The notes under the pieces: generated by a model
What the model was told of the DNA's origin: nothing
Seen by the model: only the letters and a program-made list of their open reading frames with translations
The model's database searches: none
Shown: one piece after another, positions 1-64,000 of the stretch
Layout of the letters: each line of letters opens with the position of its first letter
How positions within the stretch are numbered: position 1 is the first letter of the stretch
Program-made: the position numbers and the translations under genes
Assembly: GCF_011326735.1 (NCBI RefSeq)
Contig: NZ_JAANCN010000009.1
Location: 1 to 64,000, forward strand
Length of the DNA stretch: 64,000 nucleotides
Direction of reading: 5' to 3'
Source of the DNA: Phycicoccus endophyticus
GTDB taxonomy: Bacteria > Actinomycetota > Actinomycetes > Actinomycetales > Dermatophilaceae

Positions 1-150
1 CCGCCGTCGGCTCCGCCGTCGGCTCCGCCGTCGTGCTCGCCGGGGATGCCGGGCTCGCCGGCGCCGCTGTCGGCCGGACCTTCGGCGCCGCCGTCGGCTC
101 CGCCGTCGTGCTCGCCGGGGATGCCGGGCTCGCCGGCGCCGCTGTCGGCC
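1..150. repeat. 75-bp tandem repeat inside the partial gene
   Basis: A 75-bp unit occurs nearly twice in tandem, with further short GCCGTCGGCTCC-type sub-repeats at the left edge. The period is a multiple of three, so it adds 25 codons per unit without breaking the minus-strand frame. Copy number beyond position 1 is unknown. Confidence 0.7.
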
Positions 151-176
151 GGGCCCTCGGTCGGGTAGTCGCTCAT
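1..176 (-). CDS. Partial gene with a repetitive, acidic Gly/Ala/Pro-rich N-terminus
   Basis: Only the first 58 codons lie in the window; the gene runs off the left edge. The start is the ATG at 176 on the minus strand, preceded by a GGAAAGGG-type ribosome binding site. The peptide begins MSDYPTEGPADSGAGEPG and then repeats a 25-residue unit (EGPADSGAGEPGIPGEHDGG followed by ADGGA) almost twice, so the N-terminus is low complexity, acidic and probably disordered. No domain is visible, so no function is assigned. It is divergent from the CBS/DUF294 gene. In related genomes that position is often held by a small membrane protein or acetate symporter gene, but nothing here confirms this. Opposite-strand reading frames over the stretch look like shadows. 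Confidence 0.55.
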   Translation of the reverse strand, partial: MSDYPTEGPADSGAGEPGIPGEHDGGADGGAEGPADSGAGEPGIPGEHDGGADGGADG

Positions 177-282
177 CTGCTCACCCTTTCCGTCGGGGCG
201 CCCTGGTGGCACCCGCTGACAGCCATTCCAGCAGGTCACCGACGCGTTGTGGGGGTTGGGTCCCGGCTGGGACCATGGGCAC

Positions 283-2154
283 ATGGCGCTCGAGGTGGAG
301 CTGGCGGAGGTGCGGGACTTCCTCGCGCAGCACGAGCCGTTCGCCGGCCTGCCCGCGCCGGTGCTCGAGGACCTCCCCGCCCGGATGTCGATGCGGTACG
401 TCCGGCGCGGGGCGCCGGTCATCGCCCGGGGGGAGGACAACCACCACCTGGTCCTCCTGCGCTCCGGGGCCGCGGACGTCCACGACGCCCAGGGCACCCT
501 CGTGGACCGGGGGGAGGCGGGCACCTCCTTCGGCTCGATCACCCTGACACAGGGCAACCCCTCGACCTTCGCGGTCACTGCCATCGAGGACTGCCTGCTG
601 CTCCTCCTGCCGGCCGAGGACTTCCACGCCCTGTGTCGCGCGCACCCGGACTTCGCCGCGTTCTTCGACGCCCAGCGCCGCCACCGGATGCAGGGGGCGG
701 TCGCCGCGCTGCAGCTGTCCGCGTCGGGCACGGCGATCCTCAAGACGACGGTGCGCGAGCTCGTCGCGCGCGAGCCGGTGTCGGTGCCGTCGGCGACGAG
801 CATCCGCGAGGCCGCGCGGGTCATGGCCGAGCAGCGCGTCTCCTCGGTGCTCGTCATGGAGCGAGGCCGGGTCGCGGGCATCCTCACCGACCGTGACCTG
901 CGCACCCGCGTCGTCGCCGGTGGGGTCGACGCCTCGGCCCCGGTCGCCCAGGTGATGACGGCCGACCCGGTGACCACCTCGGTGGAGTCGCTGGCCTTCG
1001 AGGCGCTGCTGACGATGACGAGCCGGCACATCCACCACCTCCCGCTCGTCGACGCCGAGGGACGGGCCGCCGGGGTCGTCACGACGACCGACCTGCTGCG
1101 CCTCGAGGAGGCCAACCCGGTCTACCTCGCGGGGGACATCGTCAAGCAGCCCGACGTCGAGGGGGTCGCCCGCTCGGCCTCCCGGCTGCCCCGGGTCGTC
1201 CAGGGTCTCGTCGAGCAGGACGCCTCCGCCGACGACATCGGGCGGGTCGCCACCGCCGTCGGCGACGCCGTGGAGCGGCGCGTCATCGCGCTCGCCGAGG
1301 CCGAGCTCGGCCCGCCGCCCGTCCCTTACTGCTGGGTGGCGCTCGGTTCACGCGCCCGGCTGGAGCAGGCGCTGGCCTCCGACCAGGACACCGCGCTGCT
1401 CGTCGACGACGCCCTCGACGAGGACGGGCAGGCGTGGTTCGAGGCGCTCGCCGAGCGGGTCACCGAGGGGCTGGTCCGCTGCGGCTACCCGCGGTGCCGG
1501 GGCGAGGTGATGGCGACCAACCCCCGGTGGCGCAAGCCGGTCGCCGCGTGGGAGCGGGAGTTCTCCTCGTGGCTGAGCGCGCCGACGCCGGAGGCGGTGC
1601 TGCACTCCTCGATCTTCTTCGACATGCGCGCGGTCCACGGGCAGGAGGAGCTCCTCGTCCGGCTGCGGCGGCACGTGCTGCGGGCCACCCCCGGCGCGCA
1701 GACCTTCCTCGCCCACCTGGCGCGGCACGCCGGGGCCCACGAGCCGCCGCTGGGCTTCTTCCGGGGGTTCGTCCTGGAGAAGGCCGGCGAGCACCGGGAC
1801 ACCCTCGACATCAAGCGCGGCGGCATCCTGCCGGTCGTCGAGCTCGCCCGGGTGCACGCGCTCGCGGTCGGGTCCGCGGCCGTCAACACCCGGGCGCGGC
1901 TCGCGGCGGCGGCCGAGGGTGGCGCCCTGAGCGCCGAGCTCGCCGAGGACCTGCGCGACGCCTTCGAGTTCATCGGGTACGTCCGGCTGCGCCACCAGTC
2001 CGAGCAGGTGCGTGCCGGGCAGGTGAGCGACAACTTCGTCGCGCCGGACAGCCTCTCCAGCTTCGAGAAGCGCCACCTGCGCGAGGCCTTCGCGATCGTG
2101 CGGTTCGCCCAGCAGGCGCTCGGGCGGCGGTACCTGACCCAGTTCGTCTCGTGA
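283..2154 (+). CDS. Cyclic-nucleotide-binding / CBS / DUF294 nucleotidyltransferase-like protein
   Basis: A 623-aa cytosolic signalling-type protein. In order: a cNMP-binding (cupin-like) domain at about residues 18-125, a CBS pair at about 160-275 (two copies ending in TDRDLRTRV and TTDLLRL), a DUF294 nucleotidyltransferase-like domain with the GSRAR...SDQD motif near residues 355-370, and a helical DUF294 C-terminal domain. Family members are thought to sense nucleotides, and the GS...DxD motif resembles protein nucleotidylyltransferases such as GlnD, but no substrate is established. I chose the ATG at 283 because it precedes the first domain closely; a TTG at 247 would add 12 residues. It overlaps the downstream exonuclease gene by 4 bp (GTGA), so the two are translationally coupled. 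Confidence 0.85.
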   Translation: MALEVELAEVRDFLAQHEPFAGLPAPVLEDLPARMSMRYVRRGAPVIARGEDNHHLVLLRSGAADVHDAQGTLVDRGEAGTSFGSITLTQGNPSTFAVTAIEDCLLLLLPAEDFHALCRAHPDFAAFFDAQRRHRMQGAVAALQLSASGTAILKTTVRELVAREPVSVPSATSIREAARVMAEQRVSSVLVMERGRVAGILTDRDLRTRVVAGGVDASAPVAQVMTADPVTTSVESLAFEALLTMTSRHIHHLPLVDAEGRAAGVVTTTDLLRLEEANPVYLAGDIVKQPDVEGVARSASRLPRVVQGLVEQDASADDIGRVATAVGDAVERRVIALAEAELGPPPVPYCWVALGSRARLEQALASDQDTALLVDDALDEDGQAWFEALAERVTEGLVRCGYPRCRGEVMATNPRWRKPVAAWEREFSSWLSAPTPEAVLHSSIFFDMRAVHGQEELLVRLRRHVLRATPGAQTFLAHLARHAGAHEPPLGFFRGFVLEKAGEHRDTLDIKRGGILPVVELARVHALAVGSAAVNTRARLAAAAEGGALSAELAEDLRDAFEFIGYVRLRHQSEQVRAGQVSDNFVAPDSLSSFEKRHLREAFAIVRFAQQALGRRYLTQFVS

Positions 2155-2846
2155 CCTGGCCGGGGCGCTCGGTGGCGGCTCGCCGGCGGCGCGCGGCCGG
2201 GCGTGCGGCCCCCGGCCCGCTGCGCGAGTACCTCGCCGTGCCGTCCCCGTCCCGCGAGACACCCCTGGAGGACCTGCCCCTTCTCGCGCTCGACCTCGAG
2301 ACCACGGGGCTGGACCCCCGCTCGGACCGGGTGCTCTCGGCCGGCTGGGTGCCGGTCGACGGCGACCGCATCGTCCTCGGCGGGGCCCGCCGGCTGCTCG
2401 TCCGGGACGCCGGCGAGGTGGGGCAGAGCGCCACGGTCCACGGCATCACCGACGACGCGCTGGGGGCCGGGCGGCCCCTCGAGGAGGTCGTCGGCGAGCT
2501 GCTGGGCGCGCTCGCCGGCCGGGTGCTCCTGGCCCACTTCGCCCGGGTCGAGACGCGCTTCCTCGACGCCGCCTGCCGACGGTTCTGGGGTGCCCGGATG
2601 CCCGTCGAGGTCGTCGACACCCTGGAGCTGGAGCGTCGCCTGCTCCCCGGGGGCGGGGAGGCGCCGCAGGCACCGGGGGCGCTGCGGCTGTGGACCGCTC
2701 GCGCCCGTCGTGGGCTGCCGCTGTACTCGGCGCACGAGGCGCTGACCGACGCCCTCGCCTGCGCCGAGCTCTACCTGGCCCAGCGCAGCGAGCTCGAGCA
2801 CGCCACCCCGGAACGGACGACGGCCCTCCGCCACGTCGTGGCGTGA
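2151..2846 (+). CDS. 3'-5' exonuclease, DEDDh / DNA polymerase III epsilon-like
   Basis: A 231-aa exonuclease of the RNase T / DnaQ fold. The first DEDD motif is seen as LALDLETTGLD (Asp and Glu near residues 47 and 49), the second Asp region as LLAHFARVETRFLD, and the third as HEALTDALACAEL (His and Asp near 195-199), which makes it the DEDDh type. It lacks any polymerase-associated or UvrC-like extension. The GTG start at 2151 overlaps the TGA of the CBS/DUF294 gene. This pair is a conserved neighbourhood in bacteria, but the joint role is unknown; degradation of a nucleotide signal or of nucleic-acid ends is only a guess. Confidence 0.85.
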   Translation: MTWPGRSVAARRRRAAGRAAPGPLREYLAVPSPSRETPLEDLPLLALDLETTGLDPRSDRVLSAGWVPVDGDRIVLGGARRLLVRDAGEVGQSATVHGITDDALGAGRPLEEVVGELLGALAGRVLLAHFARVETRFLDAACRRFWGARMPVEVVDTLELERRLLPGGGEAPQAPGALRLWTARARRGLPLYSAHEALTDALACAELYLAQRSELEHATPERTTALRHVVA

Positions 2847-2870
2847 GGGCCGGTCCTGCCCCGGAGAGGG

Positions 2871-3038
2871 CTAGATGATGCGGGGCGCGGAGGCCTGCGC
2901 GAGAGTGCGTGCCTCCTGCGCCGCGCGGACGAGGTCGTGGTCGACCCGGCCGTCGTAGCCACGGTCGGGGGCGTGCGCGGCACGCAGGTTGGCAGCGAGC
3001 GCGCGCGCCTTCTGGACGGAGAGCGTTGCGGCGTTCAT
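2871..3038 (-). CDS. Small 55-aa protein, unknown function
   Basis: A short gene with a strong ribosome binding site (GGAGG, 5 nt before the ATG at 3038), running away from the LysR gene. The product starts MNAATLSVQKARALAANL and is mostly helical and Arg/Ala-rich, with no membrane segment or signal peptide. It ends in TAG at 2871. Divergent placement 80 bp from a LysR gene is the classic arrangement of an LTTR and its target. I recognise no family. Support comes from the Shine-Dalgarno sequence and placement only. Confidence 0.5.
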   Translation of the reverse strand: MNAATLSVQKARALAANLRAAHAPDRGYDGRVDHDLVRAAQEARTLAQASAPRII

Positions 3039-3076
3039 GCCTCCATGATGACCCCGCAAACCATCCAGGACAACGT

Positions 3077-3118
3077 GACTTTGCTTCACTATCGCTAAGC
3101 AGAGCTTAAGATAGGTGG
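3077..3118 (+). promoter_or_regulatory. LysR-type operator and leaderless promoter
   Basis: The inverted repeat TAAGC-AGA-GCTTA lies at 3096-3108. A -10 hexamer TAAGAT (3107-3112) ends 6 nt before the ATG at 3119, with a TTCACT-like -35 about 16 bp upstream, so the LysR mRNA is probably leaderless. The dyad sits between the -35 and -10, where autoregulation or control of the divergent small gene would be expected. Confidence 0.5.
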
Positions 3119-4048
3119 ATGCTCGACCCGCACCGTCTCACCGTCTTTCGCGCCGTCGTCGCCAGCGGCTCGGTCCAGGCCGCTGCCGACAACCTCGGCC
3201 TGACCTCCTCGGCCGTCAGCCAGCACCTCGCGGCCCTCCAGCGGGAGACCGGGCTCACCCTCTTCCAGCGGTCGGGGCGGGGCATCGTCCCCACCGAGGC
3301 CGCGCTCGTCCTCGACGCCCGCAGCGACGAGCCGATGAGCCAGTGGGACCGGCTCGAGCGGGTCGTGGCGGACCTGCGGGACGGGCGGGCGGGGCAGCTC
3401 TCGATCGGCTACTTCGCCTCGGCCGGCTCGGCGTGGATGCCCCAGCTCGTGGCCCGCCTCCGGGCCGAGTACCCCGACCTCGTCCTCGAGCTGCGGCTCA
3501 ACGAGGTCGAGCAGCGCGGGCCTCGGCCCGACCTCGACCTCGTCATCGACCCACCGGGCGCCCCGGTGCCCGCGGGGCTGCGCCGGGTCGAGCTCACCGT
3601 CGACCCGTTCGTCGCCGTGCTCCCCCGGGAGCACCCGCTCGCCGGCGCGGAGAGGATCGCCCTGACCGACCTGCGCGGTGAGACCTGGGTGAGCAACGAC
3701 CACCCGAGCTCGGTCGGTCACCGGATCCTCGTCGCGGCCTGCGCGGCGGTCGGCCTGCGCCCCCGGTTCAGCGTCCAGGCCCAGGACCACCACACGGCGA
3801 TCGGGTTCGTCGCCGCCGGTGTCGGGGTCTCGGTCATGCCGGGGCTCGCGGCGCGGGCGCTCCCGGCGGGCGTCGCCCGCGTCGAGATCGCGCCGCCGGC
3901 CCCGGTGCGCCACCTCTCGGCGGTGGTGCGTCCGCTCGGTGGCTCGGCCGCGCCGGTCGAGCGGGCCGTCCAGCTGCTCGAGGAGCTCATCGCCCGTCCC
4001 GAGCGCACCGCCGGTGACCCGTACGGGTCACCGGCGGGCGTCGGGTAG
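3119..4048 (+). CDS. LysR family transcriptional regulator
   Basis: A 309-aa regulator with an N-terminal winged helix-turn-helix at about residues 1-60 (MLDPHRLTVFRAVVASGS... with the recognition helix around LTSSAVSQHL) and a periplasmic-binding-protein-like effector domain at about 88-290. The length is normal for LTTRs. The ATG at 3119 matches the usual MLDPHRL start of this subgroup. Its likely target is the divergent 55-aa gene, or itself. The effector cannot be predicted from sequence. It converges with the MMPL gene downstream. Confidence 0.9.
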   Translation: MLDPHRLTVFRAVVASGSVQAAADNLGLTSSAVSQHLAALQRETGLTLFQRSGRGIVPTEAALVLDARSDEPMSQWDRLERVVADLRDGRAGQLSIGYFASAGSAWMPQLVARLRAEYPDLVLELRLNEVEQRGPRPDLDLVIDPPGAPVPAGLRRVELTVDPFVAVLPREHPLAGAERIALTDLRGETWVSNDHPSSVGHRILVAACAAVGLRPRFSVQAQDHHTAIGFVAAGVGVSVMPGLAARALPAGVARVEIAPPAPVRHLSAVVRPLGGSAAPVERAVQLLEELIARPERTAGDPYGSPAGVG

Positions 4049-4063
4049 GGCAGCCGCTCGCGC

Positions 4064-6652
4064 TCAGGCGGGGCGCCCGCCGGCGGCCGCCTCGGCGCGC
4101 TCGTCCTCGGCTCGCTCCGCGGCGTCCTCGGCCTCGAGGTGGTCCAGGAGGCGCAGGCCCTCGACGTCGAGGTCGGGCAGCAGCCGGTCGAGCCAGCGCG
4201 GGATCCACCACGCCCGCTCCCCGAGCAGGTGCATGAGCGCCGGGGTCAGCGTCATCCGCACGACGAACGCGTCGATGAGGACGCCGACGGCGAGCCCGAA
4301 GCCGATCGGCCGGACCATGACCAGGTGGCTGAAGGCGAACCCGAGGAAGACCGACGTCATGATGACCGCCGCCGCGGTGACCACCCGCACGCCGTGGACG
4401 AACCCGGAGCGGACGGCGGAGCGGGCGTCCTCACCGTGGGCGCGGGACTCGTGCATGCCCGAGACGAGGAACATCTGGTAGTCCATCGCCAGGCCGAACA
4501 GGACGCCGATGAGGATGATCGGCATGAACGACAGCAGCGGCCCGGGCTGGGTGACCCCGAGGTAGTCGCCGAGCCAGCCCCACTGGTGCACCGCCACGGT
4601 GGCGCCGAACGCGGCGGCGACGGACAGCAGGAACCCGCCGGTGGCCACGAGGGGCACGACGAGCGAGCGGAACACGACGGTGAGGATGACCAGCGAGAGG
4701 CCGACGACGACGACGAGGTAGGTCGGCAGCGCGTTGCCGAGCCGGTCGGAGATCTCGATGTTCGCCACGGTCTGGCCGGTGAGCCCGATCTGCGTCCCGT
4801 CCTCCTGCTCGAGGTCCTCCGCCGCGCTGCGGATGCCGTCGATGGTGTCGGGGGTCTGCTCGTCGGCGGGGCCGGTGCTCGGGACGACCTGGAAGGCGAG
4901 CGTGTTCGTGTCGTCGCTGACGCCGAAGGGCACGACGCTCACGACGCCGTCGACGTCGGCCAGGGCGGTGGCGATCCGGGCCTGCTCGGAGAGCACCTGG
5001 GCGTCCGAGCGCGCCTCGTCCTGCTCGGGCAGCTCGGCCACGGCGACGACCGGGCCGTTCATCCCCGGGCCGAACTCGTCGGCCACCTCGGTGTAGGCGG
5101 CGTACGCGCTCGACCCGGTCGGCTCGCTGCCGCCGTCGGGCAGGCCGAGGCGCATGCTGAGCACCGGCACGGCGAGGACGCCGAGCAGCGCCACGACGCC
5201 GACGATGGTCAGCCAGTGGTGGCGGGTCACACCGGCGACGTACCAGCCGCCGTGCTCTTCGGGCCGGTCCTGCGCACCCTGGCGGCTGCTCGCGTCACCC
5301 GGCGTCGAGTACCCGGCCCGGCGCCAGCCCCGCCGGGAGATGACCCGCGTGCCCATGAGCCGCAGGACGGCCGGGCTGACCGTCACCGCGACGAGCACCG
5401 CGACCGCGACGGTGGCGGCGGCGACGACACCCATCTCGGCGAGGATCGGGATGCCCGAGAGGACGAGCGCGGCGAGCGCGATGACGACCGTGGAGCCGGC
5501 GAAGGTCACCGCGGAGCCGGCGGTGGCGACCGCGCGGGCCACCGAGCGCCGCAGCGGCATCCCGTGGAGGATGTTCGCCCGGTGCCGGTTGACGATGAAC
5601 AGCGCGTAGTCGATGCCGACGGCGAGGCCGAGCATGAGGGCCAGGGCCGGCGTCGTGCTGTTCAGCTCGACGAGCGAGGTGAACGCCATGGCACCACCGA
5701 GCCCGACCCCGACGCCGAGCAGCGCGACGAGCAGCGGGAGACCGGCCGCGACGAGGCTGCCGAGGACGAAGACGAGCACGAGCAGCGCCACGGCGAGGCC
5801 GATGACCTCACCGGGGCCGATGAACTCCAGCTCCTGGGTGATCTCGACGCTGTAGGCCGGGGTGATGCCGGCCGCCTCGAGGATCGGGTCGCCGGTCTCG
5901 GGGATGCGCTCGCGGTCCTCGGCCGCGATCGACTGGGCGTTGTCGTCGAACTGGATCTGGACGACGGCGTAGCGGCCGTCCTCGCTGACCAGCCGGGTCG
6001 ACGCCGAGGCCTGCTGGAGCGCCAGGCCGTCCTCGTACTGCTGCTGCCCGGCGTCCAGCTCGGCCTCGTTCTCGGTGATCTGCGTCTGCCCCTGCTCGAT
6101 CTGGGCCTTGCCCTCGGCCACCTGGGCGCGCAGGGTCGGGATGCGCGGGTCCTGCGGGGCGGCGGCCTGCAGCTGCGCGAGCGCCTCCTCGGCCTGCTCG
6201 ACCTGGGCCCGGGCGTCGGCGAGCTGGGAGCGCGCCTGCTCCAGCTGGGCCCGGCCCTGCTCGAGCTGCTTCTCGGACGCGGCCAGCTGGTCGGCGGAGG
6301 CGTCGATCTGCTCCTGGGTCTCGAAGGGGTCGGTCGCGCCCTCGACGTGCGGCAGCGACGTCCAGGCGTCGATCGCCTCGGCGACCGCCTTCTGCTGGGC
6401 GTCGGTGAAGGAGCCCGAGTCGCTCTCCAGGACGATCCGGCCCGACCCGCCGGCGGCGGCGGGGATCTCGGTGCCGAGCTGGTCGATCACCCGCTCGAAC
6501 TCGGTGCCGGGGATCGAGATCTGGCTGGTCAGCGGGCGGCCGATGGTGCCGGCGAGAGCACCGGCGACGGCGAGGACGACGAGCCAGATGGCGAGCACGG
6601 GCCAGGCGTGCGCGGCGCACCAGCGCCCGAGGCGGTACAGGGCGGTGGACAT
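4064..6652 (-). CDS. MMPL/RND family transporter with coiled-coil insert
   Basis: An 862-aa inner-membrane RND-type exporter of the MMPL family. TM1 is at about residues 17-36, followed by an extracytoplasmic domain, then TM clusters around 280-440 and after a second extracytoplasmic domain (about 500-650). The proton-relay segment is recognisable in GLAVGIDYALFIVNRHR and its C-terminal twin GLAMDYQMFLVSGMHE. Residues about 111-212 are an unusual Gln/Glu/Ala-rich heptad region, a long coiled-coil hairpin inserted in the first outer domain. GGAGG precedes the ATG at 6652. It follows the TetR gene by 29 bp, so the two form a regulator-exporter operon. The substrate is unknown; lipids or hydrophobic toxins are typical. 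Confidence 0.9.
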   Translation of the reverse strand: MSTALYRLGRWCAAHAWPVLAIWLVVLAVAGALAGTIGRPLTSQISIPGTEFERVIDQLGTEIPAAAGGSGRIVLESDSGSFTDAQQKAVAEAIDAWTSLPHVEGATDPFETQEQIDASADQLAASEKQLEQGRAQLEQARSQLADARAQVEQAEEALAQLQAAAPQDPRIPTLRAQVAEGKAQIEQGQTQITENEAELDAGQQQYEDGLALQQASASTRLVSEDGRYAVVQIQFDDNAQSIAAEDRERIPETGDPILEAAGITPAYSVEITQELEFIGPGEVIGLAVALLVLVFVLGSLVAAGLPLLVALLGVGVGLGGAMAFTSLVELNSTTPALALMLGLAVGIDYALFIVNRHRANILHGMPLRRSVARAVATAGSAVTFAGSTVVIALAALVLSGIPILAEMGVVAAATVAVAVLVAVTVSPAVLRLMGTRVISRRGWRRAGYSTPGDASSRQGAQDRPEEHGGWYVAGVTRHHWLTIVGVVALLGVLAVPVLSMRLGLPDGGSEPTGSSAYAAYTEVADEFGPGMNGPVVAVAELPEQDEARSDAQVLSEQARIATALADVDGVVSVVPFGVSDDTNTLAFQVVPSTGPADEQTPDTIDGIRSAAEDLEQEDGTQIGLTGQTVANIEISDRLGNALPTYLVVVVGLSLVILTVVFRSLVVPLVATGGFLLSVAAAFGATVAVHQWGWLGDYLGVTQPGPLLSFMPIILIGVLFGLAMDYQMFLVSGMHESRAHGEDARSAVRSGFVHGVRVVTAAAVIMTSVFLGFAFSHLVMVRPIGFGLAVGVLIDAFVVRMTLTPALMHLLGERAWWIPRWLDRLLPDLDVEGLRLLDHLEAEDAAERAEDERAEAAAGGRPA

Positions 6653-6681
6653 GGTTCCTCCGGTCGGGGTGCAGGGGTCGG

Positions 6682-7308
6682 TCAGCGAGACCCGACGGCA
6701 TCGCCGGCGTCGGGGAGCAGCGGGGTGGTGAGCAGGCGGACGGCGTCGGCGAAGCCGTCCTGGAAGCTCGGCGTCGGGGAGGGTGAGCCGTCGACGGCGT
6801 GCCGGGCCCAGACCCGCAGGGCCGCCTCGCCGGCGCCCACGGTGGCGCTCGCGATGGTGGCGACGTGCAGCTCGGAGAGCGTGGGCCCGAGGCGCTCGCG
6901 CAGCCAGCCCTCGAACCAGTCGAGCCAGGCGTGCAGCTCGCCGAGGATGAGCGCCCTGGCGTGCGGCGAGGCCTCACCCGCGGCGGCGAGGACGCCGATC
7001 CGCTCGACGAGCGCGAGGTCGGAGGGGCCCTGCACGACCGAGAGGAGGGCGTCGCGGACGGGGAGGGTCGCGGAGGTGGCCTCGAGCCGGCGGCTCAGCG
7101 AGGCGAAGAACTCGCTGACGCTCGCGGTGAGTACGGACTCCACGGAGGGGAAGTAGTTGAAGAAGGTGCGCCGGGAGACCCCGGCCCGGTCGGCGACCGC
7201 CTCCGCGGTGACCGCGTCGACCCCCTCGTCGTGGACGATCCGGTAGGCGGCCAGGGCGAGGGCCCGGCGGGTCTGCTCGCGCTTGCGGTCGCGCAGCGAG
7301 CCGGTCAC
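6682..7308 (-). CDS. TetR family transcriptional regulator of the MMPL operon
   Basis: A 208-aa repressor. The N-terminal HTH is at about residues 8-55 (TAEAVADRAGVSRRTFFNYF), followed by a C-terminal ligand-binding helical domain. The GTG at 7308 gives the normal TetR length; a second in-frame GTG at 7317 would add three residues. It is first in a two-gene operon with the MMPL transporter and very probably represses it. The overlapping TTGCAC/GTGCAA palindromes just upstream are its likely operator. The inducer is unknown. Confidence 0.88.
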   Translation of the reverse strand: MTGSLRDRKREQTRRALALAAYRIVHDEGVDAVTAEAVADRAGVSRRTFFNYFPSVESVLTASVSEFFASLSRRLEATSATLPVRDALLSVVQGPSDLALVERIGVLAAAGEASPHARALILGELHAWLDWFEGWLRERLGPTLSELHVATIASATVGAGEAALRVWARHAVDGSPSPTPSFQDGFADAVRLLTTPLLPDAGDAVGSR

Positions 7309-7348
7309 GCAGCTCACTGGTCCAGGCACCCGTTCACCGTAGGCTGGC

Positions 7349-7372
7349 TTGCACGCCGGTGCAAATCTGCAC
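7349..7372. promoter_or_regulatory. Overlapping palindromes, likely TetR operator
   Basis: TTGCAC-GCCG-GTGCAA (7349-7364) is a perfect 16-bp palindrome, and its right arm forms a second one, GTGCA-AATC-TGCAC (7359-7372). Three half-sites thus share one arm. It lies between the TetR-MMPL operon (minus) and the aminotransferase-fold gene (plus), so it could control both. Confidence 0.55.
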
Positions 7373-7443
7373 CACGATGCAGTGGCGCCGGGTGGGCCCC
7401 GAGGCCCGACCCGGCCGGCCCGGCGGCGTGGGACGCTGGAGGC

Positions 7444-9159
7444 ATGGAGAGCACCGCGGCCGAGCGGCGCGCCGAGGCACTGCTGAGGCTCGTGCGGGAG
7501 TCGGTCATCGGGGAGGACCACGTCATGCGCACGCCGTACGGCGCGCGGCGGGTCACCTACGCCGACTACACCGCCTCGGGTCGGGCGCTGTCCTTCGTCG
7601 AGGACTTCATCCGCGCCGAGGTCCTGCCCGCGTACGCCAACACCCACACCGAGTCCAGCGGGACGGGGCTGCAGACGACGCGGCTGCGCGAGGACGCCCG
7701 GCGGATCATCAAGGACGCGGTGCACGGCGACGACGACACCGTCGTCGTCTTCACCGGCTCGGGCTGCACCGGGGCGGTCGACAAGCTCGTCGGGCTGCTC
7801 GGCCTGCGGGTCCCGAGCGCGCTCGAGGACCGCTGGCAGCTCTCCGGGCAGATCCCGGCCGACGAGCGGCCCGTCGTGTTCATCGGGCCCTACGAGCACC
7901 ACAGCAACGAGCTCCCGTGGCGCGAGACGGTCGCCGACGTCGTGACCATCCGCGAGGACGCCGACGGCCGGATCGACCAGGAGGACCTGCGTGCCCGGCT
8001 CGAGGAGCACGCCGGGCGGCCGCTGCTCGTGGGGTCCTTCAGCGCGGCGAGCAACGTCACGGGGATCGTCAGCGACACCTACGGCATCTCCGCCCTGCTG
8101 CACCGCCACGGGGCGCTCGCCTGCTGGGACTTCGCCGCCGCCGCGCCCTACGTCGACGTCGAGATGACGGCGCCGCCCGGCGCGGACCCGCTGGCCTACA
8201 AGGACGCCGTCTTCCTCTCACCGCACAAGCTCATCGGCGGCCCGTCCACCCCCGGGGTGCTCGCCGCCCGCCGCGAGCTGTTCGCCAACCGGGTCCCCGT
8301 CGTCCCCGGCGGCGGCACCGTCGCCTACGTCAACCCCGAGGAGCACGCCTACCTCTCCGACCCGGCCCACCGCGAGGAGGGCGGCACGCCGGCGATCGTC
8401 GAGTCGATCCGTGCCGGCCTGGTCTTCCAGCTCAAGGAGGCCGTCGGGGTCGAGACGATCCGCGCCCGGGAGGAGCGCTTCCTGCGCCGGGCGGTCACCG
8501 CGTGGCAGCAGGAGCCGGCCCTGGAGATCCTCGGCAACCTCGAGGCCCCCCGGCTGTCCATCGTCTCGTTCGTCGTGCGGGCGCCGAGTGGACGGCACCT
8601 GCACCACAACTACGTCGTCGCGCTGCTCAACGACCTCTTCGGCATCCAGTCCCGGGGCGGCTGCTCGTGCGCCGGCCCCTACGGCCACCGGCTGCTCGGG
8701 ATCGACCTCGAGCGCAGCCACGCCTTCGAGCGCGAGATCACCGGCGGGTGCGAGGGGATCAAGCCGGGGTGGGTGCGGGTGAGCTTCAACTACTTCATCT
8801 CCGACACCGTCGCCGACTACGTCGTCGAGGCGGTGCGGATGGTGGCGCGTGACGGGTGGCGGCTGCTCGGCGACTACACCTTCGAGCCCGCGAGCGGTCT
8901 GTGGCGTCACCGCAGCGGTGTCGTCGAGCCACCGCTGCGCCTCGACGCGGTGCGCTACGGCGACGACGGCACCGTGACGATGCCGCGCTCGGACGCGACC
9001 GGCGGGGAGGAGATGCTCGCGGGGCACCTCGCGCAGGCGGCGCGCATCCTCGCCGCCGCCCGGCCTCCGGCCCTCGACGAGCACGACCGGCAGGTCTCCG
9101 CCGACTTCGAGCAGCTGCGGTGGTTCGACCTGCCGGTGGGCGGTGTGACCCCCGGCTGA
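7444..9159 (+). CDS. Aminotransferase class V-fold PLP-dependent enzyme
   Basis: A 571-aa cytosolic enzyme of the cysteine-desulfurase / aminotransferase class V fold. The PLP-binding lysine is K262 in LSPHKLIGG; the cofactor pocket is further marked by TGSGCTGAVDKL and NTHTESS near the N-terminus. A Cys-rich GGCSCAGPYGHRLLGID motif follows around residues 405-420, which could be a substrate or catalytic Cys loop. The protein is longer than IscS/SufS (about 400 aa), with roughly 130 extra C-terminal residues. The ATG at 7444 has GGAGG directly upstream with very short spacing. No sulfur-acceptor gene is adjacent, so the reaction (desulfurase, lyase or transaminase) is open. Confidence 0.82.
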   Translation: MESTAAERRAEALLRLVRESVIGEDHVMRTPYGARRVTYADYTASGRALSFVEDFIRAEVLPAYANTHTESSGTGLQTTRLREDARRIIKDAVHGDDDTVVVFTGSGCTGAVDKLVGLLGLRVPSALEDRWQLSGQIPADERPVVFIGPYEHHSNELPWRETVADVVTIREDADGRIDQEDLRARLEEHAGRPLLVGSFSAASNVTGIVSDTYGISALLHRHGALACWDFAAAAPYVDVEMTAPPGADPLAYKDAVFLSPHKLIGGPSTPGVLAARRELFANRVPVVPGGGTVAYVNPEEHAYLSDPAHREEGGTPAIVESIRAGLVFQLKEAVGVETIRAREERFLRRAVTAWQQEPALEILGNLEAPRLSIVSFVVRAPSGRHLHHNYVVALLNDLFGIQSRGGCSCAGPYGHRLLGIDLERSHAFEREITGGCEGIKPGWVRVSFNYFISDTVADYVVEAVRMVARDGWRLLGDYTFEPASGLWRHRSGVVEPPLRLDAVRYGDDGTVTMPRSDATGGEEMLAGHLAQAARILAAARPPALDEHDRQVSADFEQLRWFDLPVGGVTPG

Positions 9160-9186
9160 GCGGGCCCAGCGCGGGCCGGTGCCGGC

Positions 9187-9999
9187 TCAGCCCTCGACGT
9201 CGTCCCCGTCGGCGAGGCGCTCGACGAGCGGGACGAGGTCGGCGACCGAGTCCAGCACCCGCGTCGGCCGGTAGGGGAACTGCTCGACCTCGGCCGCGCC
9301 GGTCGAGCCGCTGAGGACGAGCACGGTGCGCAGCCCGGCCTCGAGGCCGCTGACGATGTCGGTGTCCATCCGGTCCCCGACCATGACCGTCGTCTCCGAG
9401 TGCGCCTCGAGGCGGTTGAGCGCGCTGCGCATCATCAGCGGGTTCGGCTTGCCGACGAAGTACGGGCGGCGGCGGGTCGCCGTGCTGATCAGGGCGGCGA
9501 CCGACCCGGTCGCCGGCAGGGTGCCCTGGGCCGAGGGGCCGCTCGGGTCCGGGTTGGTCGCGATGAACCGGGCGCCGGCCTCGATGAGCCGGATCGCCGT
9601 CGTGATCGCCTCGAAGGAGTACGTCCGGGTCTCGCCGAGGACGACGTAGTCGGGGTCGCGGTCGGTGAGGACGTAGCCGATGTCGTGGAGGGCGGTGGTC
9701 AGCCCGGCCTCGCCGACGGCGAACGCCGACCCGCCCGGCCGCTGTTCGGCGAGGAAGTCCGCCGTCGCCAGCGCCGAGGTCCAGATCGACTCCTCGGGGA
9801 CGTCGATACCGCTGCGGCCCAGACGGGCCCGCAGGTCTCGAGGGGTGAAGATCGAGTTGTTCGTCAGGACGAGGAAGGGCCGCCCGCTCGAGCGCAGCGC
9901 GGCGACGAACTCCGCGGCCCCGGGAATGGGGTCCTCCTCGTGGACGAGCACGCCGTCCATGTCGGTCAGCCAGGTCTCGACCGGTCGCGCAGGGGTCAT
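9187..9999 (-). CDS. HAD-IIA family hydrolase (NagD-like phosphatase)
   Basis: A 270-aa cytosolic phosphatase. Motif I is TDMDGVLV with the nucleophile Asp13 and acid/base Asp15, motif II is LVLTNNS, the Lys region is YFVGKPNPLMM, and motif III/IV is MVGDRMDTDI. The NagD layout with the cap between motifs II and III and a length near 260-270 aa fits well. Known relatives hydrolyse UMP, sugar phosphates or p-nitrophenyl phosphate. The start at 9999 is the ATG nearest the motif. It is divergent from the GNAT gene across 36 bp. Confidence 0.88.
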   Translation of the reverse strand: MTPARPVETWLTDMDGVLVHEEDPIPGAAEFVAALRSSGRPFLVLTNNSIFTPRDLRARLGRSGIDVPEESIWTSALATADFLAEQRPGGSAFAVGEAGLTTALHDIGYVLTDRDPDYVVLGETRTYSFEAITTAIRLIEAGARFIATNPDPSGPSAQGTLPATGSVAALISTATRRRPYFVGKPNPLMMRSALNRLEAHSETTVMVGDRMDTDIVSGLEAGLRTVLVLSGSTGAAEVEQFPYRPTRVLDSVADLVPLVERLADGDDVEG

Positions 10000-10035
10000 G
10001 CGGTCATCATGGCGGGTCCGCGTAGCCTCGCGCGC

Positions 10036-10539
10036 ATGACCCACGACGCGACGCACCCCGCCTCCGGCGTCCGCCCGGCGGTGCCCGAGGACGTCCCCCA
10101 CATCCTCCGGCTCGTCCGGGACCTCGCCGAGTACGAGCGCGAGCCGGACGCGGTCGAGGCCACCGAGGAGCACGTGCGGACCGCGCTGTTCCCCGAGCAG
10201 GGCACGCCGACGACCTTCGCCCACGTCGCCGAGGTCGACGGCGAGGTCGTGGGGATGGCGGTCTGGTTCCTCACGTACTCGACGTGGACCGGGCGCAACG
10301 GGATCTGGCTCGAGGACCTCTACGTCGACCCGGTGCGCCGGGAGAGCGGTCTGGGCCGGGCGCTGCTGGCCGCGCTCGCCCGGGTCTGCCGCGAGCGCGG
10401 CTACCGGCGGCTGGAGTGGTGGGTGCTCGACTGGAACACTCCGAGCATCGGGTTCTACGAGTCGCTCGGGGCGGTCGCCCAGGGGGAGTGGACGACCTAC
10501 CGGCTCGACGGTGCCGCCCTCACCGCCCTCGCCGGCTGA
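10036..10539 (+). CDS. GNAT family N-acetyltransferase (diamine acetyltransferase-like)
   Basis: A 167-aa acetyltransferase. The acetyl-CoA binding motif A is RRESGLGRALLAAL (about residues 103-116), preceded by the LEDLYVDP strand and followed by WWVLDWNTPSIGFYESLGA, the layout of spermidine/diamine and thialysine acetyltransferases. It uses acetyl-CoA to acetylate an amine; the precise acceptor is inferred only at family level. The start is the ATG at 10036, without an obvious Shine-Dalgarno. It ends 3 bp before the end of the convergent NAD synthase gene. Confidence 0.88.
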   Translation: MTHDATHPASGVRPAVPEDVPHILRLVRDLAEYEREPDAVEATEEHVRTALFPEQGTPTTFAHVAEVDGEVVGMAVWFLTYSTWTGRNGIWLEDLYVDPVRRESGLGRALLAALARVCRERGYRRLEWWVLDWNTPSIGFYESLGAVAQGEWTTYRLDGAALTALAG

Positions 10540-10542
10540 GGC

Positions 10543-12627
<2,085 letters not shown>

Positions 12628-12666
12628 GCCGTTCAGGCTAGTCGGCGGCGGCGCCGGCCGGCCGCG

Positions 12667-13287
12667 TCAGTCGGCGAGGACGACCGCCTGCATGAACCTC
12701 GACGCGGACTCGACGAGGTCCTCGAGGGAGGCGTCCTCGGGGGTCTCCAGAGCGCGCAGGGCGACCTCGTTGAGGCCTCCGACGACGCAGACCGCCTCGA
12801 GGTGGGTGAGCCGGCGCACGGAGGTGCCCGCCGCGCGTGCCTGGTCGAGCATCCGCAGGAGGGTCTCGGCGTGCCGGTCGACGACCTCCTGGCGGGCCGC
12901 CACCCCGCGCTCGCCGATCGTCGTGACGTCGACGACGTGGGCACGCCCGAGCACCCGGTCCTCGGTGACGAAGGTGAGGAAGGCGCGGGCGGCGTCGTGC
13001 AGCTGCACGGTGGCCGGGGTGGCGCCGGGGCTCAGCGCGGCGTCGACGGCGGCCATGAGCTCGTTGCTGCGCGCGTGGTAGAGGGCGAGGAAGCACTCCT
13101 CCTTGTCGGCGAAGTGCTCGTAGAAGGTGCGCTTGGAGGTGCCGGCCAGGCGCGCGATGTCGGCGATCGTGCTCGCGGCGAGCCCCTTGCGCGCGACCGC
13201 CTCCGCCAGGCCCGCCGTCAGCCGCTCACGCACCGGCGTCGACCGGTCGGCCGGCGCGGTGACGGTGCTCCGAGTGGCGGTGTCCAT
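12667..13287 (-). CDS. TetR family transcriptional regulator
   Basis: A 206-aa regulator. The HTH lies at about residues 25-70 (IADIARLAGTSKRTFYEHF), followed by a helical effector domain. The ATG at 13287 is the natural start; longer readings run through the operator DNA and are not credible. It is divergent from the pseudo-ABC/YhgE operon, and the 76-bp intergenic region holds two tandem GGTAC-N6-GTACC palindromes, the first beginning 4 bp from its start codon. It therefore probably represses itself and the transporter. Confidence 0.88.
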   Translation of the reverse strand: MDTATRSTVTAPADRSTPVRERLTAGLAEAVARKGLAASTIADIARLAGTSKRTFYEHFADKEECFLALYHARSNELMAAVDAALSPGATPATVQLHDAARAFLTFVTEDRVLGRAHVVDVTTIGERGVAARQEVVDRHAETLLRMLDQARAAGTSVRRLTHLEAVCVVGGLNEVALRALETPEDASLEDLVESASRFMQAVVLAD

Positions 13288-13290
13288 GGC

Positions 13291-13330
13291 GGTACCGTAC
13301 AGTACCACCGATCCGGTACCGCTGGGTACC
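13291..13330. promoter_or_regulatory. Two tandem TetR-type operators (GGTAC-N6-GTACC)
   Basis: Two copies of the same 16-bp inverted repeat lie at 13291-13306 (spacer CGTACA) and 13315-13330 (spacer CGCTGG), 24 bp apart. They sit between the divergent TetR gene and the pseudo-ABC/YhgE operon and overlap where both promoters must be. The identical arms make them strong operator candidates. Confidence 0.7.
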
Positions 13331-13363
13331 GCCGTCCCCGTCCGTCCTCCCGAGGAGTCCTCC

Positions 13364-13996
13364 GTGCAGCTCGTCGCCGACGAGGTGACCGTCGCCGGCA
13401 CCCGTAGCCCGCTCGTGCGCCCCACGTCGTTCACCGCGCCTCCGGCCCGGGTCACCCCCGTCGCCGGAGACCCCGGCTACGGCCAGGTCGCGCTCGCCCT
13501 GGCCCTCGCGGGCCGGATGCCGCTCGCCGCGGGCAGCGTCCTCCTCGACGGTGTCGCCGACCCCCGCCTCCTGCAGCGGCACGTCGCGCTCGTCGACGTC
13601 CCCGAGGTCTCCGCGCCCGAGGACGGGCTCGCGCTGCACCACGTCGTCGCCGAGGAGCTCGCGTTCGCCGGGCGCCCCTCGGGACGAGACGCCGTCGCCG
13701 AGTTCCTCCGGCGCCACGGGGTGCTCGCCGCGGCGGGCGAGCCGTTCGAGCGGCTCGCGCCCGAGGAGCGCGTGCGGGTGCTCACCTCCGCCGCGGCCGA
13801 GCGGGCGGCCACCCGGGTGCTCGTCGTGACCAACCCCGACCGCCGCGGAGGCGACCCCACCCGGTGGTGGCCCCTGCTCACCGAGCACGCCGCCGACGGG
13901 CTCACCGTCGTCGTCCAGCTCACCCACGCGACGATGCGCCAGCTCGGCCTGCCGGTCGGCGCCGAGCTCGGCTCGACGGACGTGGTGGCGGCGTGA
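13364..13996 (+). CDS. Degenerate ABC-ATPase-like protein next to YhgE/Pip exporter
   Basis: A 210-aa protein whose overall plan is that of an ABC ATP-binding subunit, but the key residues are altered. The Walker A position reads GDPGYGQVAL, without the GKS/T; the signature region reads FERLAPEERVRVL, without LSGGQ; the Walker B strand VLVVTNPDR has no DE pair. The GTG at 13364 has GAGGAG 6 nt upstream. It overlaps the YhgE/Pip gene by 4 bp, where a normal ABC ATPase gene often sits in Actinobacteria. It probably cannot hydrolyse ATP and may be a regulatory or structural relic. The reading frame is intact. Confidence 0.6.
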   Translation: MQLVADEVTVAGTRSPLVRPTSFTAPPARVTPVAGDPGYGQVALALALAGRMPLAAGSVLLDGVADPRLLQRHVALVDVPEVSAPEDGLALHHVVAEELAFAGRPSGRDAVAEFLRRHGVLAAAGEPFERLAPEERVRVLTSAAAERAATRVLVVTNPDRRGGDPTRWWPLLTEHAADGLTVVVQLTHATMRQLGLPVGAELGSTDVVAA

Positions 13997-15972
13997 CCGC
14001 GCTCCGGCTCGCGCTCACCGAGCTGCGGCGCATCGCTGCCAGCCGGGTCGGGCGCCTCGCCCTGGTCGCCATGGTCCTCGTCCCCTCGATCTACGGAGGG
14101 CTCTACCTCTACGCCAACGACGACCCCTACGGGCGGCTCAGCGAGGTGCCCGCCGCGCTCGTCGTCGAGGACGAGGGCACGACCCTCTCCGGCGGTGAGC
14201 GCCTGGAGGTCGGCGACCAGGTGGCCGACGAGCTGCTCGAGGCCCGCACCTTCGACTGGGCACGGGTCGCGCGCGAGCGGGCCGAGACGGGCCTCGAGGA
14301 CGGCGACTACGACCTCGTCCTCGTCCTGCCCGCGCAGTTCTCGGCCGACCTCGCGAGCAGCGCGACGAACCACCCCCGGCAGGCGACCCTGGAGATCCGC
14401 ACCAACGACGCGAACAACTACCTCGCGCGCACCATCGCCAACACCCTCGTCAGCCAGGTGACCGCCTCGGTCGCCGAACAGGTGAGCAGCACCGCGGCCA
14501 GCCGCTTCCTCGAGGGGTTCGCCGACATCCACGCCGAGGTGTCCGACGCCGCCGACGGAGCCGTCCAGCTCGCGAAGGGGGCCTCCTCGGCGCACGACGG
14601 CGCCGGCACCCTCGCGACCGGAGCCGACCGGCTCGTCGGCGGCCAGGAACAGCTGGCCTCCGGAGCGGACGACCTCGCCGACGGCGCCGACGACCTCGCC
14701 GACGGGCTGGCCACCCTGCGCTCGAGCACCACCGAGCTGCCGAGCCAGACCCGCGAGCTCGCCGACGGCGCACGGCAGGTGGCGCAGGGCGACGCCGAGG
14801 TGGCGGCGGCGGGACGGCAGGTCGCCGACGCCACCGACGACCTGCTCGCCGACCTGAAGCAGACCCGTAGCCGGCTCGCGCAGGACCTGCAGGACGCGGG
14901 CCTGACGCCGGAGCAGCGCACGGCCGTCCTCGAGCGGGTGGACGCCCTCTCCGGGCCGGTCGAGGAGGCCAACGCCCGCGTGCAGTCCACCGCCGACGAC
15001 CTCGACACGCTCTCCGAGGGCGCCGACCAGGTCGCCGACGGTGCCGAGCGGCTGGCCGCGGCCGCGCCCGAGCTGACCGACGGCATCGCCCGGGCGGCCG
15101 ACGGCAGCACCCAGCTCTCCTCCGGTGCCCGGCGGCTGGCGGACGGCGAGCAGGACGCGCTCTCGGGGTCGCGCCGGCTCGCCTCCGGGGCCCACGACCT
15201 CGACGACGGGCTGGACGAGCTGTCCTCGGGTGCCTCGACGCTGGCCGACGGGCTGGCCGAGGGCGTCCGCGACATCCCCGACCCCTCGGCGAAGCAGCGG
15301 CGGGCGATGGCCGAGACCATCGGCAGCCCGGTGGCCGTCGACCGGGACGCCGAGGCGGCGGCCGGCAGCTACGGCGCGGGCCTCGCCCCGTTCTTCATGA
15401 GCCTCGCCCTGTGGATCGGCGGGTTCGTCCTCTTCACCCGGATGCGGGCCCTGTCCACCCGGGCCCTCGCGGCCGGCCAGCCGGCCTGGCGGGTGGCCCT
15501 CGGCGGCTGGCTCGGGCCGGCCCTGCTCGGGGCGGCGCAGGCGGTCGTCGCGTTCGGTGTCGTCGCCCTCGGCGTCGGCATCGACGTCGCGCACCCCGTC
15601 CTGCTCGTGCTGTTCATGGTCGGGGTCTCGGCGGCCTTCCTCGCCGTCATCCACGTCCTCATGGCGCGCTTCGGCGTCGTCGGGCAGTTCCTCGCGCTCG
15701 TCCTCATGGTGCTGCAGCTCGTGAGCGCGGGGGGCACCTTCCCGTGGCAGACGCTGCCTGGGCCGCTGCACCCGCTGCACCACGCCCTGCCGATGTCCTA
15801 CGCCGTCGACGGGGTGCGCCGGCTGATGTACGGCGGCCCGCTGCCCCAGCTGGCCCTCGACGTGGCCGTGATCGGTGGCTGGGCCCTGGGCGCCCTCGCG
15901 CTCGCGACGCTGGCAGCGCGGCGGGCCGGGACGTGGACGGCCTCCCGGGTCAAGCCCGAGCTGGCCGCCTGA
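13993..15972 (+). CDS. YhgE/Pip domain ABC-2-type membrane protein
   Basis: A 659-aa membrane protein. One N-terminal TM (about residues 18-40, ending SIYGGLYLYAN) is followed by a long extracytoplasmic segment, then about five TM segments from residue 455 onward typical of ABC-2 permeases. Between about 185 and 430 it carries many LADGADDL / LASGA / VADGA repeats, the heptad-like hallmark of the YhgE/Pip (phage infection protein) family. Relatives are linked to export or envelope functions such as ESX-type secretion or phage adsorption. The GTG start overlaps the upstream gene. It is probably repressed by the adjacent TetR. Confidence 0.85.
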   Translation: MTALRLALTELRRIAASRVGRLALVAMVLVPSIYGGLYLYANDDPYGRLSEVPAALVVEDEGTTLSGGERLEVGDQVADELLEARTFDWARVARERAETGLEDGDYDLVLVLPAQFSADLASSATNHPRQATLEIRTNDANNYLARTIANTLVSQVTASVAEQVSSTAASRFLEGFADIHAEVSDAADGAVQLAKGASSAHDGAGTLATGADRLVGGQEQLASGADDLADGADDLADGLATLRSSTTELPSQTRELADGARQVAQGDAEVAAAGRQVADATDDLLADLKQTRSRLAQDLQDAGLTPEQRTAVLERVDALSGPVEEANARVQSTADDLDTLSEGADQVADGAERLAAAAPELTDGIARAADGSTQLSSGARRLADGEQDALSGSRRLASGAHDLDDGLDELSSGASTLADGLAEGVRDIPDPSAKQRRAMAETIGSPVAVDRDAEAAAGSYGAGLAPFFMSLALWIGGFVLFTRMRALSTRALAAGQPAWRVALGGWLGPALLGAAQAVVAFGVVALGVGIDVAHPVLLVLFMVGVSAAFLAVIHVLMARFGVVGQFLALVLMVLQLVSAGGTFPWQTLPGPLHPLHHALPMSYAVDGVRRLMYGGPLPQLALDVAVIGGWALGALALATLAARRAGTWTASRVKPELAA

Positions 15973-15984
15973 GAGGCGGGCGCG

Positions 15985-16446
15985 CTACGGCGCGGGCTGG
16001 GAGCCGATGCCGCTCCACACCGCCTTGGCTCCCGAGTGCCCGACGAGGGTGACGTCGACGGCGAGGCCGAGCGCGGCGAGGACCCCGAGGACGGCGAGGA
16101 TGCGGAACGCCCCGACGGCGGTGCCGCGCCGCCAGAGCCACCACAGGAGGACCGCGACGACCGTGGCGGCCAGGGTGACCCAGGGCAGGACCTCCCCGAG
16201 CTCGGCGTGCTCCTCGACGAGCCCGCCCGAGCCGACACGGTGCTCGAGCTCCTCGCCCGAGGACGCCGCGACGAACGCGGCGAGCGTCGTCAGCGCACCG
16301 ACGGCGGGGGTGAGCCAGCCGCTCCAGGTCCGGAAGCGTCCGCTCACCGAGAACGCCAGCAGCAGGAGGGCGGTGAGCGGGGCGAGCACGACGACGGCGT
16401 GCACGACGAGCGCGTGCACGGGGATTCCGGCGATGGTGTCGAACAC
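15985..16446 (-). CDS. DUF2231 domain-containing membrane protein
   Basis: A 153-aa inner-membrane protein with four predicted TM helices (the first around GIPVHALVVHAVVVLAPLTA, the last around ILAVLGVLAALGLAVDVTLV). The paired histidines in VHALVVHAVV are characteristic of DUF2231, a family sometimes proposed to bind haem or metal; the function is unknown. The GTG at 16446 is preceded by GAGGAGG at good spacing. It converges with the YhgE gene, 12 bp apart. Confidence 0.82.
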   Translation of the reverse strand: MFDTIAGIPVHALVVHAVVVLAPLTALLLLAFSVSGRFRTWSGWLTPAVGALTTLAAFVAASSGEELEHRVGSGGLVEEHAELGEVLPWVTLAATVVAVLLWWLWRRGTAVGAFRILAVLGVLAALGLAVDVTLVGHSGAKAVWSGIGSQPAP

Positions 16447-16602
16447 GAGGACCTCCTCGTCGGGCGCGGCAGGCTCCGCGGCTGGGTCCACTGTGCCCGG
16501 TCGCCGCGCCCCGTGCATCACGTCCGGGTCACGGCTGGCCGAACTGACGATGGCCGAAGGCGGCGGCGGAATGCCGGCGGCGCCCGGGACCTTGCAGTCC
16601 TC

Positions 16603-17829
16603 GTGCCCGACGCCCGCCGCCCCGCCCTCGCCATCACCGCCCTCGTCCTCGGCGGCGTCGCCATCGGCACGACCGAGTTCGTGACGATGGGGCTGCTGCC
16701 CCAGGTGGCCGACGGCGTCGCGGTCTCGATCCCCGAGGCCGGCCGGGCGATCTCGGCCTACGCCGCGGGCGTCGTCGTCGGTGCGCCGCTCATCGCCGCG
16801 CTCGGCGCGACGCTGCCGCGCCGGGCGCTGCTCGTCGGGCTCATGGTGGCGTTCGCGGTGGGCAACGCGCTGAGCGCGCTGGCCCCCGGCTTCGGCACGC
16901 TCGTCGGGGCCCGCTTCCTCACCGGGCTGCCCCACGGGGCGTACTTCGGGGTGGCGGCGCTCGTCGCGGTCGACCTCGTCCCGCGGGGGCGCGCCGGCCG
17001 CGCCGTCGGCCGGGTGATGCTCGGCATCCCCATCGCCAACATCCTCGGCGTCCCCGCCGCGACCTGGCTGGGCCAGCATCTCGGCTGGCGGAGCGCCTTC
17101 TGGGCGGTCGGCGCCCTCGGGCTGCTCACGGTCGCCCTCGTGGCGACGCAGGTGCCCCACCTGCCGGGCGACCGGTCCCGGACGGTGCGGACCGAGCTCG
17201 GGGCGCTCGGCAGCCTCCAGGTCGTCCTCACCCTGCTCGTCGGCGCGGTCGGGTTCGGCGGGATGTTCGCGATGTACTCCTACATCACCCCGACGGTCAC
17301 GGGCGTCACCGGCCTGCCCGACGCGTCCGTCCCCGCGGTCCTGCTCCTCTTCGGCGCCTCCGGGTTCGCCGGCAACCTCCTCGCCGGGCGGCTCGGCGAC
17401 TGGTCGGTCCTGCGCGGGGTGGTCATCGGGATGTTGGGCCTCGCGGTCTCGCTGGCGGCCTTCGCGCTCGCCGCCCCCCACCCGGTGCTGGCGCTGCCCG
17501 CCCTCGCCCTGACGGCGGTGCTCACCTCGGTGCTCGTCGTCAACCTCCAGCTGCGGCTCATGCAGGTCGCCGGAGCGGCCCAGACCCTCGCCGCCGCGAG
17601 CAACCACGCGGCCCTCAACGTCGCCAACGCGCTCGGTGCGTGGCTCGGCGGCGTCGTCATCGCCGCCGGCTACGGCTACACCGCGCCGTCGTGGGTGGGT
17701 GCGGGGCTGGCGCTGCTCGGCCTCGGGGTGCTCGCGGCCTCGGTCCTCCTCCACCGCCGCGACACCCGGCGGGCGGGCGTCGCGAGCGGCCCGCACAGTA
17801 CGGCCCCCGAGCCGGCGCCCGTACGCTGA
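16603..17829 (+). CDS. MFS transporter, DHA1 (AraJ/CmlR-like) efflux type
   Basis: A 408-aa 12-TM major facilitator. TM1 contains LGGVAIGTTEFVTMGLLPQV, typical of the AraJ/YdhP/Cmx drug-proton antiporter group, and the loop 2-3 region is LGATLPRRALL. Such proteins export sugars, chloramphenicol-like drugs or purines; the substrate cannot be told here. The GTG at 16603 fits the family start, just before TM1. It lies 4 bp upstream of the crotonase gene, so they may be co-transcribed. Confidence 0.85.
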   Translation: MPDARRPALAITALVLGGVAIGTTEFVTMGLLPQVADGVAVSIPEAGRAISAYAAGVVVGAPLIAALGATLPRRALLVGLMVAFAVGNALSALAPGFGTLVGARFLTGLPHGAYFGVAALVAVDLVPRGRAGRAVGRVMLGIPIANILGVPAATWLGQHLGWRSAFWAVGALGLLTVALVATQVPHLPGDRSRTVRTELGALGSLQVVLTLLVGAVGFGGMFAMYSYITPTVTGVTGLPDASVPAVLLLFGASGFAGNLLAGRLGDWSVLRGVVIGMLGLAVSLAAFALAAPHPVLALPALALTAVLTSVLVVNLQLRLMQVAGAAQTLAAASNHAALNVANALGAWLGGVVIAAGYGYTAPSWVGAGLALLGLGVLAASVLLHRRDTRRAGVASGPHSTAPEPAPVR

Positions 17830-17833
17830 GCCC

Positions 17834-18631
17834 ATGCCCTCCACCGTCACCTGCACCGTCGAGGGTGGCCTCGCCCAGGTGCGCCTCGAGCGCCCGGACA
17901 AGCTCAACGCCCTGACCCTGGACACCCTCGAGGCGCTCGTCGCCACCGCACGCTCGCTCCGGGGGGACCGGACGCTGCGAGGCGTCGTCCTCGCCGGCTC
18001 GGGTGACTCCTTCTGCGCCGGGCTGGACTTCGCGGCCGTGCTGAGCGAGCCGCCGCGGGTCGCCCGCGCGTTCCTTCCGCGACCGTGGCGGGGCACCAAC
18101 CTCTTCCAGGAGGCCTGCTGGGCCTGGCGCCGGCTGCCCGTCCCCGTCGTCGCGGCCGTCCACGGGCACTGCTACGGCGGGGGCCTGCAGATCGCACTCG
18201 CCGCGGACCTGCGGATGACCACGCCCGACGCCCGGTGGTCGGTGCTCGAGGCACGGTGGGGCCTGGTTCCCGACATGAGCGGCATCCAGGCGCTCGCCCA
18301 GCAGGTCCGGATGGACGTCGCCAAGCGGCTGACGATGACCGGCGAGGTCGTGAGCGGCGCGCGCGCGGTGGAGCTCGGGCTGGCCAGCGAGGTGCACGAC
18401 GAGCCGGTGGCCGCCGCGACGGCGCTGCTCGAGCAGGTGGCCACCCGCTCCCCGGACTCGGTCGCCGCCACTAAGCGGCTCTTCGAGCGCACCTGGAGCG
18501 CCGGGGCACGGCGCACGTTCGCCCGTGAGCGGGTGGAGCAGGCCGTCCTCCTCGCCCGTGCCAACACGCGGGCCGCGCGCGAGGCTGCCCTGCGGGGTGC
18601 CACCCCCACCTTCGGTCCCCGGGCCCGCTGA
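17834..18631 (+). CDS. Enoyl-CoA hydratase/isomerase (crotonase) family protein
   Basis: A 265-aa cytosolic acyl-CoA enzyme. The oxyanion hole is formed by GDSFCAGLDF and HGHCYGGGLQIALAADLRM. Around the second catalytic position the sequence is EARWGLVPDMSG, with Asp instead of the second Glu of true hydratases, closer to dienoyl-CoA isomerases. The reaction is therefore likely an isomerisation in fatty-acid beta-oxidation rather than simple hydration. It starts at the ATG 17834, 4 bp after the MFS gene. The next genes (SDR, D-2-hydroxyacid dehydrogenase) run the same way. Confidence 0.85.
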   Translation: MPSTVTCTVEGGLAQVRLERPDKLNALTLDTLEALVATARSLRGDRTLRGVVLAGSGDSFCAGLDFAAVLSEPPRVARAFLPRPWRGTNLFQEACWAWRRLPVPVVAAVHGHCYGGGLQIALAADLRMTTPDARWSVLEARWGLVPDMSGIQALAQQVRMDVAKRLTMTGEVVSGARAVELGLASEVHDEPVAAATALLEQVATRSPDSVAATKRLFERTWSAGARRTFARERVEQAVLLARANTRAAREAALRGATPTFGPRAR

Positions 18632-18653
18632 GCCGGCGGGATATCGTCGGCGG

Positions 18654-19490
18654 ATGCCCACCGCACGCACGACCGCACCGCGTCGCGTCCTCGTCACCGG
18701 CGGGGCCTCCGGGCTCGGCCGCGCGCTCGTCGGCCTCCTCGCGGCGCGCGGAGAGAGCGTCCTGGCCGCCGACCTGGCGAAGGACCCTCCCGAGGACCTC
18801 CCCGACGGTGCCGGCTACCAGCGGCTCGACGTGCGCAGCCAGCAGGACTGGGACGCCGCGCTCGCGCGGGTGCGCGAGGAGTGGGGCGGGCTGGACCTGC
18901 TCGTCAACAACGCGGGGGTGGCCACCGGCGGGCGCATCGAGGTCGAGGCGATGGCCGACTGGGAACGCGTCGTCGACGTCAACCTCCTCGGCGTCGCGCG
19001 CGGCTGCCACACCGTCACCCCGCTGCTCAAGGAGCAGCGCAGTGGACACATCGTCAACGTCGCCTCGCTCGCCGGGCTGGTCCACGCCCCGGGGATGAGC
19101 AGCTACAACGCGACCAAGGCCGGCGTCGTCGCGCTGAGCGAGACCCTCGGCTTCGAGCTGGCGCCTTGGGGCATCGCCGTCTCGGTCGTCTGCCCCGCGT
19201 TCTTCAGGACCAACCTGCACGCGTCGTTCGCGGGCAAGGACACGGCGATGCAGGAGATCGGCACCCGGCTCATCACCGGGGCCGGCGCGGACGCCGACGA
19301 GGTCGCCCGCACCGTGCTCGACGGCATCGACCGGCGGCGCCCGCTCGTCCTCACCGACCGCGCCGGGCGGGCCGCCTACTACGGCAAGCGGTTCCTGCGC
19401 CCGCTGTACAACCGCACGATGGCTGCGCAGGCCGCGCGGCTGGCCCGCCGGGCCGAGCGCGGGACGAGCGACCCCAGGAGCGTCGGATGA
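18654..19490 (+). CDS. SDR family oxidoreductase
   Basis: A 278-aa short-chain dehydrogenase. TGGASGLG (15-22) binds NAD(P), NNAG is at 85-88, and the catalytic residues are Ser138, Tyr151 and Lys155 (SSYNATK). The C-terminal 40 residues are basic (KRFLRPLYNRTMAAQAARLA...) and may contact membrane or partner, as in lipid-modifying SDRs. The start is the ATG at 18654. Its last codons overlap the start of the D-2-hydroxyacid dehydrogenase gene (ATGA), so the two are co-translated. The substrate is unknown. Confidence 0.87.
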   Translation: MPTARTTAPRRVLVTGGASGLGRALVGLLAARGESVLAADLAKDPPEDLPDGAGYQRLDVRSQQDWDAALARVREEWGGLDLLVNNAGVATGGRIEVEAMADWERVVDVNLLGVARGCHTVTPLLKEQRSGHIVNVASLAGLVHAPGMSSYNATKAGVVALSETLGFELAPWGIAVSVVCPAFFRTNLHASFAGKDTAMQEIGTRLITGAGADADEVARTVLDGIDRRRPLVLTDRAGRAAYYGKRFLRPLYNRTMAAQAARLARRAERGTSDPRSVG

Positions 19491-20446
19491 GCCACGTCGT
19501 CGTCCCGAGCCGCCTGCCGGGCACCGCCGTCGAGCGCCTCCGGGCGGTGCACGACGTCACCTACCGCGACGAGGACGTCCCGCTCCCGGCGCAGGAGCTC
19601 TCCGAGCTCGTCGCCGGCGCGCACGCCCTCGTCGTCACGCTCGGCCAGCGGGTCGACGCGGCGCTGCTCGACGCTGCCGGGCCCGGGCTGCGCGTCGTGG
19701 CCAACGTGGCGGTCGGCTACGACAACGTCGACCTCGACGCCTGCCGCGAGCGCGGTGTCACGGTGACGAACACCCCCGGTGTCCTCACCGACGCCACGGC
19801 CGACATCGCCTTCGCGCTCGTCCTCATGGTGACCCGCCGGCTCGCCGAGGCCGAGCGCGAGGTGCGCAGCGGTGAGGCGCCGCCGTGGGGGACCTTCCAC
19901 CTGCTCGGTACCTCGGTGCAGGGCAAGACGATCGGCATCCTGGGCCCGGGGTCGATCGGACTCGCGACCGCCCACCGGGCCCGGGCGTTCGGGATGCGGG
20001 TGCTGCTCTCGGGCCGGTCCGAGCCCGACCCGGCAGCGGTCCGGCGCCTCGAGGCGCGGGTCGTGCCGTTCGAGGAGCTGCTCGCCGAGGCGGACGTCCT
20101 CTCGGTGCACACCCCCCTGACGCCGGCGACCCGGCACCTGCTCGACGCGGCCGCGCTCGCCCGGATGAAGCCGAGCGCCGTCCTCGTCAACACCGCTCGG
20201 GGCCCGGTCGTCGACGAGGCCGCGCTGGCGGCCGCGCTCGAGGCCGGGACGCTCGCCGGGGCCGGGCTCGACGTCTTCGAGGACGAGCCGCGGGTGCACC
20301 CGGGGCTCCTCGAGCGCGACGACGTCGTCCTGCTGCCGCACATCGGGTCGGCGACCATCGAGACGCGCACGGCGATGGCCGACCTCGCGGCCGACAACGT
20401 CCTCGCCGTGCTCGCCGGCCGGGCGCCGCTCACCCCCGTCCCCTGA
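19487..20446 (+). CDS. D-2-hydroxyacid dehydrogenase (glyoxylate/hydroxypyruvate reductase-like)
   Basis: A 319-aa NAD(P)-dependent enzyme interconverting 2-keto acids and D-2-hydroxy acids. The Rossmann motif GPGSIG is at 153-158; the catalytic residues are Arg238 (NTARGPVVDE), a Glu in DVFEDEP (near 265-267) and His285 (PHIGSAT). Ser/Gly after the His resembles glyoxylate reductases (GhrB type). The ATG at 19487 overlaps the SDR stop codon. A strong hairpin follows the gene. Confidence 0.88.
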   Translation: MSHVVVPSRLPGTAVERLRAVHDVTYRDEDVPLPAQELSELVAGAHALVVTLGQRVDAALLDAAGPGLRVVANVAVGYDNVDLDACRERGVTVTNTPGVLTDATADIAFALVLMVTRRLAEAEREVRSGEAPPWGTFHLLGTSVQGKTIGILGPGSIGLATAHRARAFGMRVLLSGRSEPDPAAVRRLEARVVPFEELLAEADVLSVHTPLTPATRHLLDAAALARMKPSAVLVNTARGPVVDEAALAAALEAGTLAGAGLDVFEDEPRVHPGLLERDDVVLLPHIGSATIETRTAMADLAADNVLAVLAGRAPLTPVP

Positions 20447-20447
20447 C

Positions 20448-20503
20448 CCCGCCGCGAGTGCGGAGGTGGTCGCTCTGGCGACCACCTCCGCACTCACGGC
20501 GGG
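20448..20503. terminator. Long hairpin between convergent genes
   Basis: An 18-bp perfect stem (arms 20456-20473 and 20478-20495, loop TCTG) extends outward with one mismatch to about 27 pairs. It separates the convergent dehydrogenase and FMN-protein genes and has no U-tract, typical of actinobacterial bidirectional terminators. It is related in sequence to the hairpin at 63211-63264. Confidence 0.75.
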
Positions 20504-20509
20504 TCGGGG

Positions 20510-20938
20510 TCAGTCCTCGGGGATCATGTGGCGCCACGGGCGGGTCAGCGAGAAGCGCCGACCGCTCAGCTCGTCGACGGTGATCGCCACGACGTTGAGC
20601 TTGACGGTGTCCACCCACGGCCGCAGCGGGAGCTGCTCGACCTCCTCGGCCTCGTGCCCCTCGAGGGTGTGGGCCCGGCCACGGACGACGACGCTGCGGG
20701 CCTCGTCCTCGTCGATCTCGTCGATCTCGAAGGCGACGTCGGCGTTCATCGTCAGCCCGAGGAGCTTGCTGCCCTCGGCGGTGCGCACGACGATCCGGTC
20801 CTGCGCGTCGATCGCGTAGTTGATCGGCGTGATGTGCACCTCGTCGGCCAGGTGGAAGGCCAGCCGCCCGAACTCGTTGCCGCGCAGCATCTCCCACGCC
20901 TCCTCCGGGGCGATCTTGGCGACGGGCGACTCGGTCAT
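20510..20938 (-). CDS. Pyridoxamine 5'-phosphate oxidase family (FMN/F420-binding) protein
   Basis: A 142-aa split-barrel protein. It starts MTESPVAKIAPEEAWEML and has the LRGNEFGRLAFHLADEVHITPINYA strand set seen in actinobacterial PPOX-like proteins, which bind FMN, F420 or haem. The short length and lack of the PdxH signature argue against a true pyridoxamine phosphate oxidase. AGGAGG lies well spaced before the ATG at 20938. A small inverted repeat upstream (20966-20980) may control it. Confidence 0.83.
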   Translation of the reverse strand: MTESPVAKIAPEEAWEMLRGNEFGRLAFHLADEVHITPINYAIDAQDRIVVRTAEGSKLLGLTMNADVAFEIDEIDEDEARSVVVRGRAHTLEGHEAEEVEQLPLRPWVDTVKLNVVAITVDELSGRRFSLTRPWRHMIPED

Positions 20939-20965
20939 CGGGGCCTCCTGGGGCGCGGGGAGAGT

Positions 20966-20980
20966 ACTACGAAGTGTAGT
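20966..20980 (-). promoter_or_regulatory. Inverted repeat upstream of the PPOX-like gene
   Basis: ACTAC-GAAGT-GTAGT forms a 5-5-5 inverted repeat 28 bp before the start codon. On the minus strand it contains TACACT, a plausible -10, so the repeat may be an operator over the promoter. Confidence 0.4.
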
Positions 20981-21033
20981 GGAATTCGCCGGGACTGTCC
21001 CCCGCGCAGGCCCTCCGGCGTACGCTCCGGGAC

Positions 21034-22188
21034 GTGGCGAAGGACACGGCAGCCGAGCAGGTCGTCGTCGTCGGTGCGGGCCCCGGGGGTCTCGCCGTGG
21101 CCGCGGCGCTGCGGGAGCGTGGCGTCGACGCGCTCGTCCTCGAGCAGGCCGACCGGGTGGGCCAGTCCTGGCGGGGGCACTACGACCGGCTGCATCTGCA
21201 CACCCCCCGTGGGTGGTCCCACCTGCCGGGCTACCGGATCCCCCGGCGGTTTGGCCGCTGGGTGTCCCGGGACGACGTCGTGCGCTACCTCGAGGAGTAC
21301 GCCGCCCACCACCGGCTGCGGACGCGCCTCGGGACGACCGTGCGCCGGGTCGAGCGGTCCGGCGCCGGACCGACCGGTGGGTCGCGGTGGCTCGTGCACA
21401 CCACGGAGGGCGAGCCGGTCGCCGCGCGGCACGTCGTCGTCGCGACCGGCTACAACCACACGCCGGTCGAGCCGTCCTGGCCCGGCCTGGACGGGTTCGA
21501 GGGCGAGCTCGTCCTCGCGCGGGACTACCGCAACGGCCGGCGCTGGGCCGGGCGCGACGTCCTCGTCGTCGGGACCGGCAACACGGGCACCGAGATCGCC
21601 ACCGACCTCGCCGAGCACGGTGCGGCACGGGTGTGGCTCGCGGTGCGGACCCCGCCGCACATCCTCTCGCGCACCCGGCTCGGGGTGCCCGCCCAGGCGA
21701 CCGGCATCGCGGTGCGCCGGCTGCCCCCGGCGTTCGTGGACCGGGTCGGCGGGGTGCTCTCGGGCATCCAGGAGCCCGACCTCACCGAGTACGGGCTGCC
21801 ACGAGCCGGCAAGGACCTCTACTCCCGGGTGCTCGAGGGGCGCATCCCCGTCCAGGACGTCGGCGTCGTCGGCGCCATCCGGGCCGGCCGGGTCGAGCCG
21901 GTCGCTGCCGTGGAGTCCTTCGCCGGCCCCGAGGTCACCCTCGCCGACGGCGCCCGGCTCACCCCCGACGCCGTGGTCGTCGCCACCGGCTACCGGGCCG
22001 GGCTCGAGCCGCTCGTCGGCCATCTCGGGGTGCTCGACGGACGAGGCCTGCCCACCGCCCACGGCGCGCAGAGCCCGCAGGGGGCGCCCGGGCTGTGGTT
22101 CACCGGCTTCACGAACCCGATCTCGGGGATGCTGCGCGAGCTGCGCATCGACGCCGAGCGGATCGCGCGGGCGGTCACCCGCGGCTGA
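21034..22188 (+). CDS. Flavin-containing monooxygenase-like NAD(P)/FAD oxidoreductase
   Basis: A 384-aa two-dinucleotide-binding flavoprotein. The FAD motif is VVVGAGPGGLAV (residues 11-22), the ATG-loop VVVATGYNHTPV, and the NADPH motif VLVVGTGNTGTEIA near 176-189. The FMO fingerprint FxGxxxHxxxYR is only partly kept (ELVLARDYRN), so Baeyer-Villiger or N-hydroxylase activity is uncertain. It starts at GTG 21034. It lies divergent from the PPOX-like gene and ends 6 bp before the convergent reductase. Confidence 0.82.
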   Translation: MAKDTAAEQVVVVGAGPGGLAVAAALRERGVDALVLEQADRVGQSWRGHYDRLHLHTPRGWSHLPGYRIPRRFGRWVSRDDVVRYLEEYAAHHRLRTRLGTTVRRVERSGAGPTGGSRWLVHTTEGEPVAARHVVVATGYNHTPVEPSWPGLDGFEGELVLARDYRNGRRWAGRDVLVVGTGNTGTEIATDLAEHGAARVWLAVRTPPHILSRTRLGVPAQATGIAVRRLPPAFVDRVGGVLSGIQEPDLTEYGLPRAGKDLYSRVLEGRIPVQDVGVVGAIRAGRVEPVAAVESFAGPEVTLADGARLTPDAVVVATGYRAGLEPLVGHLGVLDGRGLPTAHGAQSPQGAPGLWFTGFTNPISGMLRELRIDAERIARAVTRG

Positions 22189-22194
22189 GGCCGC

Positions 22195-23457
22195 TCAGGC
22201 CTCGAGGCGCTCGACGTCGAGGGTGAAGCCGTGGGCCCGCAGCCGGTCCACGAGGGGGTGGCCGAGGGCGGTCGCGGGCGTGAGGACGCCGGCCGCGTCG
22301 GGCAGGCCGGGGTCCTCGGCAGCGAGGGCGAGGGCGCTCTGGCCGAGCATCACCGCCGTGCCCGAGTAGCCCGGGTCGTACGGCGCCGCGACGACCGAGC
22401 GGTAGCGCGCGCCGGTGCTCGCCGTGGCCGTGACCTCCATCCGGAACCGACCGGCGGCCATGGCCTGCGGGCTCGGGCCCTCGCCGGGTGAGGGCAGGAC
22501 GCGCCCGAGCAGCGCACGCGTGGGTGCGAGGGCGAGCCCACCGAGGACGGCGAGCAGGCCGGCCGAGACGGCACCGGCGACGGCCGCACCCCGCGGACCG
22601 GGGCCGTAGTCGGTGTACTCGGCGTAGCGGAACCGGGCACCGTAGTGCAGCAGCGAGGCGGAGCGGGCCACGATGCGGGTGTTGAAGGCGGCCATGACGA
22701 ACGGCCCGGTGAAGTGGCCCGTCTCCGGCTCGCGGCGGACCGGTGAGGACCTCGTGAGGCGCGCACCCAGCCCGGCGAGGCCGGTGCGCCGAGTCGACGG
22801 GGTGGCGCTCGGCCCCGCCGGCCGGCCGCCCTCGGCGAGGGCCCACGGGTCGGCGGCGACCCGACGCGCCTGCGGGTCGGCGCGCATCGCGACGGCCTGC
22901 CCCCGGACGGAGTCGACGGTGCCGCCGCTGAAGCCGCCGCTCATCCGACGCACCGCGAGCCGGGTGGTGGCGAGCTCGGCGCCGTCCGCCCAGGCGGCAT
23001 CGGCGCAGAGCAGGACCCCGAGGTCGCTCGGCACCGAGTCGAACCCGCAGGCGTGGACGATGCGGGCACCGGTGCGCTGCGCGGTCGCGTGGTGGGTGGT
23101 GACGCTGTGGTGGACGAAGAGGACCTCGCCGGTCAGGTCGAGGTAGTGCGTCCCGGCTCGCGCACACGCAGCGACGAGCGCCCGGCCGTACCTGTCGTAG
23201 GGGCCCACCGTCGTGACGAGGACGCGGGTGCGCCCGGCGAGGTCGGCGACCGCGTCCTCGTCGAGCACGTCGAGCACGACCAGTGGCCAGTCGGACGCCT
23301 CGCCGGGCAGCTCTACGCGGACCTCCTCGAGGCGCTCGCGCGAGCGCCCGGCGAGGGCGACCCGCAGCCCGGCGGGGGCGTGCTCGGCGAGGTGACGGGC
23401 GGTGAGCCGGCCGACGAACCCGCTGGCGCCGACGAGGACGAGGTCGAGGTCGCTCAT
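22195..23457 (-). CDS. Saccharopine dehydrogenase family (trans-acting enoyl-reductase-like) protein
   Basis: A 420-aa protein with an N-terminal Rossmann fold (LVLVGASGFVGRLTARHLAEH) and the saccharopine-dehydrogenase-like C-terminal domain. It resembles the mycobacterial Rv2449c/Rv2953 group, one of which is a trans-acting enoyl reductase for polyketide lipids. The conserved YLDLTGEVLFV segment follows the Rossmann domain. It starts at ATG 23457. It likely reduces a lipid or polyketide intermediate; no polyketide synthase is in the window, so this is only family inference. Confidence 0.82.
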   Translation of the reverse strand: MSDLDLVLVGASGFVGRLTARHLAEHAPAGLRVALAGRSRERLEEVRVELPGEASDWPLVVLDVLDEDAVADLAGRTRVLVTTVGPYDRYGRALVAACARAGTHYLDLTGEVLFVHHSVTTHHATAQRTGARIVHACGFDSVPSDLGVLLCADAAWADGAELATTRLAVRRMSGGFSGGTVDSVRGQAVAMRADPQARRVAADPWALAEGGRPAGPSATPSTRRTGLAGLGARLTRSSPVRREPETGHFTGPFVMAAFNTRIVARSASLLHYGARFRYAEYTDYGPGPRGAAVAGAVSAGLLAVLGGLALAPTRALLGRVLPSPGEGPSPQAMAAGRFRMEVTATASTGARYRSVVAAPYDPGYSGTAVMLGQSALALAAEDPGLPDAAGVLTPATALGHPLVDRLRAHGFTLDVERLEA

Positions 23458-23495
23458 CCGGTCAACCTACCCGCGCCCGCCACCCGGGCCGGGGG

Positions 23496-24914
23496 TCAGG
23501 CGGACGTCGGGTAGGTGCTCGCGAGGACCTCGGCGTAGCGCGCCTTGGCCTCGGCGCCGCGCTCGGGCGCCGAGGGCTCGGCGGTCGCCTCGACGGGGAC
23601 CGACCACTCCGGGGCCGCCGCCGCGCCCGAGAGCGCCCACGCCGCCTGCCGGGCGGCGCCCACCGCGACGTACTCGCCGGGGGCGGGGACGGCCACCGGT
23701 GCGCCGAGGAGGTCGGGGGCCACCTGCTGCACGGCGGCCGAGTTCGCCGCACCACCGATGAGCAGCACTCGCTCGACGTGACAGCCGGCGTCACGGACGG
23801 CGTCCACCGCGCTCGCGAGCCCGAGGAGCATGCCCTCGACGACCGCGCGGGCGAGGTTCTCCGGGGTGGCGTTGGCGCGGGTCAGCCCCTGGATCGCGCC
23901 GGTGGCCTCGGGCAGGTTCGGCGTGCGCTCGCCGTCGAGGAACGGCAGCAGGGTGAGCCCGCCGGCCCCGGGCTCGCCGGCGAGCGCCAGCCGGTCCAGC
24001 CCCGGCAGGTCGACCCCGAGCATCGCGGCGCCGGCGGTGAGGACCCGGGCCGCGTTGAGGGTGCACACGAGGGGCAGGAAGCCGTTCTCGGCGTCGGCGA
24101 AGGACTGGACGAACCCGCGGGCGTCGGCCGTCGGGTGGTCGTGGCGGGCGAACGCCGTCCCGCTCGTCCCGAGGGAGACCACGACGTCGCCGCGGCGCAG
24201 GCCGAGCCCGAGCGCGGCGCCCATGTTGTCCCCGGTCCCCGCCGCGAGCGCGAGCCCCTCGCGGGTCCGGCCGACGATCTCGGCGGGCCCGGCGACCCGT
24301 GGGACGCCGAGGTCACGGCCGGCCGCCAGGCGTAGCAGGTCGGGCCGGTACTCGCGGGTGGCGGCCGAGAAGTACCCCGTGCCCGACGCGTCGCCGGCAT
24401 CGGTGGTCCACTCCGTGAACCCGCCACCGGCGGCGAGGATCCGGCCGGTCAGCCAGTCGTGCGGGAGCACCACCCGCGCGGCGCGCTGCATCGACTCCGG
24501 CTCCTCGTCCCGGACCCAGCGCAGCTTGGCGGCCGTGATCGCCGCGAGCGGGACGATGCCCACCGCGTCGGCCCAGGCCTGGGGGCCGCCGAGCTCGGCG
24601 ACGAGGTCGCGTGCGGTGCCGGCCGAGCGGGTGTCGTTCCACAGCAGCGCGGGGCGGACCACCTCGTCGGCGTCGTCGAGCAGCACCATGCCGTGCTGCT
24701 GGCCGCCGACGGCGAGCGCGGCGACGCCCTCGAGCAGGCCGTCGGCGGTCGCCTCCTCCCAGGCGCTCCACCAGTGCGCGGGGTCGACCTCGGTGGCGTC
24801 CGGGTGGCTGCCGCGACCCATCCGCACCACCTCACCGGTCTCGGCGTCGCACACCGCGACCTTGCACGACTGGGTCGAGGTGTCGACCCCGGCGACGAGT
24901 GGGCGGTCGGTCAT
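23496..24914 (-). CDS. xylB: Xylulokinase (FGGY family)
   Basis: A 472-aa sugar kinase converting D-xylulose and ATP to xylulose 5-phosphate. The N-terminal phosphate-1 motif is VAGVDTSTQSCKVAV; the substrate region includes GGQQHGMVLLD, and the C-terminal ATPase half has LIGGAANSAAVQQV. The length is typical of FGGY xylulokinases. GGAGGACC precedes the ATG at 24914. It follows a polyol-type ABC importer, fitting uptake of arabitol, xylitol, sorbitol or mannitol followed by oxidation to a ketose. The expected polyol dehydrogenase is not in this cluster. Confidence 0.88.
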   Translation of the reverse strand: MTDRPLVAGVDTSTQSCKVAVCDAETGEVVRMGRGSHPDATEVDPAHWWSAWEEATADGLLEGVAALAVGGQQHGMVLLDDADEVVRPALLWNDTRSAGTARDLVAELGGPQAWADAVGIVPLAAITAAKLRWVRDEEPESMQRAARVVLPHDWLTGRILAAGGGFTEWTTDAGDASGTGYFSAATREYRPDLLRLAAGRDLGVPRVAGPAEIVGRTREGLALAAGTGDNMGAALGLGLRRGDVVVSLGTSGTAFARHDHPTADARGFVQSFADAENGFLPLVCTLNAARVLTAGAAMLGVDLPGLDRLALAGEPGAGGLTLLPFLDGERTPNLPEATGAIQGLTRANATPENLARAVVEGMLLGLASAVDAVRDAGCHVERVLLIGGAANSAAVQQVAPDLLGAPVAVPAPGEYVAVGAARQAAWALSGAAAAPEWSVPVEATAEPSAPERGAEAKARYAEVLASTYPTSA

Positions 24915-24989
24915 CCTGGTCCTCCGGTGGTCGGCGTTGGCTCCTGCTCATCCTGTCAAAAGCCCAGCCGCGCCGGGGCTCGGGGCGAC

Positions 24990-25922
24990 CTACTTCACGG
25001 CCCCCATCGAGAGCCCCTGGACGAGCTTGTCCTGGGCGGCGAAGCCCGCGGCGAGGACCGGCAGGGACACGACGAACGACGCCGCGCACACCTTCGCGAG
25101 GAAGAGCCCCTGGCTCGTGACGAACCCGGTGAGGAAGACCGGTGCCGTCTGGGCCACGGTCGAGGTGAGCACGCGGGCCAGGAGCAGCTCGTTCCAGCTG
25201 AAGATGAAGCAGATGAGCGCCGCGGAGGCGATCCCGGGCATGACGACGGGTGCGATGACCTTGCGCAGCGTCGTCGCGAGCCCGGCGCCGTCGACCTGGG
25301 CGGCCTCGAGCATCTCGACGGGGACCTCGGCGAGGAAGGAGCGCAGCATCCACACCGCGATCGGCATGTTCATCGACGTGTAGAGGATGACGAGCAGCCA
25401 GATGTTGTCGAGCAGCCCGCTGGCCTGGGCGAACAGGTAGATCGGCAGGATGCCCGCGACGATCGGCAGCATCTTGGTGGAGAGGAAGAAGAACAGCACG
25501 TCGGTCCAGGCCTTGACCGGCCGGATGGACAGGGCGTACGCGGCCGGGAAGGCCAGGACGATGACGAGCACCGTCGAGAGCACGCTCGCCGTGAGCGAGT
25601 TGAGCAGCGGCGGCCACGGCCCGGCGTCGAAGAAGGTCCGGTAGCCCTCGAGGGAGAGCGGCGCGAACAGGTCCGGCGGGTTCTTCGCCGCGTCGGTCTC
25701 GCCGTGGAAGGACGTGAGGATCATCCAGGCCACGGGCAGGGCGAAGAGGATCCCGGCGAGCCAGGCGGCGGCCGTGAGCAGCATCGCGGCCCGGGGCTCC
25801 TTGCGGTGGCGATACTGCTGGGCGCGCCGACGCTCGGTGGGCTCCTCGGCGCCCGGCGCGGTCCGCATCTCGTCCTTGCGGGCGTCGATGGCGCTCTCGG
25901 TCGTGCCCTCGCTCGTGCTCAT
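24990..25922 (-). CDS. Carbohydrate ABC transporter permease (MalG-type)
   Basis: A 310-aa inner-membrane permease, six TM helices, with the EAA loop seen as EMLEAAQVDGAGLATTLRKV (near residues 205-224). The cytoplasmic N-terminus is unusually long (about 45 residues, rich in Glu and Arg). Relatives transport sorbitol, mannitol or other polyols. Its ATG at 25922 overlaps the stop codon of the other permease gene (ATGA). It is the second permease of a binding protein - permease - permease operon with no ATPase. Confidence 0.9.
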   Translation of the reverse strand: MSTSEGTTESAIDARKDEMRTAPGAEEPTERRRAQQYRHRKEPRAAMLLTAAAWLAGILFALPVAWMILTSFHGETDAAKNPPDLFAPLSLEGYRTFFDAGPWPPLLNSLTASVLSTVLVIVLAFPAAYALSIRPVKAWTDVLFFFLSTKMLPIVAGILPIYLFAQASGLLDNIWLLVILYTSMNMPIAVWMLRSFLAEVPVEMLEAAQVDGAGLATTLRKVIAPVVMPGIASAALICFIFSWNELLLARVLTSTVAQTAPVFLTGFVTSQGLFLAKVCAASFVVSLPVLAAGFAAQDKLVQGLSMGAVK

Positions 25923-26875
25923 CGGGACTCCTCCTTGAACAGCGTGAAGGCGGTGCGCAACGCGAGGGTGGCGATGATGATCGTCCCGATCACGACGACC
26001 ACGCCTGCGGCGGAGGCCCGCCCGTAGTCCTGCGCGGTGTAGAAGGTCTGGTAGATGAAGTACGGCAGGTTGGCCGTGCCGAGACCACCGCTCGTGATCG
26101 TGAAGACGTGGTCGAAGTTCTGCACGACGTAGATGGCCCCGAGCAGGGCGGACAGCTCGATGTACTGGCGCAGGTGGGGGAGGGTCATGTGGGTGAAGAT
26201 CTGCCAGGCGCTCGCGCCGTCGATCCGGGCCGCCTCGACGACGTCCATCGGCCGGCTCTGCAGCCCGGCGAGCAGGATGAGCATCATGAACGGCGTCCAC
26301 TGCCACACGAGGGCGGCGACGATGGCGATGAGCGGGTTGTTGCTGATCCAGTCCGGCTGAGGGGCGTCGTCGCCGAACACCCAGGTGAGCATGCCGTTGA
26401 GCAGCCCGTACTCGGGGTTGTAGAGGGCGTGCTTCCACAGCAGCGCGGCCGCGACCGGCACGACGAGGAACGGCGTGATCATCAGCGTGCGGACCACCCC
26501 GCGGCCCCGGAAGCGGCGGTCGAGCAGCAGCGCGATGAGCAGGCCGAGCACGAGGCTGACGAGGACGACCGAGACCGTGAGCAGGATGGTGACGAACACC
26601 GCGGACCGGGCGTTGGTGTCGGTGAAGACCCGCGCGAAGTTGTCGACGCCGGCGAACCCGCGCTCGTCGGGGTAGTAGGCGTTCCAGTTCATGAAGGAGA
26701 CGATGATCGTCCCGAGGAACGGCAGCTGGGTCAGGACGATGACGAACACGAGCGCGGGCAGCAGCGGCAGGCGCCGGGCCCACTTGCCGCTGCCGGCCGG
26801 CTGGGTCGTGCGGCCGTCGTCGTCCTCGGAGGTCTCCGGGGCGTCCAGCGGGGTCTCGGCGGCCGACGTCGTCAT
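25919..26875 (-). CDS. Carbohydrate ABC transporter permease (MalF-type)
   Basis: A 318-aa permease with six TM helices and the EAA motif VVEAARIDGASAWQIFTHMT (near 210-229). The 35-residue N-terminal tail is acidic. It pairs with the MalG-type subunit and overlaps both neighbours by 4 bp, showing one polycistronic unit. The shared energising ATPase (MsiK type in Actinobacteria) must be encoded elsewhere. Confidence 0.9.
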   Translation of the reverse strand: MTTSAAETPLDAPETSEDDDGRTTQPAGSGKWARRLPLLPALVFVIVLTQLPFLGTIIVSFMNWNAYYPDERGFAGVDNFARVFTDTNARSAVFVTILLTVSVVLVSLVLGLLIALLLDRRFRGRGVVRTLMITPFLVVPVAAALLWKHALYNPEYGLLNGMLTWVFGDDAPQPDWISNNPLIAIVAALVWQWTPFMMLILLAGLQSRPMDVVEAARIDGASAWQIFTHMTLPHLRQYIELSALLGAIYVVQNFDHVFTITSGGLGTANLPYFIYQTFYTAQDYGRASAAGVVVVIGTIIIATLALRTAFTLFKEESR

Positions 26876-28236
26876 GAGCTGCTCCGATCCTGGTACCGCT
26901 CCGCGACGTCCTCGGCGAGCTCCTGACCCTGCTCGAGGGCGTCGGCCACGCTCATCTGCCCGGCGATCGCGGAGCTGACGTACTGGCTGACCTGCGTTCC
27001 GAGGGAGGGGAACTCGGGGATGTCGACGAACTGGATGCCGATCGCGGGCCGGGGCTGCACCCCGGGGTCCTCGGGGTCGGCGGCCTCGATCGCGGCCTTC
27101 GTCGGTGCCGCGAACGCCTCGGCCACCTGGAGGTAGTCGGGGTTGTCGTACGTGGAGGCGCGCTTGCCGGCCGGCACCCGGGCCCAGCCGAGCTGCTCGC
27201 CGACGAGCTTCTCGTACTTCGCGCTCGAGGCCCACGAGACGAACTTCCAGGCGTTGTCCTTCTTCGTGCTCGCCTGCTGGATGGCCCACGACCAGGTGTA
27301 GAGCCAGCCCGAGCTGTCGGTCTCGACGACGGGGGCGGGGGCGTAGCCGATCTTGCCCTTGACCGGAGAGTCCTTGGCCTCGAGGGAGCCGGCGGCCGAC
27401 GTCGCGTCGTACCACATCGCCACGTTGCCCTGGGTGAGGTTGTTGAGGCACTCGACGAACCCGGCCTGGGGGGCGCCGTTCTCGCCGTGCTCGCGCACGA
27501 GGTCGACGTAGAACTGGACCGCCTTCTCGAACTCCGGGGCGTCGACCTTCGGGGTCCAGTCGGCGTCGAACCAGGTGCCGCCGAAGGTGTTGACGACGGT
27601 GGTCAGGGGGGCGAAGATCTGGCCCCAGCCCGGCTGGCCGCGCAGGCAGATCCCCTTCATGCCCGGCCGGACACCGTCGACGGCGGCCGCGATCCGCGCG
27701 ACGTCCTCCCACGTCGGCTTCTCGGGCATCCGCTCGCCGGCCTCCTCGAGGACGTCCTTGCGGTACATCAGGAAGCTGGACTCCCCGTAGAAGGGCTCGC
27801 CGTAGAGGGAGCCGTCGCTCGAGAGCGACGTCGTCATCGAGGGGAGGATGTCGTCCTGGTCGAAGTCGGGGTCCTGCGCGACGTAGTCGTCCAGCGGCGC
27901 GATCCACTTGGCCTTCGCGTAGATGGGGATCTCGAAGTTCGACAGCGACGCGACGTCGTACTGGCCTGCCTGGCTGGAGAACTCCTGGCTGATCTTGTCG
28001 CGCACGTCGTTCTCGGGCAGCACCGTGAAGTTGACCCGGATGCCGGTCTCCGCCGTGAAGTTCTTCGCCGTGAGGTTCTGCAGGTCGACCATCTGCGGGT
28101 TGTTGACCATGAGGACGTTGATCGAGTCGCCGCCCCCGCCGACCGCTCCACCGCCCCATCCGGCGCAGCCGGTGAGGACGCCGACCGAGGCGACCACCGC
28201 CCCGGCCAGGGCCCTGCGTCGTGCCGTGGGCCTCAT
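26872..28236 (-). CDS. Extracellular solute-binding lipoprotein (sugar/polyol ABC)
   Basis: A 454-aa family 1 binding protein. The signal peptide has a twin-Arg-rich start (MRPTARRRALAGAVV) and the lipobox LTGC, with the lipid-modified Cys24 followed by a Gly-rich linker. The mature part begins INVLMVNNPQMVDLQ. GAGGAGG lies before the ATG at 28236; upstream, minus-strand TTGACA and TCTAAT boxes 17 bp apart form its promoter. It captures the sugar or polyol outside the cell for the two permeases. The presence of xylulokinase in the same operon suggests a polyol. Confidence 0.9.
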   Translation of the reverse strand: MRPTARRRALAGAVVASVGVLTGCAGWGGGAVGGGGDSINVLMVNNPQMVDLQNLTAKNFTAETGIRVNFTVLPENDVRDKISQEFSSQAGQYDVASLSNFEIPIYAKAKWIAPLDDYVAQDPDFDQDDILPSMTTSLSSDGSLYGEPFYGESSFLMYRKDVLEEAGERMPEKPTWEDVARIAAAVDGVRPGMKGICLRGQPGWGQIFAPLTTVVNTFGGTWFDADWTPKVDAPEFEKAVQFYVDLVREHGENGAPQAGFVECLNNLTQGNVAMWYDATSAAGSLEAKDSPVKGKIGYAPAPVVETDSSGWLYTWSWAIQQASTKKDNAWKFVSWASSAKYEKLVGEQLGWARVPAGKRASTYDNPDYLQVAEAFAAPTKAAIEAADPEDPGVQPRPAIGIQFVDIPEFPSLGTQVSQYVSSAIAGQMSVADALEQGQELAEDVAERYQDRSSS

Positions 28237-28276
28237 TGCCCCTCCTCGCTCAGGTGAGCCGTGCTCCGCTCCTTTG

Positions 28277-28305
28277 ATTAGAGTGGTGGGCGTCACACCT
28301 GTCAA
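28277..28305 (-). promoter_or_regulatory. Sigma-70-type promoter of the polyol ABC operon
   Basis: On the minus strand TTGACA (28305-28300) and TCTAAT (28282-28277) are 17 bp apart, giving a start near 28270 and a leader of about 34 nt. Within the spacer lies an imperfect dyad GGTG-N7-CACC, a possible SorC-family site. Confidence 0.65.
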
Positions 28306-28376
28306 CCCGAGCGGCTGCGGGCCGCCCGGGCCACCTGCCTGTCATCGCCGAGCCGGCGGGGCGAGAGGATGGAGCC

Positions 28377-29330
28377 GTGATCGAGCCCTCCGCCCTCCGC
28401 GCGACGGACGCCGCCCTGGCCTCGGAGGTGGCCCGGCGCCACTACCTCGGCTCGGAGCGCAAGGTCGACATCGCGGCGTCGATGGGCATCAGCCGGTTCA
28501 AGGTCGCGCGGCTGCTCGAGGCGGCCCGCAGCTCGGGCATTGTGCGGATCGAGATCGTCGACCGCGGTGGCGTCGACGGGGAGCTGTCGGCCCGGCTGCG
28601 CACGGCGTACGGCCTCCGGCGGTGCATCGTCGTCGACTGCTCCGACGACGCGCCGCGGCTGCGCGAGCACGTGGGCTCGGCCGGCGCCGACGTGCTCCAC
28701 GAGGTCGTCGGGCCGCAGGACGTCCTCGGGCTGCCGTGGGCGCGGACCGTGAGCGCACTGGTGGAGGCCCTCCCCGAGCTGCCCCCGGTGCCCGTCGTCC
28801 AGCTGAGCGGCTCGATGGTCATCCCCGGTGAGCGCAGCCCCGTCGACATGGTGCGGGCGGCGGCCGGGCTCGCCGGCGGGGAGGCGCACCTGTACTACGC
28901 GCCGTTCATCCTCGACGACGCCGCGAGCGCGGCCGCGATGCGCCGGCAGCCGGCGGTCGCGCAGGCGATGGCCGAGGTCGAGCGGGTCACCGTCGCCGTC
29001 GTCAGCATCGGCGCCTGGGAGCCGGGGCACTCGACGATCCACGACGCGGTCGACGAGCGCGACCGCGCCGAGGTCGCCGCCGCGGGGGCGGTCGGCGAGG
29101 CACTCGGGGTGTTCGTCGACCGCGAGGGACGGGCGGTGCACCCCTCGCTCGTGGACCGGATGGTGACCATCGGGGACGAGGAGCTGCGCCGGGTCCCCGA
29201 GACCGTGGCCCTGGCGACCGGGGCCGCCAAGGCCGGTGCGGTCCGCGCCTTCCTCACCGGCGGCTGGGTGGACACGCTCGTCACCGACCGGTCGCTCGCG
29301 ACGGTGCTCGCCCGCTCCGCCGGCTCCTGA
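28377..29330 (+). CDS. SorC/DeoR-type sugar-binding transcriptional regulator
   Basis: A 317-aa regulator with a small N-terminal HTH at about residues 18-50 (KVDIAASMGISRFKVARLLE) and a C-terminal sugar-phosphate-binding SorC domain at 60-315. Relatives such as SorC, DeoR of Bacillus and CggR bind phosphorylated sugars as effectors. The GTG at 28377 follows GAGAGGA. It is divergent from the polyol ABC/xylulokinase operon and is its most likely regulator; the effector may be a pentulose phosphate. It ends in a short dyad (29329-29341). Confidence 0.9.
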   Translation: MIEPSALRATDAALASEVARRHYLGSERKVDIAASMGISRFKVARLLEAARSSGIVRIEIVDRGGVDGELSARLRTAYGLRRCIVVDCSDDAPRLREHVGSAGADVLHEVVGPQDVLGLPWARTVSALVEALPELPPVPVVQLSGSMVIPGERSPVDMVRAAAGLAGGEAHLYYAPFILDDAASAAAMRRQPAVAQAMAEVERVTVAVVSIGAWEPGHSTIHDAVDERDRAEVAAAGAVGEALGVFVDREGRAVHPSLVDRMVTIGDEELRRVPETVALATGAAKAGAVRAFLTGGWVDTLVTDRSLATVLARSAGS

Positions 29331-29397
29331 ACCGCCGGTTCCGGGTCACCGCGTTCCACGAGCGGGCCCGACCTTTCCGGGGGACCCCTCCCTGCCT

Positions 29398-29409
29398 TAT
29401 GTTTATCGC
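29398..29409 (+). promoter_or_regulatory. Leaderless -10 of the ROK gene
   Basis: TATGTT (29398-29403) ends 6 nt before the GTG start at 29410, with AT-rich flanks in an otherwise GC-rich region. This suggests a leaderless transcript. No convincing -35 box is seen. Confidence 0.45.
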
Positions 29410-30600
29410 GTGAATCCAACGGGTCCAGCGCCGGGCTCGCAGGCATCCCTCCGGGAGATGAACCGCCTGCGGGTCCTCGACGCCGTCCGTGAGCACGGTG
29501 CCCTGACCCAGGTCGAGATCGCCGGCGTGACCGGCCTGTCGGCCGCCACCGTGTCCAACCTCGTGCGCGAGCTGGACGTCGCCGGCGCCGTGCAGCTGCG
29601 CCCGAGCATCCGCAACGGCCGTCGGGCCACCCAGGTCTCGGTCGCGACCTCGAGCGGCCTCGTCGGTGCGGCCGTCTTCGGGGACCGCGACATCCGGGTC
29701 GCCATCGCGACCGGGCCGGGGGACATCGTCAGCCACAAGCGGATGCCGCTGCCGGCCGACCACGCGGCCGACGAGGGCATCGCCCGGGCGGCCCGGCTGG
29801 TCCAGGAGCTGCTCGAGGGGGCCGGGCACGCCCCGGCCGACCTGCGCGCGCTCGTCGTCGGGCTGCCGGCGCCGATCGACGCCGTCTCGGGCGAGGTCGG
29901 CTCCGAGGGCGTGCTGCCCGGGTGGCGGGGGGTCGCCGTGGCGGCCGCGATGGAGGAGGCCCTCGCCGTGCCGGTCAGGCTCGACAACACGGCCAACCTG
30001 GCGGCAGTGGGGGAGGCCAGACTCGGTGCGCTGCAGGGGATCTCGACGGGCATGTTCCTCAAGGTGTCCTACGGGGTCGGTGCCGGCATCATCATCGGCG
30101 GTGAGCTCTTCCGGGGCAGTGCGGGGACCGCCGGGGAGATCGGCCACGTGACCATCGACGAGAACGGACCGGTGTGCCGCTGCGGCAACCGGGGGTGCCT
30201 CGACACCTTCGTCGGGGCGAACGCCGTCCTCGGCGCGCTGCGCCCGAGCCACGGTGCGCTCACCCTGCGCGACGTCATCGCCCGGGCGCTCCAGGGCGAC
30301 GCCGGGTGCCGGCGGGTCTTCGAGGACGCCGGGCGCCATCTCGGCGTCGCCCTCGCGGGGGTGGTCAACCTGCTCAACCCCGAGCTCGTCGTCCTCGGCG
30401 GCCAGGTGGCCCGGCTGGGCGACCTCGTCCTCGCGCCGATGCGGGAGGCCATCGAGCGGTGCGCCATCCCGAGCGCCGCCGCGACGGTGCGGGTCGCGGT
30501 GGCCGGCCTGCCGCCCGACGAGGCGGACGTCCGCGGTGGGCTCACCGTCGCCGACCAGCTGCGCGAGAGCGCCGAGCGGGCCGCGCTCGCGGTGGGGTGA
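29410..30600 (+). CDS. ROK family transcriptional regulator (NagC/XylR-like)
   Basis: A 396-aa sugar-responsive regulator. The N-terminal winged HTH (about residues 15-75, TQVEIAGVTGLSAATVSNLV) is followed by an ROK sugar-kinase-like domain. The zinc site is intact as CRCGNRGCLD (CXCGXXGC), after the EIGHVTID segment. The GTG at 29410 gives the full HTH. It lies upstream of, and in the same direction as, a xylose/ribose-type ABC operon, separated by 121 bp with dyads; it is probably its repressor, relieved by the imported sugar. This architecture is typical for XylR-type regulators in Actinobacteria. Confidence 0.9.
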   Translation: MNPTGPAPGSQASLREMNRLRVLDAVREHGALTQVEIAGVTGLSAATVSNLVRELDVAGAVQLRPSIRNGRRATQVSVATSSGLVGAAVFGDRDIRVAIATGPGDIVSHKRMPLPADHAADEGIARAARLVQELLEGAGHAPADLRALVVGLPAPIDAVSGEVGSEGVLPGWRGVAVAAAMEEALAVPVRLDNTANLAAVGEARLGALQGISTGMFLKVSYGVGAGIIIGGELFRGSAGTAGEIGHVTIDENGPVCRCGNRGCLDTFVGANAVLGALRPSHGALTLRDVIARALQGDAGCRRVFEDAGRHLGVALAGVVNLLNPELVVLGGQVARLGDLVLAPMREAIERCAIPSAAATVRVAVAGLPPDEADVRGGLTVADQLRESAERAALAVG

Positions 30601-30628
30601 GGGCCGTGACCGGATCGTTGCGCCGGCG

Positions 30629-30670
30629 TTGAGTTCAAGTCTTGACGTCAAGTCGTGAAGCGAGTTGAAT
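30629..30670 (+). promoter_or_regulatory. Promoter and operators of the sugar ABC operon
   Basis: A -35 TTGACG (30642-30647) and -10 TTGAAT (30665-30670) are 17 bp apart. Two dyads lie over it: TTGA-GT-TCAA (30629-30638) and the perfect 12-bp palindrome CTTGACGTCAAG (30641-30652), which covers the -35. These are likely ROK-regulator sites. Confidence 0.6.
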
Positions 30671-30679
30671 CGTCAGGAG

Positions 30680-30699
30680 CCGCAGCAGAGAGGCTGCGG
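30680..30699 (+). promoter_or_regulatory. Leader hairpin before the sugar-binding protein gene
   Basis: CCGCAGC-N6-GCTGCGG forms a 7-bp stem in the predicted 5' leader, 22 bp before the start codon. It may stabilise the highly expressed binding-protein mRNA; a role is inferred only. Confidence 0.35.
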
Positions 30700-30721
30700 A
30701 TGTCAGGCACAGGAGAGACAC

Positions 30722-31813
30722 ATGACCACTCGACTCACCCGACTCGCCGGGGCCACCCTGGCGCTCGGTCTCACGATGACCGGCCTCGCCGCCTGTGGTG
30801 ACAGCGGCTCGGGCTCGGGGTCCAGTTCGGACTCCGGCTCCGACGGTGGTGGCGGCAAGAAGATCGCCCTGCTCCTTCCCGAGAACAAGACGGCCCGCTA
30901 CGAGGCCTTCGACCGGCCCATGTTCGAGGAGGCCGTCTCCTCCGCCTGCTCCGACTGCGAGGTCGTCTACAGCAACGCCGAGCAGGACGCCGCCAAGCAG
31001 CAGCAGCAGGCCGAGGCGGCGATCACCCAGGGGGTCGACGTCCTCGTCCTCGACGCCGTCGACGGCAAGTCGGCCGCGACGATCGTCCAGAACGCCAAGT
31101 CCCAGGGCATCCCGGTCATCGCCTACGACCGGTTCGTCGCCGGCTCGGACTACTACGTCTCCTTCGACAACGAGAAGGTCGGCCAGCTGCAGGGCCAGGG
31201 CCTCGTCGACGCGATGAAGGCCGCGGGCAACGACAAGGGCGACATCGTCATGATCAACGGCGCGCCCACCGACGCCAACGCGGCCGACTTCAAGAAGGGC
31301 GCGCACAGCGTCCTCGACAACAGCGGCTACACCATCAAGGCCGAGTACGACACCCCCGACTGGAGCCCGGACAAGGCCCAGTCGTGGATGGAGGGCCAGG
31401 TCGCCAGCGTCAAGGACAGCCTCGTCGGGGTGTACGCCGCCAACGACGGCACCGCCGGGGGCGCGATCGCCGCACTCAAGGGCGGCGGCGTCAAGCCCCT
31501 TCCCCCGGTGACCGGGCAGGACGCCGAGCTGGCCGCCATCCAGCGGATCATCGCCGGCGACCAGGCGCTGACGATCTACAAGGCGATCAAGCCCGAGGCC
31601 GAGGACGCCGCGCAGAACGCGCTCGCCCTCGCCGGCGGGGAGGACCCCTCCTCCGCCACCGACAAGGAGGGCGTGCCGGCCACGCTGCTCGAGCCGGTCG
31701 TCGTGACCAAGGACAACATCAAGGACACGATCATCGCCGACGGCTTCTACTCGGCCTCGGACATCTGCACCGCCGAGTACGCCGACGCCTGCTCCAGCCT
31801 CGGCATCAGCTGA
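30722..31813 (+). CDS. Periplasmic-type sugar-binding lipoprotein (xylose/ribose family)
   Basis: A 363-aa family 2 (RbsB/XylF-like) binding protein. The signal peptide ends in the lipobox LAAC with Cys25, followed by a Ser/Gly linker. The mature domain begins KIALLLPENKTARYEAF and has DVLVLDAVDGKSAATIV and PVIAYDRFV, motifs shared with XylF. AGGAGA precedes the ATG at 30722. First gene of a binding protein - ATPase - permease operon. Substrate is probably a pentose (xylose) or fructose-like sugar. Confidence 0.9.
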   Translation: MTTRLTRLAGATLALGLTMTGLAACGDSGSGSGSSSDSGSDGGGGKKIALLLPENKTARYEAFDRPMFEEAVSSACSDCEVVYSNAEQDAAKQQQQAEAAITQGVDVLVLDAVDGKSAATIVQNAKSQGIPVIAYDRFVAGSDYYVSFDNEKVGQLQGQGLVDAMKAAGNDKGDIVMINGAPTDANAADFKKGAHSVLDNSGYTIKAEYDTPDWSPDKAQSWMEGQVASVKDSLVGVYAANDGTAGGAIAALKGGGVKPLPPVTGQDAELAAIQRIIAGDQALTIYKAIKPEAEDAAQNALALAGGEDPSSATDKEGVPATLLEPVVVTKDNIKDTIIADGFYSASDICTAEYADACSSLGIS

Positions 31814-31844
31814 CCCGTCCCCTCACGAAGGAGTGAGCCGACCC

Positions 31845-32639
31845 GTGACCACCACCTCCCCGGCGCCCGTGCTCTCGATGACCGGCGTCTCCAAGCGCTT
31901 CGGAGCCGTCCAGGCGCTCAAGGACATCGAGTTCCACGTGAGCACCGGGGAGGTGGTGGCGCTCGTCGGGGACAACGGCGCCGGCAAGTCCACCCTCGTC
32001 AAGGCGATCGCCGGCGTCTACACCACCGACAGCGGCGAGGTGACCTTCGACGGCGCGCCGGTCACCATCACCTCCCCCAGCCAGGCCCAGTCCCTCGGGA
32101 TCGCGACGGTCTTCCAGGACCTCGCCCTGTGCGACAACCTCGACGTCGTCGGCAACCTCTTCCTCGGCAACGAGCTCAAGCGCTCGGGGGCCCTCGACGA
32201 GGTGACGATGGAGCAGGAGTCGTGGCGGCTGCTGCGCGAGCTCAGCGCGAAGATCCCGAGCGTGCGCATCCCCGTCGCGAGCCTCTCCGGCGGGCAGCGG
32301 CAGACCGTCGCGATCGCCCGCTCGCTGCTCGGTGAGCCCAAGGTCGTCATGCTCGACGAGCCGACCGCCGCCCTCGGGGTCGCGCAGACGGCCGAGGTGC
32401 TCAACCTCGTCGAACGGCTGCGCGAGCGGGGGCTCGGCGTCATCCTCATCAGCCACAACATGAGCGACGTCATGGCCGTCGCCGACCGGGTCTCCGTCAT
32501 GCGGCTCGGCCGCAACAACGGCGACTTCCGCGTCGCCGACACGAACACGAACGAGATCATCGCGGCCATCACGGGCGCGACGACCAACGCCGTCACCGCC
32601 CGAGCGGCCCGGCGCACCCCGCACGAGGAGCAGTCGTGA
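31845..32639 (+). CDS. Sugar ABC transporter ATP-binding protein (single-domain, FrcA-like)
   Basis: A 264-aa ATPase. Walker A is GDNGAGKST, the signature LSGGQRQ, Walker B VVMLDEPTAAL, followed by the switch His in ISHNM. It has one nucleotide-binding domain, whereas RbsA/XylG have two fused; it is therefore like FrcA of fructose importers and would act as a homodimer. I chose GTG 31845, because AAGGAG (31828-31833) overlaps the earlier GTG at 31833. It overlaps the permease gene by 4 bp. Confidence 0.9.
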   Translation: MTTTSPAPVLSMTGVSKRFGAVQALKDIEFHVSTGEVVALVGDNGAGKSTLVKAIAGVYTTDSGEVTFDGAPVTITSPSQAQSLGIATVFQDLALCDNLDVVGNLFLGNELKRSGALDEVTMEQESWRLLRELSAKIPSVRIPVASLSGGQRQTVAIARSLLGEPKVVMLDEPTAALGVAQTAEVLNLVERLRERGLGVILISHNMSDVMAVADRVSVMRLGRNNGDFRVADTNTNEIIAAITGATTNAVTARAARRTPHEEQS

Positions 32640-33910
32640 CCGCATCGCAGACCCCGCCGTCCACCGACCCGACCGCGTCGGTCGAGGCGCCGGCCGACCT
32701 CCAGGACGAGCGGCTCATCGCCTCCCAGGGCCTCGGCGGCTGGGCGGCGGCGACGTGGGACCGGATCCGCAGCGGCGACCTCGGCTCCCTGCCGGTGGTC
32801 ATCGGGCTGGTCATCATCTGGGCCGTCTTCTACGCGCTCAACCCGGCGTTCATCAGCAGCCGCAACCTGGTCAACCTCACCCTGCAGATGGTGCCGATCG
32901 GCGTCCTGGCGATCGGGGTCGTCCTCGTCCTCCTCCTCGGCGAGATCGACCTGTCGATCGGCTCGATGTCCGGGCTCTCCGGCGCCGTCCTCGCCGTGCT
33001 CTTCGTCAGCCATGGCGTGAGCGCCTGGCTCGCGGTCCTCGCGGCCCTGGCCACCGGTGCCGTCGCCGGGCTCGTCTACGGGCTGCTCTTCAACCGCTTC
33101 GGGGTGCCGAGCTTCGTCATCACCCTCGCCGGCCTGCTCATCCTCCTCGGCCTCCAGCTGCGGGTGCTCGGCACGGACGGGACGGTGAACATCCCCTTCG
33201 AGTCCTCGCTCGTGCAGTTCGCCTCCCAGCAGTTCCTGCCGGCGTGGCTCGCCTACCTGCTCGCCGTCGCCGTGCCGGCGCTCTACCTGCTCGCGCGGGT
33301 GCGCACCAACCAGCGCCGCAGCGCCGCCGGTCTCTCGGCCCCGACGTTCGCCGCCGTCGCCGTGCGCGCCGTGCTGCTCGCGCTCGGGCTGGCCCTGGCG
33401 GTGTACGTCCTCGGCCGCGACCGCGGGCTGTCCTACATGGTCCTCCTCTTCCTCGTCCTCGTCGTCGTCATGGACCTGGTGATCCGGCGCACGACGTGGG
33501 GCCGCTCGGTCCTCGCGATCGGCGGGAACGTCGAGGCCGCGCGACGCGCGGGCATCAACGTCAAGCGGGTCTACCTCACGGTCTTCACGCTGTGCTCGAC
33601 CTTCGCCGCGCTCGGCGGCATCCTCGCCGCCTCTCGCCTGGCCTCGGCGAACCAGAGCAGCGGCGGCGCCGACACCAACCTCAACGCCATCGCCGCCGCC
33701 GTCATCGGCGGCACCTCCCTCTTCGGCGGGCGCGGGTCGGCGTACTCGGCGCTGCTCGGCATCTTCGTCATCTACTCGATCAGCAACGGCCTGGCCCTGC
33801 TGTCGGTCTCGGCCGACATCCGCTACGTCGTCACCGGAGCCGTCCTGCTCCTCGCCGTCGTCGTCGACAGCCTGAGCCGCCGCAGCCGGGCCGCGCACGG
33901 GCGCGCCTGA
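32636..33910 (+). CDS. Sugar ABC transporter permease (XylH/FrcC-like)
   Basis: A 424-aa inner-membrane permease of the RbsC/XylH family with about ten TM segments; the family loop reads GEIDLSIGSMSGLSGAV and IGGTSLFGGRGS near the C-terminus. It has the long central cytoplasmic region of XylH-type permeases (RVRTNQRRSAAGLSAP) and a 45-residue N-terminal tail. The GTG start overlaps the ATPase stop. The strong hairpin after the gene ends the operon. It transports the sugar captured by the upstream lipoprotein. Confidence 0.9.
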   Translation: MTASQTPPSTDPTASVEAPADLQDERLIASQGLGGWAAATWDRIRSGDLGSLPVVIGLVIIWAVFYALNPAFISSRNLVNLTLQMVPIGVLAIGVVLVLLLGEIDLSIGSMSGLSGAVLAVLFVSHGVSAWLAVLAALATGAVAGLVYGLLFNRFGVPSFVITLAGLLILLGLQLRVLGTDGTVNIPFESSLVQFASQQFLPAWLAYLLAVAVPALYLLARVRTNQRRSAAGLSAPTFAAVAVRAVLLALGLALAVYVLGRDRGLSYMVLLFLVLVVVMDLVIRRTTWGRSVLAIGGNVEAARRAGINVKRVYLTVFTLCSTFAALGGILAASRLASANQSSGGADTNLNAIAAAVIGGTSLFGGRGSAYSALLGIFVIYSISNGLALLSVSADIRYVVTGAVLLLAVVVDSLSRRSRAAHGRA

Positions 33911-33923
33911 CGCCCGCCGGCCC

Positions 33924-33962
33924 CGTCGCCCTCCCCGGGGGCCACCCCCGGGGAGGGCGACG
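33924..33962 (+). terminator. Terminator of the sugar ABC operon
   Basis: An 18-bp perfect stem (33924-33941 with 33945-33962) with a CCA loop lies 13 bp after the permease stop. There is no U-tract. Confidence 0.8.
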
Positions 33963-33982
33963 GCGCGCGTAGAGTCGCCGCG

Positions 33983-34888
33983 ATGACCCTCGACCTCTCG
34001 CGCTGCTCGGCCGCGGCCCGCGACCGCGGGGAGCCGCTCGCCGGCACCGCACCCGTCGCCAGCCGCTGGCTGCTCGTCGAGCACCCCGGCCCGTGGGCCA
34101 AGAAGCCGCTCGAGACGCCCCCGCTGCTCGGGCGCGCCGGCGAGGAGGTCGAGGCCACGTGCGCCTCCTTCGGCGGCAAGGCGCTGCTCATCCGCCGCCA
34201 GGGCCGCCGCGGGCCGGACCCCGACGACGCACGGCACTGGTTCGCGGTCGACACGGTCCGCGGGACCTGGGTGCGTGGGACCTGGCGTACCCCCGAGGAC
34301 GTCCTCGCGGCGGCCCGGGCGCTCGGCAGCGAGCTGTCGGCGAGCGACACCGACGCCGACCCGATGGTGCTCGTCTGCACCCAGGGCACGCGCGACGCCT
34401 GCTGCGCGGTCCGCGGCCGTCCCATCGTGGCCACCCTGGCGCGCGAGCGGCCGGACGAGGTGTGGGAGTGCACCCACCTCGGGGGGCACCGGTTCGCGGG
34501 GACACTGCTCGTCCTGCCCGAGGGGGCCTGCTACGGCTACCTCGACCCGGACACCGCCGCCGGGGTCGTCGGGGGGCACCTCGCCGGGCACGTCGACGGG
34601 CCGCGGCTGCGCGGGGTGACCCGGTGGGAGCCGGCGGTCCAGGCGGCGCTCGCGGCCGTGCACAGCGCCCACGGGCCGGCGGCCCTCGATGACGCCGTCC
34701 CCGGCCGGGTCGACGTCGACCCCGACGGCGGGGTCACCCGCGTCGAGGTCCTCGGCTCCGGGCCGGTCCCCGACCGGCTCGTCGTCGAGGTCCGCGAGGA
34801 GCGCCTGCCGGACGTGCCGCTCAGCTGTGGTGGGCCGCCCAAGCCCGACGTCGTCCAGCGGGCCGTGGTCCTCGACCAGCCCTCCTGA
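33983..34888 (+). CDS. Sucraseferredoxin-like (thioredoxin-fold ferredoxin) family protein
   Basis: A 301-aa protein of the sucrase/ferredoxin-like family. A [2Fe-2S]-type set of cysteines is seen in CTQGTRDACCAVRGRP (about residues 131-146), followed by CTHLGGHRFAGTLLVLP, the diagnostic second motif. Despite the historic family name these proteins are not sucrases; a redox or thioredoxin-like role is assumed. It starts at the ATG 33983 only 20 bp after the terminator arm. Function in this organism is unknown. Confidence 0.83.
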   Translation: MTLDLSRCSAAARDRGEPLAGTAPVASRWLLVEHPGPWAKKPLETPPLLGRAGEEVEATCASFGGKALLIRRQGRRGPDPDDARHWFAVDTVRGTWVRGTWRTPEDVLAAARALGSELSASDTDADPMVLVCTQGTRDACCAVRGRPIVATLARERPDEVWECTHLGGHRFAGTLLVLPEGACYGYLDPDTAAGVVGGHLAGHVDGPRLRGVTRWEPAVQAALAAVHSAHGPAALDDAVPGRVDVDPDGGVTRVEVLGSGPVPDRLVVEVREERLPDVPLSCGGPPKPDVVQRAVVLDQPS

Positions 34889-34920
34889 GCCCCCGGCCCC
34901 GGCGCGCCGAGCGGGACGCG

Positions 34921-37056
34921 TCAGGAAGCGGCGGGAACCGTCGTCACCACCGGCTCACCGCCCGGCTCGCAGGTACGGCCCTCCTCGGCGGGGCGGGTGT
35001 CGATGCCGCTGCCGTTGACGATCGCGACGTCGTCGTAGGAGGGTCGGCCCTCGATGACGTCGTGGAAGCGGTAGCGGGTCAGCGACGAGAGCCGGCAGTC
35101 CGTGCCGAAGGTGAGGATGTCGAACGAGGACCCCTGCCCCTCGAGCTCGGCGCCACCGCCCTCGGCTTCGCCGGCGACGAAGTGCGCGAAGGGGCCACCG
35201 CCGGTGAAGGTGCCGACCTGGACCCGGTTTCCCTCGAGGTCGGTCGAGTGCATGTGGCCGTTGAGCAGCACGCCGCCCTCGACCCCCTCGAGTGCCCAGG
35301 GCTCGTGGCTGGCGACCACGTCGGGAGCCGCCAGGTCGGCGAACGCCGCCTCGAAGGCCTCACGGGCAGGGACCTGGGCCTCCCGGGTCCCGGTGCCGGA
35401 GTCCCCGAAGTAGCGCGGGTCGTTGAAACCGGCCAGGGTCAGCCCGGCAACGGTCACCTCCTGGTAGCCCCCGTCGGCGGGCTCGAGGAGCACGACGTTC
35501 GGCACCCGCGCCATCCGCCGCAGCAGCGCGGTGTCGCTCGCGCTCGTCGCGTCGTGGTTGCCGCGCACGAACAGGTAGGGGACGCCGAGGGACTCGATGC
35601 CGGAGAAGATGCCGGCGGCCTCGCCCTCCTGCACGGTGCCGAAGTTGACCAGGTCGCCGGTGTCGACGACGAGGTCGATGCTCTGGTCCTCGACGATGGT
35701 GCGCATGAGCGGGTACTGGTTGCCGCCGTGGATGTCGCTGACGAAGAGCACCCGCAGCGCGGGCTCGGCCTCCAGCGCGCCGCCGGCGTACTTCTGCTGC
35801 AGGGCGGTCGAGAGCGCGAGCAGGTTGCGCAGGTAGGGCGTCACCTGGCTCGCCCGGGTCTCGACGTCGTCGAGGAGGCCCTGGTTGCGCTGGAGGGTGC
35901 CGAGCACCTGGGTCGCGGTGAACGACCGCTGGCGCTCGGGCTGGTAGGTCGTGTACAGCGAGGCCGCCGTGCCGAGCGTCGCGACGATCCACGCGAGCAG
36001 CGCGCAGACGACGAGCGCCCGGGGCGGTCGCCGCCGGCGGGCCAGGGCCCAGGAGCCCACGACGACGAGCGCCAGGAGGAGCGCGCCGGCAGCGAACCGC
36101 GCGAGGACGCCGACCGCGACGTCGCGGATCGCCGCGTTGAGCTCTTCGGGGCCCGGGCGCAGCCCGGCCAGGCTGATGTTCGGGCGGGAGAGCAGGTCGG
36201 CGATGTTCGCCTTGACCTGGGGCACGGCCCGGATGCCCGGCGCGAGCCCGGAGAAGGCGACCTCGACGTCGCCGAAGGTCGTCTCGGCGACGAGCTCGCC
36301 CGCGCGGCCCGGTGAGGCGTCGAGGGAGACCGTCGCCTGGTAGGTGCGGGTCTGCGCGGTCGCCGGCAGCGCCGCCGTGGCCGCGACGCCGGCAGCGACG
36401 CAGGCGAGCGTGAGCAGGACCGTCCCGAGACTCTGGCGGACCCGGCGGGAGCCGACCCGCCGACCCGCCGACCACCAGACGCCGACCGCGGTGACGACCG
36501 GCCACAGGGCGGTCAGGGCCGCCACCACCCGCTCGTGCAGGCCGAACCAGCCCTCACCCGCGGGCGCTCCGACGGTGAGTGCCAACGAGGCCACCGCGGC
36601 CAGCAGGACCACCGCGGCCGGCCGCGCGACGCGGGGCCGCAGCACCGGCGGACCGTCCGGGTCGGCGGCGAGCAGCGGCCACGCCGCGAGGAGGACGAGG
36701 GAGAGCGTCGCGACGCTCGTGTGCACGAGCGTCGAGCCGGTGCGTGAGGGTAGCGGGACGAGGGCCACGAGGGCGGTCGCGACGCCGCCCGCGGCGAGCA
36801 CGAGCCGGCCGCGGGAACGGGCGCCCCCGAGGGCGGTCGCGGTCACCACGTGACCGGCACCGGTGAGCAGGAGGGCGAGGGTCATGACCCAGCGGTGTGG
36901 TGTCTCGAGGGAGGCGAGCGCGCTGATCGACTCCGTGCGTGCGTCGTACCCGGGCCCGACGAGGTCGGCGGCCCACGACCACCCGCCGACGAGCACGAGC
37001 ACCGTGGCGCCGGCGCTGACGACGGCGGTGCGCAGGTGTCCGGTGGGGCGGGGCAT
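34921..37056 (-). CDS. DUF998 membrane domain fused to metallophosphoesterase
   Basis: A 711-aa fusion. The first about 200 residues are a polytopic DUF998-like domain (TESISALASLETPHRWVMT, five or six TM segments); a further extracytoplasmic stretch and two TM segments follow to about residue 375; the C-terminal 310 residues are a calcineurin-like phosphoesterase with SDIHGG (near 439), DTGDLVN, RGNHD, HEPW and NGHMHS (near 598). The phosphoesterase domain follows the last TM and a coiled segment. The ATG at 37056 has a leaderless-type -10 (TAGGGT) 7 nt upstream. Substrate unknown; nucleotide, lipid or wall phosphates are possible. Confidence 0.83.
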   Translation of the reverse strand: MPRPTGHLRTAVVSAGATVLVLVGGWSWAADLVGPGYDARTESISALASLETPHRWVMTLALLLTGAGHVVTATALGGARSRGRLVLAAGGVATALVALVPLPSRTGSTLVHTSVATLSLVLLAAWPLLAADPDGPPVLRPRVARPAAVVLLAAVASLALTVGAPAGEGWFGLHERVVAALTALWPVVTAVGVWWSAGRRVGSRRVRQSLGTVLLTLACVAAGVAATAALPATAQTRTYQATVSLDASPGRAGELVAETTFGDVEVAFSGLAPGIRAVPQVKANIADLLSRPNISLAGLRPGPEELNAAIRDVAVGVLARFAAGALLLALVVVGSWALARRRRPPRALVVCALLAWIVATLGTAASLYTTYQPERQRSFTATQVLGTLQRNQGLLDDVETRASQVTPYLRNLLALSTALQQKYAGGALEAEPALRVLFVSDIHGGNQYPLMRTIVEDQSIDLVVDTGDLVNFGTVQEGEAAGIFSGIESLGVPYLFVRGNHDATSASDTALLRRMARVPNVVLLEPADGGYQEVTVAGLTLAGFNDPRYFGDSGTGTREAQVPAREAFEAAFADLAAPDVVASHEPWALEGVEGGVLLNGHMHSTDLEGNRVQVGTFTGGGPFAHFVAGEAEGGGAELEGQGSSFDILTFGTDCRLSSLTRYRFHDVIEGRPSYDDVAIVNGSGIDTRPAEEGRTCEPGGEPVVTTVPAAS

Positions 37057-37063
37057 GGCTCCC

Positions 37064-37117
37064 ACCCTAGGTCGGTGCCTCCGGCCCGCCGGAGCCGCCG
37101 CGGGGGCGGCCTAGGGT
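37064..37117. promoter_or_regulatory. Divergent leaderless -10 boxes (TAGGGT)
   Basis: TAGGGT occurs on the minus strand at 37069-37064, 7 nt before the ATG at 37056, and on the plus strand at 37112-37117, 6 nt before the ATG at 37124. The same box reappears at 37847-37852. The pattern fits leaderless transcription from TANNNT -10 elements. Confidence 0.5.
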
Positions 37118-37123
37118 GGCGAC

Positions 37124-37849
37124 ATGCCCGATGCCGCCTCGCTGCCCGCCGCCCTGGGCCGGTCCTTCGAGGCCGTCCTGCTCGACATGGACGGCACGCT
37201 GGTCGACTCGACCCCCTCGGTCGAGCGCTCGTGGCTGCGGTGGTGCACCGAGCACGGCGTCGACCCGCGCCGGCTCGCCGGGTCGCACGGGGTGACCGCG
37301 CGCAACCTCATCGCCGACCTGCTGCCGCCGGCGCAGCACGAGTCGGCCTACGCCCGGATCGTCGAGCTCGAGGTGGGCGACGTCGCGGGCACGCAGCTGC
37401 TCCCCGGGGCGCTCGAGCTGCTCGGCGCGCTGCGGGACGCCGGCGTGCCGACCGCCATCGTCACCTCCTCCAACCGGGAGCTCGCGCGGGCCCGGCTCGA
37501 GGTGACTCGCCTGCCCCGGCCCTCGGTCGTCGTCACCGCCGACGACGTGGCGCGCGGCAAGCCGTTCCCCGACCCGTGGCTGCTCGGGGCGACGCGGCTC
37601 GGGGTGGCGAGCGCGGACTGCCTCGTGATCGAGGATGCCGTCGCGGGGCTGCGCGCGGCGCGCGCGGCCGGCTGTGGGGGGCTCGTGGCGGTGCCGACGA
37701 CGACCTCCGCGGAGCAGCTGGAGGCGGTCGCCGACCTCGTCGTCGGCGGGCTCACCGAGCTACGGCTCGACCTCGGCGACGGACGCGCCCGCGTGCTCCC
37801 CGGCCCCGGACGCCCCGGACCCGCCCCACGGGGGCCCGTGAGCGCCTAG
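37124..37849 (+). CDS. HAD-IA family phosphatase (phosphoglycolate/sugar phosphatase-like)
   Basis: A 241-aa cytosolic HAD phosphatase. Motif I is LLDMDGTLVDST, motif II AIVTSSNRE, the Lys region RGKPFPDPWLL and motif III LVIEDAVAGLRAA, the beta-phosphoglucomutase/sugar phosphatase layout with a helical cap between motifs I and II. A Pro/Gly-rich C-terminal tail (last 25 residues) has no counterpart in the family. Start at ATG 37124. Relatives act on 2-deoxyglucose-6-P, glycerol-P or similar. Confidence 0.87.
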   Translation: MPDAASLPAALGRSFEAVLLDMDGTLVDSTPSVERSWLRWCTEHGVDPRRLAGSHGVTARNLIADLLPPAQHESAYARIVELEVGDVAGTQLLPGALELLGALRDAGVPTAIVTSSNRELARARLEVTRLPRPSVVVTADDVARGKPFPDPWLLGATRLGVASADCLVIEDAVAGLRAARAAGCGGLVAVPTTTSAEQLEAVADLVVGGLTELRLDLGDGRARVLPGPGRPGPAPRGPVSA

Positions 37850-37859
37850 GGTGCTCCCC
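37847..37859 (+). promoter_or_regulatory. Leaderless -10 of the KstD-like flavoprotein gene
   Basis: TAGGGT (37847-37852) ends 7 nt before the GTG at 37860 and overlaps the stop codon of the HAD gene. It supports 37860, not the GTG at 37851 that lies inside the box, as the start. Confidence 0.45.
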
Positions 37860-39536
37860 GTGGATGCCGACGCCCTGGTCGTGGGAGCCGGGCTGGCCGG
37901 CCTCGTCGCCGCGTGCGAGCTCGCCGACGCGGGGCGCACCGTGCTGCTGCTCGACCAGGAGTCGGAGGCGAACCTCGGCGGACAGGCCTGGTGGAGCTTC
38001 GGCGGTCTCTTCCTCGTCGACAGCCCCGAGCAGCGGCGGATGGGCGTCCGCGACAGCGTCGAGCTCGCCTGGCAGGACTGGCAGGGCAGCGCGGGCTGGG
38101 ACCGGCTGACGCTGCCCGACGGCTCGCCGGGACCGGACCACTGGGGGCGGGAGTGGGCCCGGTCCTACGTCGAGTGGGCCGCCGGCGAGAAGCGGGCGTG
38201 GCTGCGCGAGCGGGGGGTGTCCTTCTTCCCCGTCGTCGGCTGGGCCGAGCGCGGCGACGGCACGAGCAGCGGGCACGGGAACTCGGTGCCGCGCTTCCAC
38301 ATCCCCTGGGGTACCGGGACCGGCCTCGTCGCCCCGTTCGAGCAGCGGGTCCGCGCGCACGTCGCGGCCGGCCGGGTGGTCTACCGGCCCCGGCACCGGG
38401 TCGAGGCGCTGGGGACCAGCGGGGGTGCCGTGACCGGGGTACGCGGCGTCGTGCTCGCCGACGACGACGCGCCGCGCGGCGCCCCGAGCAGCCGCGAGGT
38501 CGTGGGGGACTTCGCCCTCGAGGCACCGACGGTGCTCGTGGCCTCGGGCGGGATCGGCGGCAACCACGACCTCGTGCGCGCCCACTGGCCCGAGCGCCTG
38601 GGAGGCCCTCCCGAGACCATGCTCACTGGAGTGCCCGCGTACGTCGACGGCAGCATGCTCGCCGTGGCCGAGGAGGCCGGGGGCACGGTCGTCAACCGCG
38701 ACCGGATGTGGCACTACGTCGAGGGGGTCCGCAACTGGGACCCGGTGTGGCCGGGGCACGCCATCCGGATCCTGCCGGGTCCGAGCGCCATGTGGTTCGA
38801 CGCCCGGGGCGAGCGGTTGCCGAGCCCCTACCTGCCGGGGTTCGACACCCTCGGGACGCTCGCGTACCTGAGGCAGAGCGGGTTCGACCACTCGTGGTTC
38901 GTGCTCAACCAGTCCCTGGTCTCCAAGGAGGTCGCCCTCTCGGGCTCGGAGCAGAACCTCGACCTCACCGAGCGCCGGTACCGCGAGGTGGTCGGCCGGC
39001 GGGGCGCGACGGTCCCGCCGGCGGTCCAGGCATTCCTCGACCACGGGGAGGACTGGCTGAGCGCGCCGAACGTCGCGAGCCTCGTCGCGCAGATGAACGC
39101 GCTCGAGCCGGACACCCCGCTCGACCCCGCGCACCTGGAGCGCCAGCTCGTCGAGCGCGACCGGCAGGTCGAGAACGCCTTCGCCAAGGACGCCCAGGTC
39201 GCCGCGATCCACGTCGCCCGGCGCTACCGCGGCGACCGGCTGACCAAGCGTGCCTTCCCGCCGCACCGGATCCTCGACCCCCGGCACGGGCCGCTCGTCG
39301 CCGTCCGGCTGCGGGTCCTCTCCCGCAAGACCCTCGGCGGCCTGCACACCGACCTCTCCGGCCGCGTCCTCGGCGTCGACGGTGCGCCGGTGCCGGGCCT
39401 GTACGCCGCGGGCGAGGCGGCGGGGTTCGGCGGCGGTGGGGTGCACGGGTACCGCTCGCTCGAGGGGACCTTCGTCGGCGGCTGCCTGTTCACCGGACGG
39501 CAGGCCGGGCGGGCGATGGCCGCCGCGCTGCGGTGA
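37860..39536 (+). CDS. FAD-binding dehydrogenase, KstD/fumarate-reductase-like
   Basis: A 558-aa flavoprotein. The FAD motif GAGLAG is at residues 9-14 and the C-terminal flavin-binding end reads LYAAGEAAGFGGGGVHGYRSLEGTF. It is of the actinobacterial 'FAD-binding dehydrogenase' group related to 3-ketosteroid delta-1-dehydrogenase, where homologues usually begin MDADVIVVGAGLAGL, hence the chosen start. The probable reaction is desaturation or reduction of a hydrophobic substrate. It overlaps the next membrane-protein gene (GTGA), suggesting an electron-transfer partner. Confidence 0.85.
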   Translation: MDADALVVGAGLAGLVAACELADAGRTVLLLDQESEANLGGQAWWSFGGLFLVDSPEQRRMGVRDSVELAWQDWQGSAGWDRLTLPDGSPGPDHWGREWARSYVEWAAGEKRAWLRERGVSFFPVVGWAERGDGTSSGHGNSVPRFHIPWGTGTGLVAPFEQRVRAHVAAGRVVYRPRHRVEALGTSGGAVTGVRGVVLADDDAPRGAPSSREVVGDFALEAPTVLVASGGIGGNHDLVRAHWPERLGGPPETMLTGVPAYVDGSMLAVAEEAGGTVVNRDRMWHYVEGVRNWDPVWPGHAIRILPGPSAMWFDARGERLPSPYLPGFDTLGTLAYLRQSGFDHSWFVLNQSLVSKEVALSGSEQNLDLTERRYREVVGRRGATVPPAVQAFLDHGEDWLSAPNVASLVAQMNALEPDTPLDPAHLERQLVERDRQVENAFAKDAQVAAIHVARRYRGDRLTKRAFPPHRILDPRHGPLVAVRLRVLSRKTLGGLHTDLSGRVLGVDGAPVPGLYAAGEAAGFGGGGVHGYRSLEGTFVGGCLFTGRQAGRAMAAALR

Positions 39537-40240
39537 ACGCGCTCCTCGGCGGGCTCGGGCGGCTCGTCGGCCTCCGGCTCGTCCTGCGGATGACCGCGGG
39601 CCTGCCGCGGCGGGCGGCCCGCGCGCTGCTGCTCGCGACGGTCCTCGTGGTCAACGTCGCGCCGGCGGTCGCCGTGCTCACCGGAGCAGTCGGCTACGGC
39701 GACGTGTGGCTCTGGCTCGCGGTCGAGGTCGTGACGATCTACGTGTGGACGCTCGCGCGCGCGCTCGCCACCCGTGAGCCCGGCGGCCCGGCGCTCGGGG
39801 TGGCGTTCTTCGGGGTGCACTACGGGATGTTCGCGCTCGTGCCGTTCCTCCTCGGGGCCCTCCTCGTGCTGCCCGCGGCGCCGCTGCGCAGCCCGCTGCT
39901 CACGGTGCTCGTCCTCGGTGGCCTCGGCTTTCTCGCCGTGGGCTGGTCGGTGGCCGGTGCCGTCGTCGCGGGCCGGCGGCCCTCCGTGGGCGACTACGTG
40001 CGGGCCTACGCCCGGATGTTCCTCGCGTACGCGGCGCTCTTGCTCCCCCTCGTCGCGGGGACGAAGGACGGGACGCTGCTGCCGCTCACCGACTCGCGGC
40101 AGCGGCTCCTCGCACTCGTCGTGCTGCTCGCCAAGCTGGCCCTCGAGCTCGTGCTCGTCGTGGGCATCGAGCGGCGGCCCGACGGTCGCACGTACCTCCT
40201 CGGCCGACCCATCGTCGTGTCCACCCGGCGGAGCTCGTGA
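39533..40240 (+). CDS. DUF6498-like integral membrane protein
   Basis: A 235-aa membrane protein with six or seven TM helices; it includes GVAFFGVHYGMFALVPFLLGALL and a final helix LALVVLLAKLALELVLVVGIE. The pattern resembles the DUF6498 family. GTG at 39533 overlaps the stop of the flavoprotein gene, and its own stop overlaps the MFS start, so the three are coupled. The function is unknown. Confidence 0.72.
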   Translation: MNALLGGLGRLVGLRLVLRMTAGLPRRAARALLLATVLVVNVAPAVAVLTGAVGYGDVWLWLAVEVVTIYVWTLARALATREPGGPALGVAFFGVHYGMFALVPFLLGALLVLPAAPLRSPLLTVLVLGGLGFLAVGWSVAGAVVAGRRPSVGDYVRAYARMFLAYAALLLPLVAGTKDGTLLPLTDSRQRLLALVVLLAKLALELVLVVGIERRPDGRTYLLGRPIVVSTRRSS

Positions 40241-41415
40241 CCGCCCTCGGGGCCGGCACGCCCCGGCGGTCACGATGGGCGCTGCTCGCGGCCTTCGGCC
40301 TGCTCGTCGCGACCACCCAGGTGCTCTGGCTGACCTTCGCCCCCGTGACGGTGGAGACGGCCGAGGCCCTCGGTGTCTCCGAGGGCCTCGTGGGCGACCT
40401 CGCGGTGGTCAACCCGCTCGTCTTCGTCCTCCTCGCGCTCCCCGCCGGCCGGCTGGTCGACCGGGGGCTGCACGCGACCCTGGGGGCCGGCGCGGTGCTC
40501 ACCGCGGCCGGTGCCCTCGTGCGGCTCGTCGACCCCGGGGCCTACGGCTGGCAGCTCACCGGCCAGCTGCTCGCCTCGGTCGCCCAGCCGCTGGTGCTGG
40601 CGGCGACGACGACCGTGGCCGCCCGGTGCTTCCCGCCCCCGGAGCGGGCGGCGGCCATCGCCGCGGGCAGCGCCGCCCAGTTCGTCGGGGTGCTCGTCGG
40701 GGCGCTGGCCGGCCGGCCCCTGGTCGAGGCGGGCGGCCTGCGCCGGCTGCTCGAGGCCCATGCCGCGCTCGCGGTCGTCGCGGCGGCCGCCCTGCTCGTC
40801 CTGCTGCGCGTCGCCGACGTCGCACCGGTCGAGCACCGGGACGCCCACGGCCTGGGCTGGCTGCGCCACGAGCCGTTGCTGTGGCGGCTCGGCGGGCTGC
40901 TGCTCGTCGGCGTCGGGGTGTTCAACGCGCTCGCGACCTGGCTCGACCCGGTGATGGCCGGGCTGGGCCACCCGGGGGTCGGGGGCGCGCTGCTCGCCGT
41001 GGCCACGCTCGCCGGGGTGGCCGGCGCCGCGACGCTGCCCGGCCCGGTCGCCCGCGCCGGCCGGCGGCGGCTGCTGCTCGTCACCGCCACGACGGCGACC
41101 GGCGTCGTCTTCGGGCTGCTGACCGTCCTGCACACGCCGGTCGTCGCGGGGGTGCTGCTCGCCGTCCTCGGCGCCGTCCTGCTCGCCGGGCTGCCCGTCG
41201 CGCTCGAGTGGTCCGAGGCGCACGTCGGGGTCGCCCGCTCGGGCACCGCGACCGCGGCCCTGCTGCTCGCCGGCAACCTCGGCGGCGTCCTGCTCGTGCT
41301 CGCCGTGCAGCCGGTCGTCGGCTCGCCCCGCGCGGCGCTCGGGGTCATCGCCCTGGCGGCCGTGCCCGGCCTGTGGCTGGCACTCGGCCTGCCCCGGCGC
41401 GAGGAGGAGGCCTAG
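40237..41415 (+). CDS. MFS transporter
   Basis: A 392-aa 12-TM facilitator. TM1 follows a short basic tail (GTPRRSRWALLAAFGLLVATTQV), and the loop 2-3 signature is seen as ALPAGRLVDRGL. Third gene of a coupled flavoprotein - membrane protein - MFS unit, joined by two 4-bp overlaps. The stop lies in a CTAG shared with the stop of the convergent proteasome-activator gene. Substrate unknown. Confidence 0.8.
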   Translation: MTALGAGTPRRSRWALLAAFGLLVATTQVLWLTFAPVTVETAEALGVSEGLVGDLAVVNPLVFVLLALPAGRLVDRGLHATLGAGAVLTAAGALVRLVDPGAYGWQLTGQLLASVAQPLVLAATTTVAARCFPPPERAAAIAAGSAAQFVGVLVGALAGRPLVEAGGLRRLLEAHAALAVVAAAALLVLLRVADVAPVEHRDAHGLGWLRHEPLLWRLGGLLLVGVGVFNALATWLDPVMAGLGHPGVGGALLAVATLAGVAGAATLPGPVARAGRRRLLLVTATTATGVVFGLLTVLHTPVVAGVLLAVLGAVLLAGLPVALEWSEAHVGVARSGTATAALLLAGNLGGVLLVLAVQPVVGSPRAALGVIALAAVPGLWLALGLPRREEEA

Positions 41416-42068
41416 AGATACTGCCCGGTGCCCGGGGTGGGGCCCGGGCCGTGGGTCCCGCGCTCCTGCGGCGGGTGCGGCATGGCCGCCGGATGCGTGC
41501 CGGGGGTGCCGGGGCGCACGCCGGGCGGCAGGGCGCGCATCTGCTGCAGCTGGGCCTGGGCGGCCATCTGCTGGGCCACGAGGGCGGTCTGGATCCCGTG
41601 GAAGAGGCCCTCGAGCCAGCCGACGAGCTGAGCCTGGGCGATCCGCAGCTCGGCGTCCGAGGGCTGCTCGTCCTTGAACGGCAACGCGATCCGCTCCAGC
41701 TCGGCGACGAGCTCGGGGGCGAGGCCGTCCTTGAGCTCGGCGATCGAGCGGTCGTGGATGTCGGCGAGCCGGGCGCGGCCCCGGTCGTCGAGCGGCGAGC
41801 TGCGGACCTCCTCGAGCAGCTGCTTGACCATCGAGCCGATGCGCATCACCTTGGCCGGCTGCTCGACGAGGTCGGCCGGGCTCGGGGTGCGCTCGGCCTC
41901 CTCCTCCGGCCCCTGCTCCGGCGGCGTCGCCGCCTGCTCGCGGGGCGCCACGCCCATCCCCTCCGGGGTGACGACGACGATGCGGTCGGGGTCGCCGACG
42001 ACGGTCGCGGGGACGGTGCGCGACTGCTCGTCGTCGGGCTCGCGGTCGGTGCGGGGTTCGTCGGTCAT
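41412..42068 (-). CDS. bpa: Bacterial proteasome activator (Bpa/PafE)
   Basis: A 218-aa protein of the DUF2587 family. The conserved core runs from about residue 64 to 165 (ADLVEQPAKVMRIGSMVKQL ... QAQLVGWLEGLFHGIQTAL), a four-helix bundle that forms a dodecameric ring. The last four residues are GQYL, the motif that docks into the 20S proteasome alpha ring. It provides ATP-independent delivery of unfolded and stress proteins. The N-terminus is acidic and disordered, and the region before GQYL is Pro/Gly-rich. The ATG at 42068 is the first plausible start. Its presence predicts a 20S proteasome and Pup system elsewhere in the genome. Confidence 0.93.
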   Translation of the reverse strand: MTDEPRTDREPDDEQSRTVPATVVGDPDRIVVVTPEGMGVAPREQAATPPEQGPEEEAERTPSPADLVEQPAKVMRIGSMVKQLLEEVRSSPLDDRGRARLADIHDRSIAELKDGLAPELVAELERIALPFKDEQPSDAELRIAQAQLVGWLEGLFHGIQTALVAQQMAAQAQLQQMRALPPGVRPGTPGTHPAAMPHPPQERGTHGPGPTPGTGQYL

Positions 42069-42140
42069 GCCCCCCATCCTGCCTCCTGCTGTGGCCGGCG
42101 CGCCCCCGGCCACCGGCCGGGTGTCAGCCCTCGGGCGCCG

Positions 42141-43358
42141 TCAGGGGCCGGTGGTCCGGCCCACCGATCGCAGCGCGGGCTGGGCGAGAAGGGCGAGCAA
42201 CGCGGCACCGACGGTGGCGGACACGGTGACGGCGAAGGCCGCGTGGTGGCCGTGGGCGTCGGCGAGCCGGCCGGCGAGGGCCGAGCCGAGCGCGTAGCCG
42301 ACGCCGGTCACGGCGGCGAGCAGCGTCATCGCGGCCCCGACGCGGGAGGGCGGGACGGCCCGCTCCCCGAGGACGAACACGCTGATCATGTAGGGCGCGA
42401 CCGCGAACCCGAGCGCGAGCACGACGAGCACGAGATGCCCGACCGTGTCGACGAGCAGCAGGGGGGCGCTGAGGACGGCGAGCCCGGTGGCCGCCGCGAG
42501 GACCCTCGAGGGCACGGTGAACCGCTCGGGCAGCCCGGCGACGGCCAGCCCCGCGAGCACGGACCCGACGCCGAGGGTGGCGTGCACGATCCCGGCGAGG
42601 CCCGCGTGCCCGGCGAGCGTCGTCAGGACGGTCGTGCCCGCCTGGACCGACCCGAAGAGGACCCCGACGAGCAGCTGGGCGAGCAGGAGCAGGCCGAGCA
42701 CCGGGGTGAGCACCCGTCCGTCGGCGAGCCGGGCCGGCCGGTGCGCGTGGGTGACGGCCGCGGTGGGGTGCAGCGCGAAGGCCGTGCCGAAGCCGAGCAG
42801 CACCACGGCCGCCGTCGCCACGGCCAGGGCCGGGCTCGCGAGGACGGCGAGCAGCCCGACCAGAGCCGGCCCCATGACGAAGGAGGCCTCGTCGGCGGCA
42901 CCCTCGTAGGAGAAGGCCGTCTCGAGCAGCCGCGGCTGCTGCTCGCCCTGGTGGCGGGTCAGGGGTCGCCAGCGGACGCGGGCGAGCGGGCCCACCTGCG
43001 GCAGGAGGAGCCCCGCGACCGCGGCCGCGGCGAGCAGAGCAGGCGACGGGGTGCCGGCGACGGCGAGCGCGACGAGCACGAGCAGCCCCCCGCCGCCGGC
43101 GAGGGACTGCACGAGCACGACGGGTCGCTGTCCCACCCGGTCGCTCAGGGCGCCGGCGGCAGGTGCCCCGGCGGCGTTGGCCACCGCGAGGGCGCCGGCC
43201 GCTGCCCCGGCCGCGCCGTAGGAGCCGGTGGTGTCGGCGACGAGCAGGAGGGTGCCCATCTGGCTCATGGCGAGCGGGAGGCGCCCGACGAAGGCGACGA
43301 GGACGTAGCCGGGGCCGGCGAGGTCGAACAGCCGCCGGTAGCTGGCGATCGGTGACAC
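42141..43358 (-). CDS. MFS transporter
   Basis: A 405-aa 12-TM major facilitator. TM1 starts at FDLAGPGYVLVAFVGRLPLAMSQ, the cytoplasmic loop 2-3 is ALSDRVGQRP, a good match to the MFS GxxxDRxGRR motif. An upstream in-frame stretch of Arg/Gly-rich codons lacks family conservation, so I used the GTG at 43358, which has GAAGG upstream. A TAGGCT -10 lies about 95 bp before it, leaving a GC-rich leader. Likely drug or metabolite efflux. Confidence 0.82.
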   Translation of the reverse strand: MSPIASYRRLFDLAGPGYVLVAFVGRLPLAMSQMGTLLLVADTTGSYGAAGAAAGALAVANAAGAPAAGALSDRVGQRPVVLVQSLAGGGGLLVLVALAVAGTPSPALLAAAAVAGLLLPQVGPLARVRWRPLTRHQGEQQPRLLETAFSYEGAADEASFVMGPALVGLLAVLASPALAVATAAVVLLGFGTAFALHPTAAVTHAHRPARLADGRVLTPVLGLLLLAQLLVGVLFGSVQAGTTVLTTLAGHAGLAGIVHATLGVGSVLAGLAVAGLPERFTVPSRVLAAATGLAVLSAPLLLVDTVGHLVLVVLALGFAVAPYMISVFVLGERAVPPSRVGAAMTLLAAVTGVGYALGSALAGRLADAHGHHAAFAVTVSATVGAALLALLAQPALRSVGRTTGP

Positions 43359-43473
43359 GGGGTGCTGCCTTCGGGGTCGGCGCCCGGGTGGGCGCGAGCG
43401 GTGCGCGCCGTCCCCACCACCACGACGCACCGAGACCCTGTGCTGCGCCCCAGCCTACCGGGCGCACCGGTGC

Positions 43474-46341
43474 TTAGGTGGCGCGGCGGGTGACCCGGGG
43501 GGCGCGGCGGATGCCGGCGGCGGCGAGCAGCGCGGCGAGGACCGGCACGAGCACGCCCACGGTGGCCAGCTCGGCCCACGGGATGGCGAGGATGGTCCCG
43601 GTCTCGGTCTCCGTGAAGGTCAGCGGGTCCCAGCTGGAGGCCGTGAGGGGCCGGGCGATGGCGATCCCGGGCACGAGCCCCACGCCGACCCCGAGGACGC
43701 ACCCCGCCGCGGCGAGGACGAAGGCCTGGGCGCCCGCCATGACCCGCCGGGTGCCGCGCGTCGCACCGAGGGCGGCGAGGGTCGCCTGGTCGGTCTGCTG
43801 CTCGGCGACGGTCAGCGCCGTGGAGGTCAGGACGACGACGAGGATGAGCAGGCCGAACACCGCGAGCAGGATGGCCACGGCGAGCCGGTCCCCGCGCTGG
43901 AAGCCGTCCTCGCGCTGCACGCTCACCTCGTCGCCGAGGACCTCCTGGAGCCGCTCGACGACGTCGTCGGGCACCGAGGCTCCCGGCTCCCGGACCGTCC
44001 AGGACTCCACCCGGGTCGGCCAGCCCTCCGTGGCGGTGGTGCCGGAGGCGAACGCGAGGCTCGCACCGAGCAGCCGGCCGCTGTTCTCCCTGGTCAGCGG
44101 CAGGTGCACGACCGGCAGCGTCGTGTCCGAGGTGACCCGCACGCGCGGGTCGGCCGGTCCGTCACCGTCTGGGTCGACCCGGTAGGTCCCCTGCGCGACG
44201 CGGACGCTCCCGCCGGTCCCGCCGAGCAGCACGGCGGCACCCTCGCGCACCTTCTCGGCGTCGCTTCCGGACAGCTCCGCCCGCCGGATCAGCTCCTCGG
44301 CGGACAGGGCGAGGACGGTGTTCGAGGTGTTGCCCTGGGACCCGGCGACGCTGCACTCCACCGCTCGGGTGCTGTCGGTGACCCAGCCGAGGGTGTCCTC
44401 GACGTCGCAACCGGGCGGGACGACACTGACGAAGTGCGCCCGGTAGGGCGTGGTCGGCATGTCCATCGCGTACATCTGGGGGTCCCCGGCGAACACCTCG
44501 TTGGGCGTGACGACGGTCGACGGCGCGGCGGCCTCGAGGGCGGCGGTGTCCAGCGGCTGTGCGGCCCGGATGACGACCTCGCCGGGGACGGTGGTGGGCA
44601 GGTACTCCTGGCGGCGCTGCTCGGTGTCGCTCTCCAGCCCGGTGAGGCCGAAGGTCAGACCCGCGACGACCGCGAGCACCGCCGCGACCGAGGGGGCGCT
44701 GCGCGCCCGGTGCCGGGCGAGGTCGCGCGCGGCCATCCGCAGTGCGGTCGGCAAGCGGCTCCCGAGCCTGCCGACGCCCGCAAGGACCACGGGCACGAGC
44801 AGCAGCGACCCGACGATGAGGACCACCGCCCCGACGACCACGGGCATCTCGGCGTTGTCGCGCAGGACCTGGGGGAGGTGGCGGTTCACGTCGAGGACCC
44901 CGGTGCCGCCGAGGGTGAGGACCGCGCCCGCGGCGACGAGCAGCAGCCCGGCGCCGAGGACGAGCAGGCTCGGGCGCGGCGAGACGCTCTGGCCGCGCAT
45001 GACCCCGACGATGTCGAGGCGTCCGAGACGTCGCGCGGGGATGAGGGCCGCGACGAACGTCGACCCGGTGGCACACAGGGCCACCGCGGCGAGGATGCCG
45101 TAGCGCACGTCGAAGGGCCCACCGAAGGGCGGGTACTCGGCATCCGCGGTGACGCGCGTGACGACCCACGCGGCGAGCACCCCGAGGGCCACGCCGGTGA
45201 CGGCCGACGCGGCTCCGAGGACGAGGGCCTGGGCCAGCACGGTGCGGCGCAGCACGGGTGTGTGCGCCCCGTTGCTCGCGGCGAGGGCCAGGGTGCGCCG
45301 CTGCCGGGTCGCGCTCACGGCGAACGCCGGGCCGACGAGCAGGGTCGTCGAGACGAGCAGCATGACGACCGCGAGACCGACGACGAGCGCCATCTGCTGC
45401 TGCCCGGAGGAGGCGTCCTGGAGCAGCTCGGGGGGCAGGTCGGCCAGCGCCGGCGGGTTGCGCAGGACCTCTGCGGAGGTCACCCGGAAGCCGTACGCCC
45501 CCAGCTCCTCGACCTCCTCCCAGGTGACGGGGTCCTCGCCGAGGACGATCCAGCCGCCGTCGGCGTAGGCGGCCGTCGTCCCCACCGGGCCGGCCGTCAC
45601 GACGCCGGGTGTGGCCCACGTGTCGTGGGCCTCGGCGACGCCGACGATGCTCAGGGTGCGCTCGGTGCCGTCGACGGACACCTGCACGGTCCCCTGCTCG
45701 GGGAGGCCCTTGGCCAGTCCGACGGGGGTGGCGAGCGCCTCGGCCGGGGCGTTCGGGTCCGCGGGCGGCGGCGCCGGCCACCGGCCGGAGGTCAGGCGCA
45801 GCTTGTCGCCGAGGCCGCGCGCGCCGTCGAGGGCGAGGCCGTTGAGCGTGACCCGGCGCTGGTCCACGGTGAAGCGCACGCCGTACCGCTGGAGCGGGGC
45901 GACGTCGGCCCCGACCAGGCGGGCGACGGCGTCGGCGTTGGCGAAGGTGGATGCCTGCCGGTCGAAGCCGGCGATGGTCTTGGCCGTCCGGTCGGTGCCG
46001 AGGGTGCCGTCGGTGGGGTCGGGCAGCTGGCTGGTCCGGAACGGGTCGGGGCCCTCGAGGAGGGCCTGCCCGGTGCCCATCGCGGCCGGGATCTTCTCGG
46101 CCCCGCTGACCTGCGCGGTGTAGGCCAGCGTCACGACGGTCGAGAGCAGCAGCGTGGGCAGCAGGACCATGACGACGACCAGGGCGCTGCGACCGCGGTG
46201 GCGCCGTACGTCGCGGCGGGCCATCCGCAGGGCCAGGGTCCACGACGAGCGCCACTGGGCGAACCGGCCACGCTCCTCGGGCTCGTCGGTGGTCGGGCTC
46301 GCGCCGCCCGTGCCCGCCGACGAGGGGGCGAGCAGCGTCAC
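43474..46341 (-). CDS. FtsX-like ABC transporter permease
   Basis: A 955-aa MacB/FtsX-type permease. One N-terminal TM (about 52-72, LVVVMVLLPTLLLSTVVTLAY) is followed by a large outer domain, then two FtsX blocks: TM segments at about 325-450 and 480-560 and the last three at 830-940 (ending GVLVPVLAALLAAAGIRRAP). It pairs with the adjacent ATPase as a mechanotransmission or efflux system acting on substrates in the envelope. GTG 46341 overlaps the ATPase stop. It ends in the rare TAA codon. Confidence 0.88.
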   Translation of the reverse strand: MTLLAPSSAGTGGASPTTDEPEERGRFAQWRSSWTLALRMARRDVRRHRGRSALVVVMVLLPTLLLSTVVTLAYTAQVSGAEKIPAAMGTGQALLEGPDPFRTSQLPDPTDGTLGTDRTAKTIAGFDRQASTFANADAVARLVGADVAPLQRYGVRFTVDQRRVTLNGLALDGARGLGDKLRLTSGRWPAPPPADPNAPAEALATPVGLAKGLPEQGTVQVSVDGTERTLSIVGVAEAHDTWATPGVVTAGPVGTTAAYADGGWIVLGEDPVTWEEVEELGAYGFRVTSAEVLRNPPALADLPPELLQDASSGQQQMALVVGLAVVMLLVSTTLLVGPAFAVSATRQRRTLALAASNGAHTPVLRRTVLAQALVLGAASAVTGVALGVLAAWVVTRVTADAEYPPFGGPFDVRYGILAAVALCATGSTFVAALIPARRLGRLDIVGVMRGQSVSPRPSLLVLGAGLLLVAAGAVLTLGGTGVLDVNRHLPQVLRDNAEMPVVVGAVVLIVGSLLLVPVVLAGVGRLGSRLPTALRMAARDLARHRARSAPSVAAVLAVVAGLTFGLTGLESDTEQRRQEYLPTTVPGEVVIRAAQPLDTAALEAAAPSTVVTPNEVFAGDPQMYAMDMPTTPYRAHFVSVVPPGCDVEDTLGWVTDSTRAVECSVAGSQGNTSNTVLALSAEELIRRAELSGSDAEKVREGAAVLLGGTGGSVRVAQGTYRVDPDGDGPADPRVRVTSDTTLPVVHLPLTRENSGRLLGASLAFASGTTATEGWPTRVESWTVREPGASVPDDVVERLQEVLGDEVSVQREDGFQRGDRLAVAILLAVFGLLILVVVLTSTALTVAEQQTDQATLAALGATRGTRRVMAGAQAFVLAAAGCVLGVGVGLVPGIAIARPLTASSWDPLTFTETETGTILAIPWAELATVGVLVPVLAALLAAAGIRRAPRVTRRAT

Positions 46342-47066
46342 CGGGGCCCGCCGGAGACGAGGAGGTCCTCGGCGGTGCCGGCCTCCCCGGTGGAGTCGAC
46401 CACCCGGCCGTCGCGCAGGAAGACGACCCGGTCGGCCCAGGCGGCGTGCCGGGCCTCGTGGGTGACGAGCAGCCCGGCGACCCCCTCGTCGCAGCGTTCG
46501 CGCAGCACGCGCAGCACCTCCTCGCCCGTGTGGCTGTCCAGGGCGCCGGTCGGCTCGTCGGCGAGGACGAAGCGGCGGCTGCCGACGAGCGCCCGGGCGA
46601 TGGCGACCCGCTGCTGCTGGCCCCCGGACATCTGGTCGGGGTAGCGGTCGGACAGGCTCATCAGGTCCATGAGGTCGAGGGTGTGGCGGGCGCTGCGCCG
46701 GGCCTGGCGGGCCCGCATGCCGTCGAGCTCGAGGGGGAGCGCGACGTTCTCGGCGGCGGTCAGGCTGGGGATGAGGTTGTAGTCCTGGAAGACGAACCCC
46801 ATCCGCCGCCGGCGCAGCTTGGCCAGGTCGCGCGGGGTGAGCGCACCGAGGGTCTGCTCACCGATCCGCACCGTGCCCGAGGTCGGCGCGTCGAGCCCGC
46901 CGGCGACGTTGAGCAACGTCGACTTCCCCGACCCGCTCGGGCCCATGACGGCGACGAGCTCGCCGGCGTGGATCTCGAGCGAGACGTGGTCCAGGGCGAC
47001 CACCCGCGTCTCGTCGTGCCCGTGGACTCGGGTGACGTCGTCGAGGACGACATGTGGGCTGCTCAT
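46338..47066 (-). CDS. ABC transporter ATP-binding protein (MacB/LolD type)
   Basis: A 242-aa ATPase. Walker A is MGPSGSGKST, the signature MSGGQQQR, Walker B FVLADEPTGALD, and the switch His is in LVTHEARHA. LolD/MacB-like features include the GLDAPTSG and FVFQDYNLIPSLTAAEN segments. It energises the FtsX-type permease encoded next. The ATG at 47066 overlaps the PadR stop, and GGGAGGGG precedes it. The three genes form one operon controlled by PadR. Confidence 0.93.
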   Translation of the reverse strand: MSSPHVVLDDVTRVHGHDETRVVALDHVSLEIHAGELVAVMGPSGSGKSTLLNVAGGLDAPTSGTVRIGEQTLGALTPRDLAKLRRRRMGFVFQDYNLIPSLTAAENVALPLELDGMRARQARRSARHTLDLMDLMSLSDRYPDQMSGGQQQRVAIARALVGSRRFVLADEPTGALDSHTGEEVLRVLRERCDEGVAGLLVTHEARHAAWADRVVFLRDGRVVDSTGEAGTAEDLLVSGGPR

Positions 47067-47707
47067 CGGATCTTCCCCTCCCAGTGGACCGGTCGTTCGC
47101 CGGTGGTGTGCTCGCTCGTGGCGGGCTCGGGCCCGCGTGCCGGCCGGGGGGTGCGCGCCTGGCGGGCCAGGACGGACTCGACGTGGTCCAGCCAGCGGAC
47201 CTCGGCCTCGGCGGCGAAGACGAGGTTCTCCAGGACGAGCAGCCACGCGAGCCCGTGCTCGGCGTCGCGGGCGCCCTCGACCCGCCCCTCCACCGCGTCG
47301 AGGGCGTCCCGCTTGAGCCGGGTGAGGTCGCGCAGGTGCCGCAGGGCGGCCGTGCGCTGGCCCTGCACCACGCCGTGCACGTCGACCCCGGGAGCCGTCA
47401 CCGCGAGCGCGAGCTTGATCGTCAGCTCGTCGCGGGGCGTGCTCGTGCGGTCGACCGGGGTGACCCACCACTGCGCCAGCTCGCCGCGGCCGGCGTCGGT
47501 GAGCCGGTAGGCGATCCGTCCCTCGGCGTCGGCCTGCCCGGACTGGGCGACGAGCCCGTCGCGCACCAGCCGCTCGAGCGTCGTGTAGACCTGCCCGACG
47601 TTCAGCGGCCAGGTGCCGCCGGTGCGCTCCTCGAACGCGGCGCGCAGCCGCGCCCCGTAGGACTCGCCCTCGGCGAGCAGGGCCATCAGGCCGAGCCGGA
47701 CCGACAT
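47063..47707 (-). CDS. PadR family transcriptional regulator
   Basis: A 214-aa regulator: an N-terminal winged HTH (residues about 5-85, GLMALLAEGESYGARLRAAF ... VYTTLERLVRDGLV) and a C-terminal Vir_act_alpha_C domain of PadR-s1 proteins. It is the first gene of a PadR - ABC ATPase - FtsX permease operon, a common design in which PadR senses the exported compound. The C-terminal 30 residues are Arg/Pro-rich. Two ATAC-N3-GTAT dyads upstream are its likely operators. Confidence 0.9.
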   Translation of the reverse strand: MSVRLGLMALLAEGESYGARLRAAFEERTGGTWPLNVGQVYTTLERLVRDGLVAQSGQADAEGRIAYRLTDAGRGELAQWWVTPVDRTSTPRDELTIKLALAVTAPGVDVHGVVQGQRTAALRHLRDLTRLKRDALDAVEGRVEGARDAEHGLAWLLVLENLVFAAEAEVRWLDHVESVLARQARTPRPARGPEPATSEHTTGERPVHWEGKIR

Positions 47708-47725
47708 GCTCGCCACCTCCGCCGC

Positions 47726-47772
47726 TGTATACCCAGTATGTCGTACGTGCGAGGGCATGTATACCGAGTATC
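47726..47772 (-). promoter_or_regulatory. Two PadR operators (TGTATAC-N2-AGTAT)
   Basis: Direct copies TGTATACCCAGTATG (47726-47740) and TGTATACCGAGTATC (47758-47772), 32 bp apart, each contain the dyad ATAC-N3-GTAT. They are AT-rich islands 20-65 bp before the PadR start and also lie upstream of the divergent acyl-CoA ligase. Confidence 0.65.
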
Positions 47773-47878
47773 TGAGAGCGGGTCAAGGCGAACGGCTGGC
47801 GAGGCCGGAGGGCGCGGTGAAGACTGCCCTGAGCACCCCCGACGCTCGCAGAGCACCCCCGAGGAACAAGGAGCACCG

Positions 47879-49403
<1,525 letters not shown>

Positions 49404-49411
<8 letters not shown>

Positions 49412-49763
49412 GCAGCCACGCCCCGAGGGCGAGCACGGCGGGCACGGCCTGGACCCACAGGATGCGCCGGCTCACGGTCACCGCGCCGTAGGCACCGGCG
49501 ACGACGACGCACGCGAGCGTGAAGACGGAGAACGCGAAGCGGTGGTCGGCCGGGCCGAGCAGGCCGAGGACCAGCCCCGCGACAAGGAAGCCGTTGTACA
49601 GGCCCTGGTTGGCGGCGAGTACCGCGGTGCTCGCCGCCTCCTCGGGCGTGGTCCCGAACGTCTCCCGGCCGCGTGGGGTCTCCCAGAGGACCATCTCGAG
49701 CACGACGATGTAGACGTGGACCAGGGCCACGGCGGCGGTGAGGACGACGGCGACGGTGTGCAC
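49404..49763 (-). CDS. DUF1304 family small membrane protein
   Basis: A 119-aa protein with four TM helices. The first helix carries [22 protein letters not shown], a strong match to DUF1304, and [14 protein letters not shown] follows. The GTG start at 49763 gives the usual length. It overlaps the acyl-CoA ligase by 8 bp tail to tail. The function is unknown. Confidence 0.88.
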
Positions 49764-49844
49764 GGCAGTTGTCTACCGCACCGCTACCCCCGCGGCCAGC
49801 GGGGCCGCCGGCCCGCGCAAGCCGCCGGGCGTGAGCTCGGTGCG

Positions 49845-50825
49845 TCAGCCCACGGTGAGGAGGATCTTGCCGACGTGGCCGCTCTCCTCCATCTCGCGGT
49901 GGGCCTCGGCCACCGCCGCGAGCGGGTACCGGGAGTGCACGACCGGCCGCACGACGCCGTCCTCGACCAGGGGCCACACGTGCTCGCGCACCGCTGCGAC
50001 GATCGTGGCCTTCTCGTCCGCCGGGCGTGCCCGCAGGGAGGTGGCGACAACGGCGGCGCGCTTGGCGAGCAGCGCGCCGAGGTCGAGCTCGCCCCTGCGC
50101 CCGCCCTGGAGGCCGATGACGACGAGCCGCCCGTTCGGCGCGAGCACCTCGACGTTGCGGGCGAGGTACGCGGCGCCCATGTTGTCGAGGACGACGTCCG
50201 CCCCGGCCCCGCCGGTGGCCTCCCGGACGCGCTCGACGAAGTCCTCCTCGCGGTAGTTGACGAGCACCCGTGCGCCGAGGGACCGGCACGCCTCGAGCTT
50301 CTCGGCCGACCCGGCGGTCACGGCGACCGTGGCGCCGAGCGCGGACGCGAGCTGGGTGGCCATCGTCCCGATACCCGAGGAGCCGCCGTGGACGAGGAGG
50401 ACCTCACCGCGCTGGAGGTTGGCCGTGAGGAAGACGTTCGACCACACCGTGCACACGACCTCGGGCAGCGCCGCGGCCTCGACGAGCGGCACCCCGCGCG
50501 GCACGGGGAGCAGCTGGCCGGCGGGCACGACGACGTCCTCGGCGTACCCGCCGCCGGCGAGCAGCGCGCAGACCTCGTCGCCGACGGACCAGCCCTCGAC
50601 CCCCTCGCCCAGGGCGGCGACGGTGCCGCTCACCTCGAGCCCGGGGACCTCGGACTCCCCGGGCGGGGGCGGGTAGTGGCCCATCCGCTGCATGACGTCG
50701 GCGCGGTTGACCCCCGCCGCGGCGACCCGCACGAGGACCTCGCCCGCGCGTGGCTGCGGGGTCGCGACGTCGGACAGGACGAGGGCGTCGGGCCCTCCGG
50801 GCTCGGGGATCGTGACGGCCTTCAT
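49845..50825 (-). CDS. NAD(P)H:quinone oxidoreductase, zinc-independent MDR family
   Basis: A 326-aa medium-chain reductase of the quinone oxidoreductase type. The NADPH site is LLVHGGSSGIGTMATQLA (near residues 143-160), and the N-terminal GroES-like domain has AAGVNRADVMQRMGHYPPPPG, the PIG3/QOR signature without zinc ligands. It reduces quinones or enals with NADPH. The ATG at 50825 sits 9 bp after the MobA-like gene's stop, so the two may be co-transcribed. Confidence 0.9.
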   Translation of the reverse strand: MKAVTIPEPGGPDALVLSDVATPQPRAGEVLVRVAAAGVNRADVMQRMGHYPPPPGESEVPGLEVSGTVAALGEGVEGWSVGDEVCALLAGGGYAEDVVVPAGQLLPVPRGVPLVEAAALPEVVCTVWSNVFLTANLQRGEVLLVHGGSSGIGTMATQLASALGATVAVTAGSAEKLEACRSLGARVLVNYREEDFVERVREATGGAGADVVLDNMGAAYLARNVEVLAPNGRLVVIGLQGGRRGELDLGALLAKRAAVVATSLRARPADEKATIVAAVREHVWPLVEDGVVRPVVHSRYPLAAVAEAHREMEESGHVGKILLTVG

Positions 50826-50834
50826 GCCTCGAGG

Positions 50835-51401
50835 CTAGGCCTCCCGCTCGACGGCGGCGAGGTCGGCGGGGGTGTCGACGTCGTGCGCGGCCGGGCCGGG
50901 GACGACGACCTCGAGGTGTGGGATCTCCAGGAGCGAGCGCGCCGGCACCCCGGCGCTCGGCAGGGCGGCCCGTGCCGCCAGCGCGGGTGTCCGGTAGGCG
51001 GCGAGCAGGGGGTTGGGGATGCCGTCGTCGTCGACCCCGACGGCGGCCCCGACGTCGGCCGCGGCCGCCGCGAGCGCCTCGACGAGGCCGACCAGCGCCG
51101 GCGCCGCGTCCGGCATGTCCCCGGCCACGACGGCGGCGACGGGCGTGCGCACCAGCGCGGCCCCGGCGAGCAGGGCAGCGAGCGGTCCGGTGCCGGGCGG
51201 CTCCTCCCGGGTCCAGGTCACCGCGCGTCCGGCCGGGCGGGGCTCGCCCACCCCGACGAGCGGCCAGGCCGGGGGCAGGGTGTCCAGGAGGTGGGCCAGC
51301 ACCGTCGTCCCCCGCAGCGGGGCGCCCAGCTTGTCCGCGCCGAACCGGCGTGCCCGGCCCCCCGCGAGGACGACCGCGGTGACGGCGGGCGCATCGTCCA
51401 T
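50835..51401 (-). CDS. MobA-like molybdenum cofactor guanylyltransferase
   Basis: A 188-aa NTP transferase. The nucleotide motif LAGGRARRFGADK (about 12-24) and the GDMPDAAP metal motif are clear. MobA attaches GMP to molybdopterin; MocA-type relatives use CTP. At 188 aa it is a normal length. No other molybdenum cofactor gene is near, so substrate assignment stays at family level. Start at ATG 51401; it shares a promoter region with the divergent MerR gene. Confidence 0.82.
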   Translation of the reverse strand: MDDAPAVTAVVLAGGRARRFGADKLGAPLRGTTVLAHLLDTLPPAWPLVGVGEPRPAGRAVTWTREEPPGTGPLAALLAGAALVRTPVAAVVAGDMPDAAPALVGLVEALAAAAADVGAAVGVDDDGIPNPLLAAYRTPALAARAALPSAGVPARSLLEIPHLEVVVPGPAAHDVDTPADLAAVEREA

Positions 51402-51426
51402 GGCCCGAGACTAGTCCCGGCACCGG

Positions 51427-51457
51427 TTGACCTGGAGTGCACTCCAGGGTCGAGGAT
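51427..51457 (+). promoter_or_regulatory. MerR-type promoter of the merR gene
   Basis: TTGACC (51427-51432) and GAGGAT (51452-51457) are 19 bp apart, the long spacing typical of MerR-activated promoters. An 18-bp perfect palindrome CCTGGAGTGCACTCCAGG (51431-51448) fills the spacer. Confidence 0.7.
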
Positions 51458-51463
51458 GGGGCG

Positions 51464-51883
51464 ATGACCCGTCCCCGTGCCGCGCCGGCCGGCGTCCCGA
51501 TCGCCGAGGCCGCCGCCCGCACCGGGCTGAGCATCGACGCCCTGCGCTACTACGAGCGCGACGGACTGCTGCTGCGACCGGTGCCCCGCTCGGCGACCGG
51601 CCACCGCCGGTACTCCGCCGCGGACCTGCGATGGGTGGAGCTGCTCACCCGGCTGCGGGCCACCGGCATGCCGATCCGCGACATGCGCAGGTATGCAGCC
51701 CTCGTGCGCGCGGGCGCGGGCAACGAGGCCGAGCGGCTCGAGCTGATGCGCGCCCACCGGCGGCTGGTCCTCGACCGGCTCGCCGAGGTCACCGAGCACC
51801 TCGGGGCCATCGAGCACAAGATCGGGGTCTACGAGGACGCCCTCGCCGAGGCCGCGGAGGCCCGGCGCGCTGCCTCCGCTTGA
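51464..51883 (+). CDS. MerR family transcriptional regulator
   Basis: A 139-aa regulator. The N-terminal HTH reads [23 protein letters not shown], then the coiled dimerisation helix at about 80-125. No conserved metal-binding cysteines follow, so it belongs to the AdhR/small-molecule or electrophile-sensing group. The ATG at 51464 lies just after a palindromic promoter; an identical type of promoter precedes the downstream aldo-keto reductase. Autoregulated activator is likely. Confidence 0.9.
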
Positions 51884-51910
51884 CCTGGAGCGCGCTCCAG
51901 GGCGTTGGCT
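51880..51910 (+). promoter_or_regulatory. MerR-type promoter of the aldo-keto reductase gene
   Basis: TTGACC (51880-51885, overlapping the merR stop) and TTGGCT (51905-51910) are 19 bp apart and enclose CCTGGAGCGCGCTCCAGG (51884-51901). It matches the merR promoter at 15 of 18 or more palindrome positions, so one regulator probably controls both. Confidence 0.7.
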
Positions 51911-51917
51911 GGGTGCC

Positions 51918-52913
<996 letters not shown>

Positions 52914-52916
52914 GCC

Positions 52917-53675
52917 TCAGCGGCGGCCGAGGCGCGCGGCGAGCGCCTCGGCCGTGTGCCGTACCTGCACGACGAGCGTGTCCCGCAGGGTCGCGTCGAC
53001 CTCGTCCTCGGGGTAGGTGACGGCCACCGCCGCGACCGGGTAGTCGTTGGCGTCGAGCACGGCCACGGCGACCGACCCGAGCCCCGGCGTCACCAGGCCG
53101 TCCTCGACGGCGTACCCGCGTTGTCGCGCCCGCTGCAGCCACGAGCGCAGCTCGGTGGTCGAGGAGGGGCCGCGCCCGTCGCGCCGTACGAGCGCGTCCC
53201 GGTCCGGCAGGAGGGCTCGCACCTGGCGCGCCGGCAGGGCGGCGAGCATCGCCAGCCCGGTCGCCGTCAGGGGGGCCGGCAGGCGGACCCCGACGTCGGT
53301 CACGAGCAGGGGCCGGCCGGGAGCGCGCTGCTCGACGACGTAGAGCACGTCGGCGCCGTGCAGCACCGCGAGGTGCGCGTTGTGGCCGGTGACGTCGACG
53401 AGCCGGTCCATCGGCCCGCGGGCCAGCCGCTCCAGCGGCGCCTGGCGCTGGTAGGCCGACCCGAGCTCGTAGGCCGCGAGGCCGAGGCCGTAGCGCCGCT
53501 GCTCGGGCAGGTGGCGCACGTAGCCCCGGCCGGCGAGCACGCCGAGCAGGTGGTAGACGCTCGAGCGGGGCAGCCCGAGGTCACGGGCGATGGCCGCCGC
53601 CGGCACCGGCTCGCCCCGGCGGGCGATGAGGCCGAGGACGTCGAGGGCGTGCCCGGCCGCGGGGGCGTTGGCCAT
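52917..53675 (-). CDS. IclR family regulator, probable hut regulator
   Basis: A 252-aa regulator with an N-terminal winged HTH (about residues 6-60, AIARDLGLPRSSVYHLLGVL) and a C-terminal IclR ligand-binding domain (about 75-245). The ATG at 53675 has a palindrome GTCTCGCACCCGAGAC 7 bp upstream, over a predicted -10. The same palindrome lies before hutH, hutU and the allantoate-amidohydrolase-like gene, so I propose it is the autoregulated regulator of histidine degradation; the ligand might be urocanate or a later intermediate. The assignment is inferred from shared operators only. It converges with the aldo-keto reductase. Confidence 0.85.
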   Translation of the reverse strand: MANAPAAGHALDVLGLIARRGEPVPAAAIARDLGLPRSSVYHLLGVLAGRGYVRHLPEQRRYGLGLAAYELGSAYQRQAPLERLARGPMDRLVDVTGHNAHLAVLHGADVLYVVEQRAPGRPLLVTDVGVRLPAPLTATGLAMLAALPARQVRALLPDRDALVRRDGRGPSSTTELRSWLQRARQRGYAVEDGLVTPGLGSVAVAVLDANDYPVAAVAVTYPEDEVDATLRDTLVVQVRHTAEALAARLGRR

Positions 53676-53682
53676 GGCCCAA

Positions 53683-53698
53683 GTCTCGCACCCGAGAC
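53683..53698. promoter_or_regulatory. Hut-type palindrome at the iclR promoter
   Basis: GTCTCG-CACC-CGAGAC, a perfect 6-4-6 inverted repeat. Its right part on the minus strand forms the predicted -10 GAGACT (53687-53682), 6 nt before the start codon, so binding would block its own promoter. Confidence 0.75.
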
Positions 53699-53718
53699 GA
53701 CGCGCGCGGCCGCCCTGC

Positions 53719-54174
53719 TCAGGGCTCGCCCGCGCGCTCGAGGCGCTCGAGGATGCGCCGCAGCGCGGCCCGGTCGCGCTCGGGGAGCCGGGCGAAGTAC
53801 CCGTCGGCCTCGGCCCGGCGAGCGGCGTCGACCCGGGTGAGCAGGGCCTGCCCCTCCTCGGTGAGCCCGACGACCTGGGCCCGGCGGTCGGTCGGGTCGG
53901 GCGAGCGCGCGACGAGCCCGCGCTCCTCGAGCGCGTCGACGACGTCGGTGACGGACCGCGGGGCGACCCGGAGGTGCTGGGCGAGCTCGCCGAGCCGCAT
54001 CGTCCCGTGGTGGCCGACGACCCGCAGCGCGCGGGCCTGGTGCGGCGCCAGCTCGTACGGCTCGTAGGCCGCGGTGCCGCGCCGGCGCAGGGTGCGGGCG
54101 ACCCGCATCACGAGGTCGCCGAGGTCGAGCTCGGCGGCCGGGACGTCGTCGTGAGGGGGGCGGGCGTGGCGCAC
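53719..54174 (-). CDS. MarR family transcriptional regulator
   Basis: A 151-aa winged-helix regulator. The HTH is LGELAQHLRVAPRSVTDVVDAL and the wing DPTDRRAQVVGLTEEG. I used GTG 54174 because TAGCAT (54187-54182) lies 7 nt upstream as a leaderless -10; an ATG at 54213 would add 13 residues. It is divergent from the ABC exporter, and a near-perfect palindrome between them (54216-54228) sits within the exporter's promoter. It probably represses that exporter. Confidence 0.87.
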   Translation of the reverse strand: MRHARPPHDDVPAAELDLGDLVMRVARTLRRRGTAAYEPYELAPHQARALRVVGHHGTMRLGELAQHLRVAPRSVTDVVDALEERGLVARSPDPTDRRAQVVGLTEEGQALLTRVDAARRAEADGYFARLPERDRAALRRILERLERAGEP

Positions 54175-54204
54175 GCGGGGAATGCTACCCCGGGGATGGT
54201 GTGT

Positions 54205-54233
54205 TTGACTCATTGTGAGGTAACCTCATCAAT
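54205..54233 (+). promoter_or_regulatory. ABC exporter promoter with MarR operator
   Basis: TTGACT (54205-54210) and ATCAAT (54228-54233) are 17 bp apart. The spacer carries TGAGGT-A-ACCTCA (54216-54228), flanked by ATTG and CAAT so the dyad extends over about 23 bp. MarR binding here would occlude RNA polymerase. Confidence 0.6.
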
Positions 54234-54258
54234 GAACCGACCGACAGGAGGGGTGCCC

Positions 54259-56166
54259 ATGACAGCGGCCCCGACCCAGACCCCCGTTCCCGCGACCGCC
54301 CGGCCACGGGCCGGCGGCGCCGACTCCCGCCGCACCGGCGAGCCGCCGGGCCACGGTGGCGGCCGTGGCGGGCGCGGCGTCCTCACCGTCGACCCACGCG
54401 ACCGCGCCCGTCTCGAGGAGGCGCCGGTCAGCATCCGGCGCGTCCTCGCCCTCTTCGGCCCGCACCGGGCGCGGATCGCGGTCGTCGTCGCCATCATCGT
54501 CGTCACGAGCGTCGTCGGGCTCGCTCAGCCCTTCCTCGTGCGCGAGGTCGTCGACGTCGCCATCCCGCAGCAGGACGTGCGCCTGCTGATGCTCGCGGTC
54601 GGCGCGATGGTCGCCGTCGCCGCCGTGACCCAGCTGCTCGGCGTCGTCCAGACGTGGCTGTCGACCCAGGTCGGCCAGCGGGTCATGCACGGCCTGCGCA
54701 CCCGGGTGTTCGGGCACCTGCAGCGCCAGTCGCTCGGCTTCTTCACCCGCACCCGTGGGGGCGAGGTGCAGTCCCGGCTCGTCAACGACGTCGGCGGCAT
54801 GCAGGGCGTCGTCACCTCGACGGCGACGTCCATCGCCTCCAACGTCACGACCGCCGTCGCCACCGCCGTCGCGATGGTCGCCCTCTCCTGGCGGCTGTCG
54901 CTGCTCTCCCTCCTCGTCGTGCCGCCGGCCCTGTGGCTGACCCGCAAGGTCGCCCTCATGCGGCGCGAGGTGACCGCGCAGCAGCAGCGTCGGCTCGCCG
55001 ACCTCAACGCCCAGATCGAGGAGGGACTGTCGGTCTCGGGCGTCCGGCTGGCCAAGACCCTCGGGACGGCCACCCGCTCGGCCGAGCGGTTCGCGTCGAC
55101 CTCGGCCGACCTCGTCGGGCTCGAGCTGCGCTCACAGCTCGCCGGCCGGTGGCGGATGGCGACGATGCAGATCGTCTTCGCCGTCATCCCGGCGCTCGTC
55201 TACCTCGCCGCCGGCCTGCCGGCTACCTCGGGTGGGATGACCATCGGCACGCTCGTGGCCTTCACCGCCCTCCAAGGCTCGATCTTCCGCCCGCTCATGG
55301 GGCTGCTCAACGTGACCGCCCAGTGGGTCGCGTCGATGGCGCTCTTCTCCCGGGTCTTCGAGTACCTCGACCTCGTGCCGGACGTGCCGGCGCCCGAGCA
55401 TCCTGTCCCGCTGGACCCCACGCTGGTCTCCGGGCACGTGCGCGTCGACGCGGTGTCGGTGCGCTACCCGGGGGCATCCCGCGACGCCCTGCACGAGGTG
55501 ACCCTCGAGGTGCCGGCCGGCTCGACACTGGCGCTCGTGGGGCCCACCGGGTCCGGGAAGTCGACCCTCGCCGCCCTGCTCGGGCGCCTGCTCGACCCGG
55601 ACTCCGGCCGGGTGAGCATCGACGGGGTCGACGTGCGCGACCTCGACCCGGACGTGCTGGCGTCCGTCGTCGGAACGGTCTCCCAGGAGAGCTACCTCGT
55701 CCACGCGTCGGTGCGTGACAACCTCCTCCTCGCCCGCCCGGAGGCGAGCGAGGCCGAGCTGTGGCGCGCGCTGGGGGCGGCCCAGGTCGCCGACCTCGTC
55801 GCCTCGCTGCCCGAGGGGCTCGACACCCTCGTCGGGGCGCGGGGGCACCGCTTCTCCGGTGGCGAGCAGCAGCGGCTGGCGGTGGCCCGGACCATCCTGC
55901 GCGACCCGCCGGTCCTCGTCCTCGACGAGGCCACCTCGGCGCTCGACACCGCGACCGAGCGGGCCCTGCAGGCCGCGCTCGACGAGCTCGCCCGGGGCCG
56001 GACGACGGTGACCATCGCCCACCGGCTCTCCACCGTGCGGCGCGCCGACCGGATCGCGGTGCTGGACCAGGGCCGGCTCGTGGAGTCCGGCACCCACGAG
56101 GAGCTCCTCGCCCACGGCGGCCGGTACGCGGCCCTCGTCACCGCCGACGCCCCCACCCACCCCTAG
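54259..56166 (+). CDS. ABC exporter, fused membrane and ATPase domains
   Basis: A 635-aa half-transporter. A Gly/Arg-rich cytoplasmic tail of about 70 residues precedes six TM helices (about 75-365), then an ATPase domain with Walker A GPTGSGKST (near 430), SGGEQQR and LDEATSALD. AGGAGG lies 7 nt before the ATG at 54259. It is the MsbA/LmrA type, acting as a homodimer on lipids or drugs, and follows a MarR gene and operator. The last codons lie in an 18-bp tandem duplication, giving two in-frame TAG codons. Confidence 0.92.
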   Translation: MTAAPTQTPVPATARPRAGGADSRRTGEPPGHGGGRGGRGVLTVDPRDRARLEEAPVSIRRVLALFGPHRARIAVVVAIIVVTSVVGLAQPFLVREVVDVAIPQQDVRLLMLAVGAMVAVAAVTQLLGVVQTWLSTQVGQRVMHGLRTRVFGHLQRQSLGFFTRTRGGEVQSRLVNDVGGMQGVVTSTATSIASNVTTAVATAVAMVALSWRLSLLSLLVVPPALWLTRKVALMRREVTAQQQRRLADLNAQIEEGLSVSGVRLAKTLGTATRSAERFASTSADLVGLELRSQLAGRWRMATMQIVFAVIPALVYLAAGLPATSGGMTIGTLVAFTALQGSIFRPLMGLLNVTAQWVASMALFSRVFEYLDLVPDVPAPEHPVPLDPTLVSGHVRVDAVSVRYPGASRDALHEVTLEVPAGSTLALVGPTGSGKSTLAALLGRLLDPDSGRVSIDGVDVRDLDPDVLASVVGTVSQESYLVHASVRDNLLLARPEASEAELWRALGAAQVADLVASLPEGLDTLVGARGHRFSGGEQQRLAVARTILRDPPVLVLDEATSALDTATERALQAALDELARGRTTVTIAHRLSTVRRADRIAVLDQGRLVESGTHEELLAHGGRYAALVTADAPTHP

Positions 56167-56189
56167 CCCCCCACCCACCCCTAGCCCCC
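56151..56189. repeat. 18-bp tandem duplication across the exporter stop codon
   Basis: The sequence CCACCCACCCCTAGCCCC occurs twice in a row, period 18, so the TAG at 56164-56166 is followed by a second in-frame TAG at 56182-56184. Confidence 0.7.
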
Positions 56190-56210
56190 ACCCCGACCCG
56201 CCCCGTCCTC

Positions 56211-56336
56211 GAATCGACCAATAGGTCACGTCAGGTACGGGTGCGTGTGCCTGAATCGACCAATAGGTCACGTCAGGTACAGGGGCGTGTGTCCGGATTG
56301 ACCTATTGGTCACCTCAGGTACGGGTGGGGTGGTGC
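56211..56336. repeat. Three 42-bp tandem repeats upstream of hutH
   Basis: Units begin at 56211, 56253 and 56295. Copies 1 and 2 share the core GACCAATAGGTC; copy 3 has GACCTATTGGTC, its exact reverse complement, while the flank TCAGGTACGGG is kept in the same orientation. The 274-bp gap between the exporter and hutH holds these repeats, the hut operator and no credible gene. Confidence 0.85.
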
Positions 56337-56370
56337 CCAGGTGCCGACGGAGTGGTTGGGCGGACTCGTG

Positions 56371-56386
56371 GTCTCGCGGACGAGAC
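56371..56386. promoter_or_regulatory. Hut-type palindrome upstream of hutH
   Basis: GTCTCG-CGGA-CGAGAC, a perfect 6-4-6 inverted repeat. Its centre lies 62.5 bp before the ATG at 56441, where a TGCAAT -10 (56429-56434) predicts a leaderless start. Confidence 0.75.
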
Positions 56387-56440
56387 ACGGCGTCGTCGCC
56401 GGGGCTCCACCTGACGGCGCCCGCGCGCTGCAATGGACCG

Positions 56441-58012
56441 ATGACCACCCGCGCACCCGCCCGCCACGAGCACCCCCCGGTCACGGTCGGCGCCGGGCCG
56501 CTCACCGTCGAGGACGTCGTCGCCGTCGCCCGGAAGGGTGCCCGCGTTCACCTCGACGAGGGCGCCCTCGCCGAGGTCCGCCGCACCCGGGAGGTCGTGC
56601 GCTCGCTCGCCGACGACGCGAAGCCGCACTACGGCATCTCCACCGGCTTCGGGGCGCTCGCGACCCGGCACATCCCGGTCGAGCTGCGCCACCGGCTCCA
56701 GCGCAGTCTCGTCCGCAGCCATGCCGGGGGCTCGGGCCCGCAGGTCGAGCGCGAGGTCGTCCGGGCGCTGATGTTGCTGCGCGCGGCGACGCTCGCGACG
56801 GGGCGCACCGGCATCCGCGAGGAGACCCTGCGGGCGTACGTCGCGATGCTCGATGCGGGCATCACCCCGGTGGTCCACGAGTACGGCTCGCTCGGCTGCT
56901 CCGGTGACCTCGCCCCGCTGGCGCACTGCGCGCTGGCGCTCATGGGGGAGGGGGACGTGCGCGACGCCACCGGCACCTCGATGCCCGCCGCCAAGGCCCT
57001 GGCCGCCGCAGGCATCGCCCCGGTCGAGCTCGAGGAGAAGGAGGGCCTCTCCCTCGTCAACGGCACCGACGGCATGCTCGGGATGCTCTGCCTCGCCGTG
57101 CACGACCTGCGCTCCCTGCTCGTCGTCGCCGACATCGCTGCCGGGATGTCCGTCGAGGGCCTGCTCGGGAGCGACGACGTGTTCGCGGCTGACCTCCAGT
57201 CGCTACGACCCCATCCCGGTGTGGCGGCGAGCGCACAGAACATCCGGACTGTGATGGCGCACAGCCCGATTCGTGCCTCGCACCGTACCGATGCGTGCAC
57301 GCGCGTCCAGGACGCCTACTCGCTGCGCTGCGCGCCGCAGGTGGCCGGCGGCGCTCGGGACACGCTCGAGCACGCGGCCCGGGTCGCAGCCGCCGAGCTG
57401 GTTGCCGCCGTCGACAACCCGGTCGTCACGACCGACGGCAGGGTCGAGTCCAACGGCAGCTTCCACGGAGCGCCGGTGGCCTACGTCCTCGACTTCCTCG
57501 CCGTCGTCGCCGCCGACGTGGCCTCGATGTCCGAGCGACGCACCGACCGCTTCCTCGACCCCGCCCGCAGCCACGGCCTGCCGGCCTTCCTCGCCGACGA
57601 CCCGGGCGTCGACAGCGGCCACATGATCGCCCAGTACACCCAGGCGGCCGTCGTGTCGGAGATGAAGCGCCTGGCCGCCCCCGCCAGCGTCGACTCGATC
57701 CCGAGCAGCGCGATGCAGGAGGACCACGTGTCGATGGGCTGGTCGGCGGCCCGCAAGCTGCGCCGGTCGGTCGACGGGCTCTCGCGCGTCCTTGCCGTCG
57801 AGGTGCTGACGGCCGCCCGCGGCATCGCCCTCCGTGCGCCGCTCGAGCCGGCCCCGGCGACCGGAGCCGTCGTCGCGGCGCTGCGGTCGGCCGGCGCCGG
57901 CGTGCCCGGTCCGGACCGCTTCCTCGCCCCCGAGATCGACGTCGCCAACCGGCTCGTCGTCGACGGCACGGTCCGGCGGGTCGTCGAAGGGGTCACCGGG
58001 CCCCTCGCCTGA
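56441..58012 (+). CDS. hutH: Histidine ammonia-lyase
   Basis: A 523-aa lyase that removes ammonia from L-histidine to give urocanate, the first step of histidine degradation. The prosthetic MIO group forms from Cys153-Ser154-Gly155 (in EYGSLGCSGDLAPLAH); CSG in place of the common ASG is, as I recall, also found in Streptomyces. Other family marks are YGISTGFGAL and HMIAQYTQAAVVSE. The start is ATG 56441, with TGCAAT 6 nt before it as a leaderless -10. The hut palindrome lies 55-70 bp upstream. hutU lies 3.5 kb away, separated by unrelated genes. Confidence 0.95.
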   Translation: MTTRAPARHEHPPVTVGAGPLTVEDVVAVARKGARVHLDEGALAEVRRTREVVRSLADDAKPHYGISTGFGALATRHIPVELRHRLQRSLVRSHAGGSGPQVEREVVRALMLLRAATLATGRTGIREETLRAYVAMLDAGITPVVHEYGSLGCSGDLAPLAHCALALMGEGDVRDATGTSMPAAKALAAAGIAPVELEEKEGLSLVNGTDGMLGMLCLAVHDLRSLLVVADIAAGMSVEGLLGSDDVFAADLQSLRPHPGVAASAQNIRTVMAHSPIRASHRTDACTRVQDAYSLRCAPQVAGGARDTLEHAARVAAAELVAAVDNPVVTTDGRVESNGSFHGAPVAYVLDFLAVVAADVASMSERRTDRFLDPARSHGLPAFLADDPGVDSGHMIAQYTQAAVVSEMKRLAAPASVDSIPSSAMQEDHVSMGWSAARKLRRSVDGLSRVLAVEVLTAARGIALRAPLEPAPATGAVVAALRSAGAGVPGPDRFLAPEIDVANRLVVDGTVRRVVEGVTGPLA

Positions 58013-58026
58013 CTCCCCCTGCACTC

Positions 58027-58075
58027 GAACGTCTGTGTACCCGCCGCGCACCGTGCGGCGGGTACACACACGTTC
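58027..58075 (+). terminator. Terminator after hutH
   Basis: A 21-nt stem (58027-58047 with 58055-58075) with one mismatch and a 7-nt loop, starting 15 bp after the hutH stop. No U-tract. Confidence 0.8.
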
Positions 58076-58105
58076 CGGGGGAAGGTCGGCGCTCGCGTAC
58101 CGATA

Positions 58106-58119
58106 CGGTTACGTAACCG
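58106..58119. promoter_or_regulatory. Palindrome upstream of the first ArsR gene
   Basis: CGGTTACGTAACCG, a perfect 14-bp palindrome, lies 18 bp before the start codon of the first ArsR/SRPBCC pair. It is a likely autorepression site. Confidence 0.55.
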
Positions 58120-58137
58120 AGCGGGTACTTAAGGCCC

Positions 58138-58452
58138 ATGGACGCCGTTCTCCAGGCCATCGCGGACCCGAGCCGTCGCACGATGCTCGACACCCTCCGG
58201 GACCGTCCGGCGTCGGCCGGCGAGCTGGCGGAGGCCCTACCCATCGCCCGGCCGGGCGTCTCACGGCACCCGCGGGTGCTCCGGGAGGCCGGCCTCGTCG
58301 ACGTCCGGCAGGAGGCCCAGCGGCGGATCTACACCCTGCGTCCCGAGACCCCCGTCGAGGTCGACGACTGGCTCGAGGGCTACCGGGCGCTCTGGCGCAC
58401 CCGGCTGGACGCGCTGCACACCGAGATCGCACGAGGAAAGAGGCAGCCATGA
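58138..58452 (+). CDS. ArsR family winged-helix regulator
   Basis: A 104-aa regulator beginning MDAVLQAIADPSRRTMLDTL, with the HTH AGELAEALPIARPGVSRHPR; the usual recognition-helix tail 'SRHLRVL' reads SRHPRVL here, with Pro where Leu is expected. It has no metal-binding cysteines, as is typical of ArsR proteins paired with SRPBCC genes. Its stop overlaps the start of the next gene (ATGA). A 14-bp palindrome lies upstream. Confidence 0.87.
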   Translation: MDAVLQAIADPSRRTMLDTLRDRPASAGELAEALPIARPGVSRHPRVLREAGLVDVRQEAQRRIYTLRPETPVEVDDWLEGYRALWRTRLDALHTEIARGKRQP

Positions 58453-58907
58453 GCACGACGAGCACCACGGGGACGATGCACGCGCAGGACGACGAGCGCG
58501 GGCTCGTCCGCGTCGAGGACGTCTACGACACCGACGTCGAGGACCTCTGGCGGGCCTGCACCGACCCGGAGCGGCTCGCCCGGATCGACGTCTGCGAGGC
58601 GCCGCACCACCTCCTCCTCACTCAGATGCCCGGCACCGACGAGGAGACCGAGCTCGAGGCGTGGCTGACCCCGGAGGGCTCCGGGACGCGGCTCGTCGTC
58701 GAGGAGCGCGGGGTGCCGCGGGGTGCGCTGGACTTCTACGGCTCGGGGTGGCAGGTGCACCTCGAGGATCTCGGCCGGTCGCTCGCCGCCGACGGCTCGG
58801 CGCACCCCGAGGGCTGGTCCTCGGCGGAGGCGGCGCCGTCGTGGAAGCGCCGGTGGGAGGCGCTGGTGCCCGAATACGAGGCCCGCGAGGTCACCACGAC
58901 CCCCTGA
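58449..58907 (+). CDS. SRPBCC/AHSA1-like protein, apparently lacking an internal segment
   Basis: A 152-aa START-fold protein of the Aha1 C-terminal-like family. It begins like homologues (RVEDVYDTDVEDLWRACTDP), but the text passes directly from ERLARI to DVCEAPHHLLLT; relatives normally have about 30 more residues here (W..EGDLR.GG.. to GRV). The remainder (EAWLTPEGSGTRLVVEERG) fits well. The frame is intact, so an in-frame deletion of a beta-hairpin is likely and the pocket may be changed. Coupled to ArsR by a 4-bp overlap. Confidence 0.75.
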   Translation: MSTTSTTGTMHAQDDERGLVRVEDVYDTDVEDLWRACTDPERLARIDVCEAPHHLLLTQMPGTDEETELEAWLTPEGSGTRLVVEERGVPRGALDFYGSGWQVHLEDLGRSLAADGSAHPEGWSSAEAAPSWKRRWEALVPEYEAREVTTTP

Positions 58908-58940
58908 GCCGGCGCCGACGCGGGTTGCTTGCCTCCATCA

Positions 58941-58966
58941 GATGTGCAACAGTAATGTTGCACATC
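58941..58966. promoter_or_regulatory. ArsR-type operator of the second SRPBCC/ArsR pair
   Basis: GATGTGCAAC-AGTAAT-GTTGCACATC, perfect 10-bp arms around a 6-bp spacer, contains the likely -10 TAATGT (58953-58958). It lies 17 bp before the start at 58984. Confidence 0.75.
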
Positions 58967-58983
58967 GGACGAAGGGGCAACGC

Positions 58984-59430
58984 ATGGCACACGTCATCGA
59001 GAAGAGCATCGACATCGACACGAGCGCGGAAGACCTCTGGCCGCTGGTCAGCGAGCCGGGCTGGTGGATCAACGACGGCGAGTACGTCGACCACGTGCTC
59101 GACCGCCGCGATGACGGGATCGTCGTCGTCACCGATCCCGTGCACGGAGCGTTCCCGCTCGTCGTCGTCGAGGAGGAGGCGCCGCGCTACGTGGCCTTCC
59201 GCTGGCTGGCCCGCACCGACTCCCCGTCCATCGACGGGCCCGGCACCCTCACCGAGTTCCGGGTCGAGGACCGCGAGGGCGGCGTCACGCTGCGGGTGCG
59301 CGAGAGCGGGTTCGAGTCGCTCGACGAGTCGGGGGCCGATCTGCTGAAGACGGTCGCCGACAACACCGAGGGCTGGGAGACCGAGCTCGCCGTGGCCAAG
59401 CGCCACGCCGAGAGCCGTCGCGCGGCGTGA
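58984..59430 (+). CDS. SRPBCC (AHSA1-like) family protein
   Basis: A 148-aa START-fold protein of full length. It starts MAHVIEKSIDIDTSAEDLW and has the family stretch VAFRWLARTD plus a helical end (LLKTVADNTEGWETELA). GAAGGGG precedes the ATG at 58984. It overlaps the downstream ArsR gene (GTGA), so order is SRPBCC then ArsR, the reverse of the preceding pair. Ligand unknown; the domain binds hydrophobic molecules in a deep pocket. Confidence 0.87.
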   Translation: MAHVIEKSIDIDTSAEDLWPLVSEPGWWINDGEYVDHVLDRRDDGIVVVTDPVHGAFPLVVVEEEAPRYVAFRWLARTDSPSIDGPGTLTEFRVEDREGGVTLRVRESGFESLDESGADLLKTVADNTEGWETELAVAKRHAESRRAA

Positions 59431-59765
59431 GCGCACCGATGGTCGGGGCCGCCGACGCCGTCCTCTTCGCGGCCCTCGGCGACCAGACGCGGCTCGGTCT
59501 CCTGGCCGCCCTCGGGACCGGCGGGGCGGCGACGGCGACCCGGCTCGCGGACCCGTTGCCCGTCACCCGGCAGGCGGTGAGCCGGCACCTGCGCGTGCTC
59601 GAGGACGCGGGCCTCGTCGTCACGTCCAAGGCCGGCCGGGACGTGCTCTACGAGGTCGACGTCGACGTCCTGCGCGAGCGGGCCGACTGGCTGGCGTCGG
59701 TCTCCCGGGCTTGGGACCGTCGCCTTGAGGACCTCAGGCAGCGGGCCGAGCGCCGCGACCGGTGA
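59427..59765 (+). CDS. ArsR family winged-helix regulator
   Basis: A 112-aa regulator. It starts MSAPMVGAADAVLFAALGDQ and has the HTH TRLADPLPVTRQAVSRHLRVLEDAGLV, with the normal SRHLRVL recognition helix. No metal-binding CXC motif is seen. GTG 59427 overlaps the SRPBCC stop. It likely binds the 26-bp palindrome upstream of the pair and represses both genes. Confidence 0.9.
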   Translation: MSAPMVGAADAVLFAALGDQTRLGLLAALGTGGAATATRLADPLPVTRQAVSRHLRVLEDAGLVVTSKAGRDVLYEVDVDVLRERADWLASVSRAWDRRLEDLRQRAERRDR

Positions 59766-59871
59766 GTTCCGCCGCCGCCGCCGGTCGGGCGTCGAAACCC
59801 GGTGGGCCGGTTCCGGTCCGGGTGCCAGGGTGTGCGGCGACCTCACCTCGTGAGAGGACGTGCCACGACCC

Positions 59872-60079
59872 ATGGCCCTGCGCTGGTACACCCTCGTCGT
59901 CGACAGTCACGACCCTCGGCACCAGGCGCGATGGTGGGCGCGAGCGCTCGACTGGTCCGTGCTGCACGAGTCGGACGCGCAGTGCGTCGTCGTCCGTCGT
60001 GGGAGGACGACGCCTACGTGGAGCGCACGCGCTGGCAAGAGATGGGCCCAGGCCTCGTCTTCGTTCCCGTGGGCGTCGG
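59872..60079 (+). pseudogene. Truncated, frameshifted VOC/glyoxalase-family gene
   Basis: From ATG 59872 the peptide MALRWYTLVVDSHDPRHQAR is a typical start of an actinobacterial VOC (glyoxalase/bleomycin-resistance-like) protein. Near position 60000 the good frame ends, and the family text resumes in another frame as WEDDAYVERTRWQEMGPGLV then FVPVG, consistent with loss of one base. It then stops abruptly at about 60079, where the end of the opposite-strand XRE gene begins. About the second half of the usual length (roughly 120-140 aa in total) is gone. Neither frame makes a complete domain. Confidence 0.7.
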
Positions 60080-60613
60080 TCACCAGGTAGCGGGGCGGAC
60101 GAAGGCCGCCGCCGGTCGCCCCAGCCACTGGGTGAGGCGCACGACGAGGTCGATGTCGGCGAGCCGCGCCGCCTTGAGGTTCGTGAGCCGGGCCGGGCTG
60201 CAGCCGACGACCTCGGCGAGCCCGGCCCAGGTGAGGTCCCGTTCCCGGCGGGCGTCGTTCAGGGCGGCGTGCAGGGCCGCCAGGTCGAACCGGAGCCGGT
60301 GGTCCGCGTCGGTCTTCGGGAGGTCGGTGTCGCCGACATCGACGACTGCGCCGGTGAGGAAGTCCTCCGGGGCGCGGCCGAGCCAGCGCAACATGAAGAG
60401 GACGTACTGGCAGGACGTCCGGCCGGGGTCCTTGACCCGCTGGACGGCGCCGCCGCAGATCGGGTGGTCCGTCGTGCGCGCCTCGTTGAGCCCGGCCGAC
60501 TGCTGCCACAGCTCGTCGGCCAGGTCGTACCAGCCGAGGCCGCCCGCCTCCCGTCGCTCGTCGAGCGCGGCATACAGCGCCTCGCGGTCGAAGGTCGGCA
60601 GGGCGGTGTCCAT
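60080..60613 (-). CDS. Protein with two XRE-like helix-turn-helix segments
   Basis: A 177-aa protein. It seems to contain two related units: residues about 10-85 (FDREALYAALDERREAGGLG ... WYDLADELW) and 105-175 (FDLAALHAALNDARRERDLT ... WAGLAEVVGCSPARLTNLKA), each like an XRE/Cro HTH with a following 'LTQWLGRPAAAFVRPAT'-type end. The second HTH is clearer. Likely a DNA-binding regulator; target unknown. Start at ATG 60613. It abuts the decayed glyoxalase gene. Confidence 0.65.
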   Translation of the reverse strand: MDTALPTFDREALYAALDERREAGGLGWYDLADELWQQSAGLNEARTTDHPICGGAVQRVKDPGRTSCQYVLFMLRWLGRAPEDFLTGAVVDVGDTDLPKTDADHRLRFDLAALHAALNDARRERDLTWAGLAEVVGCSPARLTNLKAARLADIDLVVRLTQWLGRPAAAFVRPATW

Positions 60614-60743
60614 CCACCCCACCGTACGCGGATCCGGTGGGCAGACCCGCTGGCCGGCCTCGCTCCTTGCCCTCGTGCACCACCGGACGTCGGGCAGCCG
60701 GTGGGCGCTGACGCCGGGCGAGCCGTCTGCCGGCCGTTGTCGC

Positions 60744-61385
60744 TCAGCCGCCGGGGACGGTGCGTACCGCGCGGACGACGAGGTCGTCGTGATGGCCGGC
60801 GCCGGCACCGCCGGCCACCCACCGTGGCCGCCGCTGCGGGCCGGTGACCGACCAGCCCTCCCCGAGCGCCTGCGCGGTGACGTCCCCGGGCGCGAGCAGC
60901 GCCTCGGGGTCGAAGCCGTGCTCGAGCGCCCGCTCGCGGTCGACGTCGGCGTGGTGGACGACGAGCAGCGTGCCGCCGGGGGCGACGAGCGACGCGAGCC
61001 GCCGGACCGGCCGGGTCTCCAGGTCCAGCGCCGGGTAGAACACCGAGACGAGGTCGAAGCTGCGGGCCGGCAGGTCGGCGTCGGCGAGCCCGCCGCGCAC
61101 CCAGGTCACCTCGGCCCCGGCCGCCCCGGCGGCCGTGCGGGCCCGTTCGAGGGCCACGCCGGACGGGTCGAGGGCGGTCACGGTCCAGCCGCGGGTCGCG
61201 AGCCAGACGGCGTCGGCACCTTCCCCGCACCCGACGTCGAGGGCGCGGCCCGGGACGAGGTCGGCGACCTCGACCGTCAGAGCCTGGTTCGGGTCGCCGC
61301 TCCAGACCCGGTCCAGCTCGGCGTAGCGCGCGTCCCACACGCTCTCGTCGTCGCGCAGCTCGTAGCCGTGCTCGTGTCTCGTCAT
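60744..61385 (-). CDS. Class I SAM-dependent methyltransferase
   Basis: A 213-aa methyltransferase. Motif I is [16 protein letters not shown] (about residues 50-65), motif [12 protein letters not shown], and the catalytic strand region [11 protein letters not shown]; the C-terminus is [12 protein letters not shown]. It resembles small-molecule or tellurite/thiol methylases of the Methyltransf_25 type. ATG at 61385. Divergent from hutU, so its promoter lies in the same 157-bp region that holds the hut palindrome. The substrate is unknown. Confidence 0.85.
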
Positions 61386-61450
61386 GCCCCGAGTGTGCGG
61401 TCCCGGTCCCGCGCGGCCCATCGCCCGTTGCCGTTCCGGCAAGGCGCTGC

Positions 61451-61466
61451 GTCTCGGATGCCAGAC
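61451..61466. promoter_or_regulatory. Hut-type palindrome upstream of hutU
   Basis: GTCTCG-GATG-CCAGAC, one mismatch from the perfect dyad. With GACAGT (61509-61514) as -10, the start would be near 61521 and the palindrome centre 62.5 bp upstream. The RBS AAGGAG is at 61529-61534. Confidence 0.65.
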
Positions 61467-61542
61467 GGCGCCGCCCGGCGTCCTCTTCACGGCCGCGCCG
61501 CGCACCGCGACAGTGGGAGGACGCGACGAAGGAGACCCCGAC

Positions 61543-63198
<1,656 letters not shown>

Positions 63199-63210
63199 CC
63201 CCTGACCCAC

Positions 63211-63264
63211 CCGCCTCGAGTGCGCTGGTGGTCGCCCCGGCGACCACCAGCGCACTCGAGGCGG
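63211..63264. terminator. Hairpin between convergent hutU and YbaK genes
   Basis: A perfect 25-bp stem (63211-63235 with 63240-63264) and CCCG loop, 12 bp after the hutU stop. It shares GAGTGCG-N2-GGTGGTCGC and its complement with the hairpin at 20448-20503. Confidence 0.8.
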
Positions 63265-63269
63265 AAAAG

Positions 63270-63737
63270 TCAGCGGGGGTCGGTGACGTCCGCGAGGTCG
63301 GCGTCGAGCACGGCGACGAGCGCGTCGGCCCCGACGGTCGCGGCCACGCCCGGGGCGCCGGCGCCGATGGACACCGTGCGCCCGGTGATCGTCGCGTCCG
63401 CGACCACCGGGAGGCGCCGCAGGGCCCCGAAGGGCGTGATCGTGCCGCGCGCGTAGCCGGTGACCTCGCGGGCCACCTCGGCCGAGGGCATCGAGAGACG
63501 GTTGACCCCGAGGTGCGCGCGCAGCTTGGGCCAGGAGATCTCCCGGTCACCCGGGACGAGGACGAACAGGTGGTCGCCCTCCCCGCGCCGGACGACGAGG
63601 GTCTTCAGGACCGAGCCCGGCTCCAGGCCCCGCAGCCGGGCCGCCTCCTCGAGCGACCCGACCGGCCCGTGCGCGGAGATCTCGTACGCGATCCCCGTCT
63701 CGGCGATGGCCCGTCGGGCGCGTTCGGCTCCGTCCAC
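63270..63737 (-). CDS. YbaK/EbsC aminoacyl-tRNA deacylase family
   Basis: A 155-aa protein of the YbaK/prolyl-tRNA-editing fold. It starts VDGAERARRAIAETGIAYEI (GTG 63737, with TACCCT 6 nt upstream as a leaderless -10) and has SVLKTLVVRRGEGDHLFVLV with the catalytic Lys, and GYARGTITPFG. Relatives deacylate Cys-tRNA(Pro) or similar mischarged tRNAs. It interrupts the hut gene run and is convergent with hutU. Confidence 0.87.
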   Translation of the reverse strand: MDGAERARRAIAETGIAYEISAHGPVGSLEEAARLRGLEPGSVLKTLVVRRGEGDHLFVLVPGDREISWPKLRAHLGVNRLSMPSAEVAREVTGYARGTITPFGALRRLPVVADATITGRTVSIGAGAPGVAATVGADALVAVLDADLADVTDPR

Positions 63738-63775
63738 CGCACCAGGGTAGGACGCCCCCGACCGCTCGTCGCAGT

Positions 63776-63791
63776 GTCTGGCCGCCGAGAC
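63776..63791. promoter_or_regulatory. Hut-type palindrome upstream of the terminal gene
   Basis: GTCTGG-CCGC-CGAGAC, one mismatch from the perfect dyad. Its centre is 63.5 bp before the ATG at 63847, with TCCAAT (63834-63839) as -10, almost the same geometry as at hutH. It also lies upstream of the minus-strand YbaK gene. Confidence 0.65.
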
Positions 63792-63846
63792 AACTGCCCC
63801 GCACCGCAGCCCCCGCCGCGGGGCGCGAGTTGGTCCAATGGGTGCC

Positions 63847-64000
63847 ATGTCCACGAGGCCGGCATCCCCGGAGGCGGCGCTCGCCTTCCGCCGGATGTGG
63901 CTCGAGCTGGAGGGCGTGGGCCTGCACCCGACGACCGGCGGCTACCGCCGCTACGCCTGGACGCGCACCGACCACGACCTGCGCGAGTGGTTCGCCGGGG
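63847..64000 (+). CDS. Allantoate amidohydrolase-like (M20 family) gene, partial
   Basis: Only 51 residues are present; the gene runs off the right edge. The peptide contains FRRMWLELEGVGLHPTTGGY and then RRYAWTRTDHDLREWFAG, which matches the N-terminus of actinobacterial allantoate amidohydrolases of the HyuC/M20 family. In actinobacterial hut clusters such a gene often sits next to hutU and the deiminase gene, where it may hydrolyse an N-formyl or N-formimino glutamate intermediate; that role is inference. The hut palindrome upstream strengthens the link. TCCAAT as -10 gives a leaderless start. Confidence 0.7.
   Translation, partial: MSTRPASPEAALAFRRMWLELEGVGLHPTTGGYRRYAWTRTDHDLREWFAG

What the first reader, a model, noticed from the sequence alone, without database searches (positions are those of the whole stretch)
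53683..63791. Four copies of a 16-bp palindrome tie an IclR regulator to three dispersed hut-type genes
GTCT-N8-AGAC occurs at 53683 (before the iclR-type gene), 56371 (hutH), 61451 (hutU) and 63776 (allantoate-amidohydrolase-like gene). Two copies are perfect 6-4-6 dyads (GTCTCG/CGAGAC) and two differ by one base. With eight fixed bases about one match would be expected by chance in 64 kb; four sit exactly upstream of the expected regulon members. I noticed no fifth copy, although my scan was by eye. At the three structural genes the centre is 62.5, 62.5 and 63.5 bp before the predicted transcription start (using TGCAAT, GACAGT and TCCAAT as -10), a class-I-activator geometry; at the regulator it covers the -10. 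This predicts an IclR-type activator of histidine catabolism that represses itself. I do not know whether this regulator-motif pair has been described.
Basis: partly seen in the sequence, partly recalled or inferred. Interest (0 to 1): 0.88.

Follow-up and report, generated by a model that had tools for sequence, protein, structure and literature searches.

The report
HutR operators controlling histidine-degradation genes
The four repeated DNA signs look like binding sites for HutR, an already described switch protein for histidine breakdown in actinobacteria; the reading is well supported here, but the switch and its sign were known.

Summary
GTCT-N8-AGAC occurs four times in the window and seven times in the 3.18-Mb genome. 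The four copies stand before hutR, hutH, hutU and an M20 amidohydrolase gene (AAH), which is followed past the window edge by hutF and hutI. That consensus hits 3 of 394 genomes, each time between a HutR relative and hutH or hutU; the window's genome has no exact match to it. Of 125 loci with a HutR relative and a hut structural gene, 100 have the exact palindrome within 200 bp upstream of one; 0 of 11 hut loci without a close HutR do. The proposed activator geometry holds up: 82 of 121 sites have TNNNAT starting 42-44 bases past the palindrome, 55 of them at +43; 500 random rotations never put more than 8 at one offset. That places the palindrome near -62: class-I activation, inferred, not shown. 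The window's own hutU does not fit. New member of a known kind; low to moderate interest.

The parts
52917..53675 (-). hutR, IclR-family regulator (252 aa)
   Evidence: HTH_IclR and IclR_C over cut-off; 60 relatives at 48-74% identity in the order, hut genes in the stretch in 52 of the 59 fetched
53683..53698 (.). HutR operator 1 (GTCTCGCACCCGAGAC), centre 15.5 bp before the hutR start codon
   Evidence: distance
56371..56386 (.). HutR operator 2 (GTCTCGCGGACGAGAC), upstream of hutH, centre 62.5 bp before the ATG
56429..56434 (+). predicted -10 of hutH (TGCAAT), first base 43 bases past the operator
   Evidence: sequence; TNNNAT at this offset in 55 of 121 sites
56441..58012 (+). hutH, histidine ammonia-lyase, possibly leaderless
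   Evidence: TIGR01225 631.9 bits, cut-off 539.15
61451..61466 (.). HutR operator 3 (GTCTCGGATGCCAGAC), upstream of hutU
   Evidence: best score among the window's sites with the profile of relatives
61509..61514 (+). weak candidate -10 of hutU (GACAGT), first base 43 bases past the operator; does not fit TNNNAT
   Evidence: sequence; among the 39 sites that do not fit
61543..63198 (+). hutU, urocanate hydratase
   Evidence: TIGR01228 892.8 bits, cut-off 375
63776..63791 (.). HutR operator 4 (GTCTGGCCGCCGAGAC), upstream of AAH-hutF-hutI
63834..63839 (+). predicted -10 of AAH (TCCAAT), first base 43 bases past the operator
   Evidence: sequence; offset test
63847..64000 (+). AAH, M20-type amidohydrolase; the gene runs on to 65091 beyond the window, followed by hutF (to 66413) and hutI (66410-67648)
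   Evidence: NF006770 570.9, hutF TIGR02022 436.3 and hutI TIGR01224 348.9 bits, all over cut-off

Best explanation
The four palindromes are operators of HutR, the IclR-type regulator encoded at 52917-53675. HutR binds GTCTSG-N4-CSAGAC as a dimer or larger assembly. At hutH, hutU and AAH-hutF-hutI the operator is centred near -62, upstream of a weak -35 and a -10 of the form TNNNAT, so HutR most likely activates these promoters by contacting RNA polymerase from upstream (class I) when a pathway compound, probably histidine or urocanate, is present. At its own gene the operator lies over the likely core promoter, so HutR probably limits its own synthesis. Shown here by sequence: the sites, their rarity elsewhere, their conservation with HutR and the near-constant spacing. 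Inferred: binding, activation, ligand, self-repression, leaderless messages, and that AAH, hutF and hutI form one transcript.
For: Four of the seven genomic copies lie in this cluster. Of 140 loci with a HutR relative, 125 hold a hut structural gene; 100 of these have GTCT-N8-AGAC within 200 bp upstream of one. 0 of 11 hut loci without a close HutR do. In 25 chosen HutR genomes GTCT-N3-AT-N3-AGAC occurs 34 times, 29 at hut genes and 1 beside a HutR paralogue; the pattern read backwards occurs once (placed). TNNNAT starts at +43 in 55, +44 in 20 and +42 in 7 of 121 sites; the largest count at any offset was 5 in 500 shuffles and 8 in 500 rotations. Sites before hutU and AAH show it in 15 of 17, or 11 of 13 when the four that lie between diverging hutR and hutU are set aside. 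A start codon follows 6-7 bases after the -10 in 52 of the 55. The published C. resistens consensus hits 3 of 394 genomes, all three between a HutR relative (51-53% identity) and hutH or hutU.
Against: No binding or expression data. The window's hutU lacks a TNNNAT -10, and 39 of 121 sites do not show it at +42 to +44. The window's genome has no exact match to the published C. resistens consensus; three of its four sites lack the central AT that relatives keep (A in 36 and T in 35 of 38). 22 of the 125 loci have only a variant (such as GTCC-N8-GGAC) and 3 have neither; the variant class is loose, since 2 of 11 control loci also show one. Covariation of recognition-helix residue and fourth operator base is strong in raw counts but not significant once relatedness is counted. 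One control locus has a near-match before hutU (L200).
Confidence: 0.86

Rival explanations
1. The sites are HutR operators, but HutR is a repressor of all targets, as many IclR proteins are.
For: At hutR the site is 15.5 bp before the start codon, a repressor-like place; the IclR family contains repressors, activators and dual regulators.
Against: At the structural genes TNNNAT starts 42-44 bases past the site in 82 of 121 cases, so the site is off the core promoter; conserved bases in the -35 region are few, which suits a promoter that needs help.
Confidence: 0.12
2. Four chance matches in a GC-rich window.
For: Window shuffles average 0.90 and one of 100 reached four.
Against: Rarity in the whole genome, the same site at the same genes in 100 of 125 loci, 0 of 11 in loci without a close HutR.
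Confidence: 0.005
3. Another regulator with the same palindrome, not the IclR protein encoded nearby, binds the sites.
For: No binding data; hutR and hutH diverge within 400 bp in only 69 of 120 loci.
Against: The exact site goes with HutR; the published consensus for HutR of C. resistens is the same kind of palindrome and its exact form occurs only beside HutR relatives in 394 genomes.
Confidence: 0.03

Closest known systems
HutR of Corynebacterium resistens DSM 45100 (Schroder et al. 2012, known to me through its citation in PMC8222616; the 2012 paper itself not seen)
   Same: IclR family, hut genes, 16-bp palindrome GTCTGWWATWCCAGAC with the same GTCT/AGAC arms and an inner G or C
   Different: Three of the four operators here have a GC-only or AC core instead of AT; the hut genes are dispersed; the pathway has HutF and an M20 enzyme, whereas C. 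resistens has HutG (PMC3350403, passages)
IclR-family group 1 motifs (PMC8222616, passages and section 14)
   Same: Palindromes of this general type; regulators usually control themselves and one or two adjacent operons
   Different: Section 14 gives site positions relative to gene starts pooled over the family; an operator-to-(-10) register for HutR is not in the parts I read
HutC (GntR family) of Pseudomonas aeruginosa
   Same: Controls hut genes
   Different: Different protein family and a repressor (titles and abstract starts of PMC12772324 and PMC12977541 in the listing)

Membership tests
HutR (IclR-type hut regulator) | IclR HTH and IclR C-terminal domains | tested here: met
   PF09339 49.1 bits, PF01614 88.3 bits, both over cut-off; none of the 8 NCBIfam families listed for it reaches its cut-off
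HutR (IclR-type hut regulator) | Encoded with hut genes | tested here: met
   hutR start 2.8 kb from the hutH start in the window; a hut structural gene in the fetched stretch in 125 of 140 loci
HutR (IclR-type hut regulator) | Operator of the GTCTG-N6-CAGAC kind upstream of hut genes | tested here: met
   Four sites share GTCT/AGAC and mostly the inner S; they do not match the exact published consensus. Exact consensus sites in 3 of 394 genomes all lie at HutR/hut loci
HutR (IclR-type hut regulator) | Orthology to the C. resistens protein | not tested
   The C. resistens sequence was not obtained; no Corynebacterium is among the best 80 loci kept (a capped list)
HutR (IclR-type hut regulator) | Purified protein binds the motif | not testable with these tools
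   needs a gel shift
Class-I activator promoter | Operator centred near -62, off the core promoter | tested here: met
   Met for predicted starts at hutH and AAH and at 82 of 121 sites; the window's hutU does not fit; no mapped starts
Class-I activator promoter | Regulator-dependent activation | not testable with these tools
   needs a deletion and expression data

The most novel reading that the evidence does not exclude
HutR defines an actinobacterial activator regulon with one nearly rigid promoter plan: operator, 41-43 bases, -10 TNNNAT, 6-7 bases, start codon of a leaderless message, present at hutH and, apparently by separate events, at hutU and AAH-hutF-hutI; a recognition-helix residue (H42 here) reads the fourth operator base; and the M20 enzyme of the regulon is the missing N-formylglutamate deformylase.
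Probability: 0.45. Interest if true: 0.42.

Novelty: new member of a known kind. Interest (0 to 1): 0.3.

Why it matters
It extends a regulator described in corynebacteria to a broad set of actinobacteria with a testable promoter geometry. It also ties an enzyme usually named allantoate amidohydrolase to histidine breakdown: it stands directly before hutF in 39 of 42 loci that have both, and in the window's genome no PF05013 N-formylglutamate amidohydrolase was found and no allantoinase above cut-off.

Tried and rejected
A fifth operator at C21:68512: inside a coding frame. A possible operator before an allantoinase-like gene (C12:270358): the gene scores as dihydroorotase and follows aspartate carbamoyltransferase, and the bases flanking the 14-mer do not complete the palindrome. 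A near-perfect site in genome G060 (C10) lies inside a long coding frame, with no hut gene found in the 8-kb stretch. Library searches on HutR, on IclR and histidine utilisation with Streptomyces, on the M20 enzyme with HutF and on Streptomyces griseus histidase: of the listings I opened only PMC8222616 and PMC3350403, and only passages plus one section. The Schroder 2012 paper is not held. One search translated hutH one base out of frame and was discarded; hutH was afterwards read from 56441.

Rows left out before counts. Of 60 relatives at E at or below 2e-57, 59 were fetched; G093 was not (it resembles G049), nor was the truncated match in G090, nor the weaker IclR matches. Four f7 loci with a HutR of 35-42% identity (L205-L208) were looked at: three show GTCCG-type sites at hutU or hutI, one shows none; they are in no count. 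L213 (a 3.2-kb contig) was not counted as a control. The 25 genomes were picked by me from HutR genomes, mostly ones already seen to have a site, so that count speaks for where else the motif occurs, not for how often it is present; one of the 25 (G064) had none. The 80 loci are the best of 581, a capped list. In one search the most palindromic candidate was taken per locus, 124 loci, two of them without a readable residue.

Full report
Observation. GTCT-N8-AGAC occurs at 53683, 56371, 61451 and 63776 and nowhere else in the window. The whole genome of 3,177,191 bases holds seven; the other three lie in an NCS1-type permease frame, by the start of rho and in a histidine-kinase frame. Dinucleotide shuffles of the window average 0.90 copies and 1 of 100 reached four, so the window alone gives modest surprise; the genome-wide count makes the clustering much stronger.

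Genes. The regulator is an IclR-family protein. hutH, hutU and the M20 amidohydrolase are confirmed, and past the window edge the last is followed at once by hutF and hutI. So the four sites stand before the regulator and before each of the three places where hut genes start.

What is known. PMC8222616 (passages and section 14 read) lists HutR of C. resistens with GTCTGWWATWCCAGAC, citing Schroder 2012, which I could not read. PMC3350403 (passages) says that the hut clusters compared in ten corynebacterial species all contain hutR of the IclR family. That HutR activates hut genes in C. resistens is something I only recall. I scanned the published consensus over 394 genomes of the class: three hits, each between a HutR relative of 51-53% identity and hutH or hutU. 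The window's own sites do not match that consensus exactly, but share its arms. I file regulator and motif as the HutR kind.

Conservation. Of 149 genomes of the order, 83 have a match to the regulator at E at or below 1e-20; 60 relatives are close (E at or below 2e-57, 48-74% identity), and 59 of these plus the window's locus were examined. Another 80 named loci, the best of a capped genome scan (Phycicoccus, Streptomyces, Nocardioides, Solirubrobacter and others), were added. Of these 140 loci 15 had no hut structural gene in the stretch. Of the other 125, 100 have the exact palindrome within 200 bp upstream of a hut structural gene, 22 only a variant, 3 neither. As control, 11 hut loci of 10 genomes whose best regulator match is at most 33% identical or absent: none has the exact palindrome at a hut gene, but 2 have a variant by the same rule, and one more has a one-mismatch candidate before hutU (L200). 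So the exact form carries the evidence and the variant class is partly noise. In 25 chosen HutR genomes, the stricter form with central AT occurs 34 times: 29 at hut genes, 1 beside a HutR paralogue, 4 elsewhere; read backwards it occurs once (with 33, 45, 64).

Geometry. In the 38 sites of the first set, lined up on the palindrome without gaps, T stands at +43 in 26, A at +47 in 24, T at +48 in 28, and C and T at +19 and +20 in 27 and 29. Over both sets (121 sites in 100 loci), TNNNAT starts at +43 in 55, at +44 in 20 and at +42 in 7; the highest count at any one offset was 8 in 500 random rotations and 5 in 500 shuffles of the same sequences. Sites before hutU and AAH agree in 15 of 17; four of these lie between diverging hutR and hutU and could descend from a hutH arrangement, and without them it is 11 of 13. 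An ATG or GTG follows 6 or 7 bases after the -10 in 52 of the 55, so many of these messages may be leaderless. This puts the palindrome centre near -62. Of the 39 sites that do not fit, the window's own hutU is one; a good part of the others belong to streptomycete-type loci, several with two tandem sites.

Mechanism. An operator at a near-constant -62, away from the core promoter, with little -35 conservation, is what a class-I activator needs; this step is inference. At hutR the operator centre is 15.5 bp before the start codon. In 69 of 120 loci hutR and hutH diverge within 400 bp, and one operator could then raise hutH and lower hutR.

Protein and site. The residue after the conserved Tyr of the recognition helix (His 42 here) tracks the fourth operator base: with His, 95 T:A, 1 C:G and 5 mixed; with another residue, 6 T:A, 12 C:G and 3 mixed (Fisher p 4e-11 on the unmixed cells). 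On a tree built without the HTH, 3 to 4 of 4 to 5 independent pairs agree and almost none disagree, but the sign test does not reach 0.05, and some C:G sites may be chance. It is a lead, not proof.

The M20 gene. AAH stands directly upstream of hutF in 39 of 42 loci with both; 10 loci have hutF without a detected AAH and 1 has AAH without hutF. In this genome PF05013 gives no match, and the best allantoinase match is a dihydroorotase. I did not search for an arginase-family HutG. A role as N-formylglutamate deformylase is my inference.

Verdict. Because regulator and motif were in print, the finding is a new member of a known kind; the near-rigid promoter plan and the M20 gene's place in the regulon are the useful additions.

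Noticed in passing
window 56214-56232 and 56256-56274, with a similar, partly inverted element near 56296: Interspersed repeat TCGACCAATAGGTCACGTC just upstream of the hutH operator; 28 exact copies in the genome (16 forward, 12 reverse), often in rows about 42, 52 or 62 bp apart, also before pyrC; the pattern read backwards has none.
   Followed up: partly
window 63847 to 65091 (beyond the window edge): The M20 gene named allantoate amidohydrolase is directly upstream of hutF in 39 of 42 loci that have both; no PF05013 match in the genome and the best allantoinase match is a dihydroorotase. It may be the N-formylglutamate deformylase of this pathway.
   Followed up: partly
L212 3630-3645 and neighbours (genome G135): A HutR paralogue (41% identity) has the same palindrome upstream, between it and a diverging histidinol dehydrogenase gene with a permease; a HutD-domain gene lies downstream. 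It may control histidinol use.
   Followed up: partly
G000:C14:93790-93805 (L010 1991-2006): One of the three other exact palindromes of the genome lies inside the 5' part of an NCS1-type permease frame; a permease of the same Pfam family is in the G135 histidinol cluster. Probably chance, not excluded as a regulon member.
   Followed up: no
L140, L142, L152, L155, L158, L161, L170, L183 (Streptomyces and Streptacidiphilus loci): Two palindromes in tandem before hutH, about 21-22 or 32 bp apart, which would suit HutR tetramers.
   Followed up: no
first bases after the palindrome in the 38 sites of the first set: An asymmetric extension (A at +1 in 27 of 38, A at +4 in 24 of 38), possibly a third half-site.
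   Followed up: no
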